Positions 1 through 64,000 of a stretch of 64,000 nucleotides of DNA are shown one piece after another (the first letter of the stretch is position 1; each line of letters starts with the position of its first letter). Position numbers and translations under genes: made by a program. Under the pieces are notes generated by a model, which made no database searches, was not told the DNA's origin, and saw only the letters and a list, made by a program, of their open reading frames with translations. The stretch spans positions 2,232,001 through 2,296,000 of the forward strand of contig NZ_CP139148.1 in assembly GCF_034058155.1 (NCBI RefSeq). The letters are read 5' to 3'. Source of the DNA: Flavobacterium sp. KACC 22761 (GTDB lineage Bacteria; Bacteroidota; Bacteroidia; Flavobacteriales; Flavobacteriaceae).

Positions 1-168
1 TTGAATCCAGGTGAATCTAAAACAATTGAATTTACAATTGATAAAGAAAAACTTTCTTTCTACAATAATAAATTAGAATGGGTTGCTGAACCAGGCGATT
101 TCGAAGTAATGATCGGAGCTTCTTCAGCAGATATAAAACTTAGAGCAGACTTTGAATTAGTACAATAG
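1..168 (+). CDS. C-terminal end of a GH3 family beta-glucosidase/xylosidase (partial)
   Basis: The window opens inside a reading frame that stops at 166-168. The 55 visible residues contain LNPGESKTIEFTI and a segment PGDFEVMIGASS, which is the usual end of the fibronectin III-like domain closing glycoside hydrolase family 3 enzymes. The catalytic domains lie upstream of the window, so the substrate cannot be read. A Nudix-type sugar regulator follows about 570 bases downstream on the same strand, which fits a polysaccharide-use locus ending here. Family assignment rests on this short tail only. Confidence 0.72.
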   Translation: MNPGESKTIEFTIDKEKLSFYNNKLEWVAEPGDFEVMIGASSADIKLRADFELVQ

Positions 169-217
169 TAAAAGTCAATTTAAATTTTGGCGTTATGGAT
201 TTTATAAAAGTTTTGAG

Positions 218-475
218 TTATTTCAAAACAGTATTTATAAAATCCATAGCGCCAATTCCTTTGTATGAAGCACACAAAGCTTTGTCAAAAGCTTCGCGTT
301 TTGCTTTTTTATCTTTAGCTTCAGTTTCGATAATCATTTGATTGAAAATTTTCTCCTGTTGCTCACTGTATTTTATGGATTCCTCCAATAAATAAGTTTT
401 TGAAACAAATCCGAAAGAAGTCCAAATTTTTGTTCGTATTCTTTGATTTATATTTTTTAATGGATTAGTGCTCAT
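218..475 (-). CDS. Small hypothetical protein
   Basis: An 85-residue frame, convergent with the GH3 gene. I do not recognise a family. It is polar and probably helical, with a Lys/Glu-rich middle (ETEAKDKKAKREAFDKAL), and has no signal peptide or membrane segment. A GTG at 484 could extend it by three residues, but the ATG at 475 (MSTNPL) follows a purine-rich stretch and is preferred. Composition looks protein-like, so it is probably real, but only homology can settle it. Confidence 0.5.
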   Translation of the reverse strand: MSTNPLKNINQRIRTKIWTSFGFVSKTYLLEESIKYSEQQEKIFNQMIIETEAKDKKAKREAFDKALCASYKGIGAMDFINTVLK

Positions 476-527
476 ATCTCTCACGCTGATTTACTGAATC
501 ACAAAATAATTGTAATAATTTACTCTC

Positions 528-623
528 TTTTAACTTAAAATAATAACAAATTTATTTAAATGTGTTATTATGACGCAATGTACTTATTTTTTTTATATTT
601 GATTTTAATTTTAAGTTAAAATT
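528..623. promoter_or_regulatory. Putative promoter and paired operator upstream of the Nudix regulator
   Basis: A TATATTTG at 594-601 matches the Bacteroidota -7 element. A pseudo-palindrome of two 8-base arms around a central G spans 607-623, at the expected start of transcription. A shorter copy, TTTTAA-C-TTAAAA, lies at 528-540, centre to centre 81 bases away. Both share the form TTTTAA-S-TTAAAA. This would suit a repressor acting by autoregulation, but the region is very AT-rich and such palindromes arise by chance. Confidence 0.35.
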
Positions 624-742
624 GTGATAGACACACTTATTTAATAAAGACTAATTTTGATTGTAACCACTTTGATTGGATTTATTTTCATTAAAATGAA
701 GTAAATTGCAGCGTTGTTCTAAAATCAAAAAGTCGTATTTAA

Positions 743-1507
743 ATGGCAAAAATGTTAAAAGACATTATAGAAAATAATGAAAATTATCAGCCGGGATTGT
801 CAATTGATTGCGTCATTTTTGGCTTTCATGATAATCAACTCAAGGTTCTTCTGATTAAAGTGGCAACAAACCCAAAATGGTCTTTGCCTGGTGGTTTCAT
901 TCCTATTGATCAAGATATTGATACTGCCGCAGTTACTATTTTGAACGACAGAACTGGTGTTGATGGCATTTTTTTAAGACAGTTTGCGACTTTTGGAAAA
1001 GTGAAACGCAACGATCAACATTTTGATAAGCAGGTTTTAGAATATCTAGAAATTGAAGAGGCAAAAGGCAAATGGCTGATGCGACGTTTTGTGACAATTG
1101 GTTATTATGCTTTGGTCGATTTTTTGAAAACAATTCCGAAACCTTCGAGTGAATTTGAAATTATAGAATGGATTGATCATAAAGAAGTTCCCGAATTAAT
1201 TTTAGATCACCGTGAAATTCTTGATAAAGCATTGGATACTTTAAGAATGGAACTGAATTTAATGCCCATCGGTTACAATTTATTGCCAGAAAAATTTACA
1301 ATGCCTGAACTTCAAAAATTGTACGAAACGATTTTGGATAAAAAGTTGGACCGAAGAAACTTCCTCCGAAAAATAACCAACATTGGAATTGTAAAAAAAC
1401 TTGACGAAAAGAAAAGCAACGTAGCACACAAAGCACCGAATTTATATTCTTTTGATAAAGAAAAATACGATGAAGTCTTAAAAAATGGACTGAGTCAAGG
1501 TTGGTAA
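743..1507 (+). CDS. Nudix-domain transcriptional regulator (NrtR/AraR-like)
   Basis: The protein has 254 residues. An N-terminal Nudix fold (about 18-150) is followed by a winged-helix region (about 170-250, with FTMPELQKLYETILDKKLDR and NFLRKI). The Nudix box is degraded: after the loop PGGFIPIDQ the catalytic REUXEE residues are replaced by VTILNDRTG, so hydrolysis is unlikely. This architecture is known for NrtR and for the Bacteroides arabinose regulator AraR, which use the Nudix fold to sense a ligand. The GH3 gene just upstream supports a sugar-related regulon. The effector is not readable from the sequence. Confidence 0.82.
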   Translation: MAKMLKDIIENNENYQPGLSIDCVIFGFHDNQLKVLLIKVATNPKWSLPGGFIPIDQDIDTAAVTILNDRTGVDGIFLRQFATFGKVKRNDQHFDKQVLEYLEIEEAKGKWLMRRFVTIGYYALVDFLKTIPKPSSEFEIIEWIDHKEVPELILDHREILDKALDTLRMELNLMPIGYNLLPEKFTMPELQKLYETILDKKLDRRNFLRKITNIGIVKKLDEKKSNVAHKAPNLYSFDKEKYDEVLKNGLSQGW

Positions 1508-1537
1508 AATAGGATTCTAATCTTTAAAAATGATATT

Positions 1538-1858
1538 ATGATTTCAATTGAAGAATTTAGAAAATTAGCATTATCATTTCCAGATGCAACCGAAGAACCT
1601 CATTTTGAGAAAACCTCTTTCCGAATCAAAAAGAAGATTTTTGCCACTTTTGACGAAAAAAATAATCACGCTGTTTTAAAATTAAACGAAATTGATCAAT
1701 CTGTTTTTTGTGCTTCTAGCGAAAAGATTTTTTATCCAATTCCGAATAAATGGGGAACACAAGGCTGGACAATTGTTGAACTTTCAAAAGTAAGACCGGA
1801 AATGTTTGAAGATGCTTTAAAGCTTTCGTATGAAAATGTTGCTCCAAAAAAGAAGTGA
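1538..1858 (+). CDS. MmcQ/YjbR family protein
   Basis: The 106-residue protein matches the YjbR/CyaY-like fold: MISIEEFRKLALSFPDATEEPHF at the start, the central RIKKKIFATF strand, and the conserved late segment GWTIVELSKVRPEMFEDALKLSY. Family members are small cytoplasmic proteins, often annotated as DNA-binding, whose biochemical role is unclear. It starts 30 bases after the Nudix regulator on the same strand, so the two may be co-transcribed. It converges with alkB, whose stop lies 5 bases further on. Confidence 0.85.
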   Translation: MISIEEFRKLALSFPDATEEPHFEKTSFRIKKKIFATFDEKNNHAVLKLNEIDQSVFCASSEKIFYPIPNKWGTQGWTIVELSKVRPEMFEDALKLSYENVAPKKK

Positions 1859-1863
1859 GATTT

Positions 1864-2472
1864 CTATCTTACGATAGTTCTAAAAGTCAAATTTACTCTT
1901 GGTTTTTGAGTAGTTTTTGTTGGCGGAAGCCGATGTAACCAATGCGTTTGTGTTTCATCTTTCATGATCAATAAGCTTCCATGTTCTAGGATAAGAGAAA
2001 CCGTTTCTTTAGATTCTTTATGCTTGAAAGCAAATTTGCGCTCGGCACCAAAACTTAAAGAACCAATTGCACCATTTTTCTTCAAATCTTTTTCGGCGTC
2101 GCTGTGCCAAGCCATTCCTTCTTCGCCTGAATGATATAAATTCAGCAAACAAGAATTGAACGTTTCACCAGTTTTCTCTTCAATGATTTTTTTTAATTCT
2201 AAAAGTTCTGTTGTCCAAGGCAATGCTTTTTTTGTGGTATTCGAATATGTATATTCAAATTCCTGATCGCCGTACCAAGCTACTTTTCGTTTGGTTAAAA
2301 TTAATTTTCCAAAGATGATGGCTTCGTCATTTTTCCATTCGATTGTATTTAAAAGTATGTCTCGATAAAAATCGGCTTCTGGTCTCGAAAATAATTTTCC
2401 GTAATAATTCACCGTTCCATCTTTCGGAAGTAAATTGGTGTTTTCGTCAGTTTCAGGATTAAATAAGTCCAT
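1864..2472 (-). CDS. alkB: AlkB-like alpha-ketoglutarate-dependent DNA repair dioxygenase
   Basis: Oxidative demethylase that removes 1-methyladenine and 3-methylcytosine lesions from nucleic acids using Fe(II), oxygen and 2-oxoglutarate. The iron site is visible as H123-x-D125 (MAWHSDAEKDL) with a distal His in THWLHRLP (about H180), followed by the 2-oxoglutarate arginine in PRVNLTFR. At 202 residues the length is typical. Its start overlaps the end of the upstream Ada zinc-domain gene by 14 bases, indicating translational coupling. The neighbouring genes are also alkylation-repair functions, so this is very probably part of one response locus. Confidence 0.92.
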   Translation of the reverse strand: MDLFNPETDENTNLLPKDGTVNYYGKLFSRPEADFYRDILLNTIEWKNDEAIIFGKLILTKRKVAWYGDQEFEYTYSNTTKKALPWTTELLELKKIIEEKTGETFNSCLLNLYHSGEEGMAWHSDAEKDLKKNGAIGSLSFGAERKFAFKHKESKETVSLILEHGSLLIMKDETQTHWLHRLPPTKTTQKPRVNLTFRTIVR

Positions 2473-2704
2473 TTTTCCAGTTTTGATATTCGGTTTTCAT
2501 ACAGTGACCGCAAGGTCTGAAACCATTTTTTATAGCTTCATTTTCAGATAAAAAGAAAACCCGATTTTCTCGTTTCATTCTTTTTCCTGAAGAACATTTT
2601 AGTGTTCCGTAGATTTTTAATTTTTGGTTTCCACCAAAACAAATTTCCGCATTTTTAATTTTAATACGAAGAGCTGAATCTGAAATTTCAATATGCTTTA
2701 TCAT
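2459..2704 (-). CDS. Stand-alone Ada-type zinc-binding domain protein
   Basis: The 81-residue protein corresponds to the N-terminal phosphotriester-repair/zinc domain of Ada, encoded alone. Recognisable parts are KIYGTLKC, RENRVFF and the end signature GFRPCGHC. E. coli Ada uses four Cys; here C37, C65 and C68 align, but the position of Ada Cys42 is Lys41 in CSSGK. C22 might substitute. It therefore may not be a classical methyl-phosphotriester acceptor. It overlaps alkB by 14 bases. The AraC-MGMT protein two genes upstream lacks exactly this domain. Confidence 0.8.
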   Translation of the reverse strand: MIKHIEISDSALRIKIKNAEICFGGNQKLKIYGTLKCSSGKRMKRENRVFFLSENEAIKNGFRPCGHCMKTEYQNWKNGLI

Positions 2705-2727
2705 TTTATTTTATGGATATTTTTATC

Positions 2728-2754
2728 GTAGAGACGTACAACTATGTGCCTAAA
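2728..2754. repeat. Degenerate GTAGAGACG palindrome, copy 1
   Basis: The stretch begins gtagagacgtacaac and ends in a poorly matching right half. It is the weakest of several copies of a dispersed palindrome whose better copies lie at 3686-3705 and 49647-49670. Confidence 0.45.
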
Positions 2755-2770
2755 AACAGGCGGGTAAATC

Positions 2771-2864
2771 TCTCGCAAAGTCGCGAAGACGCAAAGGACT
2801 ACATCTTACTTTGTGTTTTAAGTTTTTTTAAATAGAAACTTTGCGCCTTCGCGACTTTGCGAGA
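2771..2864. repeat. 26-base inverted repeat between the Ada-domain gene and the 2OG oxygenase
   Basis: The arms at 2771-2796 and 2839-2864 are reverse complements at 25 of 26 positions (left arm begins tctcgcaaagtcgcgaag). They enclose 42 bases. The arms are more GC-rich than the surroundings and resemble the gcgcaaagtgcgctaag words at 59253-59289, so they appear to belong to a dispersed repeat family. Transcribed, they could form a long hairpin inside the alkylation-repair operon. Confidence 0.85.
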
Positions 2865-2870
2865 TTAAAA

Positions 2871-3584
2871 CTAAGTCAATGCATCATGAAAAATAATGCC
2901 TAATGTATATCTTTCGCCCGAATGAATCTCGCTCACCCCATGTTTCATATTAACTCGATAATAACCTTTGGTACCTTTTATTGGTCTGAAATTGGTTGTG
3001 AAAACTAAAATATCTCCTTTTTTAGGTTTTAAAACAATTGCTTTTGATTGCGCTCTTGGCGTTTGTTGTGTCAATACAAATTCTCCGCCGGTAAAATCTT
3101 CATCGGGATCAGAAAGGAATAGCACAATTTGAATAGGGAAATAAACATCGCCATACAAGTCCTGATGTAAAGTATTAAAGCCACTTTTACCATATTTAAG
3201 AATCAAAACAGTCGCTTTTAACTGATTATTATCGTGACATTGTTTTAGTAATTCTTCATGATTTATTGGAAAAGCAGTGTTGATATTTAAGGCTTTCATC
3301 CATGCATTTGCGATCGGTGCTAATTTCGGATAAATCAAAGAACGAATGTTTTGAATCAAATCTGGCAAAGGATAATTGAAATATTTGTATTCACCCAAAC
3401 CGAAACGATAGTGTTCCATAACAACGGTTTTTCGGTATAAATTTGGATTGTCATAATCGAATTTTAAATCCTCACATTGTTCGTTACTGAGAATTTTTGG
3501 AATAATGGCAAAGCCATTTTCATGCATAGATTCGGTGATGCTTTCCCAATTTTGAGAAGCAATTTTTGATTGTATATTTTGCAT
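2871..3584 (-). CDS. 2OG-Fe(II) oxygenase family protein
   Basis: A 237-residue dioxygenase with a jelly-roll core. The iron ligands are H140-x-D142 (FNTLHQDLYGD) and H215 (VNMKHGVSEI), with R225 in GERYTLGIIFHDA as the 2-oxoglutarate ligand. It is distinct from AlkB in sequence. It lies between an AraC-MGMT gene and the Ada-domain/alkB pair, all on the minus strand, which suggests a role in alkylation damage, possibly on another base or substrate. The substrate is inferred only from context. Confidence 0.82.
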   Translation of the reverse strand: MQNIQSKIASQNWESITESMHENGFAIIPKILSNEQCEDLKFDYDNPNLYRKTVVMEHYRFGLGEYKYFNYPLPDLIQNIRSLIYPKLAPIANAWMKALNINTAFPINHEELLKQCHDNNQLKATVLILKYGKSGFNTLHQDLYGDVYFPIQIVLFLSDPDEDFTGGEFVLTQQTPRAQSKAIVLKPKKGDILVFTTNFRPIKGTKGYYRVNMKHGVSEIHSGERYTLGIIFHDALT

Positions 3585-3613
3585 AAAATTAAATTAGTTT
3601 GTGTTCCAATTTT

Positions 3614-3713
3614 CATCGTAGAGACGCACTGCCGTCCGTCTGCAGAAAGATTGTAGATAAGATTCTTACGGAAATACAGGAGGTTAGACGCACAGCTGTG
3701 CGTCTCTACGATG
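3614..3713. repeat. Paired GTAGAGACG palindromic repeats, copies 2 and 3
   Basis: A perfect 20-base palindrome lies at 3686-3705 (agacgcacag/ctgtgcgtct). In addition, 3614-3629 (catcgtagagacgcac) is the exact reverse complement of 3698-3713, so the two copies form a larger inverted repeat. The whole block separates the 2OG oxygenase from the AraC-MGMT gene. Confidence 0.85.
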
Positions 3714-3727
3714 TTGCGGTGTGTGAA

Positions 3728-4576
3728 TTATAATCCAGAATTTACCTGCGCGCCTTCCCAGCCAATAATAGCTGTTTTTCTAGTATTTCCCCACATATAA
3801 CCTCCAAAAACTCCTGAAGATTGAATGACACGATGACACGGAATTAGAAACGCAACAGGATTACTGCCAATGGCTGTGCCAACTGCGCGAGAGGCATTTG
3901 GTTTTTGAATTTGATGCGCAATATTCCCATAAGTAGAAAGTTGACCCATTGGGATTTTTAATAAAGTTTCCCAAACTTTAAGTTGAAAATCGGTGCCTTT
4001 TAAATGAAGTTTTATTTCAGATAATTTGCTCCAGTCGTTTTGGAAAATAAATAAAGCATTTTGCTGAGCCAAATCTAGTTTTTTAGAAAATTGAGCATTC
4101 GGAAATTTATGTTTTAAATCCTGAAATCCGATTTCTTCTTCTTCGGCGAAAGCCATAAAACAAACGCCTTTTTGAGTCGAAGCAACAATTATATTCCCAA
4201 ACGGACTTTCGGCAAAACTATAATTTATTTCGAGATTTTTTCCCCCGTTTTTATATTCAGCAGGCGTCATTCCTTCGATATTTACAAATAAATCGTGAAG
4301 TCGGCTTGTTCCTGAAAGTCCAGTTTCAAAAGCAGTTTCAGAAACGGTTGCCTGATTTTCTTTGAGTAGTTTTTTGGCATGCTCGATGCTCATATATTGT
4401 AAAAATTTCTTCGGACTGGTTCCTGCCCAATCACTAAAAAGCCTCTGAAAGTGAAACGGACTCAAATGTACTTTCTCTGCAACCTCATCAAGATTGGGCT
4501 GCTCTTTAAAATTTGCTTTGATATAATCGATCGCTTCGGCAATACGATTATAATTAATGGTTTCTTGTGTGTTCAT
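3728..4576 (-). CDS. ada: AraC-type regulator fused to O6-methylguanine-DNA methyltransferase (Ada-like)
   Basis: The 282-residue protein has an AraC helix-turn-helix pair at about 10-105 (VHLSPFHFQRLFSDWAG, TGLSGTSRLHDLF) and a methyltransferase domain at about 115-275. The acceptor is Cys247 in IPCHRVIQ, followed by GGYMWG. The enzyme transfers the O6-methyl group of guanine irreversibly to this Cys. Unlike E. coli Ada it lacks the N-terminal zinc domain that turns the protein into an activator; that domain is encoded separately at 2459-2704. Head of the alkylation-repair group on the minus strand. Confidence 0.92.
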   Translation of the reverse strand: MNTQETINYNRIAEAIDYIKANFKEQPNLDEVAEKVHLSPFHFQRLFSDWAGTSPKKFLQYMSIEHAKKLLKENQATVSETAFETGLSGTSRLHDLFVNIEGMTPAEYKNGGKNLEINYSFAESPFGNIIVASTQKGVCFMAFAEEEEIGFQDLKHKFPNAQFSKKLDLAQQNALFIFQNDWSKLSEIKLHLKGTDFQLKVWETLLKIPMGQLSTYGNIAHQIQKPNASRAVGTAIGSNPVAFLIPCHRVIQSSGVFGGYMWGNTRKTAIIGWEGAQVNSGL

Positions 4577-4714
4577 TTTTCTTCCATTTTATAAGGTAAG
4601 GCAAAGATCGATTGGTTTTGGCAGATAGAAAATCCGAAACTTGCGGAAATAGTTTTTTGTTTGTTTTGTTTCATGTTTCACGTTCTGCAGTAACTTGAAA
4701 CCTGGAACATGAAA

Positions 4715-5182
4715 CTAATATTTAATTTCTTTTTCCATTTTATAATTAATAATTTCAACGTCTTTGACTATGTTCTTTTGTTCCGCTTTTACAACAAATC
4801 CTTTCTTTTCAAAAAACGGTTTTGCGGTTATGCTTACGTCTGAAATTATTGTTTTTGAATGCTGTTTTTTAGCTTCAAGTTCTAATTCGGTTAAGATTTT
4901 ATTGGCAATTCCTTTTCTTTGAAAATCTTTGTGAATGAAAAAGAAATCAATATAATTTCCGTCTTTCAAAGTTCCGAAACCCACAATTTTATTTTCAATT
5001 ATAGCAAGTAAAACCAATTGTTTTTCGATAACATCAATCCAGCGCTGTGTGAGTTTTACGCCAGAAATCCAAGCTTCAATTTGATCAGGATTGTAATCGT
5101 TTTTACAGACCGATTGAATGGTTTGGACGAATAATTCCTGCATTTCTGGAAGATCTGCGATTGTGGCTTTTTTGAGAAACAT
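4715..5182 (-). CDS. GNAT family N-acetyltransferase
   Basis: A 155-residue acetyl-CoA-dependent acyltransferase. Visible features are strand beta4 (DGNYIDFFFIHKDF), the acetyl-CoA pyrophosphate loop QRKGIANKIL, and the late segment AKPFFEKKGFV. The closest general type is the YafP/ElaA-like group of small GNATs. The acceptor cannot be predicted from sequence or neighbours. Confidence 0.85.
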   Translation of the reverse strand: MFLKKATIADLPEMQELFVQTIQSVCKNDYNPDQIEAWISGVKLTQRWIDVIEKQLVLLAIIENKIVGFGTLKDGNYIDFFFIHKDFQRKGIANKILTELELEAKKQHSKTIISDVSITAKPFFEKKGFVVKAEQKNIVKDVEIINYKMEKEIKY

Positions 5183-5244
5183 AATGTAATGATTTTAAGC
5201 TTTAATAATTTTGATAGTATCATTTGATACTATCATTATCTTCA

Positions 5245-5577
5245 CTAATGCGCCACAGTTTTAGAAAAAACATTAATGATAATAACACCAATGATAATGA
5301 AACTCAATCCAATTATCGCAGGTAAATCAGATATTTCTTTAAAAAATATAGCGCCAATTGCTGTAATTAAAACAATTCCGACGCCAGACCAAATCGCGTA
5401 AGCAAAACCAACAGGAATGGTTCGAATTGCAAAACTTAAGCAGTAAAATGCACCACAATATCCAATTACAGTAATGATGCTTGGAACTAGTTTAGTGAAC
5501 TCTGAAGATTTTTTTAATGCTGAAGTAGCGATGATTTCGAAGATTATGGCGATAAATAAAAATAAAAAATTCTTCAT
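5245..5577 (-). CDS. SMR family small multidrug/cation exporter
   Basis: The protein has 110 residues with four membrane helices. The essential membrane glutamate is E14 (FEIIATSALKKSS), and later segments match the family (FAIRTIPVGFAYAIWSGVGIVLITAIG, then FFKEISDLPAIIGLSFIIIGVIIIN). Family members work as antiparallel dimers exchanging protons for lipophilic cations or guanidinium. A single SMR gene of this type can be an EmrE- or SugE-like exporter; the sequence alone does not tell which. Confidence 0.9.
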   Translation of the reverse strand: MKNFLFLFIAIIFEIIATSALKKSSEFTKLVPSIITVIGYCGAFYCLSFAIRTIPVGFAYAIWSGVGIVLITAIGAIFFKEISDLPAIIGLSFIIIGVIIINVFSKTVAH

Positions 5578-5628
5578 GATTGTCGTTTTTACAAAGTTAA
5601 GCTTTGTTTAAAACGAAAAGGAATTTAT

Positions 5629-5913
5629 TTATCGAAGATGAATTTCTATTTCATTATTTTTTACCTCATCAAAACAATCAATGCATAGCATTTGAAAATC
5701 GGCTTTAGTTTTAAAAACGTCAGTCCATTCTTCACCATTATCAAGAAGCCATTGTTCGCATTCTCTACACCAAGCAATCTGAGGAAGATCTTCTTCGGCT
5801 TCTGAATAGTAAAAACCTACTTTTTCTTTAGAATCTATTGCCATTGCAATATGAATACAGCCAAAAGCCATTTCTTTTACACCATGTGTTTCACATAAAA
5901 CTTTCTCAATCAT
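5629..5913 (-). CDS. Hypothetical Cys-rich, probably zinc-binding protein
   Basis: I do not recognise this 94-residue protein. It has CxxC pairs in WCRECEQW and LCIDCFDEV, plus further Cys and His near the N terminus (CETHG, GCIHIAMA). Six Cys in this spacing suggest one or two structural zinc sites. There is no signal peptide and the protein is acidic. It stands alone between the SMR gene and the patatin gene. Confidence 0.6.
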   Translation of the reverse strand: MIEKVLCETHGVKEMAFGCIHIAMAIDSKEKVGFYYSEAEEDLPQIAWCRECEQWLLDNGEEWTDVFKTKADFQMLCIDCFDEVKNNEIEIHLR

Positions 5914-5985
5914 AATTTTCTTTTCGCCCTTTATTTTTTTGATGGACTCTTGGGTTCCAAACTTACACTTTTAGGATTGATTCTC

Positions 5986-8304
5986 CTATGGGTTAAGCGA
6001 TAATCCTACGCTGAAAAACAATCTGACTTTATCAATATTATTGATCCAAGAAGTGTCGAAATGAATTGGGCCTAAAATGGATTGATACGAAATTGCGGCT
6101 CCTCCAGATAATACAAGGCTAGGCTCAAAATTATCATCCCACTTTCCTTTTGGGGTGAAGGCGTGATCTATATAATCGTTAAAAGTACCAAAGCCAACGG
6201 TTGCGATGTTGAAATGAGGTATCACATAAATTTTTCCGGTAATATTTACTTGAGATCCGAGTTTAAGACCCATATATTGTGTAGCATTGAGTTCGTCTTC
6301 ATGCAAACCTGCGAATGAAAATCGATTACTGCCTGAACTTGGTATAATGCCTCCAATGAAATATTTTGCAGCATAACCAAAATCTGAAAATGGAATATCA
6401 CCATTTTTGAGTTTGTCTTGAAAAATAAAATAAGAATCGAATCCTATTATTCCTGTAATTTTCTTTTCTATGGGCAGTCTCCTTTCAAAACTAAAGCCAA
6501 ATTTTGTGTAGCCATTTGTTGAGCCGGAAATGTCTGTTATATCTGGGTCAGAATATGAGGAATTAATATCGGTAAGAAATGATCGAGCTATATTTGATTT
6601 TATGATTGTTCCGTTTGTAGCAAAGAAAACTTTATCCATATCATTATAAGAATAATGCATGTTGAGTTCGATGTTGTTAAAGTTGTAATTGGTTAATGAA
6701 ATTGAGTTTGGATTGTATTCTCGATCGTATTTTGGTTTTAAATTCGTGTAATGATAGTTTAGGCCAAAACCAAAATAACTTTTCAGCGAATTTAAATTTC
6801 TGTTTATCTCATTGTTGAATTCAAAAGCGTTATAAAGTATATTGTCTGAGGCTTTACCATTAATATAAATTTCCTGCCTCAGCAAGGCTCCATAAGCTTC
6901 AGATGCCCACCACCATTCTCTGTGGCCCCCAAAATTTTTCTGATAATTGATTCTGCCTTTTGGCTGTTCGGCAATATCGGCAGTGATTAGAAGACGAGAT
7001 GCATCTGCAAGAACATTTCTGCCGGTGTAATTAAAAATGATTCCGACACCTCTATATGTATCATAATGTATGGAGGTGTTGAGCTGATTTTTGGCGCGCT
7101 CAGATCCAAACAATGTAATTCCGAGTTTGTCTCCGTCTTTGACAAAATAGCTATAGGTAATCTCATCAAAAAGATTAGTTCCCATGGCTCTGTTTATACC
7201 GGCGATTAAATCTTTGGTTGTATATTTTACGTGGGTTTTAAGATTTGCTCTTCCAACAACCAATGGCATATTTTCTGGGCTTATTTTTTTATAGACTATG
7301 GTGTCTAGAACAAATTCTTTGGGCATATCAGACAATGCATGAGTTCGTTGCGGAAATGCTTTTAGTTTTTCTGATAAAGCAATTAAAGCAGCAAGATTTT
7401 GATTTGTTGCTATTTTGCCGTCTTTGTAGATTTCATCGCTGTCTGCAAAATCAGCAGTTGAGAAACGTAAGTTGGGTAAATGATCGACCAATATTGTACA
7501 TCGATCACGATTTTCAGGATTCTTAATATTACTAGGAAACATACTGGTTTGCATCAATATGGTCATAACATTGTTGAGTTTGTCTATTGGTTCCAATCCG
7601 CCACCAACATCACTTCCAATAATAATATCAGCTCCCATTTTTTGGGCAACATCAGTAGGGAAATTGTTTAAAACTCCTCCATCTACTAATACTGATTTTT
7701 CGTAAGGCATAGGCTTGAAAATCGCAGGCAATGACATACTGGCGCGCATAGCATAAGCTAAACTGCCTTTGCTTAAAATAACTTCTTTTCCCTCAACCAA
7801 GTCGGTTGCCATAGCTCTGAAAGGTATTGGGAGACTATCAAAATCTCTAACATTATATACGGGAAAGGTTAATTCAGAAAGGTATTCTCTTAGGTTTTGA
7901 TCATTTAAAAGAGAACCAATACTATTAAGTTTTCCATCTTTAACACCAATTCCCACGACATATCTTTGAAACTCTCGTTTTTCTTCGGCACTTACAGATC
8001 GTAAGGATTGGCCTCCGCCGAGAAGTTTGTCCCAATTAATACTTTTGGTTAAATTTTCAATACTATCGCCAGAATATCCCATAGCATAAAGTCCTCCTAT
8101 GATACTTCCCATACTGTTTCCAACAATAAGGTCTGGAACAATATGTAGCGAATCTAGTTTTTGTAAAAGCGGAATATGTGCAATTCCTTTTGCTCCGCCA
8201 CCGCTTAAAACTAAAACGACTTTAGGTTTTTTTTCCTGAGAAAAAATAATCTGCGGAAGGCTTAATAAAAATAAGAAGACGAATAAATAAGATGTTTTTT
8301 TCAA
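5986..8304 (-). CDS. Patatin-like phospholipase with C-terminal outer-membrane beta-barrel
   Basis: The protein has an N-terminal signal peptide (KKTSYLFVFLFLLSLPQIIFSQ), a patatin domain (oxyanion loop SGGGAKGIAHI, nucleophile GNSMGS, and catalytic Asp in VDGGVLNNFP), a POTRA-like linker and a C-terminal region rich in amphipathic strands typical of BamA/TamA barrels. This is the PlpD-like arrangement (type Vd secretion) or a surface/periplasmic lipase. No ATG exists in the frame before the patatin motif. The TTG at 8304 is chosen because the signal peptide begins there; another TTG at 8382 adds 26 residues. Confidence 0.87.
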   Translation of the reverse strand: MKKTSYLFVFLFLLSLPQIIFSQEKKPKVVLVLSGGGAKGIAHIPLLQKLDSLHIVPDLIVGNSMGSIIGGLYAMGYSGDSIENLTKSINWDKLLGGGQSLRSVSAEEKREFQRYVVGIGVKDGKLNSIGSLLNDQNLREYLSELTFPVYNVRDFDSLPIPFRAMATDLVEGKEVILSKGSLAYAMRASMSLPAIFKPMPYEKSVLVDGGVLNNFPTDVAQKMGADIIIGSDVGGGLEPIDKLNNVMTILMQTSMFPSNIKNPENRDRCTILVDHLPNLRFSTADFADSDEIYKDGKIATNQNLAALIALSEKLKAFPQRTHALSDMPKEFVLDTIVYKKISPENMPLVVGRANLKTHVKYTTKDLIAGINRAMGTNLFDEITYSYFVKDGDKLGITLFGSERAKNQLNTSIHYDTYRGVGIIFNYTGRNVLADASRLLITADIAEQPKGRINYQKNFGGHREWWWASEAYGALLRQEIYINGKASDNILYNAFEFNNEINRNLNSLKSYFGFGLNYHYTNLKPKYDREYNPNSISLTNYNFNNIELNMHYSYNDMDKVFFATNGTIIKSNIARSFLTDINSSYSDPDITDISGSTNGYTKFGFSFERRLPIEKKITGIIGFDSYFIFQDKLKNGDIPFSDFGYAAKYFIGGIIPSSGSNRFSFAGLHEDELNATQYMGLKLGSQVNITGKIYVIPHFNIATVGFGTFNDYIDHAFTPKGKWDDNFEPSLVLSGGAAISYQSILGPIHFDTSWINNIDKVRLFFSVGLSLNP

Positions 8305-8420
8305 GTTTACAGCGTTTATGTAGTTGAGAAATAGATTCTTATTTTGATTCTTAAAAGTAAGTAGATATTTGTAAACGTGCAATTTTTTGTTAGAAATGTT
8401 TTGCTAAAGTATAAAACAGA

Positions 8421-8453
8421 AAACCCGACAGGTTTTAAAAACCTGTCGGGTTT
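8421..8453 (-). terminator. Terminator hairpin after ahcY
   Basis: A perfect 16-base inverted repeat (aaacccgacaggtttt and its complement at 8438-8453) around one base, 65 bases beyond the ahcY stop. The stem is GC-rich in the middle and flanked by T-rich sequence on the minus strand. Confidence 0.75.
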
Positions 8454-8517
8454 GAATATGTAATCGAAGAAATCTAATCCCGAGGCTTCGAGACAGAAAT
8501 CTTCAATCTAAAATCAA

Positions 8518-9834
8518 TTAGTATCTGTAGTACTCTGGTTTGAATGGACCTTGAACTTCAACACCAATGTAAGCAGCTTGATCTTCACGTAAAGTTTCTA
8601 ATTCAACGCCTAATTTAGCTAAGTGTAAAGCGGCAACTTTTTCATCTAAATGTTTTGGTAACATGTAAACTTCGTTTTTGTAAGCTGCGCTGTTGTTCCA
8701 TAATTCGATTTGAGCCAAAGTTTGGTTTGTAAATGAGTTACTCATTACAAAACTTGGGTGACCTGTAGCACATCCAAGGTTTACTAAACGACCTTCAGCC
8801 AAGATAATAATATCTTTTCCAGCGATAGTATATTTGTCAACCTGAGGTTTGATTTCAATTTTAGAAGCACCGTGGTTTTTGTTTAACCAAGCCATGTCGA
8901 TTTCGTTATCAAAGTGTCCGATGTTACAAACAACAGTTTTGTCTTTCATTTTTTCGAAATGACTTCCCACCACGATATCTTTATTTCCTGTAGTTGTAAT
9001 GATGATATCAGCATTAGCAATTACAGTATCTAATTTTTTAACTTCGTAACCGTCCATTGCAGCTTGTAAAGCACAAATTGGATCAATTTCAGTAACTGTT
9101 ACAATAGAACCAGCACCTCTAAAAGAAGCTGCAGTTCCTTTTCCTACGTCACCATATCCACAAACAATTACTCTTTTTCCAGCCAACATTAAGTCAGTTG
9201 CACGACGAATAGCATCTACTGCAGATTCTTTACATCCGTATTTGTTATCAAATTTAGATTTAGTAACAGAGTCGTTAATGTTGATAGCAGGCATTGGCAA
9301 CGTTCCAGCTTTTACTCTTTCGTAAAGTCTGTGAACACCAGTTGTAGTTTCTTCAGAAAGACCTTTAATTCCAGGAACCAATTCTGGGTAACGATCAATA
9401 ACCATGTTAGTTAAATCTCCACCGTCATCAAGAATCATGTTCAATGGTTTTCTGTCTTCACCAAAGAATAAAGTTTGCTCAATACACCAGTCAAATTCTT
9501 CTTCATTTAAACCTTTCCAAGCGTACACAGAAATTCCAGCAGCAGCAATTGCAGCAGCAGCTTGATCCTGAGTAGAGAAAATGTTACAAGAAGACCAAGT
9601 AACTTCTGCACCAAGAGCAATTAAAGTTTCGATCAAAACAGCAGTTTGAATCGTCATGTGCAAACATCCAGCAATACGAGCACCTTTTAATGGTTGTTCG
9701 TCTTTATATTCAGCGCGAAGTGCCATTAAACCTGGCATTTCAGCTTCAGCTAGTTCAATTTCTTTTCTTCCCCAAGCCGCTAGAGAAATGTCTTTTACTT
9801 TGAAAGCCACATATGGCGTAGTTGTAGTACTCAT
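8518..9834 (-). CDS. ahcY: Adenosylhomocysteinase
   Basis: SAH hydrolase splits S-adenosylhomocysteine to adenosine and homocysteine, relieving product inhibition of methyltransferases. The 438 residues cover the whole enzyme: substrate region around [20 protein letters not shown], the [14 protein letters not shown] block, the NAD-binding [12 protein letters not shown] loop, and the C-terminal end [10 protein letters not shown], in which Lys and Tyr contact NAD of the partner subunit. It is preceded by a TAAATTTG element in its upstream region and is monocistronic. Confidence 0.97.
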
Positions 9835-10173
9835 TTATATTATTATATTATATTTGTATAATTACTTCGTCCGTTCGCCTTTTAGGCTCGGGTGTAAATT
9901 TTTTGCAAATTTAAGGAATAGCTTTTTATTTTTACTAATTTCTATCAGATTTGTGAAATCTTTAATTTCTTAATCTTTAGAATGTTAGTTTAGGAATCGT
10001 TTTTAGACCATATTAGTGATATAAGTTCATTTAAAAAGATTCTGAAACTATTACCTTTGCACTGAATTGCTTATATTTACTAATACATTTTTAAGCCAAC
10101 AGTTATATTTTCTTAAATGACTTATGGTTTAAAAATTCACAATTAACCATTCATAATTCACAATTAAAAAGTA
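9835..10173. other. 339-base intergenic region between divergent ahcY and the Sfp-type gene
   Basis: No gene is seen. It holds a TAAATTTG on the minus strand (plus positions about 9907-9914) for ahcY and a TACCTTTG at 10052-10059 on the plus strand for the phosphopantetheinyl transferase. Near 10130-10166 the words aattcacaatta and ttcataattcacaatt repeat. I looked for an SAH or SAM riboswitch next to ahcY and saw none. Confidence 0.6.
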
Positions 10174-10824
10174 ATGCCTTTATTTCAGACCATACAATTC
10201 AATGAAACTACTAAAATTTTAATTTGGGAAATAACCGAATCTTTTGAGGAATTGTACAGTCGCGTTACTTTGAAAGAAAAGACACAACGAAGACTCGACG
10301 GAATGAAATCGCAAATGCATCAGCGTGCTTTTTTAAGTGTTCGAATGCTGATTCAAGAAATGGGGTTTACAGATAAAGATTTGCATTATGATGAATTTGG
10401 GAAACCTTATTTTGATTGTGATAATCATATCTCAATTACACATTCGTACCATTTTGCGGCAATAATTATAAGCAAAGAAAAGGTTGGAATTGATATGGAA
10501 TTGCAACGCGAAAAGATTCAGAGAATTGCAGATAAATTTACGGATTACGAATGCAATTATCTAAAGTCAGAATTTACAGAGGAATACATAAAAAAGCTTA
10601 CTGTAATCTGGGGTGCAAAAGAAGCAATCTTCAAAATCAGAAATGAAAAAGGAATTAGTTTTAAAGATCATATTCAGGTCGAAAATTTTTCTTTAGAGAA
10701 ATCCCAAACACAGGCAAGTCTTCATTTTGATGATTTGGTTAAAGATTTCGATGTGCATTATCAAGAAGTTAAATCAGATAATTTTGAGGGGACTTTTACT
10801 TTGGTTTATGCTTTTGAGAAATAA
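10174..10824 (+). CDS. 4'-phosphopantetheinyl transferase (Sfp type)
   Basis: Transfers phosphopantetheine from CoA to a conserved Ser of carrier proteins. In 216 residues the family motifs appear in order: SITHSYHFAAIIIS, the metal-binding VGIDMELQ (Asp and Glu), and WGAKEAIFKI with the catalytic Lys/Glu. It resembles the Bacteroidota branch with an N-terminal half that is divergent. No carrier protein gene is nearby, so its partner (polyketide/NRPS carrier or the fatty-acid ACP) is unknown. Confidence 0.9.
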   Translation: MPLFQTIQFNETTKILIWEITESFEELYSRVTLKEKTQRRLDGMKSQMHQRAFLSVRMLIQEMGFTDKDLHYDEFGKPYFDCDNHISITHSYHFAAIIISKEKVGIDMELQREKIQRIADKFTDYECNYLKSEFTEEYIKKLTVIWGAKEAIFKIRNEKGISFKDHIQVENFSLEKSQTQASLHFDDLVKDFDVHYQEVKSDNFEGTFTLVYAFEK

Positions 10825-10870
10825 ATTTTAATATAAAAATTCCAAATTCCAAATTCCAAAATTAAAAGTA

Positions 10871-11269
10871 TTAAACTTCACTTTCCTTTTGCCTATGCTG
10901 AAACATACTTACATACAAAAAAGTGCTCATCTTTCTAGCTCGACGTTTTAATGTTTCTACATTTTCACCTTCAAAATGTTCATCTAAAGTTTGTGCCCAA
11001 TAATTCAGCCAGATTCCAAATTCATTTGCTGTAATCTTGCTTCCAAAATGTTCGTCAACTTCATTATGAACCGCATGTGGATTTCCTTTGTATTTACGCA
11101 CGGCAAATAGATTTGTCTCCCAAAAATCGGTCAGTTTTTCAAGATGTGCATCCCAATCCGTAATCATTTCATTAAAATAAAAGCCGATTTCCTCATCGGC
11201 TCTTATTTTAGCATAGAATTGATGAACTAAAAAAGAAATATCTTCTCTATTTTCTATTTGTTTTTTCAT
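10871..11269 (-). CDS. Group III truncated haemoglobin
   Basis: A 132-residue 2-over-2 globin. Recognisable are the B-helix FYAKIRADEEIGFYFNE, LTDFWETNLF, and the proximal-His region YKGNPHAVHNEV. Bacterial truncated globins bind oxygen or NO and commonly act in NO detoxification or microaerobic metabolism. Its start overlaps the preceding membrane-protein gene by four bases (ATGA), so the two are co-translated. A Crp/Fnr-type regulator gene lies just upstream on the same strand. Confidence 0.93.
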   Translation of the reverse strand: MKKQIENREDISFLVHQFYAKIRADEEIGFYFNEMITDWDAHLEKLTDFWETNLFAVRKYKGNPHAVHNEVDEHFGSKITANEFGIWLNYWAQTLDEHFEGENVETLKRRARKMSTFLYVSMFQHRQKESEV

Positions 11270-11553
11270 AGTATAAAACTATTTAAGAGTATAAAAAATA
11301 CGCTTAATACTGCACTTGTAATTATAAAATTAAAAACTGTTTTGTGTTTCATTTGTGCCAAAATAGAAGTATTAGCAAAGACACAAGCTAAAACAATGAT
11401 GCCCAACTGAAGCATTTGAAAAATTGAAGTTCCGTTAGCTAAAACGTACATCGCTGCGGCGCCTCCTAAACAGCTTTGTCCAATTACTGCCATTGCAGCT
11501 GAACCCATATAATTTTTATTGAAAATGTCGAATGTTGATTGATATAGTGTCAT
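11266..11553 (-). CDS. Small membrane protein co-transcribed with the truncated haemoglobin
   Basis: The 95 residues contain three predicted hydrophobic helices (about 15-38, 43-63 and 71-94) and a Gly/Ala-rich first helix (GSAAMAVIGQSCLGGAAAMYVLA). I do not recognise a named family. The four-base overlap with the globin gene and the palindrome in front of the pair suggest a shared function under Crp/Fnr-type control, perhaps in respiratory or nitrosative stress. Confidence 0.72.
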   Translation of the reverse strand: MTLYQSTFDIFNKNYMGSAAMAVIGQSCLGGAAAMYVLANGTSIFQMLQLGIIVLACVFANTSILAQMKHKTVFNFIITSAVLSVFFILLNSFIL

Positions 11554-11576
11554 GATATTGTGTTTTTTTATACCAA

Positions 11577-11626
11577 CAAAGGTACATGCACAATACAGCT
11601 ACGTTTTATGATTAAAATCATAAAAC
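11577..11626 (-). promoter_or_regulatory. Promoter with Crp/Fnr-type palindrome upstream of the globin operon
   Basis: On the minus strand TACCTTTG (plus 11577-11584) matches the -7 element. A perfect 24-base palindrome lies just upstream (arms 11603-11613 gttttatgatt and 11616-11626, two central bases). Its centre would be about 44 bases before the inferred transcription start, near the -41.5 position used by Crp/Fnr activators. The adjacent regulator gene is the natural candidate. The palindrome might instead act as its terminator. Confidence 0.55.
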
Positions 11627-11636
11627 AAAAACTTTT

Positions 11637-12233
11637 TTATCGATATACTTTTCGGTTAATAATCTTCAATTCACCTTTTTTCTCCAAAGACTTTATTGTT
11701 CTGATGACTGTTTCAACACGTAAACCAGTCAAATCACCAATTTGTTGTCGGGTAAAATTGATGAGGTAGCCGTTTGTATCTTTTTTGAAATTAAAATAAG
11801 CAATTCCGTGATCGATTAATTTTAAAACCCGATGTTCTGGCTCCTGAGTAGATATTTCAGCAGCCATAACTGATTTATAATATAATCGTTGCGCTAAATT
11901 CTCGATTATTTTAATGCCGATTTTTGGATTTTCTTCCAGCAGTTTCATAAAGTTTGATTTTGGAAGAAGAAGAATTTCGCTGTCATCGACCGCAATAGCA
12001 TTGGCAGGATATTTTTGGTTTAAAAACAAAGGCGGTTCACCAAAAGATTGTCCTTTATAAAATATTCCCTGAATAAATTCACGACCGTCATCATTGTAGT
12101 TGCTCATTTTTATTTCTCCAGAAAGTATCTGATAATAATTTGCAGGAAAAATTCCTTCTTCAAAAATAGTTTGATTTTTATCGAAAGATTTTTTCAAAGC
12201 GCCATATTTTTCTAATAATTCGGGAGCAATCAT
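11637..12233 (-). CDS. Crp/Fnr family transcriptional regulator
   Basis: A 198-residue regulator with an N-terminal cyclic-nucleotide-fold domain (about 15-115, ILSGEIKMSNYNDDGREF, FGEPPLFLNQKYP) and a C-terminal winged helix. The recognition helix is RQQIGDLTGLRVETVIRTI, with the E..R pair typical of Crp/Fnr. There is no Cys cluster for an iron-sulphur centre. It sits directly upstream of the truncated-haemoglobin operon, with its own TATATTTG element at 12268-12275 on the minus strand. Probably senses a redox or NO-related signal, but the ligand is unknown. Confidence 0.9.
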   Translation of the reverse strand: MIAPELLEKYGALKKSFDKNQTIFEEGIFPANYYQILSGEIKMSNYNDDGREFIQGIFYKGQSFGEPPLFLNQKYPANAIAVDDSEILLLPKSNFMKLLEENPKIGIKIIENLAQRLYYKSVMAAEISTQEPEHRVLKLIDHGIAYFNFKKDTNGYLINFTRQQIGDLTGLRVETVIRTIKSLEKKGELKIINRKVYR

Positions 12234-12326
12234 ATCCTTATCACTTTGGTTTTCATTAACAGCAATACAAATATAATTTATTCAAAATAGTTCTTCACAT
12301 TAAAAACTTTTACTTTTACGGCCACT

Positions 12327-13055
12327 ATGAGGCAAAAAATACTTAACATCCATCAACAGATTATAGAAGCCAAAAGAAGTGGCAAAAAATTGCTGGCGAT
12401 TCTTTTGGATCCTGATAAAATTGTTTGGGAAAATTTAGATCATTTATTAGACAAGATAAATCAATCTCCTGCGACACATATTTTTGTGGGCGGAAGCATT
12501 GTTCAGGCAATAATTTTAGAAGATTTGATTACACAATTAAAACTAAAAACAAACCTTCCAGTAATTATATTTCCTGGAGATCCGTCACAAATTTCCCCTC
12601 AAGCCGATGCTATTTTATTTCTGTCGTTATTATCAGGTAGAAATCCAGATTATTTAATTGAATACCAGGTTCAAGCAGCGCCAATTCTAAAAAAAACAAA
12701 TCTTGAAGTAATTTCTACAGGATATATTTTGATAGAAAGTGGCAATGAAACGGCGGTCGCACGCGTTAGTAAAACGAAACCGCTTAATCGTGAAAACTTT
12801 GATTTGGCTCTAGCCACTGCACAAGCAGGCGAAATGCTTGGAAATAAATTGATGTATTTAGAAGCTGGAAGTGGCGCTAAAAATGCAGTGCCACTGAAAA
12901 TGATAGAGTTAATTGCGCAAAATATTGAAATTCCTATAATTGTTGGCGGAGGAATTGTAGATTTGCACGGAATTCAAAATGCGTACAAAGCTGGAGCCGA
13001 TTTAGTAGTCATTGGAACTGCTTTTGAAAACAACAGTCGTTTTTTTGAATTCTAA
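12327..13055 (+). CDS. Geranylgeranylglyceryl phosphate synthase family protein
   Basis: A (beta/alpha)8 barrel prenyltransferase of 242 residues joining sn-glycerol-1-phosphate to a polyprenyl diphosphate by an ether bond. Family motifs are LLAILLDPDK, THIFVGGS, VIIFPGDPSQIS, STGYILIESG, MYLEAGSGA and the phosphate loop VGGGI. It belongs to the bacterial group of these archaeal-type enzymes that occurs widely in Bacteroidota. The product's fate in these bacteria is not established. It is followed 24 bases later by the PnuC gene, so it may head that operon. Confidence 0.93.
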   Translation: MRQKILNIHQQIIEAKRSGKKLLAILLDPDKIVWENLDHLLDKINQSPATHIFVGGSIVQAIILEDLITQLKLKTNLPVIIFPGDPSQISPQADAILFLSLLSGRNPDYLIEYQVQAAPILKKTNLEVISTGYILIESGNETAVARVSKTKPLNRENFDLALATAQAGEMLGNKLMYLEAGSGAKNAVPLKMIELIAQNIEIPIIVGGGIVDLHGIQNAYKAGADLVVIGTAFENNSRFFEF

Positions 13056-13079
13056 ACCAACCCAAAACAGCTTGACCCA

Positions 13080-13703
13080 ATGATGGATTTTTTTCTAGAC
13101 AGTTACAAAAATGCACCGCTATGGCACATTGCTCTTGAATTTTTAGTTTTTGTCTGTGGTATTTTAAGCGTTTGGTTTGCTAAAAAAGAAAACATTTGGG
13201 TGTATCCAACAGGACTAATCGCAACCGTAATTTCAGTGTATTTGCTTTATATTGCGGGTTATATTGGCGATATGATTATCAATGGATATTTTTCGATTAT
13301 GAGTATTTACGGTTGGTATGTATGGGCGAGAGGAGGAACGGTTGAGGATAATTTACCAATTACTCGTACAAATCTTAATGAAAAAATAATCGGAATCGTA
13401 CTGTTTATTGTAACCGTTTTTGTAGTTTTCGGCATTTATAAATATTTTGATTATGAAATCAAGAAAGACAATTATGTCGATATGATTTCGTCAGGAATAT
13501 TTTTTGCAGGAATGTGGTATATGGCCAGGAAAAAAATCGAAAACTGGACACTTTGGATTATTGGCGATATTATTGTTGTGCCTCTTTATGCTTATCGCGG
13601 CTTAGGGATGCTGTCACTTCAATATTTAATTTTTACAATTTTGGCTATTTCAGCTTATTTAGAATGGAGAAAAATCTTAGACAGCAAAAAACAACTATCA
13701 TAA
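13080..13703 (+). CDS. pnuC: PnuC family vitamin-precursor transporter
   Basis: A 207-residue membrane protein with about seven helices and the family motif region around YFSIMSIYGWYVWARGG. PnuC proteins carry nicotinamide riboside by facilitated diffusion coupled to intracellular phosphorylation; the related PnuT carries thiamine. The next gene encodes a NadR-like ribosylnicotinamide kinase domain, which favours nicotinamide riboside. However, a TPP-riboswitch-controlled TonB receptor follows nearby, so thiamine remains possible. The 3' end overlaps the next gene by 40 bases. Confidence 0.9.
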   Translation: MMDFFLDSYKNAPLWHIALEFLVFVCGILSVWFAKKENIWVYPTGLIATVISVYLLYIAGYIGDMIINGYFSIMSIYGWYVWARGGTVEDNLPITRTNLNEKIIGIVLFIVTVFVVFGIYKYFDYEIKKDNYVDMISSGIFFAGMWYMARKKIENWTLWIIGDIIVVPLYAYRGLGMLSLQYLIFTILAISAYLEWRKILDSKKQLS

Positions 13704-15778
13704 AAATTGCTTTGTTTGGTCCTGAAAGTACAGGAAAAACGACTTTAGCAAAACAGCTTGCAGAATACTACGAAACCGAATGGGTTCCAGAGTTTGCTCG
13801 TGATTATTTACAAGAAAAATGGGAAGAAAATCAACACATTTGTGTGGCCGATGATATGATGCCTATTGCATACGGACAAACTGCTTTGGAAAATGAAAAA
13901 CTTTCTCAGGCAAAAAAATACCTTTTCTGCGATACCAATTTGATGGTGACCAAAGTTTTCTCTGAAATGTATTATGGTTTCTGCGATCCGCTTTTAAACG
14001 AAGCGGCGTTGGAACATGAATACGACTTGTTTTTTTTGACCGATATTGATGTTCCTTGGGAAAAAGATGATATTAGAGATACACCAGATGGAAGAGAAAC
14101 TGTATTTTCTGTTTTTAAACAAACTTTAATTGATACTAAAAAACCTTTTATAATTCTTTCAGGGAATAAAGAAAGCCGTTTGGCAAAAGCAACTGCAATT
14201 ATTGATGAGCTTGCTATGGCCAAAGAACGTGGCTTTTCATCAGAAGATTTTGTTCAGTTGTATGAGCGAGGGATATCTTTTGAGAATGTTCTTAAGCAAT
14301 TGAAAATTTTCAAAAAAGGAATCACAAAAAGCAACTTAATTGATGCCGCAACAATTGATGACGGAATTTTAGCTTTTTCAGAAACGGAATTCGAAGAGAA
14401 AGCAGTGTTTTTTGATTCGCAGGCAAAGAACCTGAAAATTAAAAAATTCGTTCCAGCTTCTGGCGCGGCGACAAGAATGTTTAAGTTTTTAAGAGCTTTT
14501 TTGAATGAATTTGACATCGAAAAAGAAACGATAAACGCTTATATAAATAGAAAGAAAGATAAAGAATTGTCCATTTTTATTGTTGCAATGGATAAGTTTC
14601 CATTTTTTAAAGCAGTCGATAAAAAGCTGAGATCAATTTATCCTGATTTTGATAGTTTAGAGCGTGATTATAAAAATTACTATTTCATAAAAACATTGCT
14701 TTCGCAGGATTATTTTGCTTTCGCAGATAAGCCAAAAGCGGTTTTGCCTTTCCATAAATACAAAGATCATATCGCTAATCCGATTGAAGAACATTTGAAT
14801 GAATGCGCTCATTATGCTTCTTCAAATAAGGTTTCAAATCTTCATTTTACGGTAACCGAAGCGCATCAGCAATTATTTGAAAAAGAAATTGTAATTCTAA
14901 AAGATAAAGTCGAAAAAGATTCAGGAATTCAAATTAATATCGGCTATTCTTACCAAAATGCCAGTACAGATTCTATCGCTGTTGATACAAAAAACAAATT
15001 GGTAAGAGATAAAAATGAAGCCTTGATTTTCAGACCGGGCGGGCATGGCGCATTGATTCAAAATCTAAATAAGCTTGATGCCGATATTGTTTTTATTAAA
15101 AATATCGACAATGTGATTCAGAATCATATTGATAAAATTACATTGTATAAAAAAGCGCTTGCCGGAATCTTGATTGAAGCACAACAGAAAGTTTTTAGCT
15201 ATTTAAGTGCTATTGATGAGCAAAAAATCGATGAAACTGAATTAGAAGAGATTGTTTGCTTTTTGTCTGAAAATTTGAATGTAGAAATCTCTAGTGATTT
15301 TAAAATGTTCACTTTTGAGAATAAAATCAACAAAGTCAAAGAACTTTTAGATCGCCCGATCAGAGTTTGCGGCATGGTGAAAAATGAGGGAGAACCTGGT
15401 GGAGGACCTTTTTGGGTTATGAGCGACAAAGGCATAAAATCGCTTCAAATTGTTGAAACATCCCAAATTGATTTATCGGATAAAAAGCAGGCTAAAATTT
15501 TGGCAGAATCTACTCATTTTAATCCGGTAGATTTGGTTTGTGGAATTAAAAATTATAAAGGTGAGAAGTTTGATTTGCAAAACTTTGTAGATCATAAAAC
15601 GGGTTTTATTGTTGAGAAAAGTGTTGAAGGCAAAACAGTAAAAAATTATGAATTGCCAGGATTATGGAATGGTTCAATGGCACATTGGCTGACTATTTTT
15701 GTTGCCGTGCCACTGATTACTTTTAATCCAGTGAAAACGGTAAATGATTTACTTAAAGCACCACATCAGCCACAATAA
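13664..15778 (+). CDS. NadR-type nucleoside kinase domain fused to DUF4301
   Basis: A 704-residue frame. Residues about 12-190 form a P-loop kinase like the ribosylnicotinamide kinase of NadR (FGPESTGKTTLAKQ, VPEFARDYL, FCDTNLMVTKVFSE). The rest is DUF4301 (about 200-700), which carries nucleotidyltransferase-like motifs: FVPASGAATRMF near its start and RPGGHGALIQNLN followed by NIDNV. The ORF could be opened further upstream at 13514, but that region overlaps pnuC; the ATG at 13664 immediately precedes the kinase. An internal Met at the domain junction (MAKERGFSSEDF) could start DUF4301 alone. Confidence 0.82.
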   Translation: MEKNLRQQKTTIIKIALFGPESTGKTTLAKQLAEYYETEWVPEFARDYLQEKWEENQHICVADDMMPIAYGQTALENEKLSQAKKYLFCDTNLMVTKVFSEMYYGFCDPLLNEAALEHEYDLFFLTDIDVPWEKDDIRDTPDGRETVFSVFKQTLIDTKKPFIILSGNKESRLAKATAIIDELAMAKERGFSSEDFVQLYERGISFENVLKQLKIFKKGITKSNLIDAATIDDGILAFSETEFEEKAVFFDSQAKNLKIKKFVPASGAATRMFKFLRAFLNEFDIEKETINAYINRKKDKELSIFIVAMDKFPFFKAVDKKLRSIYPDFDSLERDYKNYYFIKTLLSQDYFAFADKPKAVLPFHKYKDHIANPIEEHLNECAHYASSNKVSNLHFTVTEAHQQLFEKEIVILKDKVEKDSGIQINIGYSYQNASTDSIAVDTKNKLVRDKNEALIFRPGGHGALIQNLNKLDADIVFIKNIDNVIQNHIDKITLYKKALAGILIEAQQKVFSYLSAIDEQKIDETELEEIVCFLSENLNVEISSDFKMFTFENKINKVKELLDRPIRVCGMVKNEGEPGGGPFWVMSDKGIKSLQIVETSQIDLSDKKQAKILAESTHFNPVDLVCGIKNYKGEKFDLQNFVDHKTGFIVEKSVEGKTVKNYELPGLWNGSMAHWLTIFVAVPLITFNPVKTVNDLLKAPHQPQ

Positions 15779-16179
15779 TGGATATTGATAAAATTATATC
15801 AGAATTAGGTTTTAAAGCCGTTCGCAGCAGTGGCGCCGGCGGACAAAACGTGAACAAAGTTTCTTCAAAAGTGGTTTTGTCTTTTGATTTAGAAGCTTCG
15901 CAAGCCTTGTCTGATGATGAAAAATTGCTTTTAAAAGAAAATATATCGGCGAGATTAACTTCTGAAAATATCCTGATTTTAAATTGTGACGAAGATCGAA
16001 GCCAGCTTAAAAACAAAGAAATCGTCACAAAGCGTTTTCTGGAAATAATCAAAAAAGGATTATTTGTTCCGAAAGTTAGAAAAGCAACAAAAGTTCCAAA
16101 AGCTGTAATTAAAAAACGAATCAAGGATAAAAAGAATATTTCTGATTTAAAACAATCTCGTAGAAAACCTGATTTTTAG
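15778..16179 (+). CDS. arfB: Peptidyl-tRNA hydrolase ArfB (ribosome rescue)
   Basis: A 133-residue class I release-factor-like protein. The catalytic GGQ is at 21-23 (SSGAGGQNVNKVSSK), and the C-terminal third is a Lys/Arg-rich tail (KVRKATKVPKAVIKKRIKDK) of the type that enters the empty mRNA channel. It lacks codon-recognition domains, as expected for a factor that frees stalled ribosomes without a stop codon. Its ATG shares one base with the stop of the previous gene, so it is translationally coupled. Confidence 0.93.
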   Translation: MDIDKIISELGFKAVRSSGAGGQNVNKVSSKVVLSFDLEASQALSDDEKLLLKENISARLTSENILILNCDEDRSQLKNKEIVTKRFLEIIKKGLFVPKVRKATKVPKAVIKKRIKDKKNISDLKQSRRKPDF

Positions 16180-16183
16180 TATT

Positions 16184-16258
16184 AAGACTATAGAATTAAG
16201 TATTAAGACATCAAAAACTAAAAATCTTAATACTTAATACATTTTTCTTAATACTTTT
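16184..16258. repeat. Tandem/inverted AGTATTAAGA word cassette
   Basis: The words tattaaga and aagtattaaga occur several times, followed by their complement (tcttaatacttaatac and ttcttaatact). The same words fill 33564-33675 in the thiamine operon. Transcribed, it can fold on itself. Confidence 0.75.
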
Positions 16259-16259
16259 C

Positions 16260-16352
16260 TATATTTGCACTGTCTCAAAGGGGTGCTCTAAATAACGAGC
16301 TGAGATCATACCCAAAGAACCTGAGCGAGTAATGTTGCTAAGGGAAAAAACG
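16260..16352 (+). promoter_or_regulatory. Promoter and TPP riboswitch (THI element) of the TonB receptor
   Basis: TATATTTG at 16260-16267 is the -7 element. The TPP aptamer follows from about 16277: ggggtgct, gctgagat, taccc (catacccaaag), acctga, gtaatg and the closing aaggga around 16341-16346 are the conserved THI-box blocks in the right order. It indicates repression of the downstream TonB receptor when thiamine pyrophosphate is plentiful. The expression platform lies in the next 90 bases and I cannot assign its mechanism. Confidence 0.93.
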
Positions 16353-16446
16353 ACACTATCGAGCGTGCACACTTTATTTTGTCGTGAAACACATTTATTA
16401 ATTTAACAAAAGAATAATTCCCCCTTTTATTCGTAATTTTTTACGA

Positions 16447-18597
16447 ATGAAAACACTTTTTAAAGTTACAAAGTTACAAAGTTACAAAGTTGCAAAGCTG
16501 AGTAACAAATCTATTTTCTTTACTCTATTCACTATTTTCCTTACTCTAATTTCTTTTGCGCAAGAGCAAGATTCAACCAAGGTGAATAAATTAGATGACG
16601 TATTAGTTTCGGCAGTTCGTGTGACTTCAAAAACTCCGGTTACGTTTAGTAATATGGATAAAAAAGAAATCAAATTCAGAAATCTAGGGCAAGATATTCC
16701 TACTTTGATGAATTATCTTCCTTCTGTAGTTACAACTTCTGATGCCGGAAACGGAATTGGTTATAGCGGAATCAGAGTCCGCGGAAGCGATGCAACTCGC
16801 GTGAATGTTACCATCAACGGAATTCCATACAACGATGCAGAAAGTCAAGGAACTTTTTGGGTAAACATGCCCGATTTTGCTTCTTCGGTAGAAAGTTTGC
16901 AGTTGCAAAGAGGAGTTGGAACTTCAACAAACGGTTCAGGTGCTTTTGGAGCAAGTTTGAACATGTTGACCGATAATTATGCATCTAAAGCAACTGGCGA
17001 AATTTCAAGCTCTTTCGGAAGTTTTAATTCGCAGAAAAATACCGTGAAATTCAGCACAGGATTATTGAATGATCATTTTGAATTGGCTGGGCGTTTGTCT
17101 CGAATTAAATCTGATGGATATATTGACAGGGCAAGTTCTGATTTGAAATCGTATTTTCTTCAGGGAACTTACGTTGGAAAAACTACTTTAATTAAAGCTT
17201 TAGTTTTTGGCGGAACGGAGAAAACATATCAATCTTGGAACGGAATTGATGCCGAAACTATGAATGAAAACCGTACGTTCAATTCGGCTGGAATGTACAC
17301 AGATGAATCTGGAAATGTTCGTTTTTATGACAATGAAACCGATAATTACCAACAAGATCATTATCAATTGCATTGGAGCGAAGCGGTTTCTGATAAATGG
17401 AGTACGAACCTGGCTTTTCATTATACAAAAGGAAAAGGCTACTACGAAAATTATAAAGAAGATGCAGATATGGCCGATTATGGCTTAGATCCTGTTGGAG
17501 CAATTACAACAACAGATTTAGTGCGCCAAAAATGGTTAGATAATGATTTCTATGGAACAACTTTTTCTGTAAAATATAAAGATGAAAAACTCGATGTTAT
17601 TTTTGGCGGAGGCTGGAATAAATATGAAGGAGATCATTATGGAAAAGTGATTTGGGCGAGATATGCTTCTCAGTCAGAATTGGGAGATCATTATTACGAT
17701 GATTTTTCGACAAAAACAGATGGAAATATTTTCGCAAAGGCAAATTATCAATTCACAGAAAAATTGAGCTTTTATGGCGATTTGCAATATAGAAGAGTGC
17801 GATATAAAGCCAATAGTTATGAAACGGGAGTTGTAGATGATACTTTCAATTTCTTTAATCCAAAAGCGGGATTGAATTATGAAATCAATCAAAAAAACAC
17901 TTTATACTTTTCATACGCTCGAGCGAATCGTGAACCAAACAGAACCGATTATGAAGGTGGAAATGTAAAACCAGAAAAACTAAACGATTTTGAATTGGGA
18001 TGGAGATTTAATTCGGATAATTTCCAATTAAATTCGAATGTTTATTACATGGCATACAAAGATCAGTTGATTTTAACAGGAACACTTGATGATGTTGGTG
18101 CACCGATTCGTTCTAATACAGACAAAAGTTATCGATTAGGTTTTGAATTTGACGCAACTATCAAACTTTCGGAACAATTTATAATTCGTCCAAATTTCAC
18201 TTTAAGCAGCAATAAAAATGTTGATTTGGCTGTTGAAGGACAAAATTACGGAACGACTAAAATCGCGTATTCTCCAGAAGTTATCGCAGGAAATATAATT
18301 GTTTACAGCCCGATTCAGAGTTTGCATATTTCGTTATTGCAAAAATATGTTGGCGAACAATACATGAATAATATCGAATTGCCTTCAGCAAAACTGGCAG
18401 ATTATTTTGTAAACGATTTGAATGTTTCTTATGAAATCAAGCCAAAATCGGTTTTCAAATCGATTATGATTACCGGTATGGTCAACAATATTTTGGATAA
18501 AAAATATGTTTCAAACGGATACATGTGGGATATTTATCCTTACTATTATCCGCAGGCAGGAATCAATTTCTTAGCCGGATTAACTTTAAAATTCTAA
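16447..18597 (+). CDS. TonB-dependent outer-membrane receptor, probably for thiamine
   Basis: A 716-residue receptor with signal peptide (about 22-38, FFTLFTIFLTLISFAQ), plug domain (about 45-165, GIRVRGSDATRVNVTINGIP) and 22-strand barrel ending in an aromatic Phe (LTLKF). It lacks an N-terminal carboxypeptidase-like extension. The TPP riboswitch upstream points to thiamine or a thiamine phosphate as substrate, consistent with known Bacteroidota thiamine receptors. The first codons contain a run of an 8-base repeat (16462-16493), described separately. A true start further downstream is possible, but no other ATG precedes the signal peptide. Confidence 0.9.
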   Translation: MKTLFKVTKLQSYKVAKLSNKSIFFTLFTIFLTLISFAQEQDSTKVNKLDDVLVSAVRVTSKTPVTFSNMDKKEIKFRNLGQDIPTLMNYLPSVVTTSDAGNGIGYSGIRVRGSDATRVNVTINGIPYNDAESQGTFWVNMPDFASSVESLQLQRGVGTSTNGSGAFGASLNMLTDNYASKATGEISSSFGSFNSQKNTVKFSTGLLNDHFELAGRLSRIKSDGYIDRASSDLKSYFLQGTYVGKTTLIKALVFGGTEKTYQSWNGIDAETMNENRTFNSAGMYTDESGNVRFYDNETDNYQQDHYQLHWSEAVSDKWSTNLAFHYTKGKGYYENYKEDADMADYGLDPVGAITTTDLVRQKWLDNDFYGTTFSVKYKDEKLDVIFGGGWNKYEGDHYGKVIWARYASQSELGDHYYDDFSTKTDGNIFAKANYQFTEKLSFYGDLQYRRVRYKANSYETGVVDDTFNFFNPKAGLNYEINQKNTLYFSYARANREPNRTDYEGGNVKPEKLNDFELGWRFNSDNFQLNSNVYYMAYKDQLILTGTLDDVGAPIRSNTDKSYRLGFEFDATIKLSEQFIIRPNFTLSSNKNVDLAVEGQNYGTTKIAYSPEVIAGNIIVYSPIQSLHISLLQKYVGEQYMNNIELPSAKLADYFVNDLNVSYEIKPKSVFKSIMITGMVNNILDKKYVSNGYMWDIYPYYYPQAGINFLAGLTLKF
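16462..16501 (+). repeat. Octanucleotide tandem repeat in the 5' coding region
   Basis: AAAGTTAC occurs three times exactly (16462-16485), then AAAGTTGC and AAAGCTGA. It lies between the start codon and the hydrophobic core of the signal peptide. Since eight is not a multiple of three, gain or loss of a unit would shift the reading frame. Confidence 0.85.
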
Positions 18598-18602
18598 AAA
18601 AC

Positions 18603-18638
18603 AAAAAAGCCTGAAAATCTAAACTTTCAGGCTTTTTT
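18603..18638. terminator. Bidirectional terminator between TonB receptor and lipoprotein
   Basis: Perfect stem aaaaaagcctgaaa (18603-18616) with its complement at 18625-18638 and an 8-base loop. The A and T tracts make it work on both strands between convergent genes. Confidence 0.9.
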
Positions 18639-18641
18639 GTT

Positions 18642-19055
18642 TTAGTTATATACGTGAATTACGGTTCCAGAAACTTCGACGCGATATTGTTTTAATGGAT
18701 ATTCTTTTGAGCCAAGTCCAGTAAATAAGCTATATTGGACTTTATCGCAAGAGCAAACGGCATATATTCCGTCAATTGTCATGGCAGCGCACGAATTGAT
18801 TTCTTGATTTGGGCACGCAGCATCAAAAGCATTATAACCGCTTCCAGCATTAAAAATGATAATTCCTTTTGCTCCATAATTCGGAATGATAACGCCATTA
18901 CTTGGATACTTTAGATTAGAATACAAAGGTAAATTCATATCTACAGTCAAATTAACTGAGTAGTTTGGAATGTAAGGATTTTTATTGCTGCGTTCACCTT
19001 CGCTACAAGCAGAAAGTGCACAAACAAAGACGATTAAGAGCCAGATTTTTTTCAT
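18642..19055 (-). CDS. Lipoprotein with a degenerate Rieske-like fold
   Basis: The 137 residues start with a lipoprotein signal (FVCALSACSEG, lipidated Cys about 17). The rest resembles Rieske-type ferredoxin domains in layout: FNAGSGYNAFDAACPNQ, then IYAVCSCDKVQYSLFTG, then the closing strands YPLKQYRVEVSGTVIHV. The cluster-binding His of CxH and CxxH are absent (CPN, CSCDK), so no Rieske cluster is expected; the Cys residues may form disulphides instead. It is a periplasmic or surface protein of unknown role. It is divergent from greA. Confidence 0.72.
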   Translation of the reverse strand: MKKIWLLIVFVCALSACSEGERSNKNPYIPNYSVNLTVDMNLPLYSNLKYPSNGVIIPNYGAKGIIIFNAGSGYNAFDAACPNQEINSCAAMTIDGIYAVCSCDKVQYSLFTGLGSKEYPLKQYRVEVSGTVIHVYN

Positions 19056-19147
19056 TATTTTAGTACGAATTAGTGAAACAAAAATAAATTATTTAGATTT
19101 GAAATCTATATGATTAACATATAATTATGTACTATTAAAAATTATAG

Positions 19148-19188
19148 TATATTTGTGGTAAGAAAATCCCGTCGCGATGGGATTTTTT
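19148..19188 (+). promoter_or_regulatory. greA promoter followed by a leader terminator hairpin
   Basis: TATATTTG at 19148-19155 is a good -7 element. Starting about 8 bases later, aaaatccc (19163-19170) pairs with gggatttt (19179-19186) across an 8-base loop and is followed by T residues. The gene upstream is on the other strand, so this hairpin can only act on transcripts from this promoter, before the GreA start codon at 19212. It could stop most transcripts early, like the E. coli greA leader RNA GraL. Confidence 0.6.
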
Positions 19189-19211
19189 GTATTTATATAA
19201 ACGATGAAGTT

Positions 19212-19688
19212 ATGAGTAAAGTATCTTATTATACAGCAGAAGGATTAAAAAAATTAAAAGATGAATTGGAGCATTTAAAGAGTGTAATGCGCCCAAAAGC
19301 ATCTCAAGATATAGCAGATGCAAGAGACAAAGGCGATTTATCTGAAAATGCCGAGTATGATGCTGCAAAAGAAGCACAGGGTTTATTAGAAATGAGAATT
19401 TCGAAACTGGAAGAAGTTTATGCAAATGCTAGATTGATTGATGAATCTCAATTGGATGTTTCTAAAGTTTTGGTGCTTTCGAATGTGAAAATCAAAAACC
19501 AAAGCAACGGAATGGAAATGAAATATACACTTGTTGCTGAAAGTGAAGCCGATTTGAAAACTGGAAAAATCTCAGTGACTTCTCCTATTGGAAAAGGTTT
19601 GCTTGGAAAATCTGTTGGAGAAGTAGCCGAAATTACGGTTCCAAACGGAGTTTTGAAATTCGAAATTCTTGAAATTTCGAGAGACTAA
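19212..19688 (+). CDS. greA: Transcription elongation factor GreA
   Basis: A 158-residue Gre factor. The N-terminal coiled coil carries the acidic tip (DARDKGDLSENAEYDAAKEAQ), which reaches through the RNA polymerase channel to stimulate cleavage of backtracked RNA; the C-terminal globular domain ends with FEILEISRD. The frame opens at 19155, but that lies at the promoter; the ATG at 19212 (MSKVSYYT) matches GreA N termini. The spacer to the HIT gene contains nested inverted words. Confidence 0.96.
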   Translation: MSKVSYYTAEGLKKLKDELEHLKSVMRPKASQDIADARDKGDLSENAEYDAAKEAQGLLEMRISKLEEVYANARLIDESQLDVSKVLVLSNVKIKNQSNGMEMKYTLVAESEADLKTGKISVTSPIGKGLLGKSVGEVAEITVPNGVLKFEILEISRD

Positions 19689-19692
19689 TTAA

Positions 19693-19740
19693 GTTTAACC
19701 GTTTAATCGTTAAATCGGTTAAACGAATCAACGATTAAAC
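19693..19740. repeat. Nested inverted words between greA and the HIT gene
   Basis: gtttaaccg (19693-19701) is complementary to cggttaaac (19716-19724), and gtttaatcgtt (19701-19711) to aacgattaaac (19730-19740). The block is built almost entirely from these words. Confidence 0.75.
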
Positions 19741-19749
19741 AAATAAACA

Positions 19750-20139
19750 ATGGCATCGATATTCACAAAAATAGTAAACGGAGAAATTCCTGCCTATAAA
19801 ATCGCTGAAGATGAAAATTATTTAGCTTTTTTAGACGTAAATCCAAATGCAAAAGGGCACACGCTTTGTATTCCAAAACAAGAAATCGATAAGATTTTTG
19901 ATATGGATGACGAACTGTATTTAGGATTAATGAAATTTTCTAAAAAAATTGCAATTGCTTTAGAAAAAACAGTTCCATGTAAAAGAGTAGGAGTTGCTGT
20001 TGTAGGTTTAGAAGTGCCTCATACGCATGTGCATTTGATTCCGTTGAATCATATGGATGAAATGCGTTTTATTGATAAAGTTTCACTTTCAAAAGAGGAA
20101 TTTGAAGATTTGGCAAAAAGCATAACGGCGAATTTATAG
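19750..20139 (+). CDS. HIT family protein
   Basis: A 129-residue histidine-triad nucleotide-binding protein, of the Hint-like branch. The triad is in VPHTHVHLIPL, preceded by the conserved NPNAKGHTLCIPK. Such proteins hydrolyse adenosine phosphoramidates and related AMP conjugates. It follows greA by 61 bases on the same strand, so the two could be one unit, although the spacer is highly structured. Confidence 0.93.
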   Translation: MASIFTKIVNGEIPAYKIAEDENYLAFLDVNPNAKGHTLCIPKQEIDKIFDMDDELYLGLMKFSKKIAIALEKTVPCKRVGVAVVGLEVPHTHVHLIPLNHMDEMRFIDKVSLSKEEFEDLAKSITANL

Positions 20140-20200
20140 AATTTAGCTTGTCAGGCTGAGCGGAGTCGAAGCCCCGCAAAGTTTGGCTTTAATAAGAATA

Positions 20201-20234
20201 AAAAAATGCAGTAAAATTATTTACTGCATTTTTT
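20201..20234. terminator. Bidirectional terminator overlapping the histidine-kinase 3' end
   Basis: Stem aaaaaatgcagtaa (20201-20214) pairs with 20221-20234. The right arm includes the kinase stop codon. It serves both the HIT gene (plus) and the kinase gene (minus). Confidence 0.85.
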
Positions 20235-21372
20235 TATTTAAAGAAATCTGAAATGTAGTTCCTTTTCCAATTTCAGAATGTAAAACTTTGATTTTTCCAT
20301 TATGATATTCTTCTACAATTCTTTTGGTTAAGGAAAGTCCCAATCCCCAACCACGTTTTTTGGTGGTAAAACCCGTTTCAAAAATGGTTTTGAATTGTTT
20401 TTTAGGAATTCCGGTTCCGGAATCTTTTATATTTATTTTTACTTGATGTGCATCTTGTTCGATTTGCAGTTCTAAAATTCCTTTTCCTTTCATCGCGTCA
20501 ATGGCATTTTTTACCAAATTTTCGATTACCCAACTATAAAGTGTCGTATTAATTTCAACCAAAATGGGTTCATTTGGCGTATTGTAAGAAAAAGCAACTT
20601 GTTTTGAAAAACGAGATTGCAAATATTTAAACGCATTTAAGGTTTCTGAAACAATATCGTGAATTTCTAAAACCGGAATAGAGCCAATTTTCGAAAAACG
20701 GTCGGTAATCGTCTGTAAACGATCAACATCCTTTTCAATTTCCGAGGTTATAGAGGGATCAATATCTTCTGTTTTTAAAATTTCAATCCAGCCAATTAAG
20801 GATGATAAAGGCGTACCAATTTGATGTGCTGTTTCTTTTGCCATTCCGGCCCACAATTTGTTTTGCGTAGCCATTTTGGTGCTTTTGTAAAAGTTGTAAA
20901 TCAATGCAACACATAGAAATACAATTAAAAGCAGCGCAATTGGGTAATATTTCAGTTTATTGAGTAATGCGGAGTTGCCATAATACAGCTTTTGATATTT
21001 TCCCGGAGCGTATTCAAAAGTTATGGGTTCGTTTTCGTTGCTTAAATTCTTTAAAAAAGTTTTTAGTTTTTTCTTATCATTCAGGATTTCATCAGGAACA
21101 TTTTTAGAACTAACCACGTTGTCATACAACATTAATATAACAGGAATAGAAGTATTGTTGCTGAAAATTTGAAGTGGTAATTCTACATCCGTATTTTCAT
21201 CGGCATTGACAATTGTAATCTGCGCATTGGCAAAAAGCTTCATTTTCAGACGCTCTTCATTTTTGAAAATTTGGAAGAAAGTATACGTATTCCAAAGAAT
21301 CAAAGTAATGATTAAAAAGGAAATAAGAATTATAACCCAGCGAGTTGTATTTCTGCGTTCAGAAAAGTGCAT
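20221..21372 (-). CDS. Membrane-bound sensor histidine kinase (orphan)
   Basis: The 383-residue protein has two membrane helices (about 12-31 and 143-165) around a periplasmic domain of about 110 residues, with no HAMP or PAS domain. The H-box is KETAHQIGTPLSSLIGW, the N-box ENLVKNAIDAM, the G boxes DSGTGIP and GWGLGLSL. The HQIGTP form of the H-box is a variant found in several Bacteroidota kinases. No response regulator gene lies beside it, so its partner is encoded elsewhere. Confidence 0.92.
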   Translation of the reverse strand: MHFSERRNTTRWVIILISFLIITLILWNTYTFFQIFKNEERLKMKLFANAQITIVNADENTDVELPLQIFSNNTSIPVILMLYDNVVSSKNVPDEILNDKKKLKTFLKNLSNENEPITFEYAPGKYQKLYYGNSALLNKLKYYPIALLLIVFLCVALIYNFYKSTKMATQNKLWAGMAKETAHQIGTPLSSLIGWIEILKTEDIDPSITSEIEKDVDRLQTITDRFSKIGSIPVLEIHDIVSETLNAFKYLQSRFSKQVAFSYNTPNEPILVEINTTLYSWVIENLVKNAIDAMKGKGILELQIEQDAHQVKINIKDSGTGIPKKQFKTIFETGFTTKKRGWGLGLSLTKRIVEEYHNGKIKVLHSEIGKGTTFQISLNKKMQ

Positions 21373-21531
21373 AAATTAATTTTTGAGGTATAAATATAAC
21401 GAAATATAGTCATTTTATATTTTGCAGTTCCCGAAAGATTTTTGTTTTTATGTCCCAAACTATTTCTTCGAATTAAACCATTTCTATACTTTTGCAGTTA
21501 CCAAAATGAGGTTTGGTTAAAACGAAAATAT

Positions 21532-22407
21532 ATGATTAGCATCGATCCAAAAGAGATACCAACGGTTAAGTTACAAGGTTATCTACAAAGTGCTGTAGGC
21601 CCGAGGCCAATTGCTTTCGCAAGCACAATAAGCGAGAAAGGAATCCCGAATTTATCGCCTTTCAGCTTCTTTAATGTGTTTAGTGCTAATCCGCCAATTT
21701 TGGTTTTTTCGCCAGCGAGACGCGTTCGTGACAATACCGTAAAACACACTTTGATTAATGCAGAAGCTACAGGCGAAGTTGTAATTAATGTTGTAAATTA
21801 TGATATAGTACAGCAAACATCATTAGCAAGTACAGAATATGGAGAAGGAGTAAACGAATTCATAAAAGCAGGTTTGACTCAAATTCCGTCTGATCTTGTA
21901 AAACCATATCGAGTAAAAGAATCTCCGGTTCAGTTTGAATGCAAGATTACGCAAATTATTCCGTTAGGAACTGAAGGAGGAGCTGGGAATCTGATTTTGT
22001 GCGAAGTGTTGAAAATTCATATTAACGAATCAGTTTTGGATGAAAACGGAGCAATCGATCAGCATAAAATTGATTTGGTTTCAAGACTTGGGGCAAACTG
22101 GTATTCAAGATCGAATCAAGGACTTTTTGAAGTGCCAAAACCGCTTACAACTTTAGGAGTTGGAGTAGATGCAATTCCGAATTTTGTTAAGGAAAGTCCT
22201 GTATTTAATGGTAATGACCTCGGAAAATTAGGAAATATAGAAGCCTTGCCTACTACGGAAGAAGTTAGTATATTTGTGAAAGAAAATTTTTCTGTGAAAG
22301 GAGTTTTAAGCTCAGATGATCAAGAAAAAATTCATTTAGAAGCCAAAAAATATCTCAATATTGATGATGTTGCCTCAGCTTGGAAAGTGCTTTTAGCCAA
22401 AAAATAA
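21532..22407 (+). CDS. Flavin reductase family (FMN-binding split-barrel) protein
   Basis: A 291-residue protein. The FMN-binding split barrel is at about 10-200, with VGPRPIAFASTIS, NLSPFSFFNVFSANPP and the VRDNTVKHT segment; the C-terminal 80 residues are specific to this subgroup. These enzymes reduce or bind flavin; the substrate is uncertain. The frame extends upstream to 21442, but TACTTTTG at 21487-21494 is the promoter, so the ATG at 21532 is used. Confidence 0.87.
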   Translation: MISIDPKEIPTVKLQGYLQSAVGPRPIAFASTISEKGIPNLSPFSFFNVFSANPPILVFSPARRVRDNTVKHTLINAEATGEVVINVVNYDIVQQTSLASTEYGEGVNEFIKAGLTQIPSDLVKPYRVKESPVQFECKITQIIPLGTEGGAGNLILCEVLKIHINESVLDENGAIDQHKIDLVSRLGANWYSRSNQGLFEVPKPLTTLGVGVDAIPNFVKESPVFNGNDLGKLGNIEALPTTEEVSIFVKENFSVKGVLSSDDQEKIHLEAKKYLNIDDVASAWKVLLAKK

Positions 22408-22440
22408 AAGAATAGAAACAATAATTAATTATAGAAGAAG

Positions 22441-22812
22441 ATGGAAGTTATAGGAAAAGTAAAAGTGGTAAATCCTGAGCAACAAGTTAGTGCTTCATTC
22501 AAAAAAAGAGAATTAGTAGTAACGACAGATGAGCAGTATCCACAACACATTTTAATCGAATTTACTCAAGATAAATGCGATTTATTAAGCAACTATAAAC
22601 TAGGTGAAGCAGTAAAAGTTTCTATCAATTTAAGAGGAAGAGAATGGGTTAACCCACAAGGAGAAACTAGATATTTCAATAGTATTCAAGGTTGGAGAAT
22701 CGAAAGATTAGCACCAGAAGGTCCTGCACAAGGCGCACCAATGCCAGCTGCAGAAACTTTTGCACCAGCAACAAGCATTAACGAAGATGAACCAGACGAT
22801 TTGCCGTTCTAA
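22441..22812 (+). CDS. DUF3127 protein with an SSB-like acidic tail
   Basis: The 123 residues begin with a compact beta-rich domain (about 1-95, an OB-fold-like DUF3127 domain with LRGREWVNPQGETRYFNSIQGWRIER). An Ala/Pro linker follows and then the acidic tip NEDEPDDLPF. The tip closely resembles the C-terminal peptide of single-stranded DNA-binding protein, which docks repair and replication partners. This suggests a nucleic-acid-binding protein that recruits the same partners, a point made from the sequence and not from known function. It starts 33 bases after the flavin reductase gene. Confidence 0.87.
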   Translation: MEVIGKVKVVNPEQQVSASFKKRELVVTTDEQYPQHILIEFTQDKCDLLSNYKLGEAVKVSINLRGREWVNPQGETRYFNSIQGWRIERLAPEGPAQGAPMPAAETFAPATSINEDEPDDLPF

Positions 22813-22814
22813 AA

Positions 22815-22990
22815 AAGGGTAAATTCCAAATAATAAAATTCCAAATTCCAATTCACTAATGTGTATTTGGGATTTGGAATTTTAGTTTATTTTCGTTTGA
22901 TGTCATTTCGACCAAGGGAAGAAATGACAAGATTGTAAAAGTTTGGAATTTGGAATTTAATTTTATTGGAATTTAATTTTATTGGAATTT
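22815..22990. repeat. TTGGAATTT word cassette with an inner GTCATTTCG inverted repeat
   Basis: aattccaaat words on the left are answered by ggaatttgg and ggaatttaattttatt words on the right. Within it, tgtcatttc (22901-22909) and gaaatgaca (22921-22929) form a small copy of the inverted repeat seen complete at 46568-46667. The block fills the space in front of aat. Confidence 0.7.
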
Positions 22991-22995
22991 AAAAA

Positions 22996-23640
22996 ATGTA
23001 TTATTTATTCAACGATTTATTTTTTCCGCCAGTTACAGAAGCTGATGAAGAAGGCGTTTTGGCAATTGGTGGCGATTTAAGTTCTGAACGTTTACAATTG
23101 GCATATAAAAGCGGTGTTTTCCCTTGGTTTAATGAAGGAGAACCGATTCTATGGTGGGCGCCAGATCCGAGAATGGTTTTGTTTTTTGATGAATTGGTGA
23201 TATCCAAAAGCATGAAAAAGATTCTCAATAAGAAAATGTTTAAAGTTACTTACAACAAAAATTTCAGAGAAGTAATTTCGAATTGCCAGCAAATAAAACG
23301 CGACGGACAAAACGGAACTTGGATTTCGGATGAGATGATCGAAGCTTACTGCAAATTAAATGAGGAAGGATTTGCAAAATCCGTTGAGGTTTGGCAGGAT
23401 GATGAATTGGTTGGCGGTTTGTACGGAATTGATTTAGGAAAAGAAAAAGTTTTTTGTGGAGAAAGTATGTTTTCTAAAGTTTCAAATGCTTCAAAAACAG
23501 CTTTCATTGCTTTAGCCTTATATTTGAAAAAAGAAAATTACAAGTTATTAGATTGTCAGGTTTATAATCCGCATTTAGAAAGTTTGGGTTGTCGAGAAAT
23601 TGATCGAGAAGAGTTTATGTCCATTTTAAAAAGCAAGTAG
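22996..23640 (+). CDS. aat: Leucyl/phenylalanyl-tRNA--protein transferase
   Basis: Adds Leu or Phe from aminoacyl-tRNA to proteins beginning with Arg or Lys, feeding the N-end degradation route. The 214 residues carry the family landmarks: GVLAIGGDLSSERLQLAYKSGVFPWFNEGEPILWWAPDPR near the start (shown here in parts: GVLAIGGDLS, SGVFPWF, WWAPDPR), GTWISDEMIEAY, and GVYGIDLGKE-like VGGLYGIDLG with CGESMFS. Its stop lies two bases before the next start, so the MOSC gene is coupled. Confidence 0.96.
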   Translation: MYYLFNDLFFPPVTEADEEGVLAIGGDLSSERLQLAYKSGVFPWFNEGEPILWWAPDPRMVLFFDELVISKSMKKILNKKMFKVTYNKNFREVISNCQQIKRDGQNGTWISDEMIEAYCKLNEEGFAKSVEVWQDDELVGGLYGIDLGKEKVFCGESMFSKVSNASKTAFIALALYLKKENYKLLDCQVYNPHLESLGCREIDREEFMSILKSK

Positions 23641-23642
23641 AA

Positions 23643-24440
23643 ATGAGTGCAGTTTACAGTGTAAAAGAAATTTATATTTATCCGATAAAAAGTTTGGCAG
23701 GAATCAGTCTTGAGTCTGCAAAAGCAGAAGAAATGGGATTTGAAAATGATCGCCGTTGGATGTTGATTGATGCAGAAAATCAAATGCTGACGCAGAGAGA
23801 GCATCGCATTATGAGTCAGTTTTATCCGCAGATTTCAAATGGAAAAATCACTATTACTTTTCAGGATCAAAAGCATGAATTTTCTATTAACGAACACTTA
23901 GAAAACGCAATTGAAGTAAATGTTTGGGATGACAAAAGCGAAGTGGTTGAGGTAAATCGTGAAACATCAAAATGGTTTAGCCAGCATTTGGGTTTTGAAT
24001 GTAAATTAGTCAAAATACTTAGAAATGGAGCTCGCAAACACGAAAGCTCCAGATTAAAAGAAACATTCAATGTGAGTCTGGCAGACGGTTATCCGTATTT
24101 ATTGATTGGAACAGAAAGTCTTGATTTTTTAAATGAGAAATTGGACGAAAAAATTACCATAAAAAGATTTCGACCAAACCTAGTAGTAAGCACTGAAAAT
24201 CCTCATGAAGAAGATGATTTTACCACTTTTACAATTGGAGACGTTCAATTTAAAAACATAAAACCTTGCGGAAGATGTGTTATGGTGAACAATGATCCGG
24301 AAAATGGGAGTTTAAAAAAAGAACCTTTAAAAACTCTCAGCAAATATAGAAATGTCGATAATTCGGTTTTGTTCGGAACTAATATTGTGAGTTTGAATTC
24401 GGGAATTATCAACGTTGGCGATGAGGTTATTTTTTCTTAG
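23643..24440 (+). CDS. MOSC domain protein
   Basis: The 265 residues comprise an N-terminal beta-barrel (YSVKEIYIYPIKSLAGISLESA) and a MOSC domain (about 110-262) with FRPNLVVS, the invariant Cys in PCGRCVMVNNDPENG and the end GIINVGDEVIF. The family binds molybdenum cofactor or a sulphur carrier; YcbX and mARC-type members reduce N-hydroxylated compounds. It has no ferredoxin domain. Its last four bases overlap the stop of the convergent DUF3857 gene. Confidence 0.92.
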   Translation: MSAVYSVKEIYIYPIKSLAGISLESAKAEEMGFENDRRWMLIDAENQMLTQREHRIMSQFYPQISNGKITITFQDQKHEFSINEHLENAIEVNVWDDKSEVVEVNRETSKWFSQHLGFECKLVKILRNGARKHESSRLKETFNVSLADGYPYLLIGTESLDFLNEKLDEKITIKRFRPNLVVSTENPHEEDDFTTFTIGDVQFKNIKPCGRCVMVNNDPENGSLKKEPLKTLSKYRNVDNSVLFGTNIVSLNSGIINVGDEVIFS

Positions 24441-26329
24441 TTGATTCTAGTTAAAAGTACCGAAGCATTATTGAAATCGTATAAAGCGTTGACTAAATCT
24501 CTGTATTCAGGATATTTTTCTTTTTCTAAATAGGTGAAATTATAAAATTCTTCGACAGCTATTTTTACAACATTTCCTTCAATTTTTGCGCTTGATTTAA
24601 ATAGGCCAATAACTTCATTATTATTGTTTTTGATTTCTTTGTTGAAAGCAAGATTTTCAACATTTTTGATGCTGTAACCCGTCGGAATATTTAAGTTGAT
24701 AAAATTTACATTCTTTTTTGGATAAGATAATACAATTGGATTTGTTCTGTTGATTTCCTGATGCAAGCTGATTTGTTTTCCTAATACTTTTCCAATGGTA
24801 ATCAGATTGTTTTTTCCTGCATTTTCAATCCAAGACTCTTTTATTTTCATTTCACTAGTAATAGTAAAAGGTTTTTCAGTGTCATAATTGTTTTTGTATT
24901 CTTTGTTTTCAAAAGTGTATTTCTGCACTTCAACATCGATATCATTAAACGTATTGTTCTTTACAAAATCATTGATTTTTTCGGGCGAAATATACTTTAT
25001 AACATATCTAAAATAAGCAGCAAGATAACCGGCATAAGTACTTTTTTTGTTTACCAAAACAGTTTCCATATCATCATCAATAGTAATATCGCTTGTTGCT
25101 TTTACAACATTGTCATTCATTAAGACATTCTCGATTTTTTTGAATTCATAAGTAACCTGCTGTTTCGGCTCCTGATCAAAATAAACGGCTTCATTGTTTA
25201 CAGAAAGTGCGTTTGGCTGGCCATACGGCATCCAGAATTGAAAAGGAGAAAGGTATTTTTTTGTTTCGGGAATGTAAATTAAAATTTCCGACAATGCATC
25301 TGGGACTACATTTTCTTTATCAAATTTGTCGTCAAATTTATCTGTAGAAGCTGTAAATTGATATTTTATTTTAAGGAAATCTAAAACGTCTTTATAAAAA
25401 TACAGAACCATATTTCGTGACATTTTTTTTGTTTCCAGCGCTTTTTTATAGACGTATTGTTTATCAAGTTCTATATTCTCTTTTAAAAATATATCCATGA
25501 TTTTTATTTTTTCGTCTGTTGAAAGGGCAGGGTCATTCAATTTATAATCTTCAACAAAGCCTTTAATCATTGATTTGGCGCTTACGCCATCGGCAAAATT
25601 GTAAAGAGAGTTGTAGTAGTTTATGTAATTGTATGCTTTTGAAGTATTTAGGAAATAATAAACCTTTGCTAGATTTGCCACATTTGTAGCATTTTTTTCA
25701 AACTTATAAGCAGGCAAATTTGATGCAGTGTAAATAGTAATTGTGCCTATGCTTTCATTTTTCATTCCGTTATAAGCTGCTGTGTAAGTTTGTGCCTGCG
25801 AAATTTTATTGATTTGGAATTTAGCATCAATCACTGGAATGTCCCTTTGAAAATATTCTACGCCACTAAATTCTGGGAAATCCTTAATTACATAATAGTA
25901 TTCAATAATATCACCTTTTTCTACACCTTCAAAAACAAATTGTTTTTCACTGGTTCCTTCTTTTTCGATAATTTTCTCTTTAGGAAGTTCCTCGATTTTT
26001 CCATCAGGTTTAATAACGCGAACTTTTAAATCTCGATAATCTCGTACATAACGATTGTTTATCGCGACTTTGTTGTATTCGTTTATTCCTGTTTCAGAAA
26101 GGATTTTTATGGCCTGATGTTTTACAATAAAAGCTTTATAAGCATAACCACCAACTTTATTTTCATAAAGTCTGTAATCTTTTAAAACAACAGCAGGATA
26201 CGAAGCAAATTCAGCAGGAATCTCTTTAAACTTTGGGGATTCATCCCATTTATAATTTTTTACCTCTTCTTCCTGAGAGAATGAAATTTGCGACAATAAA
26301 ATAGTGATGAAGAAAATTAGCTTTTTCAT
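24437..26329 (-). CDS. DUF3857 exported protein, degenerate transglutaminase region
   Basis: A 630-residue exported protein (signal KKLIFFITILLSQISFSQ). Its N-terminal half is DUF3857 (KVRVIKPDGKIEELPKEKI, EKGDIIEYYYVIKD). The region where the sister protein has a transglutaminase triad has no Cys (KKMSRNMVLYFYKDVLDFLKI), so it should be catalytically inactive. Its start overlaps the sister gene's stop by four bases. The two are probably a functional pair, one active and one not, at the cell envelope. Substrate unknown. Confidence 0.85.
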   Translation of the reverse strand: MKKLIFFITILLSQISFSQEEEVKNYKWDESPKFKEIPAEFASYPAVVLKDYRLYENKVGGYAYKAFIVKHQAIKILSETGINEYNKVAINNRYVRDYRDLKVRVIKPDGKIEELPKEKIIEKEGTSEKQFVFEGVEKGDIIEYYYVIKDFPEFSGVEYFQRDIPVIDAKFQINKISQAQTYTAAYNGMKNESIGTITIYTASNLPAYKFEKNATNVANLAKVYYFLNTSKAYNYINYYNSLYNFADGVSAKSMIKGFVEDYKLNDPALSTDEKIKIMDIFLKENIELDKQYVYKKALETKKMSRNMVLYFYKDVLDFLKIKYQFTASTDKFDDKFDKENVVPDALSEILIYIPETKKYLSPFQFWMPYGQPNALSVNNEAVYFDQEPKQQVTYEFKKIENVLMNDNVVKATSDITIDDDMETVLVNKKSTYAGYLAAYFRYVIKYISPEKINDFVKNNTFNDIDVEVQKYTFENKEYKNNYDTEKPFTITSEMKIKESWIENAGKNNLITIGKVLGKQISLHQEINRTNPIVLSYPKKNVNFINLNIPTGYSIKNVENLAFNKEIKNNNNEVIGLFKSSAKIEGNVVKIAVEEFYNFTYLEKEKYPEYRDLVNALYDFNNASVLLTRIN

Positions 26330-28212
26330 TTTTTTACGAGGATAATATTTTGATTGTATTGTTTTGTGATATTTTTAATGGCAGTATTCCAAGTTTCAAA
26401 ATTAGCTTTTTCAACAAGCAGGGCATTCATTGCCATTTTTTGATTTATAATAATCGTATTATTTACTTTTTTGTAAGTAATGGTTGCGGTAAAAAAATCA
26501 TTGCTGAAAGTAAAGTTTTCAGGCATATAATCTACAATATACCCATCTGGAATTGTGAAATCATATTCAAAATCATATGATTTTTTGAAATCATTTTCGA
26601 GGGGCGTTTTTCTTTTTTCGATATTGATTCTTGCATTAGAATACGGAAAAAACAAAATCGGCTTGAAAAGTAATTGATTGTCGCTCTTTTTTATCCATTT
26701 GTTTAGCTCAAATTGGTATTGAATTTCAAGCGGATTTTGAGATAAATCATCATTTTTAATCTCGACATTCGATGTTTTGATGTTCTGAATAAAATAAGAA
26801 AAATAATTTCTCAGCATTTCACTTTTATCGGTGGATGTCTTGTAAACACTGATAAATTGTGTTTTTAAATAACCACTTAAATCTAAATTTGTTTGTCCAA
26901 TCAATACATCTGATTCTAATTTTATTTTGAATTTTCCGTTCGTTTTATTTTGATCTGAAGAAACAACTGGAACTTTGATGATTTTGTATTTTTCATCATC
27001 AATTTTTATTAACGCTTCTTTTCCTTGAATAAACGGTGTAGCATTTGGAAATAAGGAATAATGACCGGTTGCATCTAGAAACAGTTCTTTGTTGTCGATT
27101 TTAGCGACTGTAATCATATGATTATCCACAATTGGACTGGGCACATTTTCATAAGTATAATTGTTATGGCGCGTACCAATCCATGCAATACTGGATTCTA
27201 TGCCAGCATAATGCAGCATTTCGTTCAGCAAATTTGCCATGTCTTTGCAATCGCCATATTTTTTTTGCAAAACAGCTGAGGCGTCTCTCGGAATAAAGCC
27301 ACCCATTCCGTCTTCAAATGCAACATAATTTACTTTGGTTTGGACAAAATCAAAAATGGCTTTGGCTTTGTCAGCGTCTTTGGTTAATCCGGTGATTAAT
27401 TCTGCCGTTTTTTCTTTTACAGTAGTTTGATCTTCTTTGTTTATCTCCTTGATGGTTTGCGCATAAAAGCGATAAAGATTTTCTATGTTTCCAACGACAT
27501 TATGAGTGCCAGAAGCATTTTTATAATTTTTAATGTAAAAAATTAAATGCGGACTAAAATAAGAAAAGGTAGGAGAGTCACTTTCCTTTTCCTCTTTTTC
27601 AGTATTTAGCATCTGCCAAGAATAAACTGTAAAATCACCGTCAGTTTCTTCATGAAATTCAATATTTTCATTATTCGCATTACCCTGAATAGTGTATCCG
27701 ATTTCTACATCTTTTGAAACTTTCAGCACTATTTTTGATGATTTGCATTCTAGATAATCTTTGAAATAGTAGCTTTCAAGATATTGCGGTTTTTTAAACT
27801 CTTTTTTGTAAAAAGAATACGTTTGAGAGCCTTCTTCAAGGTTTAAAAAATTGTAATATTTGAATTTCATGTCATGAACAAAAACTTCATCGATTTCACG
27901 GTCTCCGGTTCCAATAAATCCAATTTTTTGTTTTTTGTTGGCCGGTGAAATGCTGTAAGCTTCAATGTCAAAAACTCTTTCAAAAGAGTCTATATAGCTT
28001 ATTCGATTTCCTAAAATCGATTTATCATCCTTGTCTCCAATCCACTTTTTTTCTGCCGAAGCAAGAATAATCGAAGGGAGATTATTTTTTACAGTAATTT
28101 CATAAGAATCTTTTTTTTCAGCGATATACGATTTTGGTTTTGTACTTTGAGCAGTACCTGAAAAATATACCAGAAACAAGAGAGGAAAAAGAAATTGTAA
28201 ATTTTTAATCAT
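26326..28212 (-). CDS. DUF3857 exported protein with an intact transglutaminase-like domain
   Basis: The 628 residues have a signal peptide (NLQFLFPLLFLVYFSGTAQS), a DUF3857 domain (about 50-230) and a transglutaminase-like domain (about 270-400). The catalytic triad appears as Cys in KYGDCKDMANLL, His in VDNHMITVAK and Asp in LFLDATGHYSLFP. A beta-rich DUF follows. Bacterial members are thought to act as peptidases or cross-linking enzymes in the envelope; substrate unknown. It heads a two-gene unit with a four-base overlap. Confidence 0.87.
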   Translation of the reverse strand: MIKNLQFLFPLLFLVYFSGTAQSTKPKSYIAEKKDSYEITVKNNLPSIILASAEKKWIGDKDDKSILGNRISYIDSFERVFDIEAYSISPANKKQKIGFIGTGDREIDEVFVHDMKFKYYNFLNLEEGSQTYSFYKKEFKKPQYLESYYFKDYLECKSSKIVLKVSKDVEIGYTIQGNANNENIEFHEETDGDFTVYSWQMLNTEKEEKESDSPTFSYFSPHLIFYIKNYKNASGTHNVVGNIENLYRFYAQTIKEINKEDQTTVKEKTAELITGLTKDADKAKAIFDFVQTKVNYVAFEDGMGGFIPRDASAVLQKKYGDCKDMANLLNEMLHYAGIESSIAWIGTRHNNYTYENVPSPIVDNHMITVAKIDNKELFLDATGHYSLFPNATPFIQGKEALIKIDDEKYKIIKVPVVSSDQNKTNGKFKIKLESDVLIGQTNLDLSGYLKTQFISVYKTSTDKSEMLRNYFSYFIQNIKTSNVEIKNDDLSQNPLEIQYQFELNKWIKKSDNQLLFKPILFFPYSNARINIEKRKTPLENDFKKSYDFEYDFTIPDGYIVDYMPENFTFSNDFFTATITYKKVNNTIIINQKMAMNALLVEKANFETWNTAIKNITKQYNQNIILVKK

Positions 28213-28331
28213 TTAAGAAATATAATTTGAGGCTTTCTACGATAGTTTTAATGACAATATTAACAAATTAAATCAATTTAAAACAATCATTTTCCGTAAG
28301 TTTTCTCAAATTATATAAATAATTTTCTTAC

Positions 28332-29042
28332 TTAGAAATTTAGCTTTATAAAGTTCCAGTTTAAAGTATTGAAAATTACCAATTCATTATTTAAAGTGGG
28401 TAATTCGAGAATCAATTTCAGCGTTTCATGTGCCATCATGTTCCCGATAATTCCAGGCAAAGTTCCTAAAACGCCATTTAAATTGCAATTCGGAACATCT
28501 TTCGGGTCTGGCATTTCCGGAAATAAATCGCGAAGGTTTTTACTTCCATTATGATTGAAAACTGCAATTTGTCCTTCAAACTTTAAAATACTTCCGTAAA
28601 CCAAAGGTTTTTTTAAGACAACGCAGGTATCATTGACCAGATAACGAGTCGAAAAATTATCAGAACCATCCACAACAATATCATACTGTTCCATAATTTT
28701 TGAAGCATTTTCAGGAGTTAATTTCTCATTAATGGCAACAACTTCAATTAGCGGATTTAGCTTAGAAACGACTTCTTTAGCAACAATAGATTTATACTGA
28801 CCAATTTCATTTTCAGTATATAAAATCTGTCTGTGCAGATTATGAATTTCAATAGTATCAAAATCCATGATTCCAATAAAACCAGCTCCTGCCGTGGCAA
28901 TATATTGCAAAATCGGACAGCCCAAACCGCCGGCGCCAATTACCAAAACTCGTGCTTTTTTTAATTTTTCTTGCCCTTCATCGCCAATTTCGGGAAGTAT
29001 AGTTTGCCTGTTGTAACGAAGGAATTCTTGTATAATGCTCAT
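28332..29042 (-). CDS. thiF: ThiF/MoeB/HesA adenylyltransferase
   Basis: Activates the C-terminal Gly of the sulphur carrier ThiS by adenylation, a step in thiazole formation. The 236-residue protein has the ATP loop GAGGLGCPILQYIA, the Asp of DFDTIEIHNLHRQ, the metal/ATP-binding DGSDNFSTRY, and the catalytic region CNLNGVLGTLPGIIG. It has no rhodanese extension and appears to lack the CxxC zinc pairs of MoeB. Last gene of the thi operon, separated from thiH by a repeat block. Confidence 0.9.
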   Translation of the reverse strand: MSIIQEFLRYNRQTILPEIGDEGQEKLKKARVLVIGAGGLGCPILQYIATAGAGFIGIMDFDTIEIHNLHRQILYTENEIGQYKSIVAKEVVSKLNPLIEVVAINEKLTPENASKIMEQYDIVVDGSDNFSTRYLVNDTCVVLKKPLVYGSILKFEGQIAVFNHNGSKNLRDLFPEMPDPKDVPNCNLNGVLGTLPGIIGNMMAHETLKLILELPTLNNELVIFNTLNWNFIKLNF

Positions 29043-29056
29043 TTTAATTTAGTCTT

Positions 29057-29210
29057 AAAGTTTGAAAGTCAAAAGTCGAAAGTCAAAAGTCGAAAGTCAA
29101 AAGTCGAAAGTCGAAAGTCGAAAGTCGAAAGTCAAAAGTTGAAAGTCGAAAGTCAAAAGTTGAAAGTTAATTTGTAGACTTTATGACTTTAGGCTTTCCA
29201 ACTTTCGACT
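29057..29210. repeat. AAAGTCG/AAAGTCA heptad repeat between thiF and thiH
   Basis: About fifteen units of a 7-base word (gaaagtc or aaaagtc, later gttgaaa) lie on 29057-29170, followed by a few complementary words (gactttatgacttta, actttcgact) up to about 29210, reaching into the thiH 3' end. There are no spacers between units, so it is not a CRISPR. Confidence 0.9.
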
Positions 29211-30317
29211 ATAGGCTTGGTGCCAATCTTTCCAAACAGGTTCATAACCTGCATTTTTTATGATTTTTGAAATTTCTTCTGCCGAACGCTCATCGCTGAT
29301 TTCGAATTGTTCCAAAGATTGCGGATCAACTACATAACCGCCCGGATTTGTTTTTGAACCAGCGCTCATACTTGTAACGCCAATCGGGATAATATTGTTT
29401 CTGAATTTTTCGTTTTCACGCGTTGAAATTGAGATTTCTAAATCTTCATTCCATAGTCTGTAAGCGCATATTAATTGGGTTAGATCTTTATCATCCATAA
29501 TAAAATTGGGTTCGATAATGCCTTCAGCAGGACGCAGACGCGGAAACGAAACAGAATACTTCGTCTGCCAATATTTTTTCTGAAGATAATCTAAATGTAA
29601 AGCATTAAAAAAACTGTCTGTTCGCCAATCTTCCAAACCTAATAAAACACCCAAACCAATCTTGTGAATTCCAGCCGTGCCTATTCGGTCCGGAGTTTCC
29701 AATCTATAATCGAAGTTTGATTTTTTACCTTTTGTGTGATATTTTTTGTAAACTTCTTGATGATACGTTTCTTGATAAACCAAAACTGAGTAAACTCCAG
29801 CATCATGTAATCGCTGATAATCTTCTGTGGAAAGCGGCTGCACTTCAACAGAAATAATCGAAAAATCCTTTCTAATTAAATCAATGGCATTCATAAAGTA
29901 ATTGATATTTACAGTATAATTCGCTTCGCCTGTGACTAGTAAAACATGATCAAAACCAGTATTTTTTAATGCTTCGACTTCCAGTTTTATTTCGGCATCA
30001 GAAAGTGTTTTTCTTTTGATTTTATTGTCGAGACTGAATCCGCAATAGGTACAAATGTTTTGGCATTCGTTGCTCAAATATAATGGAGCGTACATTTGAA
30101 TCGTTTTCCCAAAACGTTTTTTGGTGATTTGATGGCATTTTTGTGCCATCTGTTCCAGATAATTTTGTGCAATGGGAGAAATCAGAATCAAAAAATCATC
30201 TAGCTTGTATTTGGTTTTGGCCAAAGTTCGCTCAACATCTTTTGATGTGGTTTTGTATATTTTGGATTGGATTTCATCCCAATTATATTGCTCAAAAATA
30301 GATTTGAATGTTTTCAT
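29181..30317 (-). CDS. thiH: 2-iminoacetate synthase (ThiH)
   Basis: Radical-SAM enzyme that cleaves tyrosine to give dehydroglycine for the thiazole ring. The iron-sulphur CxxxCxxC motif is C85, C89, C92 (NECQNICTYCGFS). Further landmarks are VTGEANYTVNINYF, EVQPLSTEDYQRLHDAG, and the C-terminal PGGYVVDPQSLEQFEISDERS region. At 378 residues the length is typical. Use of ThiH rather than ThiO suggests a low-oxygen-compatible route. It is separated from thiG by the GxxExxY gene. Confidence 0.95.
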   Translation of the reverse strand: MKTFKSIFEQYNWDEIQSKIYKTTSKDVERTLAKTKYKLDDFLILISPIAQNYLEQMAQKCHQITKKRFGKTIQMYAPLYLSNECQNICTYCGFSLDNKIKRKTLSDAEIKLEVEALKNTGFDHVLLVTGEANYTVNINYFMNAIDLIRKDFSIISVEVQPLSTEDYQRLHDAGVYSVLVYQETYHQEVYKKYHTKGKKSNFDYRLETPDRIGTAGIHKIGLGVLLGLEDWRTDSFFNALHLDYLQKKYWQTKYSVSFPRLRPAEGIIEPNFIMDDKDLTQLICAYRLWNEDLEISISTRENEKFRNNIIPIGVTSMSAGSKTNPGGYVVDPQSLEQFEISDERSAEEISKIIKNAGYEPVWKDWHQAYSRKLESLKS

Positions 30318-30330
30318 TTTTTATTTTGTT

Positions 30331-30359
30331 TCCCGCAGATTTTGCAGATCGTGCAGATT
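30331..30359. repeat. GCAGAT word repeat at the GxxExxY 3' side
   Basis: gcagat occurs three times (cccgcagattttgcagatcgtgcagatt). It is inverted relative to the atctgc words on the other side of the GxxExxY gene (30828-30857). Confidence 0.7.
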
Positions 30360-30735
30360 AAATTTTATTAGCAACACGATGAATATTTTCAAGAATATTA
30401 GAACAATTGAAATTGACTAATAATCCAAGTTTTTTATTCGTCAATTTTAAATAAGTATTTAGCTGTTTAAAATGAATAGGTTTTATTTCGTCCACTGATT
30501 TTAATTCTATAATTACTTTATCCTCAACTAAAATATCTAGTCTAAAAGTTATGTCTAAATAGATATCATCATATTTAACTGGTAAATCAATTTGTTTAAC
30601 TACTTTTAATCCATCTTTTTCCAATTGATAGTATAGTGCACTCTCATATACTGATTCTAATAATCTTGGCCCAAGAGTGTTATATACTTTAAAAATTGCT
30701 CCTCTAACTTTATATGAAATCTCATTTTCAGACAT
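30358..30735 (-). CDS. GxxExxY family protein, PD-(D/E)XK-like
   Basis: The 125 residues match the GxxExxY family, though the signature Gly is Arg here (PRLLESVYESALYYQL). A nuclease-like core follows: FRLDILVEDKVIIELKSVDEI shows the D...ExK arrangement. Family function is unknown. It stands between thiG and thiH, which normally are adjacent, in a spacer bounded by inverted repeat words, so it looks like an insertion with no role in thiamine synthesis. Confidence 0.88.
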   Translation of the reverse strand: MSENEISYKVRGAIFKVYNTLGPRLLESVYESALYYQLEKDGLKVVKQIDLPVKYDDIYLDITFRLDILVEDKVIIELKSVDEIKPIHFKQLNTYLKLTNKKLGLLVNFNCSNILENIHRVANKI

Positions 30736-30827
30736 GTTTTTTTAATTCAAAAAAAAGGAAAATTCTTTCTTTTTTTGTGTGGCTAAAAAATCATAATCAA
30801 TAGATTTAGTACTTTCAACATAAAATT

Positions 30828-30857
30828 ATCTGCCAAATTCGCGAGATCTGCGAGAGA
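30828..30857. repeat. ATCTGC word repeat at the GxxExxY 5' side
   Basis: atctgccaaattcgcgag followed by atctgcgagag. It is the inverted counterpart of 30331-30359. Confidence 0.7.
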
Positions 30858-30866
30858 AAATTAGAT

Positions 30867-31643
30867 TTATTCATAAAGAAAAGAAGTCAAAGGGCTAGAA
30901 GCAGAGGCAAAGCTCTGTTGAGTAGCAATTCGCGCTTCAAAAGCTTTTCTTCCAGCAATTACGGCTTCTTTAAAAGCCTCAGCCATTAATTTTGGATTTC
31001 CGGCAACCGCAATTGCAGTATTTACCAAAACCGCATCGGCGCCAATTTCCATGGCTTTGGCAGCATCAGAAGGAGCGCCGATTCCAGCATCTACAATAAC
31101 AGGAACAGTACTTTGTTCGATTATGATTTCCAAGAAATCAATTGTTTTTAGGCCTTTATTACTTCCAATTGGCGAACCCAAAGGCATGACTGCCGAAGTT
31201 CCAGCGCTTTCTAAATGTTTGCACAAAACAGGATCGGCATGAATGTATGGAAGGACGATGAAACCCATTTTTGCCAATTCTTCAGTTGCTTTTAAAGTCT
31301 CAATCGGATCCGGCATTAAATATTTTGGATCAGGATGAATTTCGAGTTTTACCCAATTGGTTTCTAATGCTTCACGAGCTAGTTGTGCAGCGAAAATGGC
31401 TTCTTTGGCGTTTCGTGCTCCAGATGTATTCGGCAGTAAATTGATATTTGGATGTTTTAAATGCGATAAAATGGCATCGGTATCGGTTTCTAAATCTATT
31501 CTTTTCAGAGCTACCGTAACCAATTCACTTTCTGAAGCTAAAATCGCGCTTTCCATTTCTTGGTTTGATCCAAATTTCCCCGTTCCTAAAAACAAACGAG
31601 ATTTGAAGCTTTTATCTCCAATATTAAATAATGATGTTTGCAT
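30867..31643 (-). CDS. thiG: Thiazole synthase
   Basis: Builds the thiazole phosphate from deoxyxylulose phosphate, ThiS thiocarboxylate and dehydroglycine. In 258 residues the (beta/alpha)8 barrel shows [12 protein letters not shown], the Schiff-base Lys in [24 protein letters not shown] and the phosphate loop [26 protein letters not shown] (quoted as [10 protein letters not shown]). The start overlaps the end of thiE by 20 bases, consistent with coupling. Confidence 0.96.
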
Positions 31644-32262
31644 ATAATTTTTCGTTTAATTGATGAATTAATATTTTCTTTTCCAAACTTTCTGTGATGA
31701 TTCCAGAAACGGCAATTCCATGAATTCCTGTTTCCATTAACGGACTTACATCTCTCAATGTAATGCCTCCAATGGCATAAACAGGAATTTCAATTTTATT
31801 TTTTTTAATTTTCTGAAGAATATCAAAATAGCCTGACAATCCTAAAATCGGACTTAATTTTTCTTTTGTGGCAGTAAAACGAAAAGGCCCTAAACCAATA
31901 TAATTACAGCCATTTTTGACATGATTTTCAATGTCTTCAAAAGTATTAGCAGTTCCTCCAATCACTTTCGAAGTTCCCAAAAGCATTCTCGCGTCCTTAA
32001 TTTTGGCATCAGTTAAACCCAAATGAACGCCGTCAGCATCTATTTCTTTAGTAAGATGCAAATCGTCGTTTACAATAAAATTGGCTGTGTACTTTTCACA
32101 TAAAGGTTTTACCGCTTCCGCTAAAGTGAAAGCATCTTTTTGTGTTTGGTTTTTAAAACGCATTTGAACCCAATTGCATCCTGCGTCAAGCGCTTGATGA
32201 ATATTGTGCAATTGTTTTTCGATAGTTTCGCCCTGCGAGATATATTGAAGTTTGCTATACAT
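31624..32262 (-). CDS. thiE: Thiamine phosphate synthase
   Basis: Couples hydroxymethylpyrimidine diphosphate with thiazole phosphate. The 212 residues have the catalytic landmarks [17 protein letters not shown] (metal-binding Asp pair), [17 protein letters not shown] and AIGGI. These distinguish it as the true synthase of the two ThiE-family proteins in the operon. It overlaps thiD by 8 bases and thiG by 20. Confidence 0.95.
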
Positions 32263-32995
32263 AGTGATATCCGATTAAGGTTGATGTTGAACTCAGGTAT
32301 TTTTCGATATAGGTTTTGGCGTTTTTACAAGCCATTTCTAAAGTCTGATTTAAAGCTAAATTTGAAGCAATTGAAGATGAAAGCACACAACCTGAGCCAT
32401 GTTTTTCATAGTATTTTTTTTCTGAAGGAAGCAATTCTACGATTTCATCTTTTAGAAATAACCGATCTGTTCCTAAAGCCTTTTCGTTGTGCCCGCCTTT
32501 CAATAAAATGTTTGTTGAAAATTCATTTTCTTTAAAAGTAAAATCAGGAAACAGAATTTTGATTTCATGATAATTGGGAGTTATTAAATCAATTTTGGAC
32601 AGAATTTTGTCTAAGGCCAAATGATCTTCAATTTTCATAAATTCAAATTCGGTAGTTGATTTTAAGACGGGATCCCAGACAATTTTTGTCGAAGGAGATA
32701 AAAGTTTTATAGTTGAAAGAATTCGGTTTAAATAATGAAGAGTTGGAACAATCCCAATTTTTACAACACTAATTTTATAACTTAAAAATAATGTTTCAAT
32801 AGAGCGAATCACAAAACTTAAATTAGTCCATTGAATTTCATAAAATTTATTTTCAGTCTGAATAGTATTTGCTGTTGAAATGGCAAAACCCACGACTTTA
32901 TGCTGTTCAAAGGTTTTGATATCAGCCAAAATTCCGGCGCCGCCCGACGGATCTAAACCTGCTATTGTAAGTACGAATGGACGATTTTCTGACAT
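32255..32995 (-). CDS. thiD: Hydroxymethylpyrimidine/phosphomethylpyrimidine kinase
   Basis: Phosphorylates the pyrimidine half of thiamine. The 246-residue ribokinase-fold protein carries VLTIAGLDPSGGAGILADIKTF, VVWDPVLKST-like IVWDPVLKST, LITPNYHE, LLKGGH and the anion hole/catalytic KHGSGCVLSSSIASNLA (given in part). It is somewhat shorter and more divergent than typical ThiD, but all motifs are kept. Overlaps the TenI-like gene by 34 bases and thiE by 8. Confidence 0.92.
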   Translation of the reverse strand: MSENRPFVLTIAGLDPSGGAGILADIKTFEQHKVVGFAISTANTIQTENKFYEIQWTNLSFVIRSIETLFLSYKISVVKIGIVPTLHYLNRILSTIKLLSPSTKIVWDPVLKSTTEFEFMKIEDHLALDKILSKIDLITPNYHEIKILFPDFTFKENEFSTNILLKGGHNEKALGTDRLFLKDEIVELLPSEKKYYEKHGSGCVLSSSIASNLALNQTLEMACKNAKTYIEKYLSSTSTLIGYHYV

Positions 32996-33561
32996 AATTT
33001 AAATTGTTTTAATGGATTTTTACTATTCCAAATAGTTCCTAAAAGAGCGACATCATCAAAGCTATTTTCAAGTGCTTTTTGAATATTTTCTGATTCAATT
33101 CCGCCTAAAGCAATCACTTTTGTGTTATAATTTGTTCTTGATTTTAATGATTCAAAAAGATCCATTTCTGGAAAATAATTCTCTTTAGAGATGCTTTTGA
33201 AAACTGGACTTAGAAAGGCATAATCAAAATTTTCGAGAGAATTAAAATCTTCAATTGAATGTGTTGATGTTGATTTATACAGACAAGGTCTTGAAAACTT
33301 TGAAGGAAAATCATTCAGACTTTTTCTTTCTTTTTCGGAAAAATGAAGTCGGTTAATTCCAAAATCATCTGCCAAATAATGATGATTATGCAAGACAATT
33401 CGGTCCCGAAATTCCAATTTTAGCTGATGAATAAATTGCGCCATTTCCAACTCCGAAAAATCAGGTTTCCGAATATGAAGCAAAGACAATCCTTCCTCCA
33501 GTAAAGAATGAAGAATTTGAATTTCATCTTCGATAAAAGAAGGATTTGTAATTACAATCAT
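32962..33561 (-). CDS. tenI: TenI-like ThiE-family protein
   Basis: This 199-residue barrel is the second ThiE-family member of the operon. It keeps LLHIRKPDFSE, GVRLHFSEKE-like NRLHFSEKE, LSPVF and ALGGI, but the metal-binding ND(D) of thiamine phosphate synthase is NHH (VLHNHHYLADDF). This pattern fits TenI, the thiazole tautomerase that hastens aromatisation of the ThiG product. The gene symbol is an inference from these residues and position. Confidence 0.75.
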   Translation of the reverse strand: MIVITNPSFIEDEIQILHSLLEEGLSLLHIRKPDFSELEMAQFIHQLKLEFRDRIVLHNHHYLADDFGINRLHFSEKERKSLNDFPSKFSRPCLYKSTSTHSIEDFNSLENFDYAFLSPVFKSISKENYFPEMDLFESLKSRTNYNTKVIALGGIESENIQKALENSFDDVALLGTIWNSKNPLKQFKLCQKIVHSYLQ

Positions 33562-33563
33562 TT

Positions 33564-33675
33564 CAAAAAAGTATTAAGTATTAAGATGAAAGTATTAAGA
33601 TGAAAGTATTAAGATGAAAGTATTAAGAGTTTAGTGGTGAAAATCTTAATACTTAATACTTTCATCTTAATACAT
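33564..33675. repeat. Tandem/inverted AAGTATTAAGATGA word cassette between thiC and tenI-like gene
   Basis: A 14-base word, aagtattaagatga, repeats about four times from 33570, followed by complementary words (tcttaatacttaatac, tcatcttaatac). The same words occur at 16184-16258. The RNA could fold into a long hairpin within the operon. Confidence 0.88.
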
Positions 33676-33678
33676 TTC

Positions 33679-35610
<1,932 letters not shown>

Positions 35611-35817
35611 CTAACCTCCTTGTGTAGCAGAAATAATCAAGATTTCGTCGGTTTCTTGTACGAAGAATTCGTTCCATTTGAGTTTTGGAACAACAGTATT
35701 ATTGACAGCAACGGCGATTCCGTTTTGTTTGTGCGGAATTTCGAGATCGAGCAATGATTGAACGCTTAGCGATTCAGCATTGAATTTTTTGGTTTGTTGA
35801 TTGATTTTTAGTTCCAT
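35611..35817 (-). CDS. thiS: Sulphur carrier protein ThiS
   Basis: The 68 residues form the ubiquitin-like carrier ending in the required Gly-Gly (ISATQGG). The C-terminal Gly is adenylated by ThiF, converted to thiocarboxylate and donates sulphur to ThiG. It is the first gene of the operon, about 80 bases from the riboswitch, with aagga just before its ATG. Confidence 0.93.
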   Translation of the reverse strand: MELKINQQTKKFNAESLSVQSLLDLEIPHKQNGIAVAVNNTVVPKLKWNEFFVQETDEILIISATQGG

Positions 35818-35896
35818 TCCTTAAAGTTTAGTGTATAGATACACGTTAGGAATGGCTACGATAACGCATAGAAATGCGTTTAAGAAGTCATCTTAC

Positions 35897-35988
35897 TTTT
35901 CCCTACGCTAGTATGAACTAGATCAGGTTCAGAGGGTAAAATCTCAGCCTGCGCGATGCAGACACCCCTAAAGTGTGAAGCAAATATA
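35897..35988 (-). promoter_or_regulatory. Promoter and TPP riboswitch of the thiamine operon
   Basis: On the minus strand TATATTTG (plus 35981-35988) is followed by the TPP aptamer from about 35974 down to 35897: aggggtgtctgc, ggctgagat, taccc, gaacctgatc, and the closing gcgtagggaa. All THI-box blocks are in order. Downstream, two hairpins (aacgcat/atgcgtt and gtgta/tacac) between the aptamer and thiS may form the expression platform. Excess thiamine pyrophosphate should shut the operon. Confidence 0.95.
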
Positions 35989-35999
35989 TGTAATTTTTG

Positions 36000-36088
36000 T
36001 TTAAAAGTTTCAAGTTTCAGTTTCAAGTTGTATGCAAGAAGTTTTTTTGGTTCTATTTCGATTGTAATTTAACCTGAAACCTGAAACA
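36000..36088. repeat. TTTCAAGTTTC/GAAACCTGAAAC word cassette
   Basis: gtttcaagtttcagtttcaag on the left is answered by cctgaaacctgaaac on the right, in the space between the riboswitch and tag. The related words gtttcatg and catgaaac occur at 4668-4715. Confidence 0.7.
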
Positions 36089-36095
36089 AAAGAAA

Positions 36096-36665
36096 CTATC
36101 TAGTTCTCGTCCAGCAATCTTCCGTATGATCATTGACCATTCCAGTGGCTTGCATGTGTGCGTAAATAACGGTTGAACCGACAAATTTAAAACCGCGTTT
36201 TTTTAAATCTTTGCTGATTTCATCTGAAAGTGGAGTAGTAGCGGGAGCATCTTTTGAATTTTTCAGATTGTTTACAATTGGTTTTCCATCTGTATATTTC
36301 CAAATATAATCGGAGAAAGTTCCAAATTCTTCCTGAACTTTCATAAAAGCTTGAGCATTGGAAACAGCTGCTTTGATTTTTAATTTATTTCGGATAATTC
36401 CGGTATTCTGCATTAATTCTTCGATTTTGTCTTCAGAATAATGCGCTATTTTTTTATAATCGAAATAATCAAAAGCGGCTCTGAAATTTTCCCTTTTGTT
36501 CAAAATCGTAATCCAGCTTAATCCAGCCTGAAAAGTTTCCAAAATTAAAAATTCAAATAAAGTAGGATCGTCATAAACAGGAACACCCCATTCTTCATCA
36601 TGATATTTTTTGTATAAATCGCTGGAAGTACACCAGCCACATCGAATTAAATCTTCCTTTTCCAT
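36096..36665 (-). CDS. tag: DNA-3-methyladenine glycosylase I
   Basis: Base-excision enzyme that removes 3-methyladenine. The 189 residues have the zinc ligands near both ends (RCGWC and DHTEDCW), YHDEEWGVP, and the ligand pocket region FEFLILETFQAGLSWITIL. It adds to the alkylation-repair genes at 1.9-4.6 kb but lies 32 kb away. Its ATG shares one base with the stop of the lipoprotein gene. Confidence 0.95.
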   Translation of the reverse strand: MEKEDLIRCGWCTSSDLYKKYHDEEWGVPVYDDPTLFEFLILETFQAGLSWITILNKRENFRAAFDYFDYKKIAHYSEDKIEELMQNTGIIRNKLKIKAAVSNAQAFMKVQEEFGTFSDYIWKYTDGKPIVNNLKNSKDAPATTPLSDEISKDLKKRGFKFVGSTVIYAHMQATGMVNDHTEDCWTRTR

Positions 36666-37342
36666 TATCTTCCAATTTGCCAGCTATATCCTTTTACACT
36701 CGGAATATATGCTGAACGGCCCACTATTATTAAGTCGTTATAAATTTTTCTATTGTATTTAATTCCGATTGCATTGCCAGACATATACATTTTGTTGGCT
36801 TTGAATTTCACTTTCATTTTGCCGTCTTCAAGCTCTGCATCTGAAACTTTTTCGACAAGCCAGGTAGATTTCCATTTTACGGACAGCTCATTTTCGGCAG
36901 TTTTAGTGACACTTTTTACTAGTTTAACCGCTTCTTCAGGAATTTCAAAATTTTCTGTAAGCTGTTTTTGCGTCATTGTTTGGCCCATTTTACAGTTGTC
37001 CAGAATTTTTCTGATATTCACAAAATTCAGCAATTTGTCGTTTGCTTCTTTTTTGATGTCAATATTTGTGTTTTTTGGTTTGGTTTCAAGTTGCGGAACT
37101 GGAGTTATGGCAATGGCGTTTTTTACCACAAAGGCACTTTGATTCGCCGCTGTTTTTTTAGTTCCAATTTCTTTTGGAGCCTTGATATTTTTTGAAGAAA
37201 TTTTCACACCAGTTTTTACCGGCGCTGGAGTTAACATATTTACAGGCATGATTGCTTTTTTAGACGGTTTTTTTTCATTATGTCCGCAACTAAAAAAGAA
37301 ACAGGTAATGGAGAATAAAATAAACAAGCAACTATTTTTCAT
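36665..37342 (-). CDS. Hypothetical lipoprotein
   Basis: A 225-residue protein with a lipoprotein signal (LFILFSITCFFFSCGHNE, Cys about 19). A low-complexity Lys/Ala/Pro linker (about 25-100) precedes a C-terminal domain of about 120 residues (LLNFVNIRKILDNCKMGQ, then strands ending SVKGYSWQIGR). I do not recognise a family. It is translationally coupled to tag by a one-base overlap and lies 13 bases after the transporter gene, so the three form one operon. Confidence 0.75.
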   Translation of the reverse strand: MKNSCLFILFSITCFFFSCGHNEKKPSKKAIMPVNMLTPAPVKTGVKISSKNIKAPKEIGTKKTAANQSAFVVKNAIAITPVPQLETKPKNTNIDIKKEANDKLLNFVNIRKILDNCKMGQTMTQKQLTENFEIPEEAVKLVKSVTKTAENELSVKWKSTWLVEKVSDAELEDGKMKVKFKANKMYMSGNAIGIKYNRKIYNDLIIVGRSAYIPSVKGYSWQIGR

Positions 37343-37355
37343 GACTATGGCGTTT

Positions 37356-38018
37356 TTATTCCTTGTGTGGAGAATCTTCTTCCAAATATTTTTTAATCAA
37401 ATGATGTCCTGCATAAATTAAAGGAGTTAACAATATTGCAATCGACAATTTAAACGTATATCCAATCAAAGCCGACGATAAAAAGGTGTCAAAATCAATC
37501 TTTCCAGGCAACCAAAATGCAATTCCAAGAACAATAAAAGAATCAAATAATTGTGAAATTACAGTTGATCCTGTTGTTCTGAGCCAAATTTTTCTTTCGC
37601 CAGTTCGTCTTTTAAAGAACCAAAAAATCCATACATCAATTAGCTGTGATGCCATAAAAGCAATCAAACTACCAACAATAATCCACATACTCTGACCAAA
37701 AACAGCTTGAAATTGATCGTCATTTACAGGGCTTATTCCTTTTGCTGCCGGAATTATAATCGCCATAAATAAAATTAAAAAAGCATAAGCAATCAAGCAA
37801 GCCGTAATGAATGAGAGTTTTTTTACTCCTTTTTCTCCAAAATATTCATTAATCAAATCGGTTGTTAAAAAAACCACCGGCCAAGGCAAAATTCCAATAC
37901 TCATTACAAACGGACCAATTTGGATCAGCTTGCCTCCAATTAATTCAGCTACAACAGCGTTGGTTATAAATATGCCTGCTAGAATAACAAAGACAACTTC
38001 TTTTTTGGTTTTAAACAT
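37356..38018 (-). CDS. Queuosine precursor transporter (YhhQ/VUT family)
   Basis: A 220-residue inner-membrane protein with six hydrophobic helices. Family landmarks are FITNAVVAELIGGKLIQIGPF, the DLINEYFGEKGVKK segment with ILPWPVVFLTTD just before, and QLIDVWIFWFFKRRTGER. YhhQ imports queuosine precursors such as preQ0 or preQ1. TAACTTTG on the minus strand (plus 38045-38052) is its likely -7 element. I saw no preQ1 riboswitch in the leader. Confidence 0.92.
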   Translation of the reverse strand: MFKTKKEVVFVILAGIFITNAVVAELIGGKLIQIGPFVMSIGILPWPVVFLTTDLINEYFGEKGVKKLSFITACLIAYAFLILFMAIIIPAAKGISPVNDDQFQAVFGQSMWIIVGSLIAFMASQLIDVWIFWFFKRRTGERKIWLRTTGSTVISQLFDSFIVLGIAFWLPGKIDFDTFLSSALIGYTFKLSIAILLTPLIYAGHHLIKKYLEEDSPHKE

Positions 38019-38307
38019 GTGAGCTAATTAAAATCTGATTTATTCAAAGTTAATTATTTTAACTAAATTAACATTTAGCATTGATGATTATTTCTTATTC
38101 GGTTTTCCTTTTAGTTAATAATAGAACTCTTTATTTTGCTTTTCATTTAATAAATGTTTTCTGATTGCGAGCGATTGTTTGCCTGAAAAGCGAAATTCTT
38201 TTATTTGTCTCATTTTTTTAACATATTGTGATATGCTGTCGATTGGTAAATTTTAGGTATTTTTGGAGAAGAACAAGTTTCTATTATTTATAATCAAATT
38301 CACGAGA

Positions 38308-40425
38308 ATGAAAAAATTAATGTCAATTTTTATCATGAGTACAACTTTTTTTGCGGCTTCCGCACAAAGCAATTCTGATAATCCGTTGCTAAAACCATGG
38401 CCAGGGCCATACGGAGGAGTTCCTGCCTTCAATGAGTACAAAGTTTCAGACTTTAAACCAGCAATTGAATTTGCAATTCAGGAAAAATTAAATGAAGTAG
38501 ATGCTATTGCAAATAATCCAAAACCAGCTACTTTCGAAAATACAATTGTTGCTATGGAGCGCTCGGGGCAAACGATTGAAAGAATCATGACCGTTTACGG
38601 AATTTACAGATCAAATTTGAGCAGTCCTGAGTTTAGCGCTATTGACAGAGAAATGTCGCCTAAATTTTCTGAGTTTTCAGATAAAATCAATCAAAATAAA
38701 AAATTATTTACTAGAATTCAGACGGTTTATAATTCAAAAGAAAAAAGCAAGCTTACAGGTGAGCAACAACGTTTGATTTGGTTATACTATACCAATTTTG
38801 TGCGTCAAGGGGCACAGCTTAATGATGCAGACAAAGCAAAAGTTGCGGGAATAAACAAAGAACTAGCAACATTGTTTACACGTTTCAGCCAAAATTTATT
38901 AGCAGAAGAGCATAATCAATATGTTGCATTAAAAACAGAAAGTGATTTTGCTGGTTTGCCAACTGAAGTTAAAAATGCGGCTATTGCTGAAGCAAAAGAG
39001 AGAAAATTAGATGTTATGGGATGTGTTGCAAATACACGTTCTTCAATTGAGCCATTTTTGACCTTTTCAACTCGCAGAGATTTAAGAGAAAAAGCATTTG
39101 ATATTTTTGTTAAACGTGGCGATAACGGAAACGAAAATGACAACAATGCAACATTGGTTTCTATTTTGCAATTACGTACACAAAAGGCAAAATTATTGGG
39201 TTACCCAACATTTGCTGACTGGAGTTTGTCTAACAAAATGGCAAAAGATCCTAAAAAGACTTTGGCTTTAATGGAATCAGTTTGGGAACCTGCGGTTGAG
39301 CAAGTTCATAAAGATGTTGCCGAAATGCAAAAAATAGTTGATGCTGAAGGAGGAAATTTCAAAATTCAGCCATGGGATTACCGTTTTTATGCTGAAAAAG
39401 TTAGAAAAGCAAAATACGATTTAGATCAAAATGAAGTTAAGCCTTATCTTCAATTAGAAAAACTGCGTGAAGGAATGTTTTGGGTTGCTGGCGAATTGTT
39501 CAATTTTAACTTCAAACAAATTACAAATGTTCCGGTTTATCATCCAGATGTACGTGTTTGGGAAGTAAGCAACAAAGTAACTGGAAAGGTGGTTGGTTTA
39601 TGGTATTTTGATCCTTACGCACGTGCAGGAAAACGCTCTGGCGCTTGGATGAATGCTTACCGTAACCAAGAAAAATTAGACGGAAATGTGCTTACAATTG
39701 TGTCTAACAACTGTAATTTTGTGAAAGGTGCGCCAGGTGAGCCAATTTTGATTTCTTGGGAAGATGCTTCGACTTTATTCCATGAATTTGGACATGCGCT
39801 TCACGGATTATGTTCAAATGTAACATACCCAAGTTTAGCAGGAACTTCTGTGGCAAGAGATTATGTTGAATTCCCTTCTCAATTATTAGAGCACTGGTTA
39901 GCAACTCCAGAAGTATTGAACAAATTTGCTTTGCATTACAAAACAAATCAGCCAATGCCTCAGGCTTTAGTAGACAGAATTGAAAAAGCAGCAAACTTTG
40001 GAGAAGGTTTCTCTACTGTTGAAACAATTTCAAGCTCTTTAGTAGATATGAAACTGCATTTAGCTACTGAGCCGATTGATCCTCATAAATTTGAAAAAGA
40101 AACATTAGATGCGTTGCACATGCCGTCTGAAATTGTAATGCGTCACCGTATTCCACAATTTGGGCACATTTTTTCAAGCGATGGATATGCGGCAGGATAT
40201 TACAGTTATTTATGGGCAGATGTTATCAATGCTGATGCATGGGAAGCTTTCCTAGAAGGAAAAGGTGCCTATGATAAAGCTGTTGCAAAAAGACTTTACG
40301 ATACTGTATTTAGTGTAGGAAACACTATCGATCAGGAAAAAGCTTATGAGAATTTCAGAGGAAGAGCTCCAAAATCTGATGCGTTGATGCGCGCCAGAAA
40401 CTTCCCAATTAAAGATAAAAAATAA
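38308..40425 (+). CDS. dcp: M3 family metallopeptidase (peptidyl-dipeptidase Dcp)
   Basis: A 705-residue zinc peptidase with a signal peptide (KKLMSIFIMSTTFFAASAQS). The zinc site is HEFGHALHG, with downstream Glu in the PSQLLEHW region and a substrate-binding HRIPQFGHIFSSDGYAAGYYSYLWADV segment (given in part). Dcp enzymes release C-terminal dipeptides; the signal peptide places this one in the periplasm. An upstream in-frame ATG at 38263 coincides with TATTTTTG (38258-38265), so the start at 38308 is used. Confidence 0.94.
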   Translation: MKKLMSIFIMSTTFFAASAQSNSDNPLLKPWPGPYGGVPAFNEYKVSDFKPAIEFAIQEKLNEVDAIANNPKPATFENTIVAMERSGQTIERIMTVYGIYRSNLSSPEFSAIDREMSPKFSEFSDKINQNKKLFTRIQTVYNSKEKSKLTGEQQRLIWLYYTNFVRQGAQLNDADKAKVAGINKELATLFTRFSQNLLAEEHNQYVALKTESDFAGLPTEVKNAAIAEAKERKLDVMGCVANTRSSIEPFLTFSTRRDLREKAFDIFVKRGDNGNENDNNATLVSILQLRTQKAKLLGYPTFADWSLSNKMAKDPKKTLALMESVWEPAVEQVHKDVAEMQKIVDAEGGNFKIQPWDYRFYAEKVRKAKYDLDQNEVKPYLQLEKLREGMFWVAGELFNFNFKQITNVPVYHPDVRVWEVSNKVTGKVVGLWYFDPYARAGKRSGAWMNAYRNQEKLDGNVLTIVSNNCNFVKGAPGEPILISWEDASTLFHEFGHALHGLCSNVTYPSLAGTSVARDYVEFPSQLLEHWLATPEVLNKFALHYKTNQPMPQALVDRIEKAANFGEGFSTVETISSSLVDMKLHLATEPIDPHKFEKETLDALHMPSEIVMRHRIPQFGHIFSSDGYAAGYYSYLWADVINADAWEAFLEGKGAYDKAVAKRLYDTVFSVGNTIDQEKAYENFRGRAPKSDALMRARNFPIKDKK

Positions 40426-40449
40426 TAAGATGAAAATCTGATTAAAGTT

Positions 40450-40478
40450 CCCGAATAATTATTTATTCGGGGATTTTT
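40450..40478 (+). terminator. Terminator after dcp
   Basis: cccgaataa (40450-40458) pairs with ttattcggg (40463-40471), followed by gattttta. Further small hairpins follow at 40513-40526 (gttcc-gaaa-ggaac) and 40543-40558 (ctggact/agtccag). Confidence 0.8.
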
Positions 40479-40573
40479 ATTGAATTGTATTTAAAGCCCA
40501 AGGCTTTTAGTAGTTCCGAAAGGAACAAATTATATTGTAGAGCTGGACTTTAGTCCAGTTTAAATGGGATAAA

Positions 40574-40605
40574 AAAAGCCCTGAATCGTAAGATTCAGGG
40601 CTTTT
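40574..40605 (-). terminator. Terminator after tsf
   Basis: aaaagccctgaatc (40574-40587) pairs with 40592-40605, loop gtaa. The T tract is on the minus-strand transcript of the ribosomal operon. Confidence 0.88.
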
Positions 40606-40625
40606 AATATTTGAAATAATAAATA

Positions 40626-41588
40626 TTAACCTAAAGTAACTCTTTTGAAACCAGTGATTTCAACATTGAATCCTTTAACATAATCACCAACTTTTTTACT
40701 GTCATCTTTGATGAAGTTTTGATCTAAAAGAGCTTTCTCTTGATCTAAAGAAGTGTTGTCAGAAATGAAACGTTGAACTTTTCCTGGAAGGATTTTGTCC
40801 CAGATTTGCTCTGGTTTACCTTCAGCTTTTAATTCAGCTTTAGCATCTTCTTCAGCTTGTTTGATAACTTCAGGAGTTAATTGAGAGAAAGAGATGTATT
40901 TAGGAACATTTTTCAAAGTTTTTCCTAAACGTTTTGCTTCTTCATTGTCTTTTTCGATCACAGCAATACGAGCAGCAAGTTCAGATTCAACGAAAGCAGG
41001 ATCAAAATCTTTGTAAGATAAAGTATCAGCTCCCATAGAAGCAACTTGCATAGAGATGTCTTTTGTTAAAGCTTCAGCGTTTGCAACTGGAGCAGAAATT
41101 GCAGTTAAAGCAGCAATTTTATTAACGTGAACATAAGATCCAACGTAAGCACCTTCTAAAATTTCGAAACCACCGATTTCGATTTTTTCACCGATAACAC
41201 CAGTTTGCTCGATTAATTTCTCAGCAACAGTGATTCCGTTGAAATCAGAAGCTAATAATTCTTCTTTAGTAGAGAAGTTGATTGCTCTTTCTACTAAATC
41301 TTTAGCTAAAGCAACGAAAGCTTCATTTTTACCTACGAAGTCAGTTTCACAGTTTAAAGTGATGATAGCTCCTTTAGTGTTGTCAGCATTGATAAAAGAA
41401 ACAGCAGCTCCTTCAGCAGACTCACGGTCAGAACGGTTAGCAGCAACTTTTTGTCCTTTTTCTCTAAGGATTTGGATTGCTTTATCGAAATCTCCTTCAG
41501 CTTCAACTAAAGCTTTTTTACAGTCCATCATTCCGGCACCTGTAGATTGTCTTAATTTATTTACGTCTGCAGCAGTAATTGTTGACAT
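40626..41588 (-). CDS. tsf: Elongation factor Ts
   Basis: Nucleotide exchange factor for EF-Tu. The 320-residue form typical of Bacteroidota has the UBA-like N-terminus (AADVNKLRQSTGAGMMDCKKAL), the TDFVGKNEAF core motif and a long second dimerisation domain. The frame opens 18 codons earlier (41642), but MSTITAADVNKL at 41588 matches EF-Ts N termini. Last gene of the rplM-rpsI-rpsB-tsf operon. Confidence 0.97.
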   Translation of the reverse strand: MSTITAADVNKLRQSTGAGMMDCKKALVEAEGDFDKAIQILREKGQKVAANRSDRESAEGAAVSFINADNTKGAIITLNCETDFVGKNEAFVALAKDLVERAINFSTKEELLASDFNGITVAEKLIEQTGVIGEKIEIGGFEILEGAYVGSYVHVNKIAALTAISAPVANAEALTKDISMQVASMGADTLSYKDFDPAFVESELAARIAVIEKDNEEAKRLGKTLKNVPKYISFSQLTPEVIKQAEEDAKAELKAEGKPEQIWDKILPGKVQRFISDNTSLDQEKALLDQNFIKDDSKKVGDYVKGFNVEITGFKRVTLG

Positions 41589-41606
41589 AATATTTTGAAT
41601 TTTTAA

Positions 41607-41728
41607 TGTTAAAAGTAAAAAATTCCATCTTTTAAATCCCAAACTCCAATTTTAATAAATTATCAACATAACGTTTTTAATTTTGTATTTGGAATTTGGA
41701 ATTTAAAATTTGGAATTTAAAATTTGAT
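41607..41728. repeat. TTGGAATTT word cassette between rpsB and tsf
   Basis: attcca and aactcca words on the left are answered by ggaatttggaattt and ggaatttaaaattt on the right. Both genes are transcribed through it on the minus strand. Confidence 0.7.
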
Positions 41729-42493
41729 TTATTCTTCAGTTGCAGGAGCAGCTTCAGCCTCAGCAGCAGGAGCTTCTTCAGCAGCTTCAACTTCTTTTTC
41801 TGCACCTCTGTCAGATAGACCTTCGATTACTGCAGTAGTTACTAAAGATAAAATTTTGTCAATTGATTTAGAAGCGTCATCATTTGCAGGAATCACGTAA
41901 TCAACCTCTCTTGGGTCAGAATTCGTATCAACCATTGCGAAAACTGGAATGTTTAATTTTTGAGCTTCTTTTATTGCGATGTGTTCAGCTTTGATATCTA
42001 CTACGAACAATGCTGCAGGTAGTCTAGACATATCAGCAATTGAACCTAAGTTTTTCTCTAATTTAGCACGTAGACGATCAACTTGTAAACGCTCTTTTTT
42101 AGATAAAGTGTTGAAAGTACCATCTTTCTTCATTTTATCGATAGAAGACATTTTTTTAACTGCCTTTCTGATAGTTACGAAGTTAGTCAACATTCCGCCT
42201 GGCCATCTTTCAGTGATGTAAGGCATGTTTGCTGCTTTTGCTTTATCAGCAACGATGTCTTTTGCTTGTTTTTTGGTAGCTACGAATAAGATTTTTCTAC
42301 CTGATGCAGCGATTTTTTTCAAAGCTTCGTTAGCTTCTTCAATTTTAGCTGCAGTTTTATATAGATTGATAATGTGAATACCATTACGCTCCATATAAAT
42401 GTAAGGAGCCATGTTTGGATCCCATTTTCTAGTCATGTGTCCGAAGTGAACACCTGCTTCTAGTAATTCTTTTACTTCTATTTTGTTTGCCAT
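41729..42493 (-). CDS. rpsB: 30S ribosomal protein S2
   Basis: The 254-residue protein has the S2 landmarks LEAGVHFGHMTRKWDP, ITERWPGGMLTNFVTIRK (in part) and IPVFAMVDTNSDP. A Glu/Ala-rich C-terminal tail of about 25 residues (EVEAAEEAPAAEAEAAPATEE, mostly acidic) is longer than in E. coli and usual in Bacteroidota. Confidence 0.97.
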   Translation of the reverse strand: MANKIEVKELLEAGVHFGHMTRKWDPNMAPYIYMERNGIHIINLYKTAAKIEEANEALKKIAASGRKILFVATKKQAKDIVADKAKAANMPYITERWPGGMLTNFVTIRKAVKKMSSIDKMKKDGTFNTLSKKERLQVDRLRAKLEKNLGSIADMSRLPAALFVVDIKAEHIAIKEAQKLNIPVFAMVDTNSDPREVDYVIPANDDASKSIDKILSLVTTAVIEGLSDRGAEKEVEAAEEAPAAEAEAAPATEE

Positions 42494-42669
42494 TTTTTTA
42501 CTAGTTTACGTTCTGTTGATTAGCAATGTGTGAATGGCGATTTCTCTGGCTTCATACATTTAGATGCTAAACTATATCCTACCTCGATAGGAGAGCAACA
42601 ATAACTGTGTTTTTTAATTTCAATAAATAATTGATAATGTCTTGTCCCATCTGAACAAGACAGGTAATA
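42494..42669 (-). promoter_or_regulatory. Structured 176-base leader between rpsI and rpsB
   Basis: I see no gene and no convincing promoter. On the transcript strand a 9-of-10 stem joins plus 42525-42534 with 42551-42560, a small stem joins 42577-42581 with 42588-42592, and gtcttgt (42639-42645) pairs with acaagac (42655-42661) just after rpsI. It may hold an autoregulatory S2 site or a processing site; this is a guess from structure. Confidence 0.35.
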
Positions 42670-43056
42670 TTAACGTTTAGAGAATTGGAATCTCTTACGA
42701 GCTTTCTTCTGACCGAATTTCTTACGTTCAACCATTCTTGGGTCTCTTGTTAATAAACCTTCTGGTTTAAGGATTCCTCTGTTTTCAGCGTTAACTTCAC
42801 ACATTACGCGAGCTAATGCCATTCTTACAGCTTCTGCTTGACCAGTTGTACCACCTCCGTAAACGTTTACTTTTACGTCAAAGTTGTTTTCATTTTCTGT
42901 CATAGATAATGGTTGTAACACTTTGTAACGTAAAGTTGCAGTTGGAAAGTAAGTTGCGAATTCTTTTTTGTTTACAGTGATGTTTCCAGTTCCTTCAGAA
43001 ACGTATACACGTGCAACAGCGGTTTTTCTTCTACCGATTTTGTGAATAACTCCCAT
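42670..43056 (-). CDS. rpsI: 30S ribosomal protein S9
   Basis: The 128-residue protein is complete: IGRRKTAVARVYV at the start, GGGTTGQAEAVRMALARVM in the middle and the basic end KKFGQKKARKRFQFSKR, whose last Arg contacts P-site tRNA. Its ATG shares one base with the rplM stop. Confidence 0.98.
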   Translation of the reverse strand: MGVIHKIGRRKTAVARVYVSEGTGNITVNKKEFATYFPTATLRYKVLQPLSMTENENNFDVKVNVYGGGTTGQAEAVRMALARVMCEVNAENRGILKPEGLLTRDPRMVERKKFGQKKARKRFQFSKR

Positions 43057-43511
43057 TACTTAAGATCATTTAGGTTAACAGTTCTAGGTTTTTGAGCTCC
43101 GTGTTTGTGCTCAGATCCTACAACAACATTTAGATTTCTAAAAAGTTCAGCACCTAATTTGTTTTTAGGCAACATACCTTTTACAGCTTTTTCTACTAAT
43201 AATGCAGGGTTTTTAGCTTGCAATACTTTAGCAGTTAAAGTTCTTTGTCCTCCTGGGTAACCTGTATGACGCATGTAAATTTTGTCATTCATTTTTGTAC
43301 CTGTAAGGTTAATTTTCTCTGAGTTGATAACAATTACGTTATCTCCACAGTCAACGTGCGGTGTGTAACTTGGCTTGTACTTACCTCTTAAGATCATAGC
43401 AACCTTTGAAGCAAGACGTCCTAAGTTATGACCTTCAGCGTCAACAACAATCCACTCTTTAGTTACTGTGGCTTTGCTTGCTGAAACTGTTTTGTAGCTT
43501 AATGCGTCCAT
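43056..43511 (-). CDS. rplM: 50S ribosomal protein L13
   Basis: The 151 residues include WIVVDAEGHNLGRLASKVA, YTPHVDCGDNVIVINSEKI, YMRHTGYPGG and GMLPKNKLGAELFRNL. First gene of the ribosomal operon. In the leader, TACTTTTG on the minus strand (plus 43555-43562) is the -7 element. Confidence 0.98.
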   Translation of the reverse strand: MDALSYKTVSASKATVTKEWIVVDAEGHNLGRLASKVAMILRGKYKPSYTPHVDCGDNVIVINSEKINLTGTKMNDKIYMRHTGYPGGQRTLTAKVLQAKNPALLVEKAVKGMLPKNKLGAELFRNLNVVVGSEHKHGAQKPRTVNLNDLK

Positions 43512-43534
43512 AATATTATTTTAATTAAACATTC

Positions 43535-43562
43535 CATCCCCAATAAAGGGGATGCAAAAGTA
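43535..43562 (-). promoter_or_regulatory. rplM promoter with hairpin at the transcription start
   Basis: On the minus strand TACTTTTG (plus 43555-43562) is directly followed by catcccc-tttatt-ggggatg, a 7-base-pair stem at plus 43535-43554. The expected transcription start falls within the left arm, so this is either a DNA operator or a 5' end structure. Confidence 0.55.
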
Positions 43563-43645
43563 CAATTAATTATTTTAAAACCAAATACCTGAAAAGAATA
43601 TTTTATATCCTGAAAATCAGGACATCAGTTTTGTATTTAAAACAT

Positions 43646-43681
43646 TAAAAAAAAACCACCTTCACTATAACGCGAAGGTGG
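43646..43681 (-). terminator. Terminator after the ferritin-like gene
   Basis: ccaccttc (43656-43663) pairs with gaaggtgg (43674-43681). The A run at 43646-43655 gives a U tract on the minus-strand transcript. Confidence 0.88.
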
Positions 43682-43703
43682 CTCAATATTTTGAATTATT
43701 TTG

Positions 43704-44516
43704 TTAAACAATGAACAAATTTGCAATGTCTACAACTTGTTGTGTCGTTAATGGTTCGTCATAAGCTTCTGATCCTGCGCTAGCTCCAAAAGCCATTGCG
43801 GTATTAAAGCCAGCCTGCATGGTAACTCCTTCGCCATCATAAACAGCTTGTGTTGCGGCGGGCATTCCTGCACCTCTTTCGCTATTTGATATCCATCCTT
43901 TTAAACTTCGTAGTCTTCTTACTTCAGATGCATGTCGCGCTTCAACCGAATGAATTTGCAATGCGGCGGTCAATAAATCAGGAGTAGAAATTAAATTAGC
44001 AGCTTGGCCTTTGTAGGCTCTTACGCCTGTATCTTCAAAAGCTTGTGCCAATGCCAAAAAGGTTGGATAATCATGAAAAGGATCAAATGCTCCTCCAACA
44101 GTAAAGTCAAAAGTAGGCTTTGCAACAAAATTGGCGCTCATTGTGCCTCCTAATCCCGCAATTAAAAATTTAACATGATTTGATTCATGTGCAGCAATCT
44201 GCTGAAAAACTTTTAGATCGCGTCCACCATTTTCCGAAGCTGGAATTACTCCAGAATCTAGTGCCATCGCATAAAATTCATTTTCAAGATATTCTAGAGT
44301 CAATGCAAATTGCAAAGCGCCAATTGGCGTGGCAGGTGTTGCCGTTATATCTTTTGCAAGCGCTTTGTTGGCCATTGCAGATAATCCGAAAGGGATTGAT
44401 GCCAGCGCAAGATTTCTTCCAATATTTCCAAACTGAGTAAAACTGTCTCTTCGTGAGCCTGTTCTTGCCATTAAGCTGTCATCAGTGAAGGTTTCTATAA
44501 ATTTTAAAATATTCAT
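43704..44516 (-). CDS. Ferritin-like domain protein, probably exported
   Basis: The 270-residue protein belongs to the ferritin-like group related to plant desiccation protein PCC13-62. Helix motifs contain conserved acidic/His residues: LTLEYLENEFY, IAAHESNHVKFL, FEDTGVRAYKGQA and HSVEARHASEVRRLR. A weak N-terminal signal with an RR pair (GSRRDSFTQFG, then NLALASIPFGLSAMANKALA) suggests Tat export. Its function, iron- or stress-related, is not established. Follows its paralogue by 26 bases. Confidence 0.85.
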   Translation of the reverse strand: MNILKFIETFTDDSLMARTGSRRDSFTQFGNIGRNLALASIPFGLSAMANKALAKDITATPATPIGALQFALTLEYLENEFYAMALDSGVIPASENGGRDLKVFQQIAAHESNHVKFLIAGLGGTMSANFVAKPTFDFTVGGAFDPFHDYPTFLALAQAFEDTGVRAYKGQAANLISTPDLLTAALQIHSVEARHASEVRRLRSLKGWISNSERGAGMPAATQAVYDGEGVTMQAGFNTAMAFGASAGSEAYDEPLTTQQVVDIANLFIV

Positions 44517-44542
44517 AATTTCTAAGTTTTAGCGAGTTACTA

Positions 44543-45295
44543 TTAAGGTAAATAATTGGCAGTGAATTTTGTGGTAATAAATCCTCCGGCAATTGGTAGA
44601 ATTTTGGAAGGATCTTTTGCAACATCTAATCCCGTTGATGTATTCACAATATCGTCACCCGCAAAATCTTTAGAATTCGGGTTGATCAAGCTTCTTATTG
44701 CTGAAGCATGTCTGGCTTCTACCGAAACAATTTTTCCGGCCAGTAACAAGTAGTCTGCACTCTTAATTAATCTTCCAGCGCCATTATAGGCGGCAACTCC
44801 TGTGTCTTCCAGCGCTTTTGCAGTTGCAAGAACTTCGTTGCGGCTGTTGAAGTTGAGAGAACCATAATTGAATGCTAAGGAGGGAAGCAACTGAGAACTA
44901 GGATCAGGAAGAGCTCCCGTTAAAGCGGCTTTGAAAAAATCTCTGTGAACTACTTCGTGATGATACAAGTCGGTTAAAACTTGTTTTTCGGTGTCATTAA
45001 AAACAGAATTGAAACTGGAAGAATTTACAACTTTTGTATAAAAATCAGCTTCTAACTGTTCTAAGGCGTATGCATAAGTCAATACACCAAAATCTCCGGA
45101 GCCTAAATCAAATACTCCATTTTTTATTCCGGGCAGGGAATTATCCTGCATATCATCTTCATTATCATTGTTGCTGCAGCCAGCCAAAACCAAACCTGCA
45201 CTAACCAGCGTTAAGCCGCTGAGCTTTAGAAAGCTCCTTCTGCTATCCAGGGAAGGATTAACTTCCTGAATTTTAACTTCGTTTTTCATAATCAA
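44543..45295 (-). CDS. Ferritin-like Tat-exported lipoprotein
   Basis: A 250-residue paralogue of the next gene. The N terminus has a Tat signal (SRRSFLKLSG) joined to a lipobox (LVLAGCSNND), so it should be exported folded and lipidated. Ferritin-like helices show YALEQLEADFY, YHHEVVHRDFF, LEDTGVAAYNGAG and SVEARHASAIRSL. Tat export fits a protein that picks up its metal in the cytoplasm. The pair forms one unit; the metal and the reaction are unknown. Confidence 0.87.
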   Translation of the reverse strand: MIMKNEVKIQEVNPSLDSRRSFLKLSGLTLVSAGLVLAGCSNNDNEDDMQDNSLPGIKNGVFDLGSGDFGVLTYAYALEQLEADFYTKVVNSSSFNSVFNDTEKQVLTDLYHHEVVHRDFFKAALTGALPDPSSQLLPSLAFNYGSLNFNSRNEVLATAKALEDTGVAAYNGAGRLIKSADYLLLAGKIVSVEARHASAIRSLINPNSKDFAGDDIVNTSTGLDVAKDPSKILPIAGGFITTKFTANYLP

Positions 45296-45428
45296 AGGTT
45301 TTTATTAAGGTTAATAATGCGTATATTAGACTATTAACGAGATTTAAGGGGATGCGGTTTTGAAAAATCGATGTTTCTTGGTTTTATTTTCAAAAGACCT
45401 TATAATTTTAATAAGTGGTAGGGCTTTT

Positions 45429-45461
45429 TTGTTTTATTTTAGGTAATTCTACTATATTTGT
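45429..45461 (+). promoter_or_regulatory. Promoter of the LacI-family gene
   Basis: TTTG at 45429-45432 and TATATTTG at 45454-45461 are separated by 21 bases, a complete Bacteroidota promoter, 24 bases before the ATG. Confidence 0.7.
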
Positions 45462-45485
45462 ATTAATTACATAAAATTTAATTAG

Positions 45486-46514
45486 ATGAAAGCTAAAGCA
45501 ACTCTTAAACAAATTGCGAAAGAACTAGGTGTTTCTGTGTCTACGGTGTCTAAAGCATTGAATGATAGTCCAGAAATTAGTGAGCAAACGAAGGTGAAGA
45601 TTAAGGAGTATGCCAAACTCAAAAATTATAAACCGAATGTTATAGGTCTGAATTTGAAGAACAGAAAGACCAAAACGATTGGTGTAATTATACCTAATAT
45701 ATTAAATTCTTTTTTTGCTAAAGTTTTTAGCGGAATCGAAAAAGTAGCTGACAAAAAAGGATATAATGTGATTACTTGTATTTCTAACGAATCTTTGGAA
45801 AAAGAAATTCATACACTTGAAATGTTGAGTAACGGAACTATCGATGGTTTCATTCTTTCGGTTTCTGAGGAAGCACAAAAACTTCAAGATTACAATCACT
45901 TTTCGGAAATTATCAATGATGGAACTCCAATTGTAATGTTTGATCGTATTGCTGATGAAGTAGATTGTGATAAAGTAGTGGTAGACGATTTTGATTCGGC
46001 TTTGAACTCAACACAGCATTTGATTAATCTTGGATGTAAAAATATTGCACTGATTTCTTCGGTGGATAATTTAAGTGTTGGAAAATTAAGAGCCGATGGA
46101 TATCTGAAAGCTTTAAAAGACAATAATATTCCGATAAACGAGAAAATTATTCTTCGTACCGATTCTGAAGATGATATGAAGGCTAAAATCGACGCTCTTT
46201 TTGATAATAAAATTGACGGAATTTTTGCTTTGGATGAAAATGATTCGGTTGCGGCTTTAAGAGTAAGTTTGAAAAAAGGATACAGAGTTCCTGAAGATAT
46301 TTCAATTATTGGTTTTGCTGACGGAATTTTAGCATCAAGACGCTTATCACCAAGTTTGACAACAGTAAGCCAACACGGAATTGAAATTGGTGAAGTCGCA
46401 GCAAAACGCTTAATAAAAAGATTGGAAGAAAGCGAAGAAGAAACTTCAGATTATGAAACAATTGTAATCAAGACGGTTTTAAAAGAAAGAGAATCGACAA
46501 GAAAAGTTAAATAA
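45486..46514 (+). CDS. LacI family transcriptional regulator
   Basis: The 342 residues have an N-terminal LacI helix-turn-helix (ATLKQIAKELGVSVSTVSKALND) with hinge helix (YKPNVIGLNLKNRKT), and a periplasmic-binding-protein-like sugar domain (IGVIIPNILNSFFAKVFSGIEK to TTVSQHGIEIGEVAAKRLI). It stands alone between convergent/terminated units, so its regulon lies elsewhere. Sugar-related genes at the window's left edge are not adjacent. Confidence 0.94.
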   Translation: MKAKATLKQIAKELGVSVSTVSKALNDSPEISEQTKVKIKEYAKLKNYKPNVIGLNLKNRKTKTIGVIIPNILNSFFAKVFSGIEKVADKKGYNVITCISNESLEKEIHTLEMLSNGTIDGFILSVSEEAQKLQDYNHFSEIINDGTPIVMFDRIADEVDCDKVVVDDFDSALNSTQHLINLGCKNIALISSVDNLSVGKLRADGYLKALKDNNIPINEKIILRTDSEDDMKAKIDALFDNKIDGIFALDENDSVAALRVSLKKGYRVPEDISIIGFADGILASRRLSPSLTTVSQHGIEIGEVAAKRLIKRLEESEEETSDYETIVIKTVLKERESTRKVK

Positions 46515-46521
46515 GAAAAAC

Positions 46522-46555
46522 AAAAAAAGACTGTTCGAAAGAACAGTCTTTTTTT
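46522..46555 (+). terminator. Terminator after the LacI-family gene
   Basis: A perfect 15-base-pair stem (aaaaaaagactgttc, 46522-46536; complement 46541-46555) closed by a GAAA tetraloop. Confidence 0.93.
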
Positions 46556-46567
46556 GTGCATATTTTT

Positions 46568-46667
46568 TGTCATTTCGACGAAGGAGAAATCTCCGCGAGA
46601 AGCTCGACAAAGTTTGGATTCTCATTGCGGAGTTACTTGTGGAGATTTCTCCTTCGTCGAAATGACA
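46568..46667. repeat. 27-base inverted repeat between the LacI-family gene and polA
   Basis: The arms tgtcatttcgacgaaggaga... at 46568-46594 and 46641-46667 are perfect reverse complements of 27 bases around 46 bases. A short version occurs at 22901-22929 and a related gtcgaagcc element at 20147-20175. It looks like a dispersed, non-autonomous palindromic element. Confidence 0.9.
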
Positions 46668-46721
46668 AGATTGCATTGATTGTTGATTAAGAAATCTAAA
46701 ATCCAACAATCTAAAATAGAA

Positions 46722-49562
46722 TTAATGCGCTTCCAACCAATCTTTCCCTAAACCAAGTTCTACTTCCAAAGGAACTGCCATTTTAAAAGCATTTTCCATT
46801 TCGTGTTTAATCATTGGCTGGATTTTTTCGAGTTCGTCATTATGAACATCAAACACAAGCTCATCATGTACCTGAAGCAACATTTTTGATTTCCAGTTTT
46901 CGTCTTGTAATTTTTTATGAATGTTGATCATTGCAATTTTAATCACGTCAGCGGCGCTTCCTTGAATTGGTGCATTTACCGCATTTCGCTCTGCGGCGCT
47001 TCTAACAACAGCATTTGCCGAGTTGATGTCTTTTAAATAACGGCGTCGGCCTGAAATGGTTTGCACATATCCTTTTTCTCTCGCAAATTCAATTTGTTCC
47101 TGAATAAAAGATTTCAATCTCGGATAAGTTTTATAGTAAGCGTCAATTAAAGCAGCACTTTCGCTTCGAGATAACGAAGTCTGACTGCTTAATCCAAAAG
47201 CAGAAACACCATATATAATTCCGAAGTTTACTGTTTTGGCGTTGCTTCTTTGTTCGCGGGTTACCTCTTCTAAAGCAACATCAAAAACCTTTGCAGCTGT
47301 CGATCTGTGAATGTCTTCTCCGTTTTGGAATGCTTTTATCATGTTTTCTTCGCCACTTAAAGCAGCAATGATTCGCAATTCGATTTGAGAATAATCGGCA
47401 GAGATTAAAGTGTGGTTTTCATCGCGAGCGACAAAAGCTTTACGAATCTGACGTCCTCTTTCGGTACGAATCGGAATATTTTGCAAGTTCGGATTATTTG
47501 AACTTAAACGCCCTGTTGCAGCAACGGTTTGCATATAATCGGTATGAACGCGCAACGTTTTTTTGTCCACTTGTTCTGGCAAAGCCAAAATATAGGTGCT
47601 CTGTAATTTTACCATTTGGCGCCAATCCAGAATATCTTTTACAATCGGATTTTCGTTTGCCAAATATGTCAAGACTTCTTCTCCGGTTGCATATTGACCG
47701 GTTTTGGTTTTCTTTTGTTTTGCACCGCCAATCTTCATTTTTTCAAATAGAATATCTCCCAATTGTTTTGGTGAAGCCAAATTGAATTTTTCACCAGCAG
47801 TTTCGTATATTTTTTGTTCCAAAGATTTGATTTCGACATCCATTTCAGATGACATTCCTTTTAAGAAATCAACATCTAGACGAATTCCCTCAGTTTCCAT
47901 AGCAGCTAAAACGCTTACTAATGGAATTTCGATTTCATCAAATAGCTTTTTGGTTTCGGTTTTGTCTAGTTCCGTCGTGAAGATTTCTTTTAATTGTAAA
48001 GTAATATCAGCATCTTCGGCAGCATATTCTTTAATATCTTCAAGAGGAACATCGCGCATCGAAAGCTGATTTTTTCCTTTTTTTCCAATTAAATCTTCAA
48101 TTGGTTTAGGAGAATATTTCAAATAGGTTTCGGCCAAAACATCCATATTATGACGCATATCAGGGTTGATCAGATAATGCGCAATCATCGTATCAAAAAG
48201 TTTTCCTTTTACGGTAACGCCATAATTAGCAAGGATTTTTAGATCGTATTTTAAGTTTTGCCCAATTTTTTCGATGTTTTCATTTTCAAAAAATGGTCTA
48301 AATTTCTCGATCAAAGTTTGAGCTTCTTCTTGGCTTTCCGGAAACGGAACATAAAATGCTTTTCCTTTTTCATATGAAAAAGACATTCCAACCAATTCTG
48401 CGTGCAAAGCATCAATTCCAGTAGTTTCGGTATCAAAACAAACCGAAGTTTGATTCTGTAAATTCTGCAATAACAATTTCACGCCCAAATCTCCTTGAAC
48501 AATCTGGTAGGAGTGAGGTGTGTCTGATAAAGTGCTATAGAATGAATTTTTTGGAGTTTCTGAATCTTCATCTGCGGAAGCGCTTCCAAACAAATCAAAT
48601 TGATCTTCGTTTTTCGGCTGTGGTTTTTTGTACAATTTAGCATCAGAAACTTCTGGAGTGGTAGTTTGCGTTCCATCGGTTTTGAATAAATTGTCAAATT
48701 GCTCCGCCATTCTTCTGAACTCTAATTCTTGAAAAATAGCTTCCGTTTTTTCAATATCCGGACGCGATAATTCATAATCAGTTTCGTCAAAAACAACAGG
48801 GCAGTCTAATAAAATAGTTGCCAATGTTTTAGAAAGCAAACCTTTTTCCTTGTTTGCTTCAATGTTTTCCTTCATTTTACCTTTTAGCTTGTCTGTATTT
48901 GCCAAAAGGTTTTCCATTGTGCCAAATTCTTTTAAAAGCTTTTTGGCTGTAACTTCACCAACTCCAGGAAGCCCAGGAATATTATCGGCTGCGTCGCCCA
49001 TCATTCCAAGAAAATCAATTACTTGCTCTGGTCGTTCAATTTCAAATTTTTCTAAAACCTCAGGAACACCCCAAATTTCGATTCCGTTACCCATTCGGGC
49101 AGGTTTATACATGAAGATGTTTTCAGAAACTAATTGTGCAAAATCTTTATCGGGCGTTACCATAAAAACTTTGTAATTCTGTTTTTCGGCTTGCTTGGCA
49201 ATAGTTCCAATTAAGTCATCGGCTTCAAAACCTTCAACTTCAATAATAGGAATATGCATTGCTTTTAAAAGTTCACATATATAAGGAACCGCAATTTTGA
49301 TTGCTTCGGGCGTTACGTCTCGGTTTGCTTTGTATTCTGGGAATATTTCGTTTCGCATCGCGCTTCCGCCTTTATCAAAGGCAACAGCTAAATGATCTGG
49401 TTTTTCTCGTTTAATCACATCCAAAAGCGAGTTCATGAAACCCATAATTGCAGATGTATCCATTCCTTTTGAGTTGATTCTCGGGTTTTTTATAAAGGCA
49501 TAATAACCACGAAAAATTAATGCGTAAGCATCTAGAAGAAAAAGGCGTTTTTGAGTTGACAT
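46722..49562 (-). CDS. polA: DNA polymerase I
   Basis: A complete 946-residue polymerase. The 5' nuclease domain (1-300) has LLDAYALIFRGYYAF and VTPDKDFAQLV. The 3'-5' exonuclease domain (about 360-540) keeps CFDTETTGIDALHAEL, so proofreading should be active. The polymerase domain shows ISADYSQIELRIIAAL, RSNAKTVNFGIIYG and LLQVHDELVFDV. The acidic, poorly conserved linker at about 295-350 is typical of Bacteroidota. Confidence 0.98.
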   Translation of the reverse strand: MSTQKRLFLLDAYALIFRGYYAFIKNPRINSKGMDTSAIMGFMNSLLDVIKREKPDHLAVAFDKGGSAMRNEIFPEYKANRDVTPEAIKIAVPYICELLKAMHIPIIEVEGFEADDLIGTIAKQAEKQNYKVFMVTPDKDFAQLVSENIFMYKPARMGNGIEIWGVPEVLEKFEIERPEQVIDFLGMMGDAADNIPGLPGVGEVTAKKLLKEFGTMENLLANTDKLKGKMKENIEANKEKGLLSKTLATILLDCPVVFDETDYELSRPDIEKTEAIFQELEFRRMAEQFDNLFKTDGTQTTTPEVSDAKLYKKPQPKNEDQFDLFGSASADEDSETPKNSFYSTLSDTPHSYQIVQGDLGVKLLLQNLQNQTSVCFDTETTGIDALHAELVGMSFSYEKGKAFYVPFPESQEEAQTLIEKFRPFFENENIEKIGQNLKYDLKILANYGVTVKGKLFDTMIAHYLINPDMRHNMDVLAETYLKYSPKPIEDLIGKKGKNQLSMRDVPLEDIKEYAAEDADITLQLKEIFTTELDKTETKKLFDEIEIPLVSVLAAMETEGIRLDVDFLKGMSSEMDVEIKSLEQKIYETAGEKFNLASPKQLGDILFEKMKIGGAKQKKTKTGQYATGEEVLTYLANENPIVKDILDWRQMVKLQSTYILALPEQVDKKTLRVHTDYMQTVAATGRLSSNNPNLQNIPIRTERGRQIRKAFVARDENHTLISADYSQIELRIIAALSGEENMIKAFQNGEDIHRSTAAKVFDVALEEVTREQRSNAKTVNFGIIYGVSAFGLSSQTSLSRSESAALIDAYYKTYPRLKSFIQEQIEFAREKGYVQTISGRRRYLKDINSANAVVRSAAERNAVNAPIQGSAADVIKIAMINIHKKLQDENWKSKMLLQVHDELVFDVHNDELEKIQPMIKHEMENAFKMAVPLEVELGLGKDWLEAH

Positions 49563-49646
49563 ATTAAAAATATTAGTCTGTAAAAATAAACAATTGGGTT
49601 TTAAAAATGATTCGGTTGATGAAAATTAATTTGTTCCTCATCATTT

Positions 49647-49670
49647 GTAGAGACGCACTGCAGTGCGCCT
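49647..49670. repeat. GTAGAGACG palindrome, copy 5
   Basis: gtagagacgcactgcagtgc and two more paired bases: an almost perfect palindrome of the same family as 3686-3705, in the spacer upstream of the first Asr-like gene. Confidence 0.8.
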
Positions 49671-49770
49671 GTTTGGATATTGTTAAATTAAATGAAACTT
49701 ATATGACTTATATGGTTCAAAAAACGGCAAAGCGTTAATGTCTCGTTAAATAATTCAGTTTGTAAGAATT

Positions 49771-49805
49771 CTTCATTTTTTCTTCATTTTGCGAAGGTAA
49801 TTTTG
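49771..49805 (+). promoter_or_regulatory. Promoter with direct-repeat response-regulator box, Asr-like gene 1
   Basis: CTTCAT at 49771-49776 and again at 49782-49787 (period 11 bases) precede TAATTTTG at 49798-49805. The second CTTCAT begins 16 bases before the TA. Exactly the same layout occurs at 52576-52610. Direct repeats of this period are what OmpR/PhoB-type regulators bind. Confidence 0.65.
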
Positions 49806-49847
49806 AAGTGTAAAATAAAAGGTATTAATTTTTAAATTTTAGAAATC

Positions 49848-50045
49848 ATGAGAAATTTATTGATGGTATTAGTAGCAGTTTTAGGTGCAAGCGCAATGGT
49901 TCACGCATTTCCTGCCAAAGGTAAACAAACAGCACCTGTAAAAGAAGTTACAGCAACAAAACAGCCAAAAAACAAAGCTGATAAAAAAACAAAAGCAGTA
50001 AAAACTGAAGCTTCAAAAGAAGAGAAAGCAAAAGTAAAAAAGTAA
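49848..50045 (+). CDS. Small exported Lys/Ala-rich (Asr-like) protein 1
   Basis: The 65 residues have a signal peptide (MRNLLMVLVAVLGASAMVHA) and a disordered tail rich in Lys, Ala, Thr and Pro (KQTAPVKEVTATKQPKNK). It resembles E. coli Asr, the periplasmic acid-shock protein, in layout, though I do not claim homology. The N-terminal sequence is shared with genes at 50096 and 52657. It lies in front of a two-component system and behind a regulator box. Likely periplasmic and induced by that system. Confidence 0.82.
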   Translation: MRNLLMVLVAVLGASAMVHAFPAKGKQTAPVKEVTATKQPKNKADKKTKAVKTEASKEEKAKVKK

Positions 50046-50095
50046 AATAAACATTAAAATAAAATAAAATCAATTAATTAAAAAACTTAGAAATC

Positions 50096-50332
50096 ATGAG
50101 AAATTTATTTATGGCGATCGCCGCAGTTTTAGGAACAAGTGTAATGGTAACAGCAGCTCCAGCTCCAGCTAAAAAAGCTCCTGCAAAAGAAGTTAAAGCA
50201 ACTCCTCAACAAGACCCAAAAGCAACAACTCCAAAAGAGGAAAAAGCAGCTAAACATTCTAAACATCACAACAAAAAAGCAAAATCAACAAAAACTGAAG
50301 CTCCAAAAACAGAAGCTTCAACAATGAAATAA
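50096..50332 (+). CDS. Small exported Lys/Ala/His-rich (Asr-like) protein 2
   Basis: A 78-residue paralogue of the previous gene: the DNA around the start (gaaatcatgagaaattta) is nearly identical, as is the signal peptide (MRNLFMAIAAVLGTSVMVTA). The mature part has PAPAKKAPAKEVKA and a His/Lys stretch (KAAKHSKHHNKKAKS), very like E. coli Asr. It follows gene 1 by 50 bases without its own box, so it is probably read from the same promoter; a terminator at 50411-50442 closes the unit. Confidence 0.82.
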   Translation: MRNLFMAIAAVLGTSVMVTAAPAPAKKAPAKEVKATPQQDPKATTPKEEKAAKHSKHHNKKAKSTKTEAPKTEASTMK

Positions 50333-50410
50333 CAGTTATTGTTTCTGATTTGTTTTCAGATTCATGGTTAGGAAGCAAAACAGGGATAATGGTTATGGAG
50401 AATGCGGTTG

Positions 50411-50442
50411 AAAAAGCTGACGAAGAAATTTGTCGGCTTTTT
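50411..50442 (+). terminator. Terminator after the Asr-like pair
   Basis: aaaaagctgac (50411-50421) pairs with gtcggcttttt (50432-50442), one G-T pair, then T residues. Confidence 0.8.
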
Positions 50443-50524
50443 TTCAATCGTTAATTTTTTTAATAATAGGCGTCGGGATTTTTTAAAATTGCTTAAATTT
50501 AATTGCGCTTAATAGCTACAGATT

Positions 50525-51199
50525 ATGAATATTTTAATTGTTGAAGACAATAAGGAACTTGCCGTCGAAGTTTATGATTTTTTGTGCAATGCAGGTTATA
50601 TATGTAAAATAACGCATACTTGCGATGAAGCACTTGAAGAAGTGGCTGGCAATGATTTTGACGCGATGCTTCTTGATTTAGGATTGCCAGACGGAGACGG
50701 TTTTGAGGTTTTGAAAGCAGTACGAAAAACACAGTCAAAAATGGCGGTCATTGTTTTGACGGCTCGTGGTGAATTAGACGACAGAATAAACGGTCTGCAT
50801 TTAGGTGCCGATGATTATTTGACAAAACCTTTTGCACTGACAGAACTCAGTGCGAGATTGTTTGCCGTGATTCGCAGAATTCATGGTTTCACCTTGAATA
50901 ATTTAAGCATTCATGGATTTTTGTTGCAGCTTCAAGATTATAAAGTTAGCTATAATGAAGTGCCAATTAGTTTGACCAAAAAAGAGTTTGACATTTTTCA
51001 ATATTTGGTTTTGAATAAAAATCGAGTGATTACAAGACTGCAATTGACAGAACATATTTGGGGAGATATTCTAGAGATCAATTCTGATTCTAATTTTATT
51101 GATGTTCACGTTCGAAATCTTCGAAAAAAATTAGATAAACATACCACAATAGATTGGTTTGAAACGGTTAGAAATGTCGGTTATCGAATCAACGAATAA
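50525..51199 (+). CDS. OmpR/PhoB family response regulator
   Basis: The 224-residue regulator has a receiver domain (phospho-acceptor D51 in LLDLGLPDGDGF; KPFA switch Lys) and a winged-helix DNA-binding domain (about 130-222, LTKKEFDIFQYLVLNKNRVI, VHVRNLRKKLDK, VRNVGYRI). OmpR-type regulators bind direct repeats with an 11-base period, matching the boxes in front of the neighbouring Asr-like genes. The kinase gene starts 11 bases after its stop. Confidence 0.95.
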   Translation: MNILIVEDNKELAVEVYDFLCNAGYICKITHTCDEALEEVAGNDFDAMLLDLGLPDGDGFEVLKAVRKTQSKMAVIVLTARGELDDRINGLHLGADDYLTKPFALTELSARLFAVIRRIHGFTLNNLSIHGFLLQLQDYKVSYNEVPISLTKKEFDIFQYLVLNKNRVITRLQLTEHIWGDILEINSDSNFIDVHVRNLRKKLDKHTTIDWFETVRNVGYRINE

Positions 51200-51210
51200 A
51201 AGATTAATTT

Positions 51211-52548
51211 GTGAAGATAAAACACCAATTGGCTATTTTTAATGCACTGACACGTTTGTTGGTGATTTTGATTTTATGGTTGATGTTGCCCATATTGGTA
51301 GAAAATGTGGTTTATAGGCATATCAACAACGGCTTGGTTGAAAAAAAGAAAAAATTCATTGATCATTTGAATAAAAAAGAAATCGATGATTTTATTCAGA
51401 ATGCCGATGATTCAACCGAAACCTATTCTCAATTTTCGACACTGCACAGCGAATTTTTGGTACTGTCTAAAATTCCAATAAAAGATAATGAGAAAAAGAC
51501 TTTTTTCAATAATGAATACCGAATTATTGAAGGCGAAGAAAATGAATATCGAATTCTGCAATATCATTTTACTTATGAAAATCAAGGGTATCAACTCGAA
51601 ATTGGTAGCAGTTTAAGCGAAGTAAACGATTTGACCTTTATTATCCGATTCTTTATTATTATTGTTTTGGTGGTTATTCTGCTCGTTACTTTTTTGGCAG
51701 ATACCGTTTATATCGAATATCTTTTAAAACCGTTTTATAAAATTATCGATACAAAAATAAAACGTGTCAATGAGCCAGAAGGTTTTGATCATACTCCAAT
51801 AAAAGCAAATTCTAGAGATTTTAGAGAACTAGATTTGGTGTTGAACCAAATGATGGACCGAATTACGGAACTTTTTAAGAAAGAAAAACAATTCATTTCA
51901 AATGTTTCACATGAATTGCTTACGCCAATTGCATTGCTGAAAAGTAAATTCGAAAATTTATTACAAAATGAATCTTTAGATGATAATGCCGTTGATAAAA
52001 TAGTAGGCTCGCTGAAGACATTAGACATGCTGAAAAAAATAATTAATAATTTGTTGCTGATTTCCCGAATTGAAAACAATCAATATGAGGCAAACGAAGA
52101 GATTAATTTTTATGAAATTGTCAATGACTTGCAGGAAGATTTAGAAGATCGAATTGAAGATCGAGAAATTGAGTTTGTAAATAAAATGGAGCATGATTAT
52201 GTTTTTAAAGGAAACAAAACGCTCATTCATATTTTGGTTTATAATTTGGTTACAAATGCTATAAAATACAATCGACCAAACGGAAAAATTATTGCCGAAG
52301 ATGGTTTTGAAAAAGGACATTATTTTATTTCTATAAAAGATACAGGTCTTGGAATGAGTGAGGCACATATCGAAAAAATATTTAACCGATTTGCAAGAAT
52401 CAGCTCTGATCAGGACGGGCAAGGTTTAGGCCTCGCAATTGCCGAAAGTATTGCTTCTTTTCATCATATTGAAATCAAAGTAGAGTCAAAAATTAACGTC
52501 GGAACAACATTCACCTTAATTGTTCCGGAGCCTCTAAAACATAATTAA
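51211..52548 (+). CDS. Sensor histidine kinase
   Basis: The 445-residue partner kinase has two membrane helices (about 10-30 and 143-166) enclosing a periplasmic sensor of about 110 residues, a HAMP-like linker, then H-box FISNVSHELLTPIALLKSK, N-box LVYNLVTNAIKYN, and G boxes DTGLGM and GQGLGLAIAES. The start is a GTG. The sensor domain is charged and unfamiliar; its ligand cannot be predicted. Confidence 0.94.
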   Translation: MKIKHQLAIFNALTRLLVILILWLMLPILVENVVYRHINNGLVEKKKKFIDHLNKKEIDDFIQNADDSTETYSQFSTLHSEFLVLSKIPIKDNEKKTFFNNEYRIIEGEENEYRILQYHFTYENQGYQLEIGSSLSEVNDLTFIIRFFIIIVLVVILLVTFLADTVYIEYLLKPFYKIIDTKIKRVNEPEGFDHTPIKANSRDFRELDLVLNQMMDRITELFKKEKQFISNVSHELLTPIALLKSKFENLLQNESLDDNAVDKIVGSLKTLDMLKKIINNLLLISRIENNQYEANEEINFYEIVNDLQEDLEDRIEDREIEFVNKMEHDYVFKGNKTLIHILVYNLVTNAIKYNRPNGKIIAEDGFEKGHYFISIKDTGLGMSEAHIEKIFNRFARISSDQDGQGLGLAIAESIASFHHIEIKVESKINVGTTFTLIVPEPLKHN

Positions 52549-52575
52549 AAGTTAATTTTTTCGGAATGGTTTAAT

Positions 52576-52610
52576 CTTCATTTTGTCTTCATTTAGTGAT
52601 TCTATCTTTG
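52576..52610 (+). promoter_or_regulatory. Promoter with direct-repeat response-regulator box, Asr-like gene 3
   Basis: CTTCAT at 52576-52581 and 52587-52592 (period 11) with TATCTTTG at 52603-52610. The distance from the second CTTCAT to the -7 element is 16 bases, identical to the box at 49771. Confidence 0.65.
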
Positions 52611-52656
52611 AGGTATAATAATAGAAGTAATAAACAAATCAGTAAAATTTTTAATT

Positions 52657-52848
52657 ATGAAAAAAATAGTAATGCTTGCAGTAGCTGTTCTAGGAACAGT
52701 GGCAATGGTAAATGCTCAAACAACTCCAACTCAAGCTAAAACAGCTCCAGCAAAAGAAGCTAAAGCTCCAGCAAAAGAGAAAAAAGCAGACAAAAAAGCT
52801 AAAAAAGCAGAGGCAGCTAAGCCGGAGACAGCAAAAACTCAAAAATAA
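52657..52848 (+). CDS. Small exported Lys/Ala-rich (Asr-like) protein 3
   Basis: The 63 residues have a signal peptide (MKKIVMLAVAVLGTVAMVNA) and a repetitive cationic tail of PAKEAKAP and EKKADKKAKKAE type. The AVLG-xxx-MV-x-A signal core is shared with the two genes upstream of the two-component system. It carries its own copy of the regulator box and a terminator after it, so it is a separate transcription unit of the same regulon. Confidence 0.82.
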   Translation: MKKIVMLAVAVLGTVAMVNAQTTPTQAKTAPAKEAKAPAKEKKADKKAKKAEAAKPETAKTQK

Positions 52849-52915
52849 AAAAATATAAGTTTGCCTTGGCAGGCTTTGTGTGGATTATAAAAGGTTTTAA
52901 AAAATTTGGTAGAGA

Positions 52916-52947
52916 AAAAAGCTGGTGGAGAAATCTACCAGCTTTTT
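52916..52947 (+). terminator. Terminator after Asr-like gene 3
   Basis: aaaaagctggt (52916-52926) pairs with accagcttttt (52937-52947). Confidence 0.82.
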
Positions 52948-53031
52948 GTTCTTTGTTTTTGAGTTAAATTTTTGATAATTAAAAGCAATAAAATTTTCAT
53001 TCTTTGTTACTTTTGCTTAAAACTATAACTA

Positions 53032-54267
53032 ATGATCCTTCGTTTTGTAATTCTGTGTGCCCTTTTTCTGCTTATTGAATTTTATTCCTACCAAGCCTTT
53101 CGTACTTTAATAAAAACGAGATGGATTTTAATAAGCTACCAGATAATAAGTTTCTTGCTTTTAGCATTTATCATATATTCTTTTACTCAGTTTGACCGCT
53201 CAGTAGGGCAAACCAAGCAAACCATGTTTACAATGGGGCTAATGTTATTGGTTTATGTTCCAAAAATCGTTCTTACTTTAGTAATGTTTGGTGAAGACAT
53301 TTTTAGAATTGGTGCAAGCCTTTTGAATTATTTCATGTATAATGCACCTAGAAAAGAAATAATGCCAGATCGAAGAAAATTCATTAGCCAAATTGCTTTA
53401 GGTTTGGCAGCTGTGCCTTTTTTGTCTTTGATTTACGGAATTTTTGAAGGAAAATATAATTTCAAAGTAATCAAACAGACTGTCTTTTTTCCAGATTTGC
53501 CAGATGCTTTTGATGGATTTAGAATTACACAAATTTCAGATGTTCATAGTGGCAGTTTTGATAATCCCGAAAAGATAAATTACGCCATCGATTTGATCAA
53601 TGAACAAGAGGCTGATATGATTTTGTTTACGGGTGATATCGTAAATACACATGCAAAAGAAATGCATCCGTGGTTGGATACTTTTAGCCGAATCAAAGAT
53701 TATAAGTATGGAAAATTTTCTGTTTTAGGAAATCACGATTATGGCGAATATGTGACTTGGCCATCTGAAAAAGACAAGGAAGAAAATTTTCAAGAAATCA
53801 AAAAACTTTACGGCCAAATTGGTTTTAAATTGATGCTGAACGAGCATACGTATATTCAGAAAGGCGATGATAAAATCGCTTTGATTGGAGTGGAGAACTG
53901 GGGAGTTAATTTTAAAAAGGCTGGAGATTTAAATAAAGCCTCTGAAAATGTTGCTAAAGAAGATTTTAAAGTTTTAATGAGCCACGATCCAAGTCATTGG
54001 GATGCCGAAATTAAAGATCATCCTAAGAACTTTCATTTGACATTGGCAGGACATACACACGGAATGCAGTTTGGAATTGAGATTCCGGGTTATTTTAAAT
54101 GGAGTTTAGCACAATATATTTACAAACAATGGGCAGGTTTGTACGAAACTGCCGGAAGATACGTTTATGTTAACCGTGGATTTGGTTTTCATGCTTATCC
54201 AGGACGAGTTGGAATTATGCCTGAAATAACAGTGATTGAACTAAAAAAGGGCAAGAATGTGGCTTAA
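53032..54267 (+). CDS. Membrane-anchored metallophosphoesterase
   Basis: The 411 residues start with three to four membrane helices (about 1-95), then a further hydrophobic stretch (RRKFISQIALGLAAVPFLS) and a calcineurin-like phosphoesterase domain (about 160-400) with all metal motifs: ISDVHSG, TGDIVN, LGNHDYGEY and LAGHTHGMQFG. It resembles YaeI-type enzymes acting on lipid or cell-wall phosphates. TACTTTTG at 53008-53015 is the promoter element. Confidence 0.92.
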   Translation: MILRFVILCALFLLIEFYSYQAFRTLIKTRWILISYQIISFLLLAFIIYSFTQFDRSVGQTKQTMFTMGLMLLVYVPKIVLTLVMFGEDIFRIGASLLNYFMYNAPRKEIMPDRRKFISQIALGLAAVPFLSLIYGIFEGKYNFKVIKQTVFFPDLPDAFDGFRITQISDVHSGSFDNPEKINYAIDLINEQEADMILFTGDIVNTHAKEMHPWLDTFSRIKDYKYGKFSVLGNHDYGEYVTWPSEKDKEENFQEIKKLYGQIGFKLMLNEHTYIQKGDDKIALIGVENWGVNFKKAGDLNKASENVAKEDFKVLMSHDPSHWDAEIKDHPKNFHLTLAGHTHGMQFGIEIPGYFKWSLAQYIYKQWAGLYETAGRYVYVNRGFGFHAYPGRVGIMPEITVIELKKGKNVA

Positions 54268-54340
54268 TTCGTTAAAAATGCTACATTTGTAGAATATTTG
54301 CCTCTTTGTAGTAAATTAAAAAATTTAAATTTTTGGTTTT

Positions 54341-54643
54341 ATGTCAAAATTTGGAGAACTAATAAATGCTCAAGTCCCTGTGTTGATTGACTTTTACACA
54401 GATTGGAATGAATCGTCAGTATCTATGCATCCTGTAATTAAGGACGTTGCGGCTGCACTTGGTGATAAGGCCAAAGTAATCAAAATTGATGTAGATAAGA
54501 ATCAAGAACTAGCTGAGGCTCTTCGTATTAAAGGCCTTCCGACGCTAATGATTTATAAAGAGGGACAAATGATCTGGAGGCAGTCAGGCGAGCTTGATGC
54601 AAATACAATTATAGGAATTGTTCAAGAACAGTTCAACCAATAA
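54341..54643 (+). CDS. Thioredoxin-fold protein without the CxxC motif
   Basis: The 100 residues keep the thioredoxin fold: VPVLIDFYTDWNE at the active-site strand, VIKIDVDKNQELAEALRIKGLPTLMIY with the cis-Pro (in part), and a C-terminal helix. The redox WCGPC is replaced by WNESSV, so no dithiol exchange is possible; a partner-binding or chaperone role is likely. It is transcribed with the phosphoesterase or alone. Confidence 0.9.
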   Translation: MSKFGELINAQVPVLIDFYTDWNESSVSMHPVIKDVAAALGDKAKVIKIDVDKNQELAEALRIKGLPTLMIYKEGQMIWRQSGELDANTIIGIVQEQFNQ

Positions 54644-54666
54644 TACAAAACTTTTGTGATGTTGTT

Positions 54667-55305
54667 TTAGTGAATAACATCAAACGCATACCCATTTTCT
54701 TTTAAAAAATGTAATGTTTTTGGCAATGCAAATTTTAAATTTTGCGATGCTTTTATACTGTCATGAAAAACAATTACACTTCCTGAAGTTACGTTTTTAG
54801 TCACATTTTCAAGACATTTTTCTGGCGTAATCGATTGGTCAAAATCGGCGCTTAAAACATCCCACATTACTATTTTGTAGCCCAAGCCACGCAATATTTT
54901 AGATTGTGCTTTTTTGATTTTTCCATAAGGAGGACGAAACAGTAAACTGTTTAGTTTTTTTTCATTGGCTAAAATCGAAGCGCAGGTTTTAACGTTTTCG
55001 ATATATTCGTTTGTTTGGCTTTTCCATCCATTTATATGGTTCATGGTATGGTTGCCAATGGCATGTCCCTCGGCAATTAATCTTTCGAACAAGTTGGCAT
55101 TTGCATTTATATTTTTTCCAATACAGAAGAAAGTAGCTTTGGCATCAAATTTTTTCAATTCAGACAAAACCCAATCTGTAATTTCTGGAGTAGGGCCATC
55201 ATCAAAAGTGAGGTATATTTTCTTTTCCTTGTTTGGAATATCCCAACAATACTTAGAAAACACCGTTTTTATAAATGAATTAGTTTTGACCCAATAAAAG
55301 CTCAT
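54667..55305 (-). CDS. Polysaccharide deacetylase family protein
   Basis: A 212-residue NodB-domain enzyme. The metal motifs are LTFDDGPTPE and HTMNHINGW (metal-binding His), with RPPYGKIKKA, WDVLSADFD and FHDS. No signal peptide is visible; the N-terminal part (FIKTVFSKYCWDIPNKEKK) is hydrophilic, so cytoplasmic or peripheral. Likely deacetylates an N-acetyl sugar in a glycan or lipid-linked precursor. Confidence 0.92.
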   Translation of the reverse strand: MSFYWVKTNSFIKTVFSKYCWDIPNKEKKIYLTFDDGPTPEITDWVLSELKKFDAKATFFCIGKNINANANLFERLIAEGHAIGNHTMNHINGWKSQTNEYIENVKTCASILANEKKLNSLLFRPPYGKIKKAQSKILRGLGYKIVMWDVLSADFDQSITPEKCLENVTKNVTSGSVIVFHDSIKASQNLKFALPKTLHFLKENGYAFDVIH

Positions 55306-55336
55306 TTTTGAATGGATTTACAGATACTGTAAAATT

Positions 55337-55377
55337 AAAAAATGCAGTGCTATTTATCTAACAGCACTGCATTTTTT
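55337..55377. terminator. Bidirectional-type hairpin between DUF2723 and the deacetylase
   Basis: aaaaaatgcagtgct (55337-55351) pairs with 55363-55377. Terminates the minus-strand DUF2723 gene upstream of the deacetylase. Confidence 0.85.
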
Positions 55378-55402
55378 TAATCAGTATATTTTTCGTATAT
55401 TA

Positions 55403-58400
55403 TTATTCTTTTTCGCGTCCGAAACGTTCGAATACATTTACGTATGTGTTAAAAGTCTTTTTGTGTTTTTCGTAGAATGCTTTGTCGTTATTGCGATCCA
55501 TTACTTGTAAAAGACTTCTGTAACGCTCAATATCAGTAATAATATCTATAGCAAGGTCAGTTTGGTCTCCAGGAGGCAATGTTGCGTAATAGTTTAGGTT
55601 TTCATTGTATTTTTTAACCAATCTGTTAAGCAATTCTCGCGCTTTTGCAGTTTCTCCAACTTTGTAATATCCGTTTGTAAAAGGCTCAACTAATGAATAA
55701 TATCCAAATTTGTCCAAAGGCATTTTTGTCATTGCTAAATTGATTACGTTTTTAGCTTTGTCAATTTTGCCTTCTGCAATAAGCTGATCCATTAAACGAG
55801 ATAAATTGGTGCGGTAGGTAATACTGTTTCTTCTGGTTTCAGGATCGTGATAAATTTTATCACTTTCGCTGTTGCCCCAATCCCATTTCATTACGATATC
55901 ATACATTTTATCGGCGTCAATTTGCCCCATATCCATTGGTCCGCCATCTTTTGATGGAACATTTCTGATAGGAACTAATTTGTAAACCATTCCGTCTAAC
56001 TGCAAATAGTTTTTCAGCCATAAGTAATCTTCATCATCAAAAGCGCCACCACTAAAGTAAATTGGACGTTTCCAGTTGTTGTTAGCCAAGATGTCAAGCA
56101 TCATTAAGCGGTTTTTGTATATCGCGCTTCCTTTGATGTCAATATCCAAATAAGGAACAATTGAGTCATTGTATTTAGGATTGATAACCTTGTTTTTGAT
56201 GATAGCATCTTTGTCAACAGGAACTCTGATTTTGTTTGTTGGGTAAAAGTGGATTGTTTGTCCATTTTGAAGACCAACAGTTGATTTAGGATTTTTGATA
56301 AAATCGATAAAATCATTGATGTTCCAACGTGTGTCAATTTTTTGGATAAAAGCTACATAATCCAGCTTATCTCCCACATAATCATCATGAGTAAATGATA
56401 TCGGCAGTGGGTTTGATTCATAAGCTTTGGCTTTCATTTGATCAATGTACCAATCGGTCATGAACAAGCTTGTATTTACGATTTTGACATCGGTTCTAAA
56501 ATGCTCAATTTCCTGAGCGTACCATAGTGGGAATGTATCGTTGTCACCAATGGTGAATAAGATTGCATCCTTGTCACATGAGCTCAAATAAGCTTTTGCC
56601 ATTGCAACAGCTGTGTATCTTCCAGATCTGTCGTGGTCATCCCAGTTTTGAGAAGCCATTAAAATTGGAGCAGCTAATAAACTTCCTGCTATAATTACTG
56701 GTCCTGCAATTTTTGGAGCAATATATTTCTGGATGCTTTCATATAAGGAATAAACTCCAAAGCCAATCCAGATAGCAAAGACATAAAATGATCCTACAAG
56801 TGCATAATCTCTCTCACGAGGCTCAAAAGGTCTTTCGTTCAAATAAATTTTTAATGCAATTCCGGTGAATAAGAATAATGCCAGAAGCACATAAAAACTC
56901 TTAAGATCTTTGTTTGCATGATACATTATTCCGATAAGTCCTAAGATGAAAGGAAGGAAATAATAAACATTACGTCCTTTGTTGTTTAAAACATCTGAAG
57001 GTAGATTTTCCTGTGAACCCAAATGCAATGAGTCAAGAGGCCTGATGCCGCTGATCCAGTTTCCGTCAAGATTGTCGTATTTTCCTTGAACATCGCTTTG
57101 GCGTCCAACAAAATTCCACATTAAATATCTCCAGTACATGTATCCGAATTGGTATTCGAACATGAAAGCGAAGTTGTCAGTCGCAGATGGTTTTTCGATA
57201 ATTAAATAATCTTTATAGCTATTTAGGAATTTTACATAACCTTCATTGTCAATTTGTTTTTGGGCATAAGCTTTTCTGAATTCAGAAACTGTTTTTTCAA
57301 CTTCGTTTCTTAATTGAGCAGTCGCTTTGTTGTATTCATCTTCACTTAACTGGCTTGCATCAATTCCGTATTTTGCTAAATCTTCCTCATAATTGTAATT
57401 CGGATTGATTTTGAATTTAGGCGGATTTGTGAAGTTGATATAGTTTTGAATATGAGCAGTTTCAGTGCTCCACATTCTTGGCAGAATCGTTTTTTGATTG
57501 TCGTCAGAATTTTGATCTGCGTTTTTGTAATTGTTGGTAATAATGTATTTACCAGTTTTATAATCTCTTTCGTAGTTTGGTTTTTTGTCTAAATAAGGCG
57601 TTTTTTCATCAAGACCAGCAAAAACTTCGGTATATTGAGGACCATAGAATAAAGGATTTACACCATATTGTTCACGATTGTAATAAGCTAAAACCTCAAT
57701 AGCGTCTGATGGTTTGTTTTCGTTGATTACCGTATTTGCATTCGCACGAACCGGAAGCATCATCCAAGTTGAAAAACCAATTAGGATAAATAAAATACAA
57801 AGGATAATTGTGTTATAAAAAATAAGTCCTTTTCGTTTGGTGAATTTTAATCCGAAATAAAAGAAAGCTACAAATAAAAGTGCAACAAAAATGGTTCCTG
57901 AATTAAAAGGTAATCCCACGCTGTTTACCATGAAGATTTCAGTTTTTCCGAAGAAAGCCATCGTTAAAGGCAAAAGCAATTTGAAAATGAACAACAAAAT
58001 TCCAATTACAACTACATTAGCAATTAGGAAATTTTTAATAGTAACTTTTTCGTAGTGTTTGAAATAGTAAAGAAAACCTATCGACGGGATTGTCAATAAT
58101 GCCATGAAGTGAACACCAAATGAAAGTCCGACAACTAATGAAATAATCAAAAGCCATTTGTTTCCTTTTGGTTTGTCCATGTCTTGTTCCCAACGAAGAC
58201 CAAGCCAGAAAAGCAACGCAATTAATAAAGATGCCATTGCATAAACTTCTGCTTCAACTGCATTGAACCAAAAACTGTCTGAAAAAGTGTAAGCAAGAGC
58301 GCCTACAAAAGAGCTTCCTAAAATAACTACAGAATTGTTTTGGTCAATTTCTGCAAAACGTGCTACGATCTTTTTTAAGATCATTGAAGAAGACCAGAAC

Positions 58401-58684
58401 ATAAATAAAATTGTAAATGCACTAGAAAAAACAGACATCATATTAACCATTACGGCTACATGTTGCGCATCGATAGCAAACATGGCAAAAAAAGCTCCCA
58501 TCATCTGGAATAAAGGTGCTCCTGGTGGGTGACCCACTTCAAGTTTGGCTGCTGTGGCTATATATTCTCCACAATCCCAAAAACTCATTGTAGGTTCGAC
58601 GGTTAAAGTATAAGTAATTAAAGCGATTGCAAATGCAAACCAACCAATAATAGTATTCCATTTATTGAAATTGAATTGTGCCAT
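55403..58684 (-). CDS. DUF2723 membrane protein (GT-C-like glycosyltransferase)
   Basis: A 1093-residue protein with about ten to twelve membrane helices in the first 700 residues and a soluble C-terminal half. The N terminus has FWDCGEYIATAAKLEVGHPPGAP, like the acidic first loop of PMT-type glycosyltransferases. Repeats of tetratricopeptide-like helices end the protein (RELLNRLVKKYNENL). DUF2723 proteins are widespread in Bacteroidota and are thought to transfer sugars from lipid carriers; the acceptor here is unknown. Confidence 0.88.
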   Translation of the reverse strand: MAQFNFNKWNTIIGWFAFAIALITYTLTVEPTMSFWDCGEYIATAAKLEVGHPPGAPLFQMMGAFFAMFAIDAQHVAVMVNMMSVFSSAFTILFMFWSSSMILKKIVARFAEIDQNNSVVILGSSFVGALAYTFSDSFWFNAVEAEVYAMASLLIALLFWLGLRWEQDMDKPKGNKWLLIISLVVGLSFGVHFMALLTIPSIGFLYYFKHYEKVTIKNFLIANVVVIGILLFIFKLLLPLTMAFFGKTEIFMVNSVGLPFNSGTIFVALLFVAFFYFGLKFTKRKGLIFYNTIILCILFILIGFSTWMMLPVRANANTVINENKPSDAIEVLAYYNREQYGVNPLFYGPQYTEVFAGLDEKTPYLDKKPNYERDYKTGKYIITNNYKNADQNSDDNQKTILPRMWSTETAHIQNYINFTNPPKFKINPNYNYEEDLAKYGIDASQLSEDEYNKATAQLRNEVEKTVSEFRKAYAQKQIDNEGYVKFLNSYKDYLIIEKPSATDNFAFMFEYQFGYMYWRYLMWNFVGRQSDVQGKYDNLDGNWISGIRPLDSLHLGSQENLPSDVLNNKGRNVYYFLPFILGLIGIMYHANKDLKSFYVLLALFLFTGIALKIYLNERPFEPRERDYALVGSFYVFAIWIGFGVYSLYESIQKYIAPKIAGPVIIAGSLLAAPILMASQNWDDHDRSGRYTAVAMAKAYLSSCDKDAILFTIGDNDTFPLWYAQEIEHFRTDVKIVNTSLFMTDWYIDQMKAKAYESNPLPISFTHDDYVGDKLDYVAFIQKIDTRWNINDFIDFIKNPKSTVGLQNGQTIHFYPTNKIRVPVDKDAIIKNKVINPKYNDSIVPYLDIDIKGSAIYKNRLMMLDILANNNWKRPIYFSGGAFDDEDYLWLKNYLQLDGMVYKLVPIRNVPSKDGGPMDMGQIDADKMYDIVMKWDWGNSESDKIYHDPETRRNSITYRTNLSRLMDQLIAEGKIDKAKNVINLAMTKMPLDKFGYYSLVEPFTNGYYKVGETAKARELLNRLVKKYNENLNYYATLPPGDQTDLAIDIITDIERYRSLLQVMDRNNDKAFYEKHKKTFNTYVNVFERFGREKE

Positions 58685-58878
58685 ATTTAGGTGTTAAAAT
58701 TTTGTATGTTTTCTATCCTACAAAGAAAATGTTTTTTTATGTAAAGAAACGAGCATTAACAAAAAATTCTGTAAAACTCTAAGTTAAAAGTAATGTATTG
58801 TCAATGAGATGATTCCGTTAATGGACGAGATTTAAATGTGAAAAAAAACAAAAAAAATGATTTTTTTTCTTCAAAAAG

Positions 58879-58909
58879 TTTGCAAAAACTAAATAAAGCC
58901 TTAAATTTG
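58879..58909 (+). promoter_or_regulatory. Promoter of tRNA-Gln copy 1
   Basis: TTTG at 58879-58882 and TAAATTTG at 58902-58909 with 19 bases between: a textbook Bacteroidota promoter. Confidence 0.75.
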
Positions 58910-58929
58910 CACTCGCTTAACCGCACTGC

Positions 58930-59000
58930 TGGTCTATGGTGTAATGGTAACACTACGGTTTTTGGTGCCGTCTTTCTAGGTTCGAGTCCTAGTAGACCAA
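58930..59000 (+). tRNA. tRNA-Gln (anticodon TTG), copy 1
   Basis: A complete cloverleaf of 71 bases. Acceptor tggtcta pairs with tagacca, D-arm gtgt/acac, anticodon stem acggt/gccgt with loop ttttggt (anticodon TTG), T-arm ctagg/cctag with ttcgagt loop, discriminator A. No CCA is encoded. A terminator follows immediately. Confidence 0.96.
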
Positions 59001-59003
59001 CAG

Positions 59004-59036
59004 AAAAGCCTCTCGGAAATGAGAGGCTTTTTTTTA
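59004..59036 (+). terminator. Terminator of tRNA-Gln copy 1
   Basis: aaaagcctctc (59004-59014) pairs with gagaggctttt (59021-59031), loop ggaaat, then T residues. Confidence 0.9.
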
Positions 59037-59058
59037 TGCAAAAAAGTTTTAAATAAAA

Positions 59059-59089
59059 TTTGCATAAAATAAATAAAGTTCTAATTTTG
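59059..59089 (+). promoter_or_regulatory. Promoter of tRNA-Gln copy 2
   Basis: TTTG at 59059-59062 and TAATTTTG at 59082-59089 with 19 bases between, the same layout as for copy 1. Confidence 0.75.
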
Positions 59090-59109
59090 CACCCGCTTAA
59101 CCGCACTGC

Positions 59110-59180
59110 TGGTCTATGGTGTAATGGTAACACTACGGTTTTTGGTGCCGTCTTTCTAGGTTCGAGTCCTAGTAGACCAA
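59110..59180 (+). tRNA. tRNA-Gln (anticodon TTG), copy 2
   Basis: Identical in sequence to copy 1 and exactly 180 bases downstream, with the same cloverleaf and TTG anticodon. Confidence 0.96.
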
Positions 59181-59183
59181 CAG

Positions 59184-59214
59184 AAAGCCTCTCAGAAATG
59201 AGAGGCTTTTTTTT
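59184..59214 (+). terminator. Terminator of tRNA-Gln copy 2
   Basis: aaagcctctc (59184-59193) pairs with gagaggcttt (59200-59209), then T residues; one base differs in the loop from copy 1. Confidence 0.9.
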
Positions 59215-59252
59215 ATGCTTTAAAATTAGGGTATTTTCTAGATGTTTTTTTA

Positions 59253-59367
59253 TCGCAAAGCGCGCTAAGGTATGCGCAAAGTGCGCTAAGTATCTTTTTA
59301 AAGAATGTTGAGTTCGCAAAGTTTTATGTGTCTTATTTTGAATATAGCCCGTGGTTTCAACCACGGG
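59253..59367. repeat. Repeat-rich spacer (gcgcaaag words and CCCGTGG palindrome)
   Basis: Words of the type atcgcaaagcgcgctaag and gcgcaaagtgcgctaag repeat at 59253-59289, and cccgtggtt/aaccacggg forms a 9-base-pair hairpin at 59348-59367. Both look like dispersed elements. Confidence 0.6.
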
Positions 59368-59415
59368 AAACTTATAGGGAAAGACTTAATTTTTGGAAGG
59401 CTTATTGGAGAAGGC

Positions 59416-60222
59416 CTATTTATGATTTAAAGAAGAAGGAACAATTCCGAATTTCTTTTTGAATGAAAATGAAAAATGAGATAAATCTTCAAAACCGACG
59501 CCAATATAAACTTCTGATGGTGGATTTCCTTGGCTGATTAAATAGTAGGCTTCTTGAAGTCTTTTGTTTAATAGCCATTTTCCAGGCGCTTGCTGGAATA
59601 TCTTTTGAAAATCTCTTTTAAAAGTCGCTAAGCTTCTTCCGGTGAGATAGGCAAATCGATGCATTTGCACATTAAAGTGGAAATTTTTGTTCATAAATGC
59701 TTCCAAATCGATTTTTCCGGGTTCGGTGAAATCAAATAAAATATCTTTTAATTCGGGATTTACTTTTAATAAAAGATGAATGGCTTCTTTGATTTTTAAA
59801 TTAAACAAGGCTTCGTTGCTTTCTTGCTCAACTTCAAGATAAGTGATCAGCGATTCCATAAAAGATTTATAAAGCGGATTTGGAGCTAATGTGATCATGG
59901 CTTCAGAATCGGCTTTTTTGCTGACTTTATAATTGTATTCTTTGTTTACTTCACGCAGAATTTCCTGATCTAGAAAAAGTGATATGGTTTTGAATTCACC
60001 ATTTTCTGGAGGAATTTTGGTGAATTTGGCCAAATGATTTCTCTTGCTGAAGCGAAAATCTCCCGGTTTTGAGTTAAAAGTGCTTTTGCTGTCTGAAGCT
60101 ATCATTTCTCCAGAAATTTGGTAGCTGAAAACATGTTCTGGAATAAAATGTTCTCCTTCTCGGCTGCGCGCATAATAGCAGGAGTAAAGTATTTTTGGTT
60201 TCGGATTTGATTTTGTCGTCAT
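59416..60222 (-). CDS. AraC family transcriptional regulator
   Basis: A 268-residue regulator with an N-terminal ligand/oligomer domain and a C-terminal AraC DNA-binding pair of helix-turn-helix motifs (AYLTGRSLATFKRDFQKIF, IGVGFEDLSHFSFSFKKKFG). It follows the aldehyde dehydrogenase gene by 62 bases on the same strand and may regulate it. The signal is not known. Confidence 0.92.
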   Translation of the reverse strand: MTTKSNPKPKILYSCYYARSREGEHFIPEHVFSYQISGEMIASDSKSTFNSKPGDFRFSKRNHLAKFTKIPPENGEFKTISLFLDQEILREVNKEYNYKVSKKADSEAMITLAPNPLYKSFMESLITYLEVEQESNEALFNLKIKEAIHLLLKVNPELKDILFDFTEPGKIDLEAFMNKNFHFNVQMHRFAYLTGRSLATFKRDFQKIFQQAPGKWLLNKRLQEAYYLISQGNPPSEVYIGVGFEDLSHFSFSFKKKFGIVPSSLNHK

Positions 60223-60284
60223 AATGGTAAAATTACAAAAGATCCGGAAAATCTTTTCATCAAAACTTTCCGGATTGTAAATGA

Positions 60285-61706
60285 TTATAAAGGTTGGATA
60301 AGTGCTCTTGGTTCTAAATACGCCTCAAGTCCGATGTTTCCAAATTCACGACCAATTCCGGATTGCTTAAATCCGCCAAAAGGCGCCATAGGATCGTGTC
60401 CAATTCCGTTTATTTGAACGCGTCCAGCGTTGATTTGCGAAGCAACTCGATGTGCTCTTTTTTCGTCTGATGAGCTTACATAAGCTTGAAGTCCGTAAGT
60501 GGTGTCGTTTGCAATTTCAATTGCTTCTTCCTCGGTTTTGTATGTAATGACGGTTAAAACAGGCCCGAAGATTTCTTCTCTGGCAATACGCATTTGATTT
60601 TTTGCATTTACAAAAACAGTCGGTTTTACAAAATTTCCTTTCTCAAGCCCTTCAGGTTTTCCTAATCCTCCAGCAAGAATTTCGGCGCCTTCAGTAATCC
60701 CGATTTGAATGTAATCTTGAACGCGTTGATATTGTTTTGTGCTTACCATCGGCCCAACTGCGGTATTGGTGTTTTTTGGGTCGCCAACAATTACGTTTGC
60801 TAAAACTTCTTTGAGGATTGATTTAGTTTCTTCTAATTTGTTTTCTGGAATTAAAAGTCGGGTTCCGGCAATACATGCTTGTCCGCTGTTCATAAACGCG
60901 GCGCTTAAGGCAAGCGGAATTGCTTTTGAGAAATCGGCATCGTCTAAAATGATGTTTGGTGATTTTCCTCCTAGTTCTAGTGTAACGCGTTTCATGGTGT
61001 TAACGGCTTCTTTGGCAATAATTTTCCCAACGTTTGTTGAGCCAGTAAAAGAAATTTTTGAAATATCGGGATTTCGGCTTATTTCTGCGCCAACAACTTC
61101 TCCTAGTCCGTTTACGATATTTACTATTCCTTTTGGAAGTTGAGCGTCGTGTAAGCATTCCATCATCAGTTGGGTTTGTTGCGCGCTCATTTCGCTAGGT
61201 TTTATGACAGTTGTGCATCCTGCAACGATTGCTGTTGCTAATTTGCTAGAGATAAAACCATTGCTTGAGTTCCATGGGATTATGATTCCAACAACGCCAA
61301 TTGGGGTCATTTGAACCTCAGATTGTCCCATTGTTTTAATGAAATCGTAACTGTTTAATAGGCTAATTGCTGAATCGAAACCTTTTAGCATGTATTCGTG
61401 GCTTACAGATGCAAATTGAAATGTTCCTCCATATTCTTCGACCATTATGTTTACAAAGTCGGTTTTTCTTTTTTCAACAGCAGTTTTTATGTTTTTCAAA
61501 TATTGAATTCTTTCTGTAGTTGAAGTTTTAGAGAAAGTTTTAAAAGCATTTTTAGCGGCTTCTATCGCGTTTTGAGTGTCTTCGGTATTTCCTAGTCTAA
61601 CTTTTCCGAGCTTTTCATTTGTGGTTGGGCTTATAAGGTCGAAATATTCAGTTCCTTGAGGCGTTACAAATTCTCCGTTAATGTAAATTTTGTCTATTGT
61701 TTTCAT
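60285..61706 (-). CDS. NAD(P)-dependent aldehyde dehydrogenase
   Basis: The 473-residue enzyme has the NAD-binding region (FTGSTNVGKIIAKEA), catalytic Glu in TLELGGKSPNI, the nucleophile Cys in NSGQACIAGTRL, and the downstream EEIFGPVLTV. It belongs to the broad-substrate group. An AraC regulator gene follows. Substrate unknown. Confidence 0.95.
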   Translation of the reverse strand: MKTIDKIYINGEFVTPQGTEYFDLISPTTNEKLGKVRLGNTEDTQNAIEAAKNAFKTFSKTSTTERIQYLKNIKTAVEKRKTDFVNIMVEEYGGTFQFASVSHEYMLKGFDSAISLLNSYDFIKTMGQSEVQMTPIGVVGIIIPWNSSNGFISSKLATAIVAGCTTVIKPSEMSAQQTQLMMECLHDAQLPKGIVNIVNGLGEVVGAEISRNPDISKISFTGSTNVGKIIAKEAVNTMKRVTLELGGKSPNIILDDADFSKAIPLALSAAFMNSGQACIAGTRLLIPENKLEETKSILKEVLANVIVGDPKNTNTAVGPMVSTKQYQRVQDYIQIGITEGAEILAGGLGKPEGLEKGNFVKPTVFVNAKNQMRIAREEIFGPVLTVITYKTEEEAIEIANDTTYGLQAYVSSSDEKRAHRVASQINAGRVQINGIGHDPMAPFGGFKQSGIGREFGNIGLEAYLEPRALIQPL

Positions 61707-61822
61707 GTTGTATGATTTAATGAATTTTTATTTGACAAATTTCCGGATAAATGCCCTGCGTGACTTTGTTGTAAAGCTCAATTGAACTTTGTTGAAAAGC
61801 TCATAATTTATTTGTTTTTGCG

Positions 61823-61855
61823 AAAAAAAAATAGCTTCTCGATTGAGAAGCTATT
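61823..61855 (-). terminator. Terminator after the UspA gene
   Basis: aatagcttctc (61830-61840) pairs with gagaagctatt (61845-61855), loop gatt; the A run at 61823-61831 gives a U tract on the minus-strand transcript. Confidence 0.88.
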
Positions 61856-61875
61856 GCTATGAAGTGTTTTGATTT

Positions 61876-62700
61876 TTAAATCTTTAACGTAATAACAGGT
61901 CTGACGGTGTGGTTTACTAGCCCTTCGCTTATGCTACCGTTAAAGAAATGTGCAAAACCTGTTCTGCCATGTGTGCACATTCCTATGATGTCTGCGTTTA
62001 TGCTGTTCGAAAAATTGAGGATTCCTTTTTCAATATTAGTGTCGTTGTAAATTTGAGTTGTATAATTGGTTATGCCAAATTCTGTTACAAAATTCTTCAT
62101 TGCTTTTTCCATGACATGTGTCGGCTTAAAGCTGTTTGGTGTGCAGATGGTTACAAGGTGGATTTTTGCTTCAAAGAATTTGGTGAAATTCAATAGTTTA
62201 TTGAACGGTTTTTTGGTTTCTTCAGAAAAATCAGAAGCAAAGACAATATCGGTAACTTTGAAGTCCGAAATGTCTTTTTTGATAACCAAAACCGGAATTT
62301 CAGAATTTCGAACAACTTTTTCAGTATTTGAGCCTATTAAGAGTTCTTCAATGCCAGATGAACCGTGAGATCCCATTATAATTAAATCAATTTCGTAGTC
62401 CTTGCTTACTTGGAGGATTCCGTGAATTGGTTTGTCCATTTTTACAATTTCAGTTACCGAGATTCCGTCCAGATATGGTCTTGAAGATGCTTCGTCTAGC
62501 ATTTCGTTTGCTTTTTTCATGAAAAGCATAGTTTCAGGGATGCTTGTGCCTCCCAGTATGGCGTCATTCATTTGGTGCGGCAATTCAAGCATGTGCAAAA
62601 TGACAATTTCTGAATTGTTTCTTTTGGCAATTTGCGAGGCCACTTTTAACGCATCTTCAGCATGTTCTGAAAAGTCAGTAGGAACTAAAATTCGTTTCAT
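61876..62700 (-). CDS. Universal stress protein with two UspA domains
   Basis: A 274-residue tandem UspA protein. Domain 1 (1-140) has the ATP-binding GSHGSSGIEELLIGSNTEKVV pattern in the G-2x-G-9x-G-S form; domain 2 (150-274) has CTHGRTGFAHFFNGSISE. Both appear able to bind ATP. Such proteins help cells survive starvation and stress. It is divergent from rimP. Confidence 0.95.
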   Translation of the reverse strand: MKRILVPTDFSEHAEDALKVASQIAKRNNSEIVILHMLELPHQMNDAILGGTSIPETMLFMKKANEMLDEASSRPYLDGISVTEIVKMDKPIHGILQVSKDYEIDLIIMGSHGSSGIEELLIGSNTEKVVRNSEIPVLVIKKDISDFKVTDIVFASDFSEETKKPFNKLLNFTKFFEAKIHLVTICTPNSFKPTHVMEKAMKNFVTEFGITNYTTQIYNDTNIEKGILNFSNSINADIIGMCTHGRTGFAHFFNGSISEGLVNHTVRPVITLKI

Positions 62701-62784
62701 AATTCTTTGGGTTAAATTATTTGAATAATCTCTTTTTGAATGCTCCTATAAAGATAAGAAATATTTTTAGAGCAATCAATTTAT

Positions 62785-62867
62785 TTTGATTTATAAAAAA
62801 ATCACTATATTTGCATCGTTATTTATTAAAATCTAAATAATGAGGGGACTAAGTGTCCCCTCTTTTT
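62785..62867 (+). promoter_or_regulatory. rimP-nusA promoter followed by a leader terminator hairpin
   Basis: TTTG (62785-62788) and TATATTTG (62806-62813) form the promoter. Within the untranslated leader, gaggggac (62842-62849) pairs with gtcccctc (62855-62862), loop taagt, followed at once by five T residues. This is a canonical intrinsic terminator 9 bases before the rimP start codon. The upstream gene is divergent, so it can only act on the rimP-nusA transcript. Confidence 0.68.
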
Positions 62868-62875
62868 ATAAAATT

Positions 62876-63340
62876 ATGACATTTAAGGAAAAAGTTAACG
62901 AATTAATTACAGAAGCACTTCTGGAAAAGCCATCGATCTTTTTGATTGATCTTGCTGTTTCGGATTCTTTTAAAATTAGTGTTGGTTTAGACGGAGATAA
63001 TGGAGTTGCGTTGCAGGATTGTATTGATATCAGTCGTGCCATCGAAAACAATCTGGATCGTGAAGAACAGGATTTTTCGCTTGAAGTAGCTTCGGTTGGA
63101 GTAGGATCTCCTTTGAAATTGATTAGACAATACAAGAAAAATATTGGTAGAACGTTGATTGTTACTACAAATAATGAAAAAATTGAAGCAGAATTGGTTG
63201 AAGCTAACGATGTTTTCATAATTTTGTCTTGGAAGGCAAGAGAACCGAAAAAAGTAGGAAAAGGAAAAGAAACAGTTCAAAAAGAGCAACAAATACCTTA
63301 TACAGAGATAAAAGAGGCAATTGTTACAGTAACATTTTAA
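62876..63340 (+). CDS. rimP: Ribosome maturation factor RimP
   Basis: The 154-residue protein is needed for 30S maturation. It has the N-terminal alpha/beta domain ([36 protein letters not shown]) and the C-terminal SH3-like domain ([23 protein letters not shown] in part). The frame opens at 62840, but that point lies in the terminator hairpin; the ATG at 62876 (MTFKEKVN) matches RimP N termini. It is followed by nusA after 13 bases. Confidence 0.94.
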
Positions 63341-63353
63341 TTAAAGAATTCGC

Positions 63354-64000
63354 ATGGAAAATTTAGCATTAATCGATTCATTCTCAGAGTTTAAAGATAA
63401 TAAACTTATTGATCGTGTAACGCTTATGGCAATTTTAGAGGACGTGTTTAGAAATGCATTGAAGAAAAAATACGGTTCAGATGAAAATTTCGATATTATT
63501 ATAAATCCTGACAAAGGAGATATGGAAATATGGAGAAGAAGAGTAATTGTTGCCGATGAGGATCTTGATTTTGAAAATGAGGAAATTACATTGACTGAAG
63601 CAAGAAAAATTGAGGCGGATTTTGAAATTGGTGAAGAGGTTTCTGAAGAGGTAAAATTGATTGATCTAGGAAGAAGAGCTATCTTAGCGCTTCGTCAAAA
63701 CTTAATATCTAAAATTCACGAACACGATAATACAAATCTTTACAAACAATTTAAAGATATTATCGGTGATATATATACAGCTGAAGTGCACCACGTGCGT
63801 CCAAGAGTAGTAATCTTGGTTGATGATGAAGGAAATGAAATTGTGCTTCCAAAGGAAAAACAAATTCCATCAGATTTCTTCCGTAAAGGAGATAACGTTC
63901 GTGGAATTATTGAAAGCGTTGAATTAAAAGGAAACAAGCCTCAAATTATTATGTCTAGAACTTCTGAAAAGTTCTTGGAAAAATTATTCGAGCAAGAAAT
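63354..64000 (+). CDS. nusA: Transcription termination/antitermination factor NusA (5' part)
   Basis: The frame starts at 63354 (MENLALIDSFSEFKDNKLID) and runs past the window end. The first 215 residues cover the RNA-polymerase-binding N-terminal domain (RVTLMAILEDVFRNALKKKYG) and most of the S1 domain (EVHHVRPRVVILVDDEGNEIVLP, PSDFFRKGDNVRGII), up to IIMSRTSEKFLEKLFEQE, where the KH domains begin. NusA strengthens pausing and intrinsic termination, which makes the terminator in its own leader notable. Confidence 0.96.
   Translation, partial: MENLALIDSFSEFKDNKLIDRVTLMAILEDVFRNALKKKYGSDENFDIIINPDKGDMEIWRRRVIVADEDLDFENEEITLTEARKIEADFEIGEEVSEEVKLIDLGRRAILALRQNLISKIHEHDNTNLYKQFKDIIGDIYTAEVHHVRPRVVILVDDEGNEIVLPKEKQIPSDFFRKGDNVRGIIESVELKGNKPQIIMSRTSEKFLEKLFEQE

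Follow-up and report, generated by a model that had tools for sequence, protein, structure and literature searches.

A two-component locus of Flavobacterium with flanking genes for small lysine-rich exported-type proteins and a conserved promoter element

In Flavobacterium sp. KACC 22761, the genes of an OmpR-type response regulator and its sensor histidine kinase are flanked by three small genes encoding lysine-rich proteins. The pair likely switches on these small proteins, since a promoter element is common to their genes and is found almost nowhere else in the genomes. With moderate confidence we favour the reading that the locus is a compact regulon, in which the regulator would switch on polycations that are predicted to be exported and to shield the envelope from acid or cationic stress. 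A literature search, most subscription papers being outside its reach, did not turn up any paper describing the locus or its box.

The locus and its small lysine-rich genes

The window is the whole stretch of DNA analysed (64,000 nucleotides). The following features of the locus are all located on the + strand.

49771..49789, +, predicted regulator box 1, direct repeat CTTCATTT-TTT-CTTCATTT (exact match)
49798..49805, +, -7 box TAATTTTG, exactly 8 nt 3' of box 1 (sequence; fits TAnnTTTG)
49848..50045, +, protein A, small exported-type Lys-rich protein, 65 aa (ORF; orthologue pN/pS 0.33)
50096..50332, +, protein B, small exported-type Lys-rich protein, 78 aa, with His/Lys stretch (ORF; orthologue pN/pS 0.40)
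50411..50443, +, terminator-like hairpin between B and the regulator gene, 11 pairs, 10-nt loop, T run (found by eye; the computed hairpin list covers loops of up to 8 and does not contain it)
50525..51199, +, OmpR/PhoB-type response regulator, 224 aa (PF00072, 88 bits; PF00486, 78.8 bits)
51211..52548, +, sensor histidine kinase, 445 aa, GTG start (PF00512, PF02518)
52576..52594, +, predicted regulator box 2, CTTCATTT-TGT-CTTCATTT (exact match)
52603..52610, +, -7 box TATCTTTG, exactly 8 nt 3' of box 2 (sequence)
52657..52848, +, protein C, small exported-type Lys-rich protein, 63 aa (ORF; orthologue pN/pS 0.39)
52916..52947, +, intrinsic-terminator-like hairpin 3' of C, 14 pairs (computed hairpin list)

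The arrangement described in the first-pass annotation was recovered in full: the three small reading frames lie where it had placed them, the signal-peptide-like segments AVLGASAMVHA, AVLGTSVMVTA and AVLGTVAMVNA are present in the small-protein sequences, protein B contains the His/Lys stretch KHSKHHNKK, and the two-component proteins carry Response_reg and Trans_reg_C or HisKA and HATPase_c domains above the Pfam cut-offs. Gene B starts 50 nt behind A and has no exact box of its own; A and B are likely carried on one transcript.

In a close clade, pN/pS was 0.39 for the downstream small genes (22 orthologues), 0.33 for the first upstream (25 orthologues) and 0.40 for the second upstream small genes (15 orthologues). 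By these values, and by the presence of a small gene behind the kinase in each of the 40 Flavobacterium genomes that have it, the small ORFs show the behaviour of genes. Loss of the conserved neighbourhood, which would have spoken against the first-pass annotation by its own account, was not observed, the downstream small gene being kept in 40/40 loci and an upstream one in 34/40. The number of copies varies between one (6 loci), two (19) and three (15), so that three copies are the state of 15 of the 40 loci.

The 89 small proteins encoded in these 40 loci, counted with exclusion of an out-of-frame reading within the kinase gene of L058, contain approximately 30% lysine and few hydrophobic residues in their mature part. 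Pfam and NCBIfam gave weak matches only, none of those listed exceeding its cut-off. The Asr model NF033636 (cut-off 50 bits) was not reached by any of the 28 small proteins scanned; two matched at E <= 1 (best E 0.021), and protein C scored 13.9 bits. Membership of the Asr family is thus ruled out by profile, in line with the earlier suggestion of an Asr analogue of independent origin or diverged beyond recognition. One relative of protein C bears the UniRef name 'Acid-shock protein'.

Promoter element and distribution

Ahead of 49848 and 52657, a direct repeat CTTCATTT-N3-CTTCATTT, whose core can be written CTTCAT-N5-CTTCAT, is located exactly 8 nt 5' of the Bacteroidota -7 box TAnnTTTG, reported as the -7 consensus of Flavobacterium johnsoniae (PMC6847099). 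This control element had been missed in the first-pass annotation and is an addition to it; as a regulator-type direct repeat common to the small-gene promoters, it supports the proposed link between regulator and small proteins. Judged by its sequence, it is a tandem direct repeat of the kind that OmpR/PhoB regulators bind, conserved 5' of the presumed targets, and a predicted regulator box.

A search of the 40 kinase-bearing genomes with the exact pattern CTTCATTTNNNCTTCATTT-N(6-9)-TAnnTTTG gave 52 matches in 39 genomes, 51 of them at the two-component locus. The spacing was 8 nt in all 52, although 6 to 9 nt were permitted. The reversed pattern was not found in these genomes (0 matches), and approximately 0.0014 exact elements are expected by chance under a simple base-composition model. 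Among 150 Flavobacterium genomes, the exact element was present in 39 of 40 with the kinase and in none of 110 without it; within one mismatch, it was found near the kinase in 40/40. With up to three mismatches, it precedes the downstream small gene in 40/40 loci and the upstream small gene in 33/40, including the locus described here. Altogether 77 such sites were found in the 40 loci, of which 73 precede a small Lys-rich gene, two the regulator gene itself and two a gene for a PepSY-like exported-type protein. An exact repeat upstream in one locus (L042) lies 9 nt from its -7 box, one base further, and is outside the 77 sites.

The kinase was found in 40 of the 150 Flavobacterium genomes (E <= 1e-60), about a quarter of the species examined. 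A profile of the small proteins matched all 40 kinase-bearing genomes at E <= 4.8e-8 and one of the 110 others at that level; the kinase-minus genome G138 harbors a single small gene with no element nearby. Under a strict distance rule, gene and repeat were found together behind the kinase in 39/40 loci of the genus. The arrangement of the small proteins is not restricted to Flavobacterium and was seen in other families of Bacteroidia as well. Among 55 kinase relatives from outside the genus, a small cationic exported-type gene was located within 250 nt behind the kinase in 18 and absent there in 37, the repeat was present in 14, and both occurred in 11 (Fisher p 6e-5, a statistic that ignores kinship). 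The 55 comprise 46 loci of one set and 10 of Pedobacter, Mucilaginibacter and Flavihumibacter (L224-L233), less one of these 56 that was too short; the two sets may contain the same species twice, and the count leaves out the remaining kinases of the second, 80-locus set, of which 63 are more distant and 7 come from Flavobacterium. Such an arrangement was seen in none of the 20 control kinases of the own genome, which the author chose among 33 other matches. Since the genomes are related, the co-occurrence counts do not represent independent events. The findings within and beyond the genus indicate that a two-component regulon, self-contained and with exported-type polycations as its output, recurs in the class Bacteroidia.

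The sole exact element outside the locus was found in one genome (G094) 5' of mprF (PF09924, PF03706), followed by a gene with a VirJ domain (PF06057). Of nine genomes with mprF over cut-off, the other eight lack the site (mprF starts were taken as the first ATG of the longest frame), which rules out mprF as a general target. The functions encoded by this gene pair are homologous to those of the rhizobial lpiA-atvA operon, reported to be acid-induced and to raise polymyxin resistance at low pH (PMC5936775). Operons of this MprF/LpiA-AcvB/AtvA type are linked to tolerance of acid and cationic peptides; unlike the small genes, however, G094 mprF is located outside the two-component locus. Since the site precedes mprF in one of nine genomes, the theme of envelope charge comes from a single genome, and the role in envelope, acid or cationic stress put forward earlier is weakly supported by it; for phosphate, also suggested as a stimulus, no support was found.

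A large regulon was ruled out: the box alone, with up to two mismatches, matched the own genome at 33 sites and the reversed pattern did so at 25, and single near-matches there are therefore not evidence. Lists with three mismatches and a -7 box still retain chance sites (0 to 3 reversed-pattern matches per genome and strand). Among 20 off-locus stretches hand-picked from these lists, six precede a PepSY-like gene, eight precede assorted genes, three lie inside longer frames and three have no frame placed behind them. For PepSY-like genes (42 matches in 31 genomes listed), a site with up to three mismatches was found in 9 of 30 loci examined, two of the nine being the two-component locus itself, and in 0/30 with the reversed control. 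Since the copies are orthologous, these sites represent a few events at most.

Regulator, kinase and alternative readings

The receiver and winged-helix domains of the regulator (PF00072 and PF00486) both exceed the gathering score, as expected for the OmpR/PhoB type. Its best NCBIfam model is PmrA (NF007928; 178.2 bits, cut-off 330). Regulators of the PmrA/PhoB type share its domain architecture, and PhoB and PmrA are described to bind head-to-tail (PMC4117788), which is what the direct repeat would need. In contrast to PmrA, the regulator stays below the model's cut-off, and no PmrA-type lipid A genes were among the exact-element targets identified. The kinase has a predicted periplasmic sensor domain (approximately residues 31-146, from a model of these residues), while fold matches of the whole kinase cover the cytoplasmic part only, an ordinary kinase core.

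Composition alone would also fit feedback, adhesion or antimicrobial roles of the small proteins. As feedback or accessory modulators, the polycations, once exported, would attach to the acidic periplasmic sensor domain of the kinase that induced them and lower or raise its activity, and the regulon would mostly serve self-control. The exact-element targets are indeed almost only the flanking genes, the element also precedes the regulator gene in two loci, and kinase residues 34-142 are net negative (-3 to -11) in 39 of 40 orthologues (0 in the other), as against +5 to +14 past residue 20 in the small proteins of the genus. Acidic sensor domains are common, however, which makes the match in charge a weak one; length and repeats of the mature sequences drift in a way that would not suit a specific ligand, and some relatives have the kinase without any such small gene. 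We regard this role as possible but unlikely. Less probable still is a role as cationic peptides, either released or bound to the cell surface, that act against neighbouring bacteria or bind surfaces, anionic polymers or extracellular DNA. A Lys/Ala/Pro-rich stretch of about 40-60 aa past the signal-like start and more than one copy in 34/40 loci would suit such peptides, but most amphipathic antimicrobial peptides are richer in hydrophobic residues than these proteins, in which Leu, Ile and Phe account for 0.5%, 0.6% and 0.7% past residue 20, and the window neighbours scanned with Pfam encode a phosphoesterase and a thioredoxin, with no immunity or secretion genes among them.

A metal-responsive system with His/Lys stretches buffering cations would account for the stretches of KHHK type that protein B shares with many of the upstream paralogues, and the regulator scores 166 bits against the heavy-metal regulator model TIGR01387. 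This score is below the cut-off (279), histidine makes up just 2.6% past position 20, each protein having 0-4, cysteine is absent from all 89 proteins of the genus, and no metal transporter is among the identified element targets (small genes, regulator, PepSY-like, mprF), all of which makes a role in metal response very doubtful. The least probable reading, to which we give hardly any credence, takes the kinase as the flavobacterial PorY and the locus as part of type IX secretion control. PorY (NF052314) is the nearest NCBIfam model (258.2 and 257.7 bits) and no kinase of the genome is more PorY-like, but the scores are under the 350-bit cut-off, by which membership was ruled out; furthermore, the kinase adjoins an OmpR-type partner and is patchy in the genus, missing from 110/150 genomes at E <= 1e-60. 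The literature on gingivalis, as far as covered by PMC10951265, was also counted against it.

Proposed mechanism and significance

In the favoured regulon for envelope protection, the kinase would respond to acid or cationic stress and phosphorylate the regulator, which likely binds CTTCAT-N5-CTTCAT ahead of the flanking genes. A regulator dimer at about -39 to -21 would stand in for the -33 element, which is weak in Bacteroidota, and bring RNA polymerase to TAnnTTTG. One to three tiny Lys-rich proteins would thus be induced and, given their predicted export, may form periplasmic polycations. The mature proteins would do the work that Asr does in E. coli, either as disordered chaperones or by shielding charge, while standing outside the Asr family.

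The transcription of E. coli asr is reported to be driven by RstA under acid (PMC11135836), and its product has been described as a chaperone that is intrinsically disordered (PMC10746267). According to the available descriptions (PMC10746267, PMC4117788, PMC11135836), both systems combine a small, basic, disordered protein, periplasmic in the case of Asr, with an OmpR-family two-component system reading a tandem-repeat box. They differ in that the small proteins fail the Asr model, the repeats are TACA for RstA and CTTCAT here, RstA is described to drive also csgD and others whereas the locus keeps 51 of the 52 exact boxes, and the small genes flank the regulator in one to three copies, unlike asr.

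To our knowledge, only a small number of two-component regulons has been mapped in Bacteroidota. Here, the sequence gives the kinase, the regulator, the box, the promoter spacing and the outputs at the same time, and does so in dozens of species; the whole chain can therefore be tested with one reporter and one knock-out. The box is also a genome-wide handle on further targets, e.g. mprF and PepSY-like genes. Rather speculatively, an old envelope-charge module might exist in Bacteroidia, a two-component system with a rapidly evolving set of exported polycations (in some species together with mprF-lysinylated lipids) as its dedicated output; the acidic sensor domain would read the polycations back, and the cell would thereby control the net charge of its periplasm. 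If the favoured reading is true, small genes without Pfam or NCBIfam model coverage here would gain a likely function, and an Asr-like response to acid or cationic stress would exist in another phylum, with sequences that family models do not link to Asr.

Layout of the locus and its promoter element

The five genes described in the first-pass annotation, a two-component system flanked by three small exported Asr-like proteins (49771 to 52947), are present on the 5.04 Mb chromosome of this Flavobacterium. Own entry aside, the closest kinase in the protein collection is that of Flavobacterium mesophilum (98%).

Features of the locus (window coordinates)
49771, repeat before gene A
49848-50045, gene A, small Lys-rich exported-type protein, 65 aa
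50096-50332, gene B, same type, 78 aa, 50-nt gap to A
50411-50443, terminator-like hairpin 3' of A and B, read by eye
50525-51199, OmpR/PhoB-type response regulator, 3' of this hairpin
51211-52548, sensor histidine kinase, GTG start codon 11 nt past the regulator stop codon
52576, repeat before gene C
52657-52848, gene C, same type, 63 aa, 3' of the kinase gene
52916-52947, terminator-like hairpin 3' of C

An element ahead of A and C was overlooked in that annotation. Upstream of both genes, CTTCATTT-N3-CTTCATTT is followed after an 8-nt gap by TAnnTTTG, and the exact repeat is found in only these two copies in the whole genome. As TAnnTTTG is the Flavobacterium -7 element at -12 to -5 (excerpts of PMC6847099; also PMC9723704), the repeat lies at about -39 to -21. 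Its period is 11 bp; position and period would be as expected for an OmpR-family activator site, and an activator bound there would presumably substitute for a -33 element.

Downstream, a YaeI/LpxG-like phosphoesterase gene (53032-54267) scored below both cut-offs; a 411-413 aa gene with a similar start occupies this position in all seven named Flavobacterium loci.

Conservation within Flavobacterium

The kinase (E <= 1e-60) was detected in 40 of 150 Flavobacterium genomes, which are related, so that counts in the genus are not independent. All 40 loci have, behind the kinase, a small gene whose Lys-rich product begins with a signal-like segment, and 34 have one upstream of the regulator as well; in total there are 89 such genes (1-3 per locus). 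Past residue 20, their products contain 30% Lys and 20% Ala, with a pI of 9.8-11.8 and a net charge of +5 to +14. A stricter rule (gene <=250 nt and repeat <=150 nt from the kinase stop) was passed by 39 of the 40 loci.

Allowing <=3 mismatches, 77 promoter elements were found across the 40 loci, leading the downstream small gene (40; at two sites a short overlapping frame was tabulated, the small gene being present in the locus sequence), an upstream small gene (33), the regulator gene (2) or a PepSY-like protein (2; PF11396 match below its cut-off). For the exact element with the -7 box, the kinase-plus genomes gave 52 hits, 51 of them at the two-component locus, and the 110 kinase-minus Flavobacterium genomes gave none. 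Likewise, a small-protein profile matched in 40/40 kinase-plus and, at the same level, 1/110 kinase-minus genomes (G138, a lone small gene with neither kinase nor element adjoining). In 13 other kinase-minus genomes the profile scored less well (E 1.6e-7 to 9.9e-5), in several cases within frames of ~700 aa.

Some small genes, at various positions and in various species, carry an in-frame 16-residue extension (about KSQIHENKKNKLQNLS) right after the start codon: the upstream genes of loci L063 (same gene in L282) and L038 and the downstream genes of L043, L074 and L075. The distance from ATG to -7 box is still similar in these genes (38-47 nt). Five distinct copies were found, with no further one in 2.0 Mb of fetched sequence.

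In part of the genus, an element resembling this one also accompanies the gene of a PepSY-like exported-type protein (G000:C1:4704563-4705033 and orthologues); the gene pair preceding it looks, from its sequence, like a LytTR-type sensor and regulator. A 3-mismatch form of the element, poor in its second half, is common to five genomes (G006, locus L158; G136, G057, G121, G079) and could be the site of another regulator; in L158 the gene after it looks like that of a Fur-type regulator. In G133, L397:1119-1343 encodes a small exported-type protein that is unrelated and contains repeats similar to PLKKDGTPDKRFKE.

Distribution beyond the genus

In a family draw of 397 genomes (237 genera), the kinase was recovered at E <= 1e-60 from Flavobacterium alone (2 genomes). 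A profile search across the class gave relatives in 47 of 395 genomes and 21 of 196 genera, own genus included. Outside the genus 55 loci could be assessed: a small cationic exported-type gene lies <=250 nt past the kinase stop at 18, a CTTCA[TC]-N5-CTTCA[TC] repeat behind the kinase at 14, and both at 11; at some others a lipoprotein-like or unrelated gene comes next. As a control, 20 other kinases from the same genome as the window were examined, and none had either the gene or the repeat behind it. Both are found at the Pedobacter loci L225, L226 and L230, where the repeat starts between 7 nt before and 7 nt after the kinase gene end.

In a FastTree kinase tree, small-gene loci appear spread across several clades. 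This scatter fits an old arrangement that was lost repeatedly; it may also reflect gain. The mature small proteins align poorly between families, while position, signal-like start and charge are kept. Cysteines occur in the small protein behind the kinase at five out-of-genus loci (L305, L312, L313, L319, L336; e.g. KCCVRK, NPRCIKRVG, VKCVPGC), possibly a separate branch.

Relation to known systems and putative role

The locus would work most like RstA-asr of E. coli, where a regulator of the OmpR family reads a tandem box and the output is a small protein described as disordered and periplasmic (excerpts of PMC4117788, PMC11135836, PMC10746267); the small proteins here are predicted to be of that kind. 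Membership of the small proteins in the Asr family was rejected by the curated Asr model, and no convincing match to Pfam or NCBIfam was obtained; 'Acid-shock protein' is nevertheless the existing name of one related UniRef entry. PorY is the family nearest to the kinase, yet the kinase scores below its cut-off and the partner regulator is not PorX-like. In contrast to RstA-asr and PorY, nearly all exact boxes belong to the genes on either side of the regulator, their spacing to the promoter is fixed, and the arrangement, as judged from the compared loci, recurs in several Bacteroidia families.

That the regulator is tied to the small genes, as proposed in the first-pass annotation, is very probable and finds strong support in the comparison of genomes. 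The most likely purpose, proposed with middling confidence, would be protection against acid or cationic stress by a putative Asr-like polycation.
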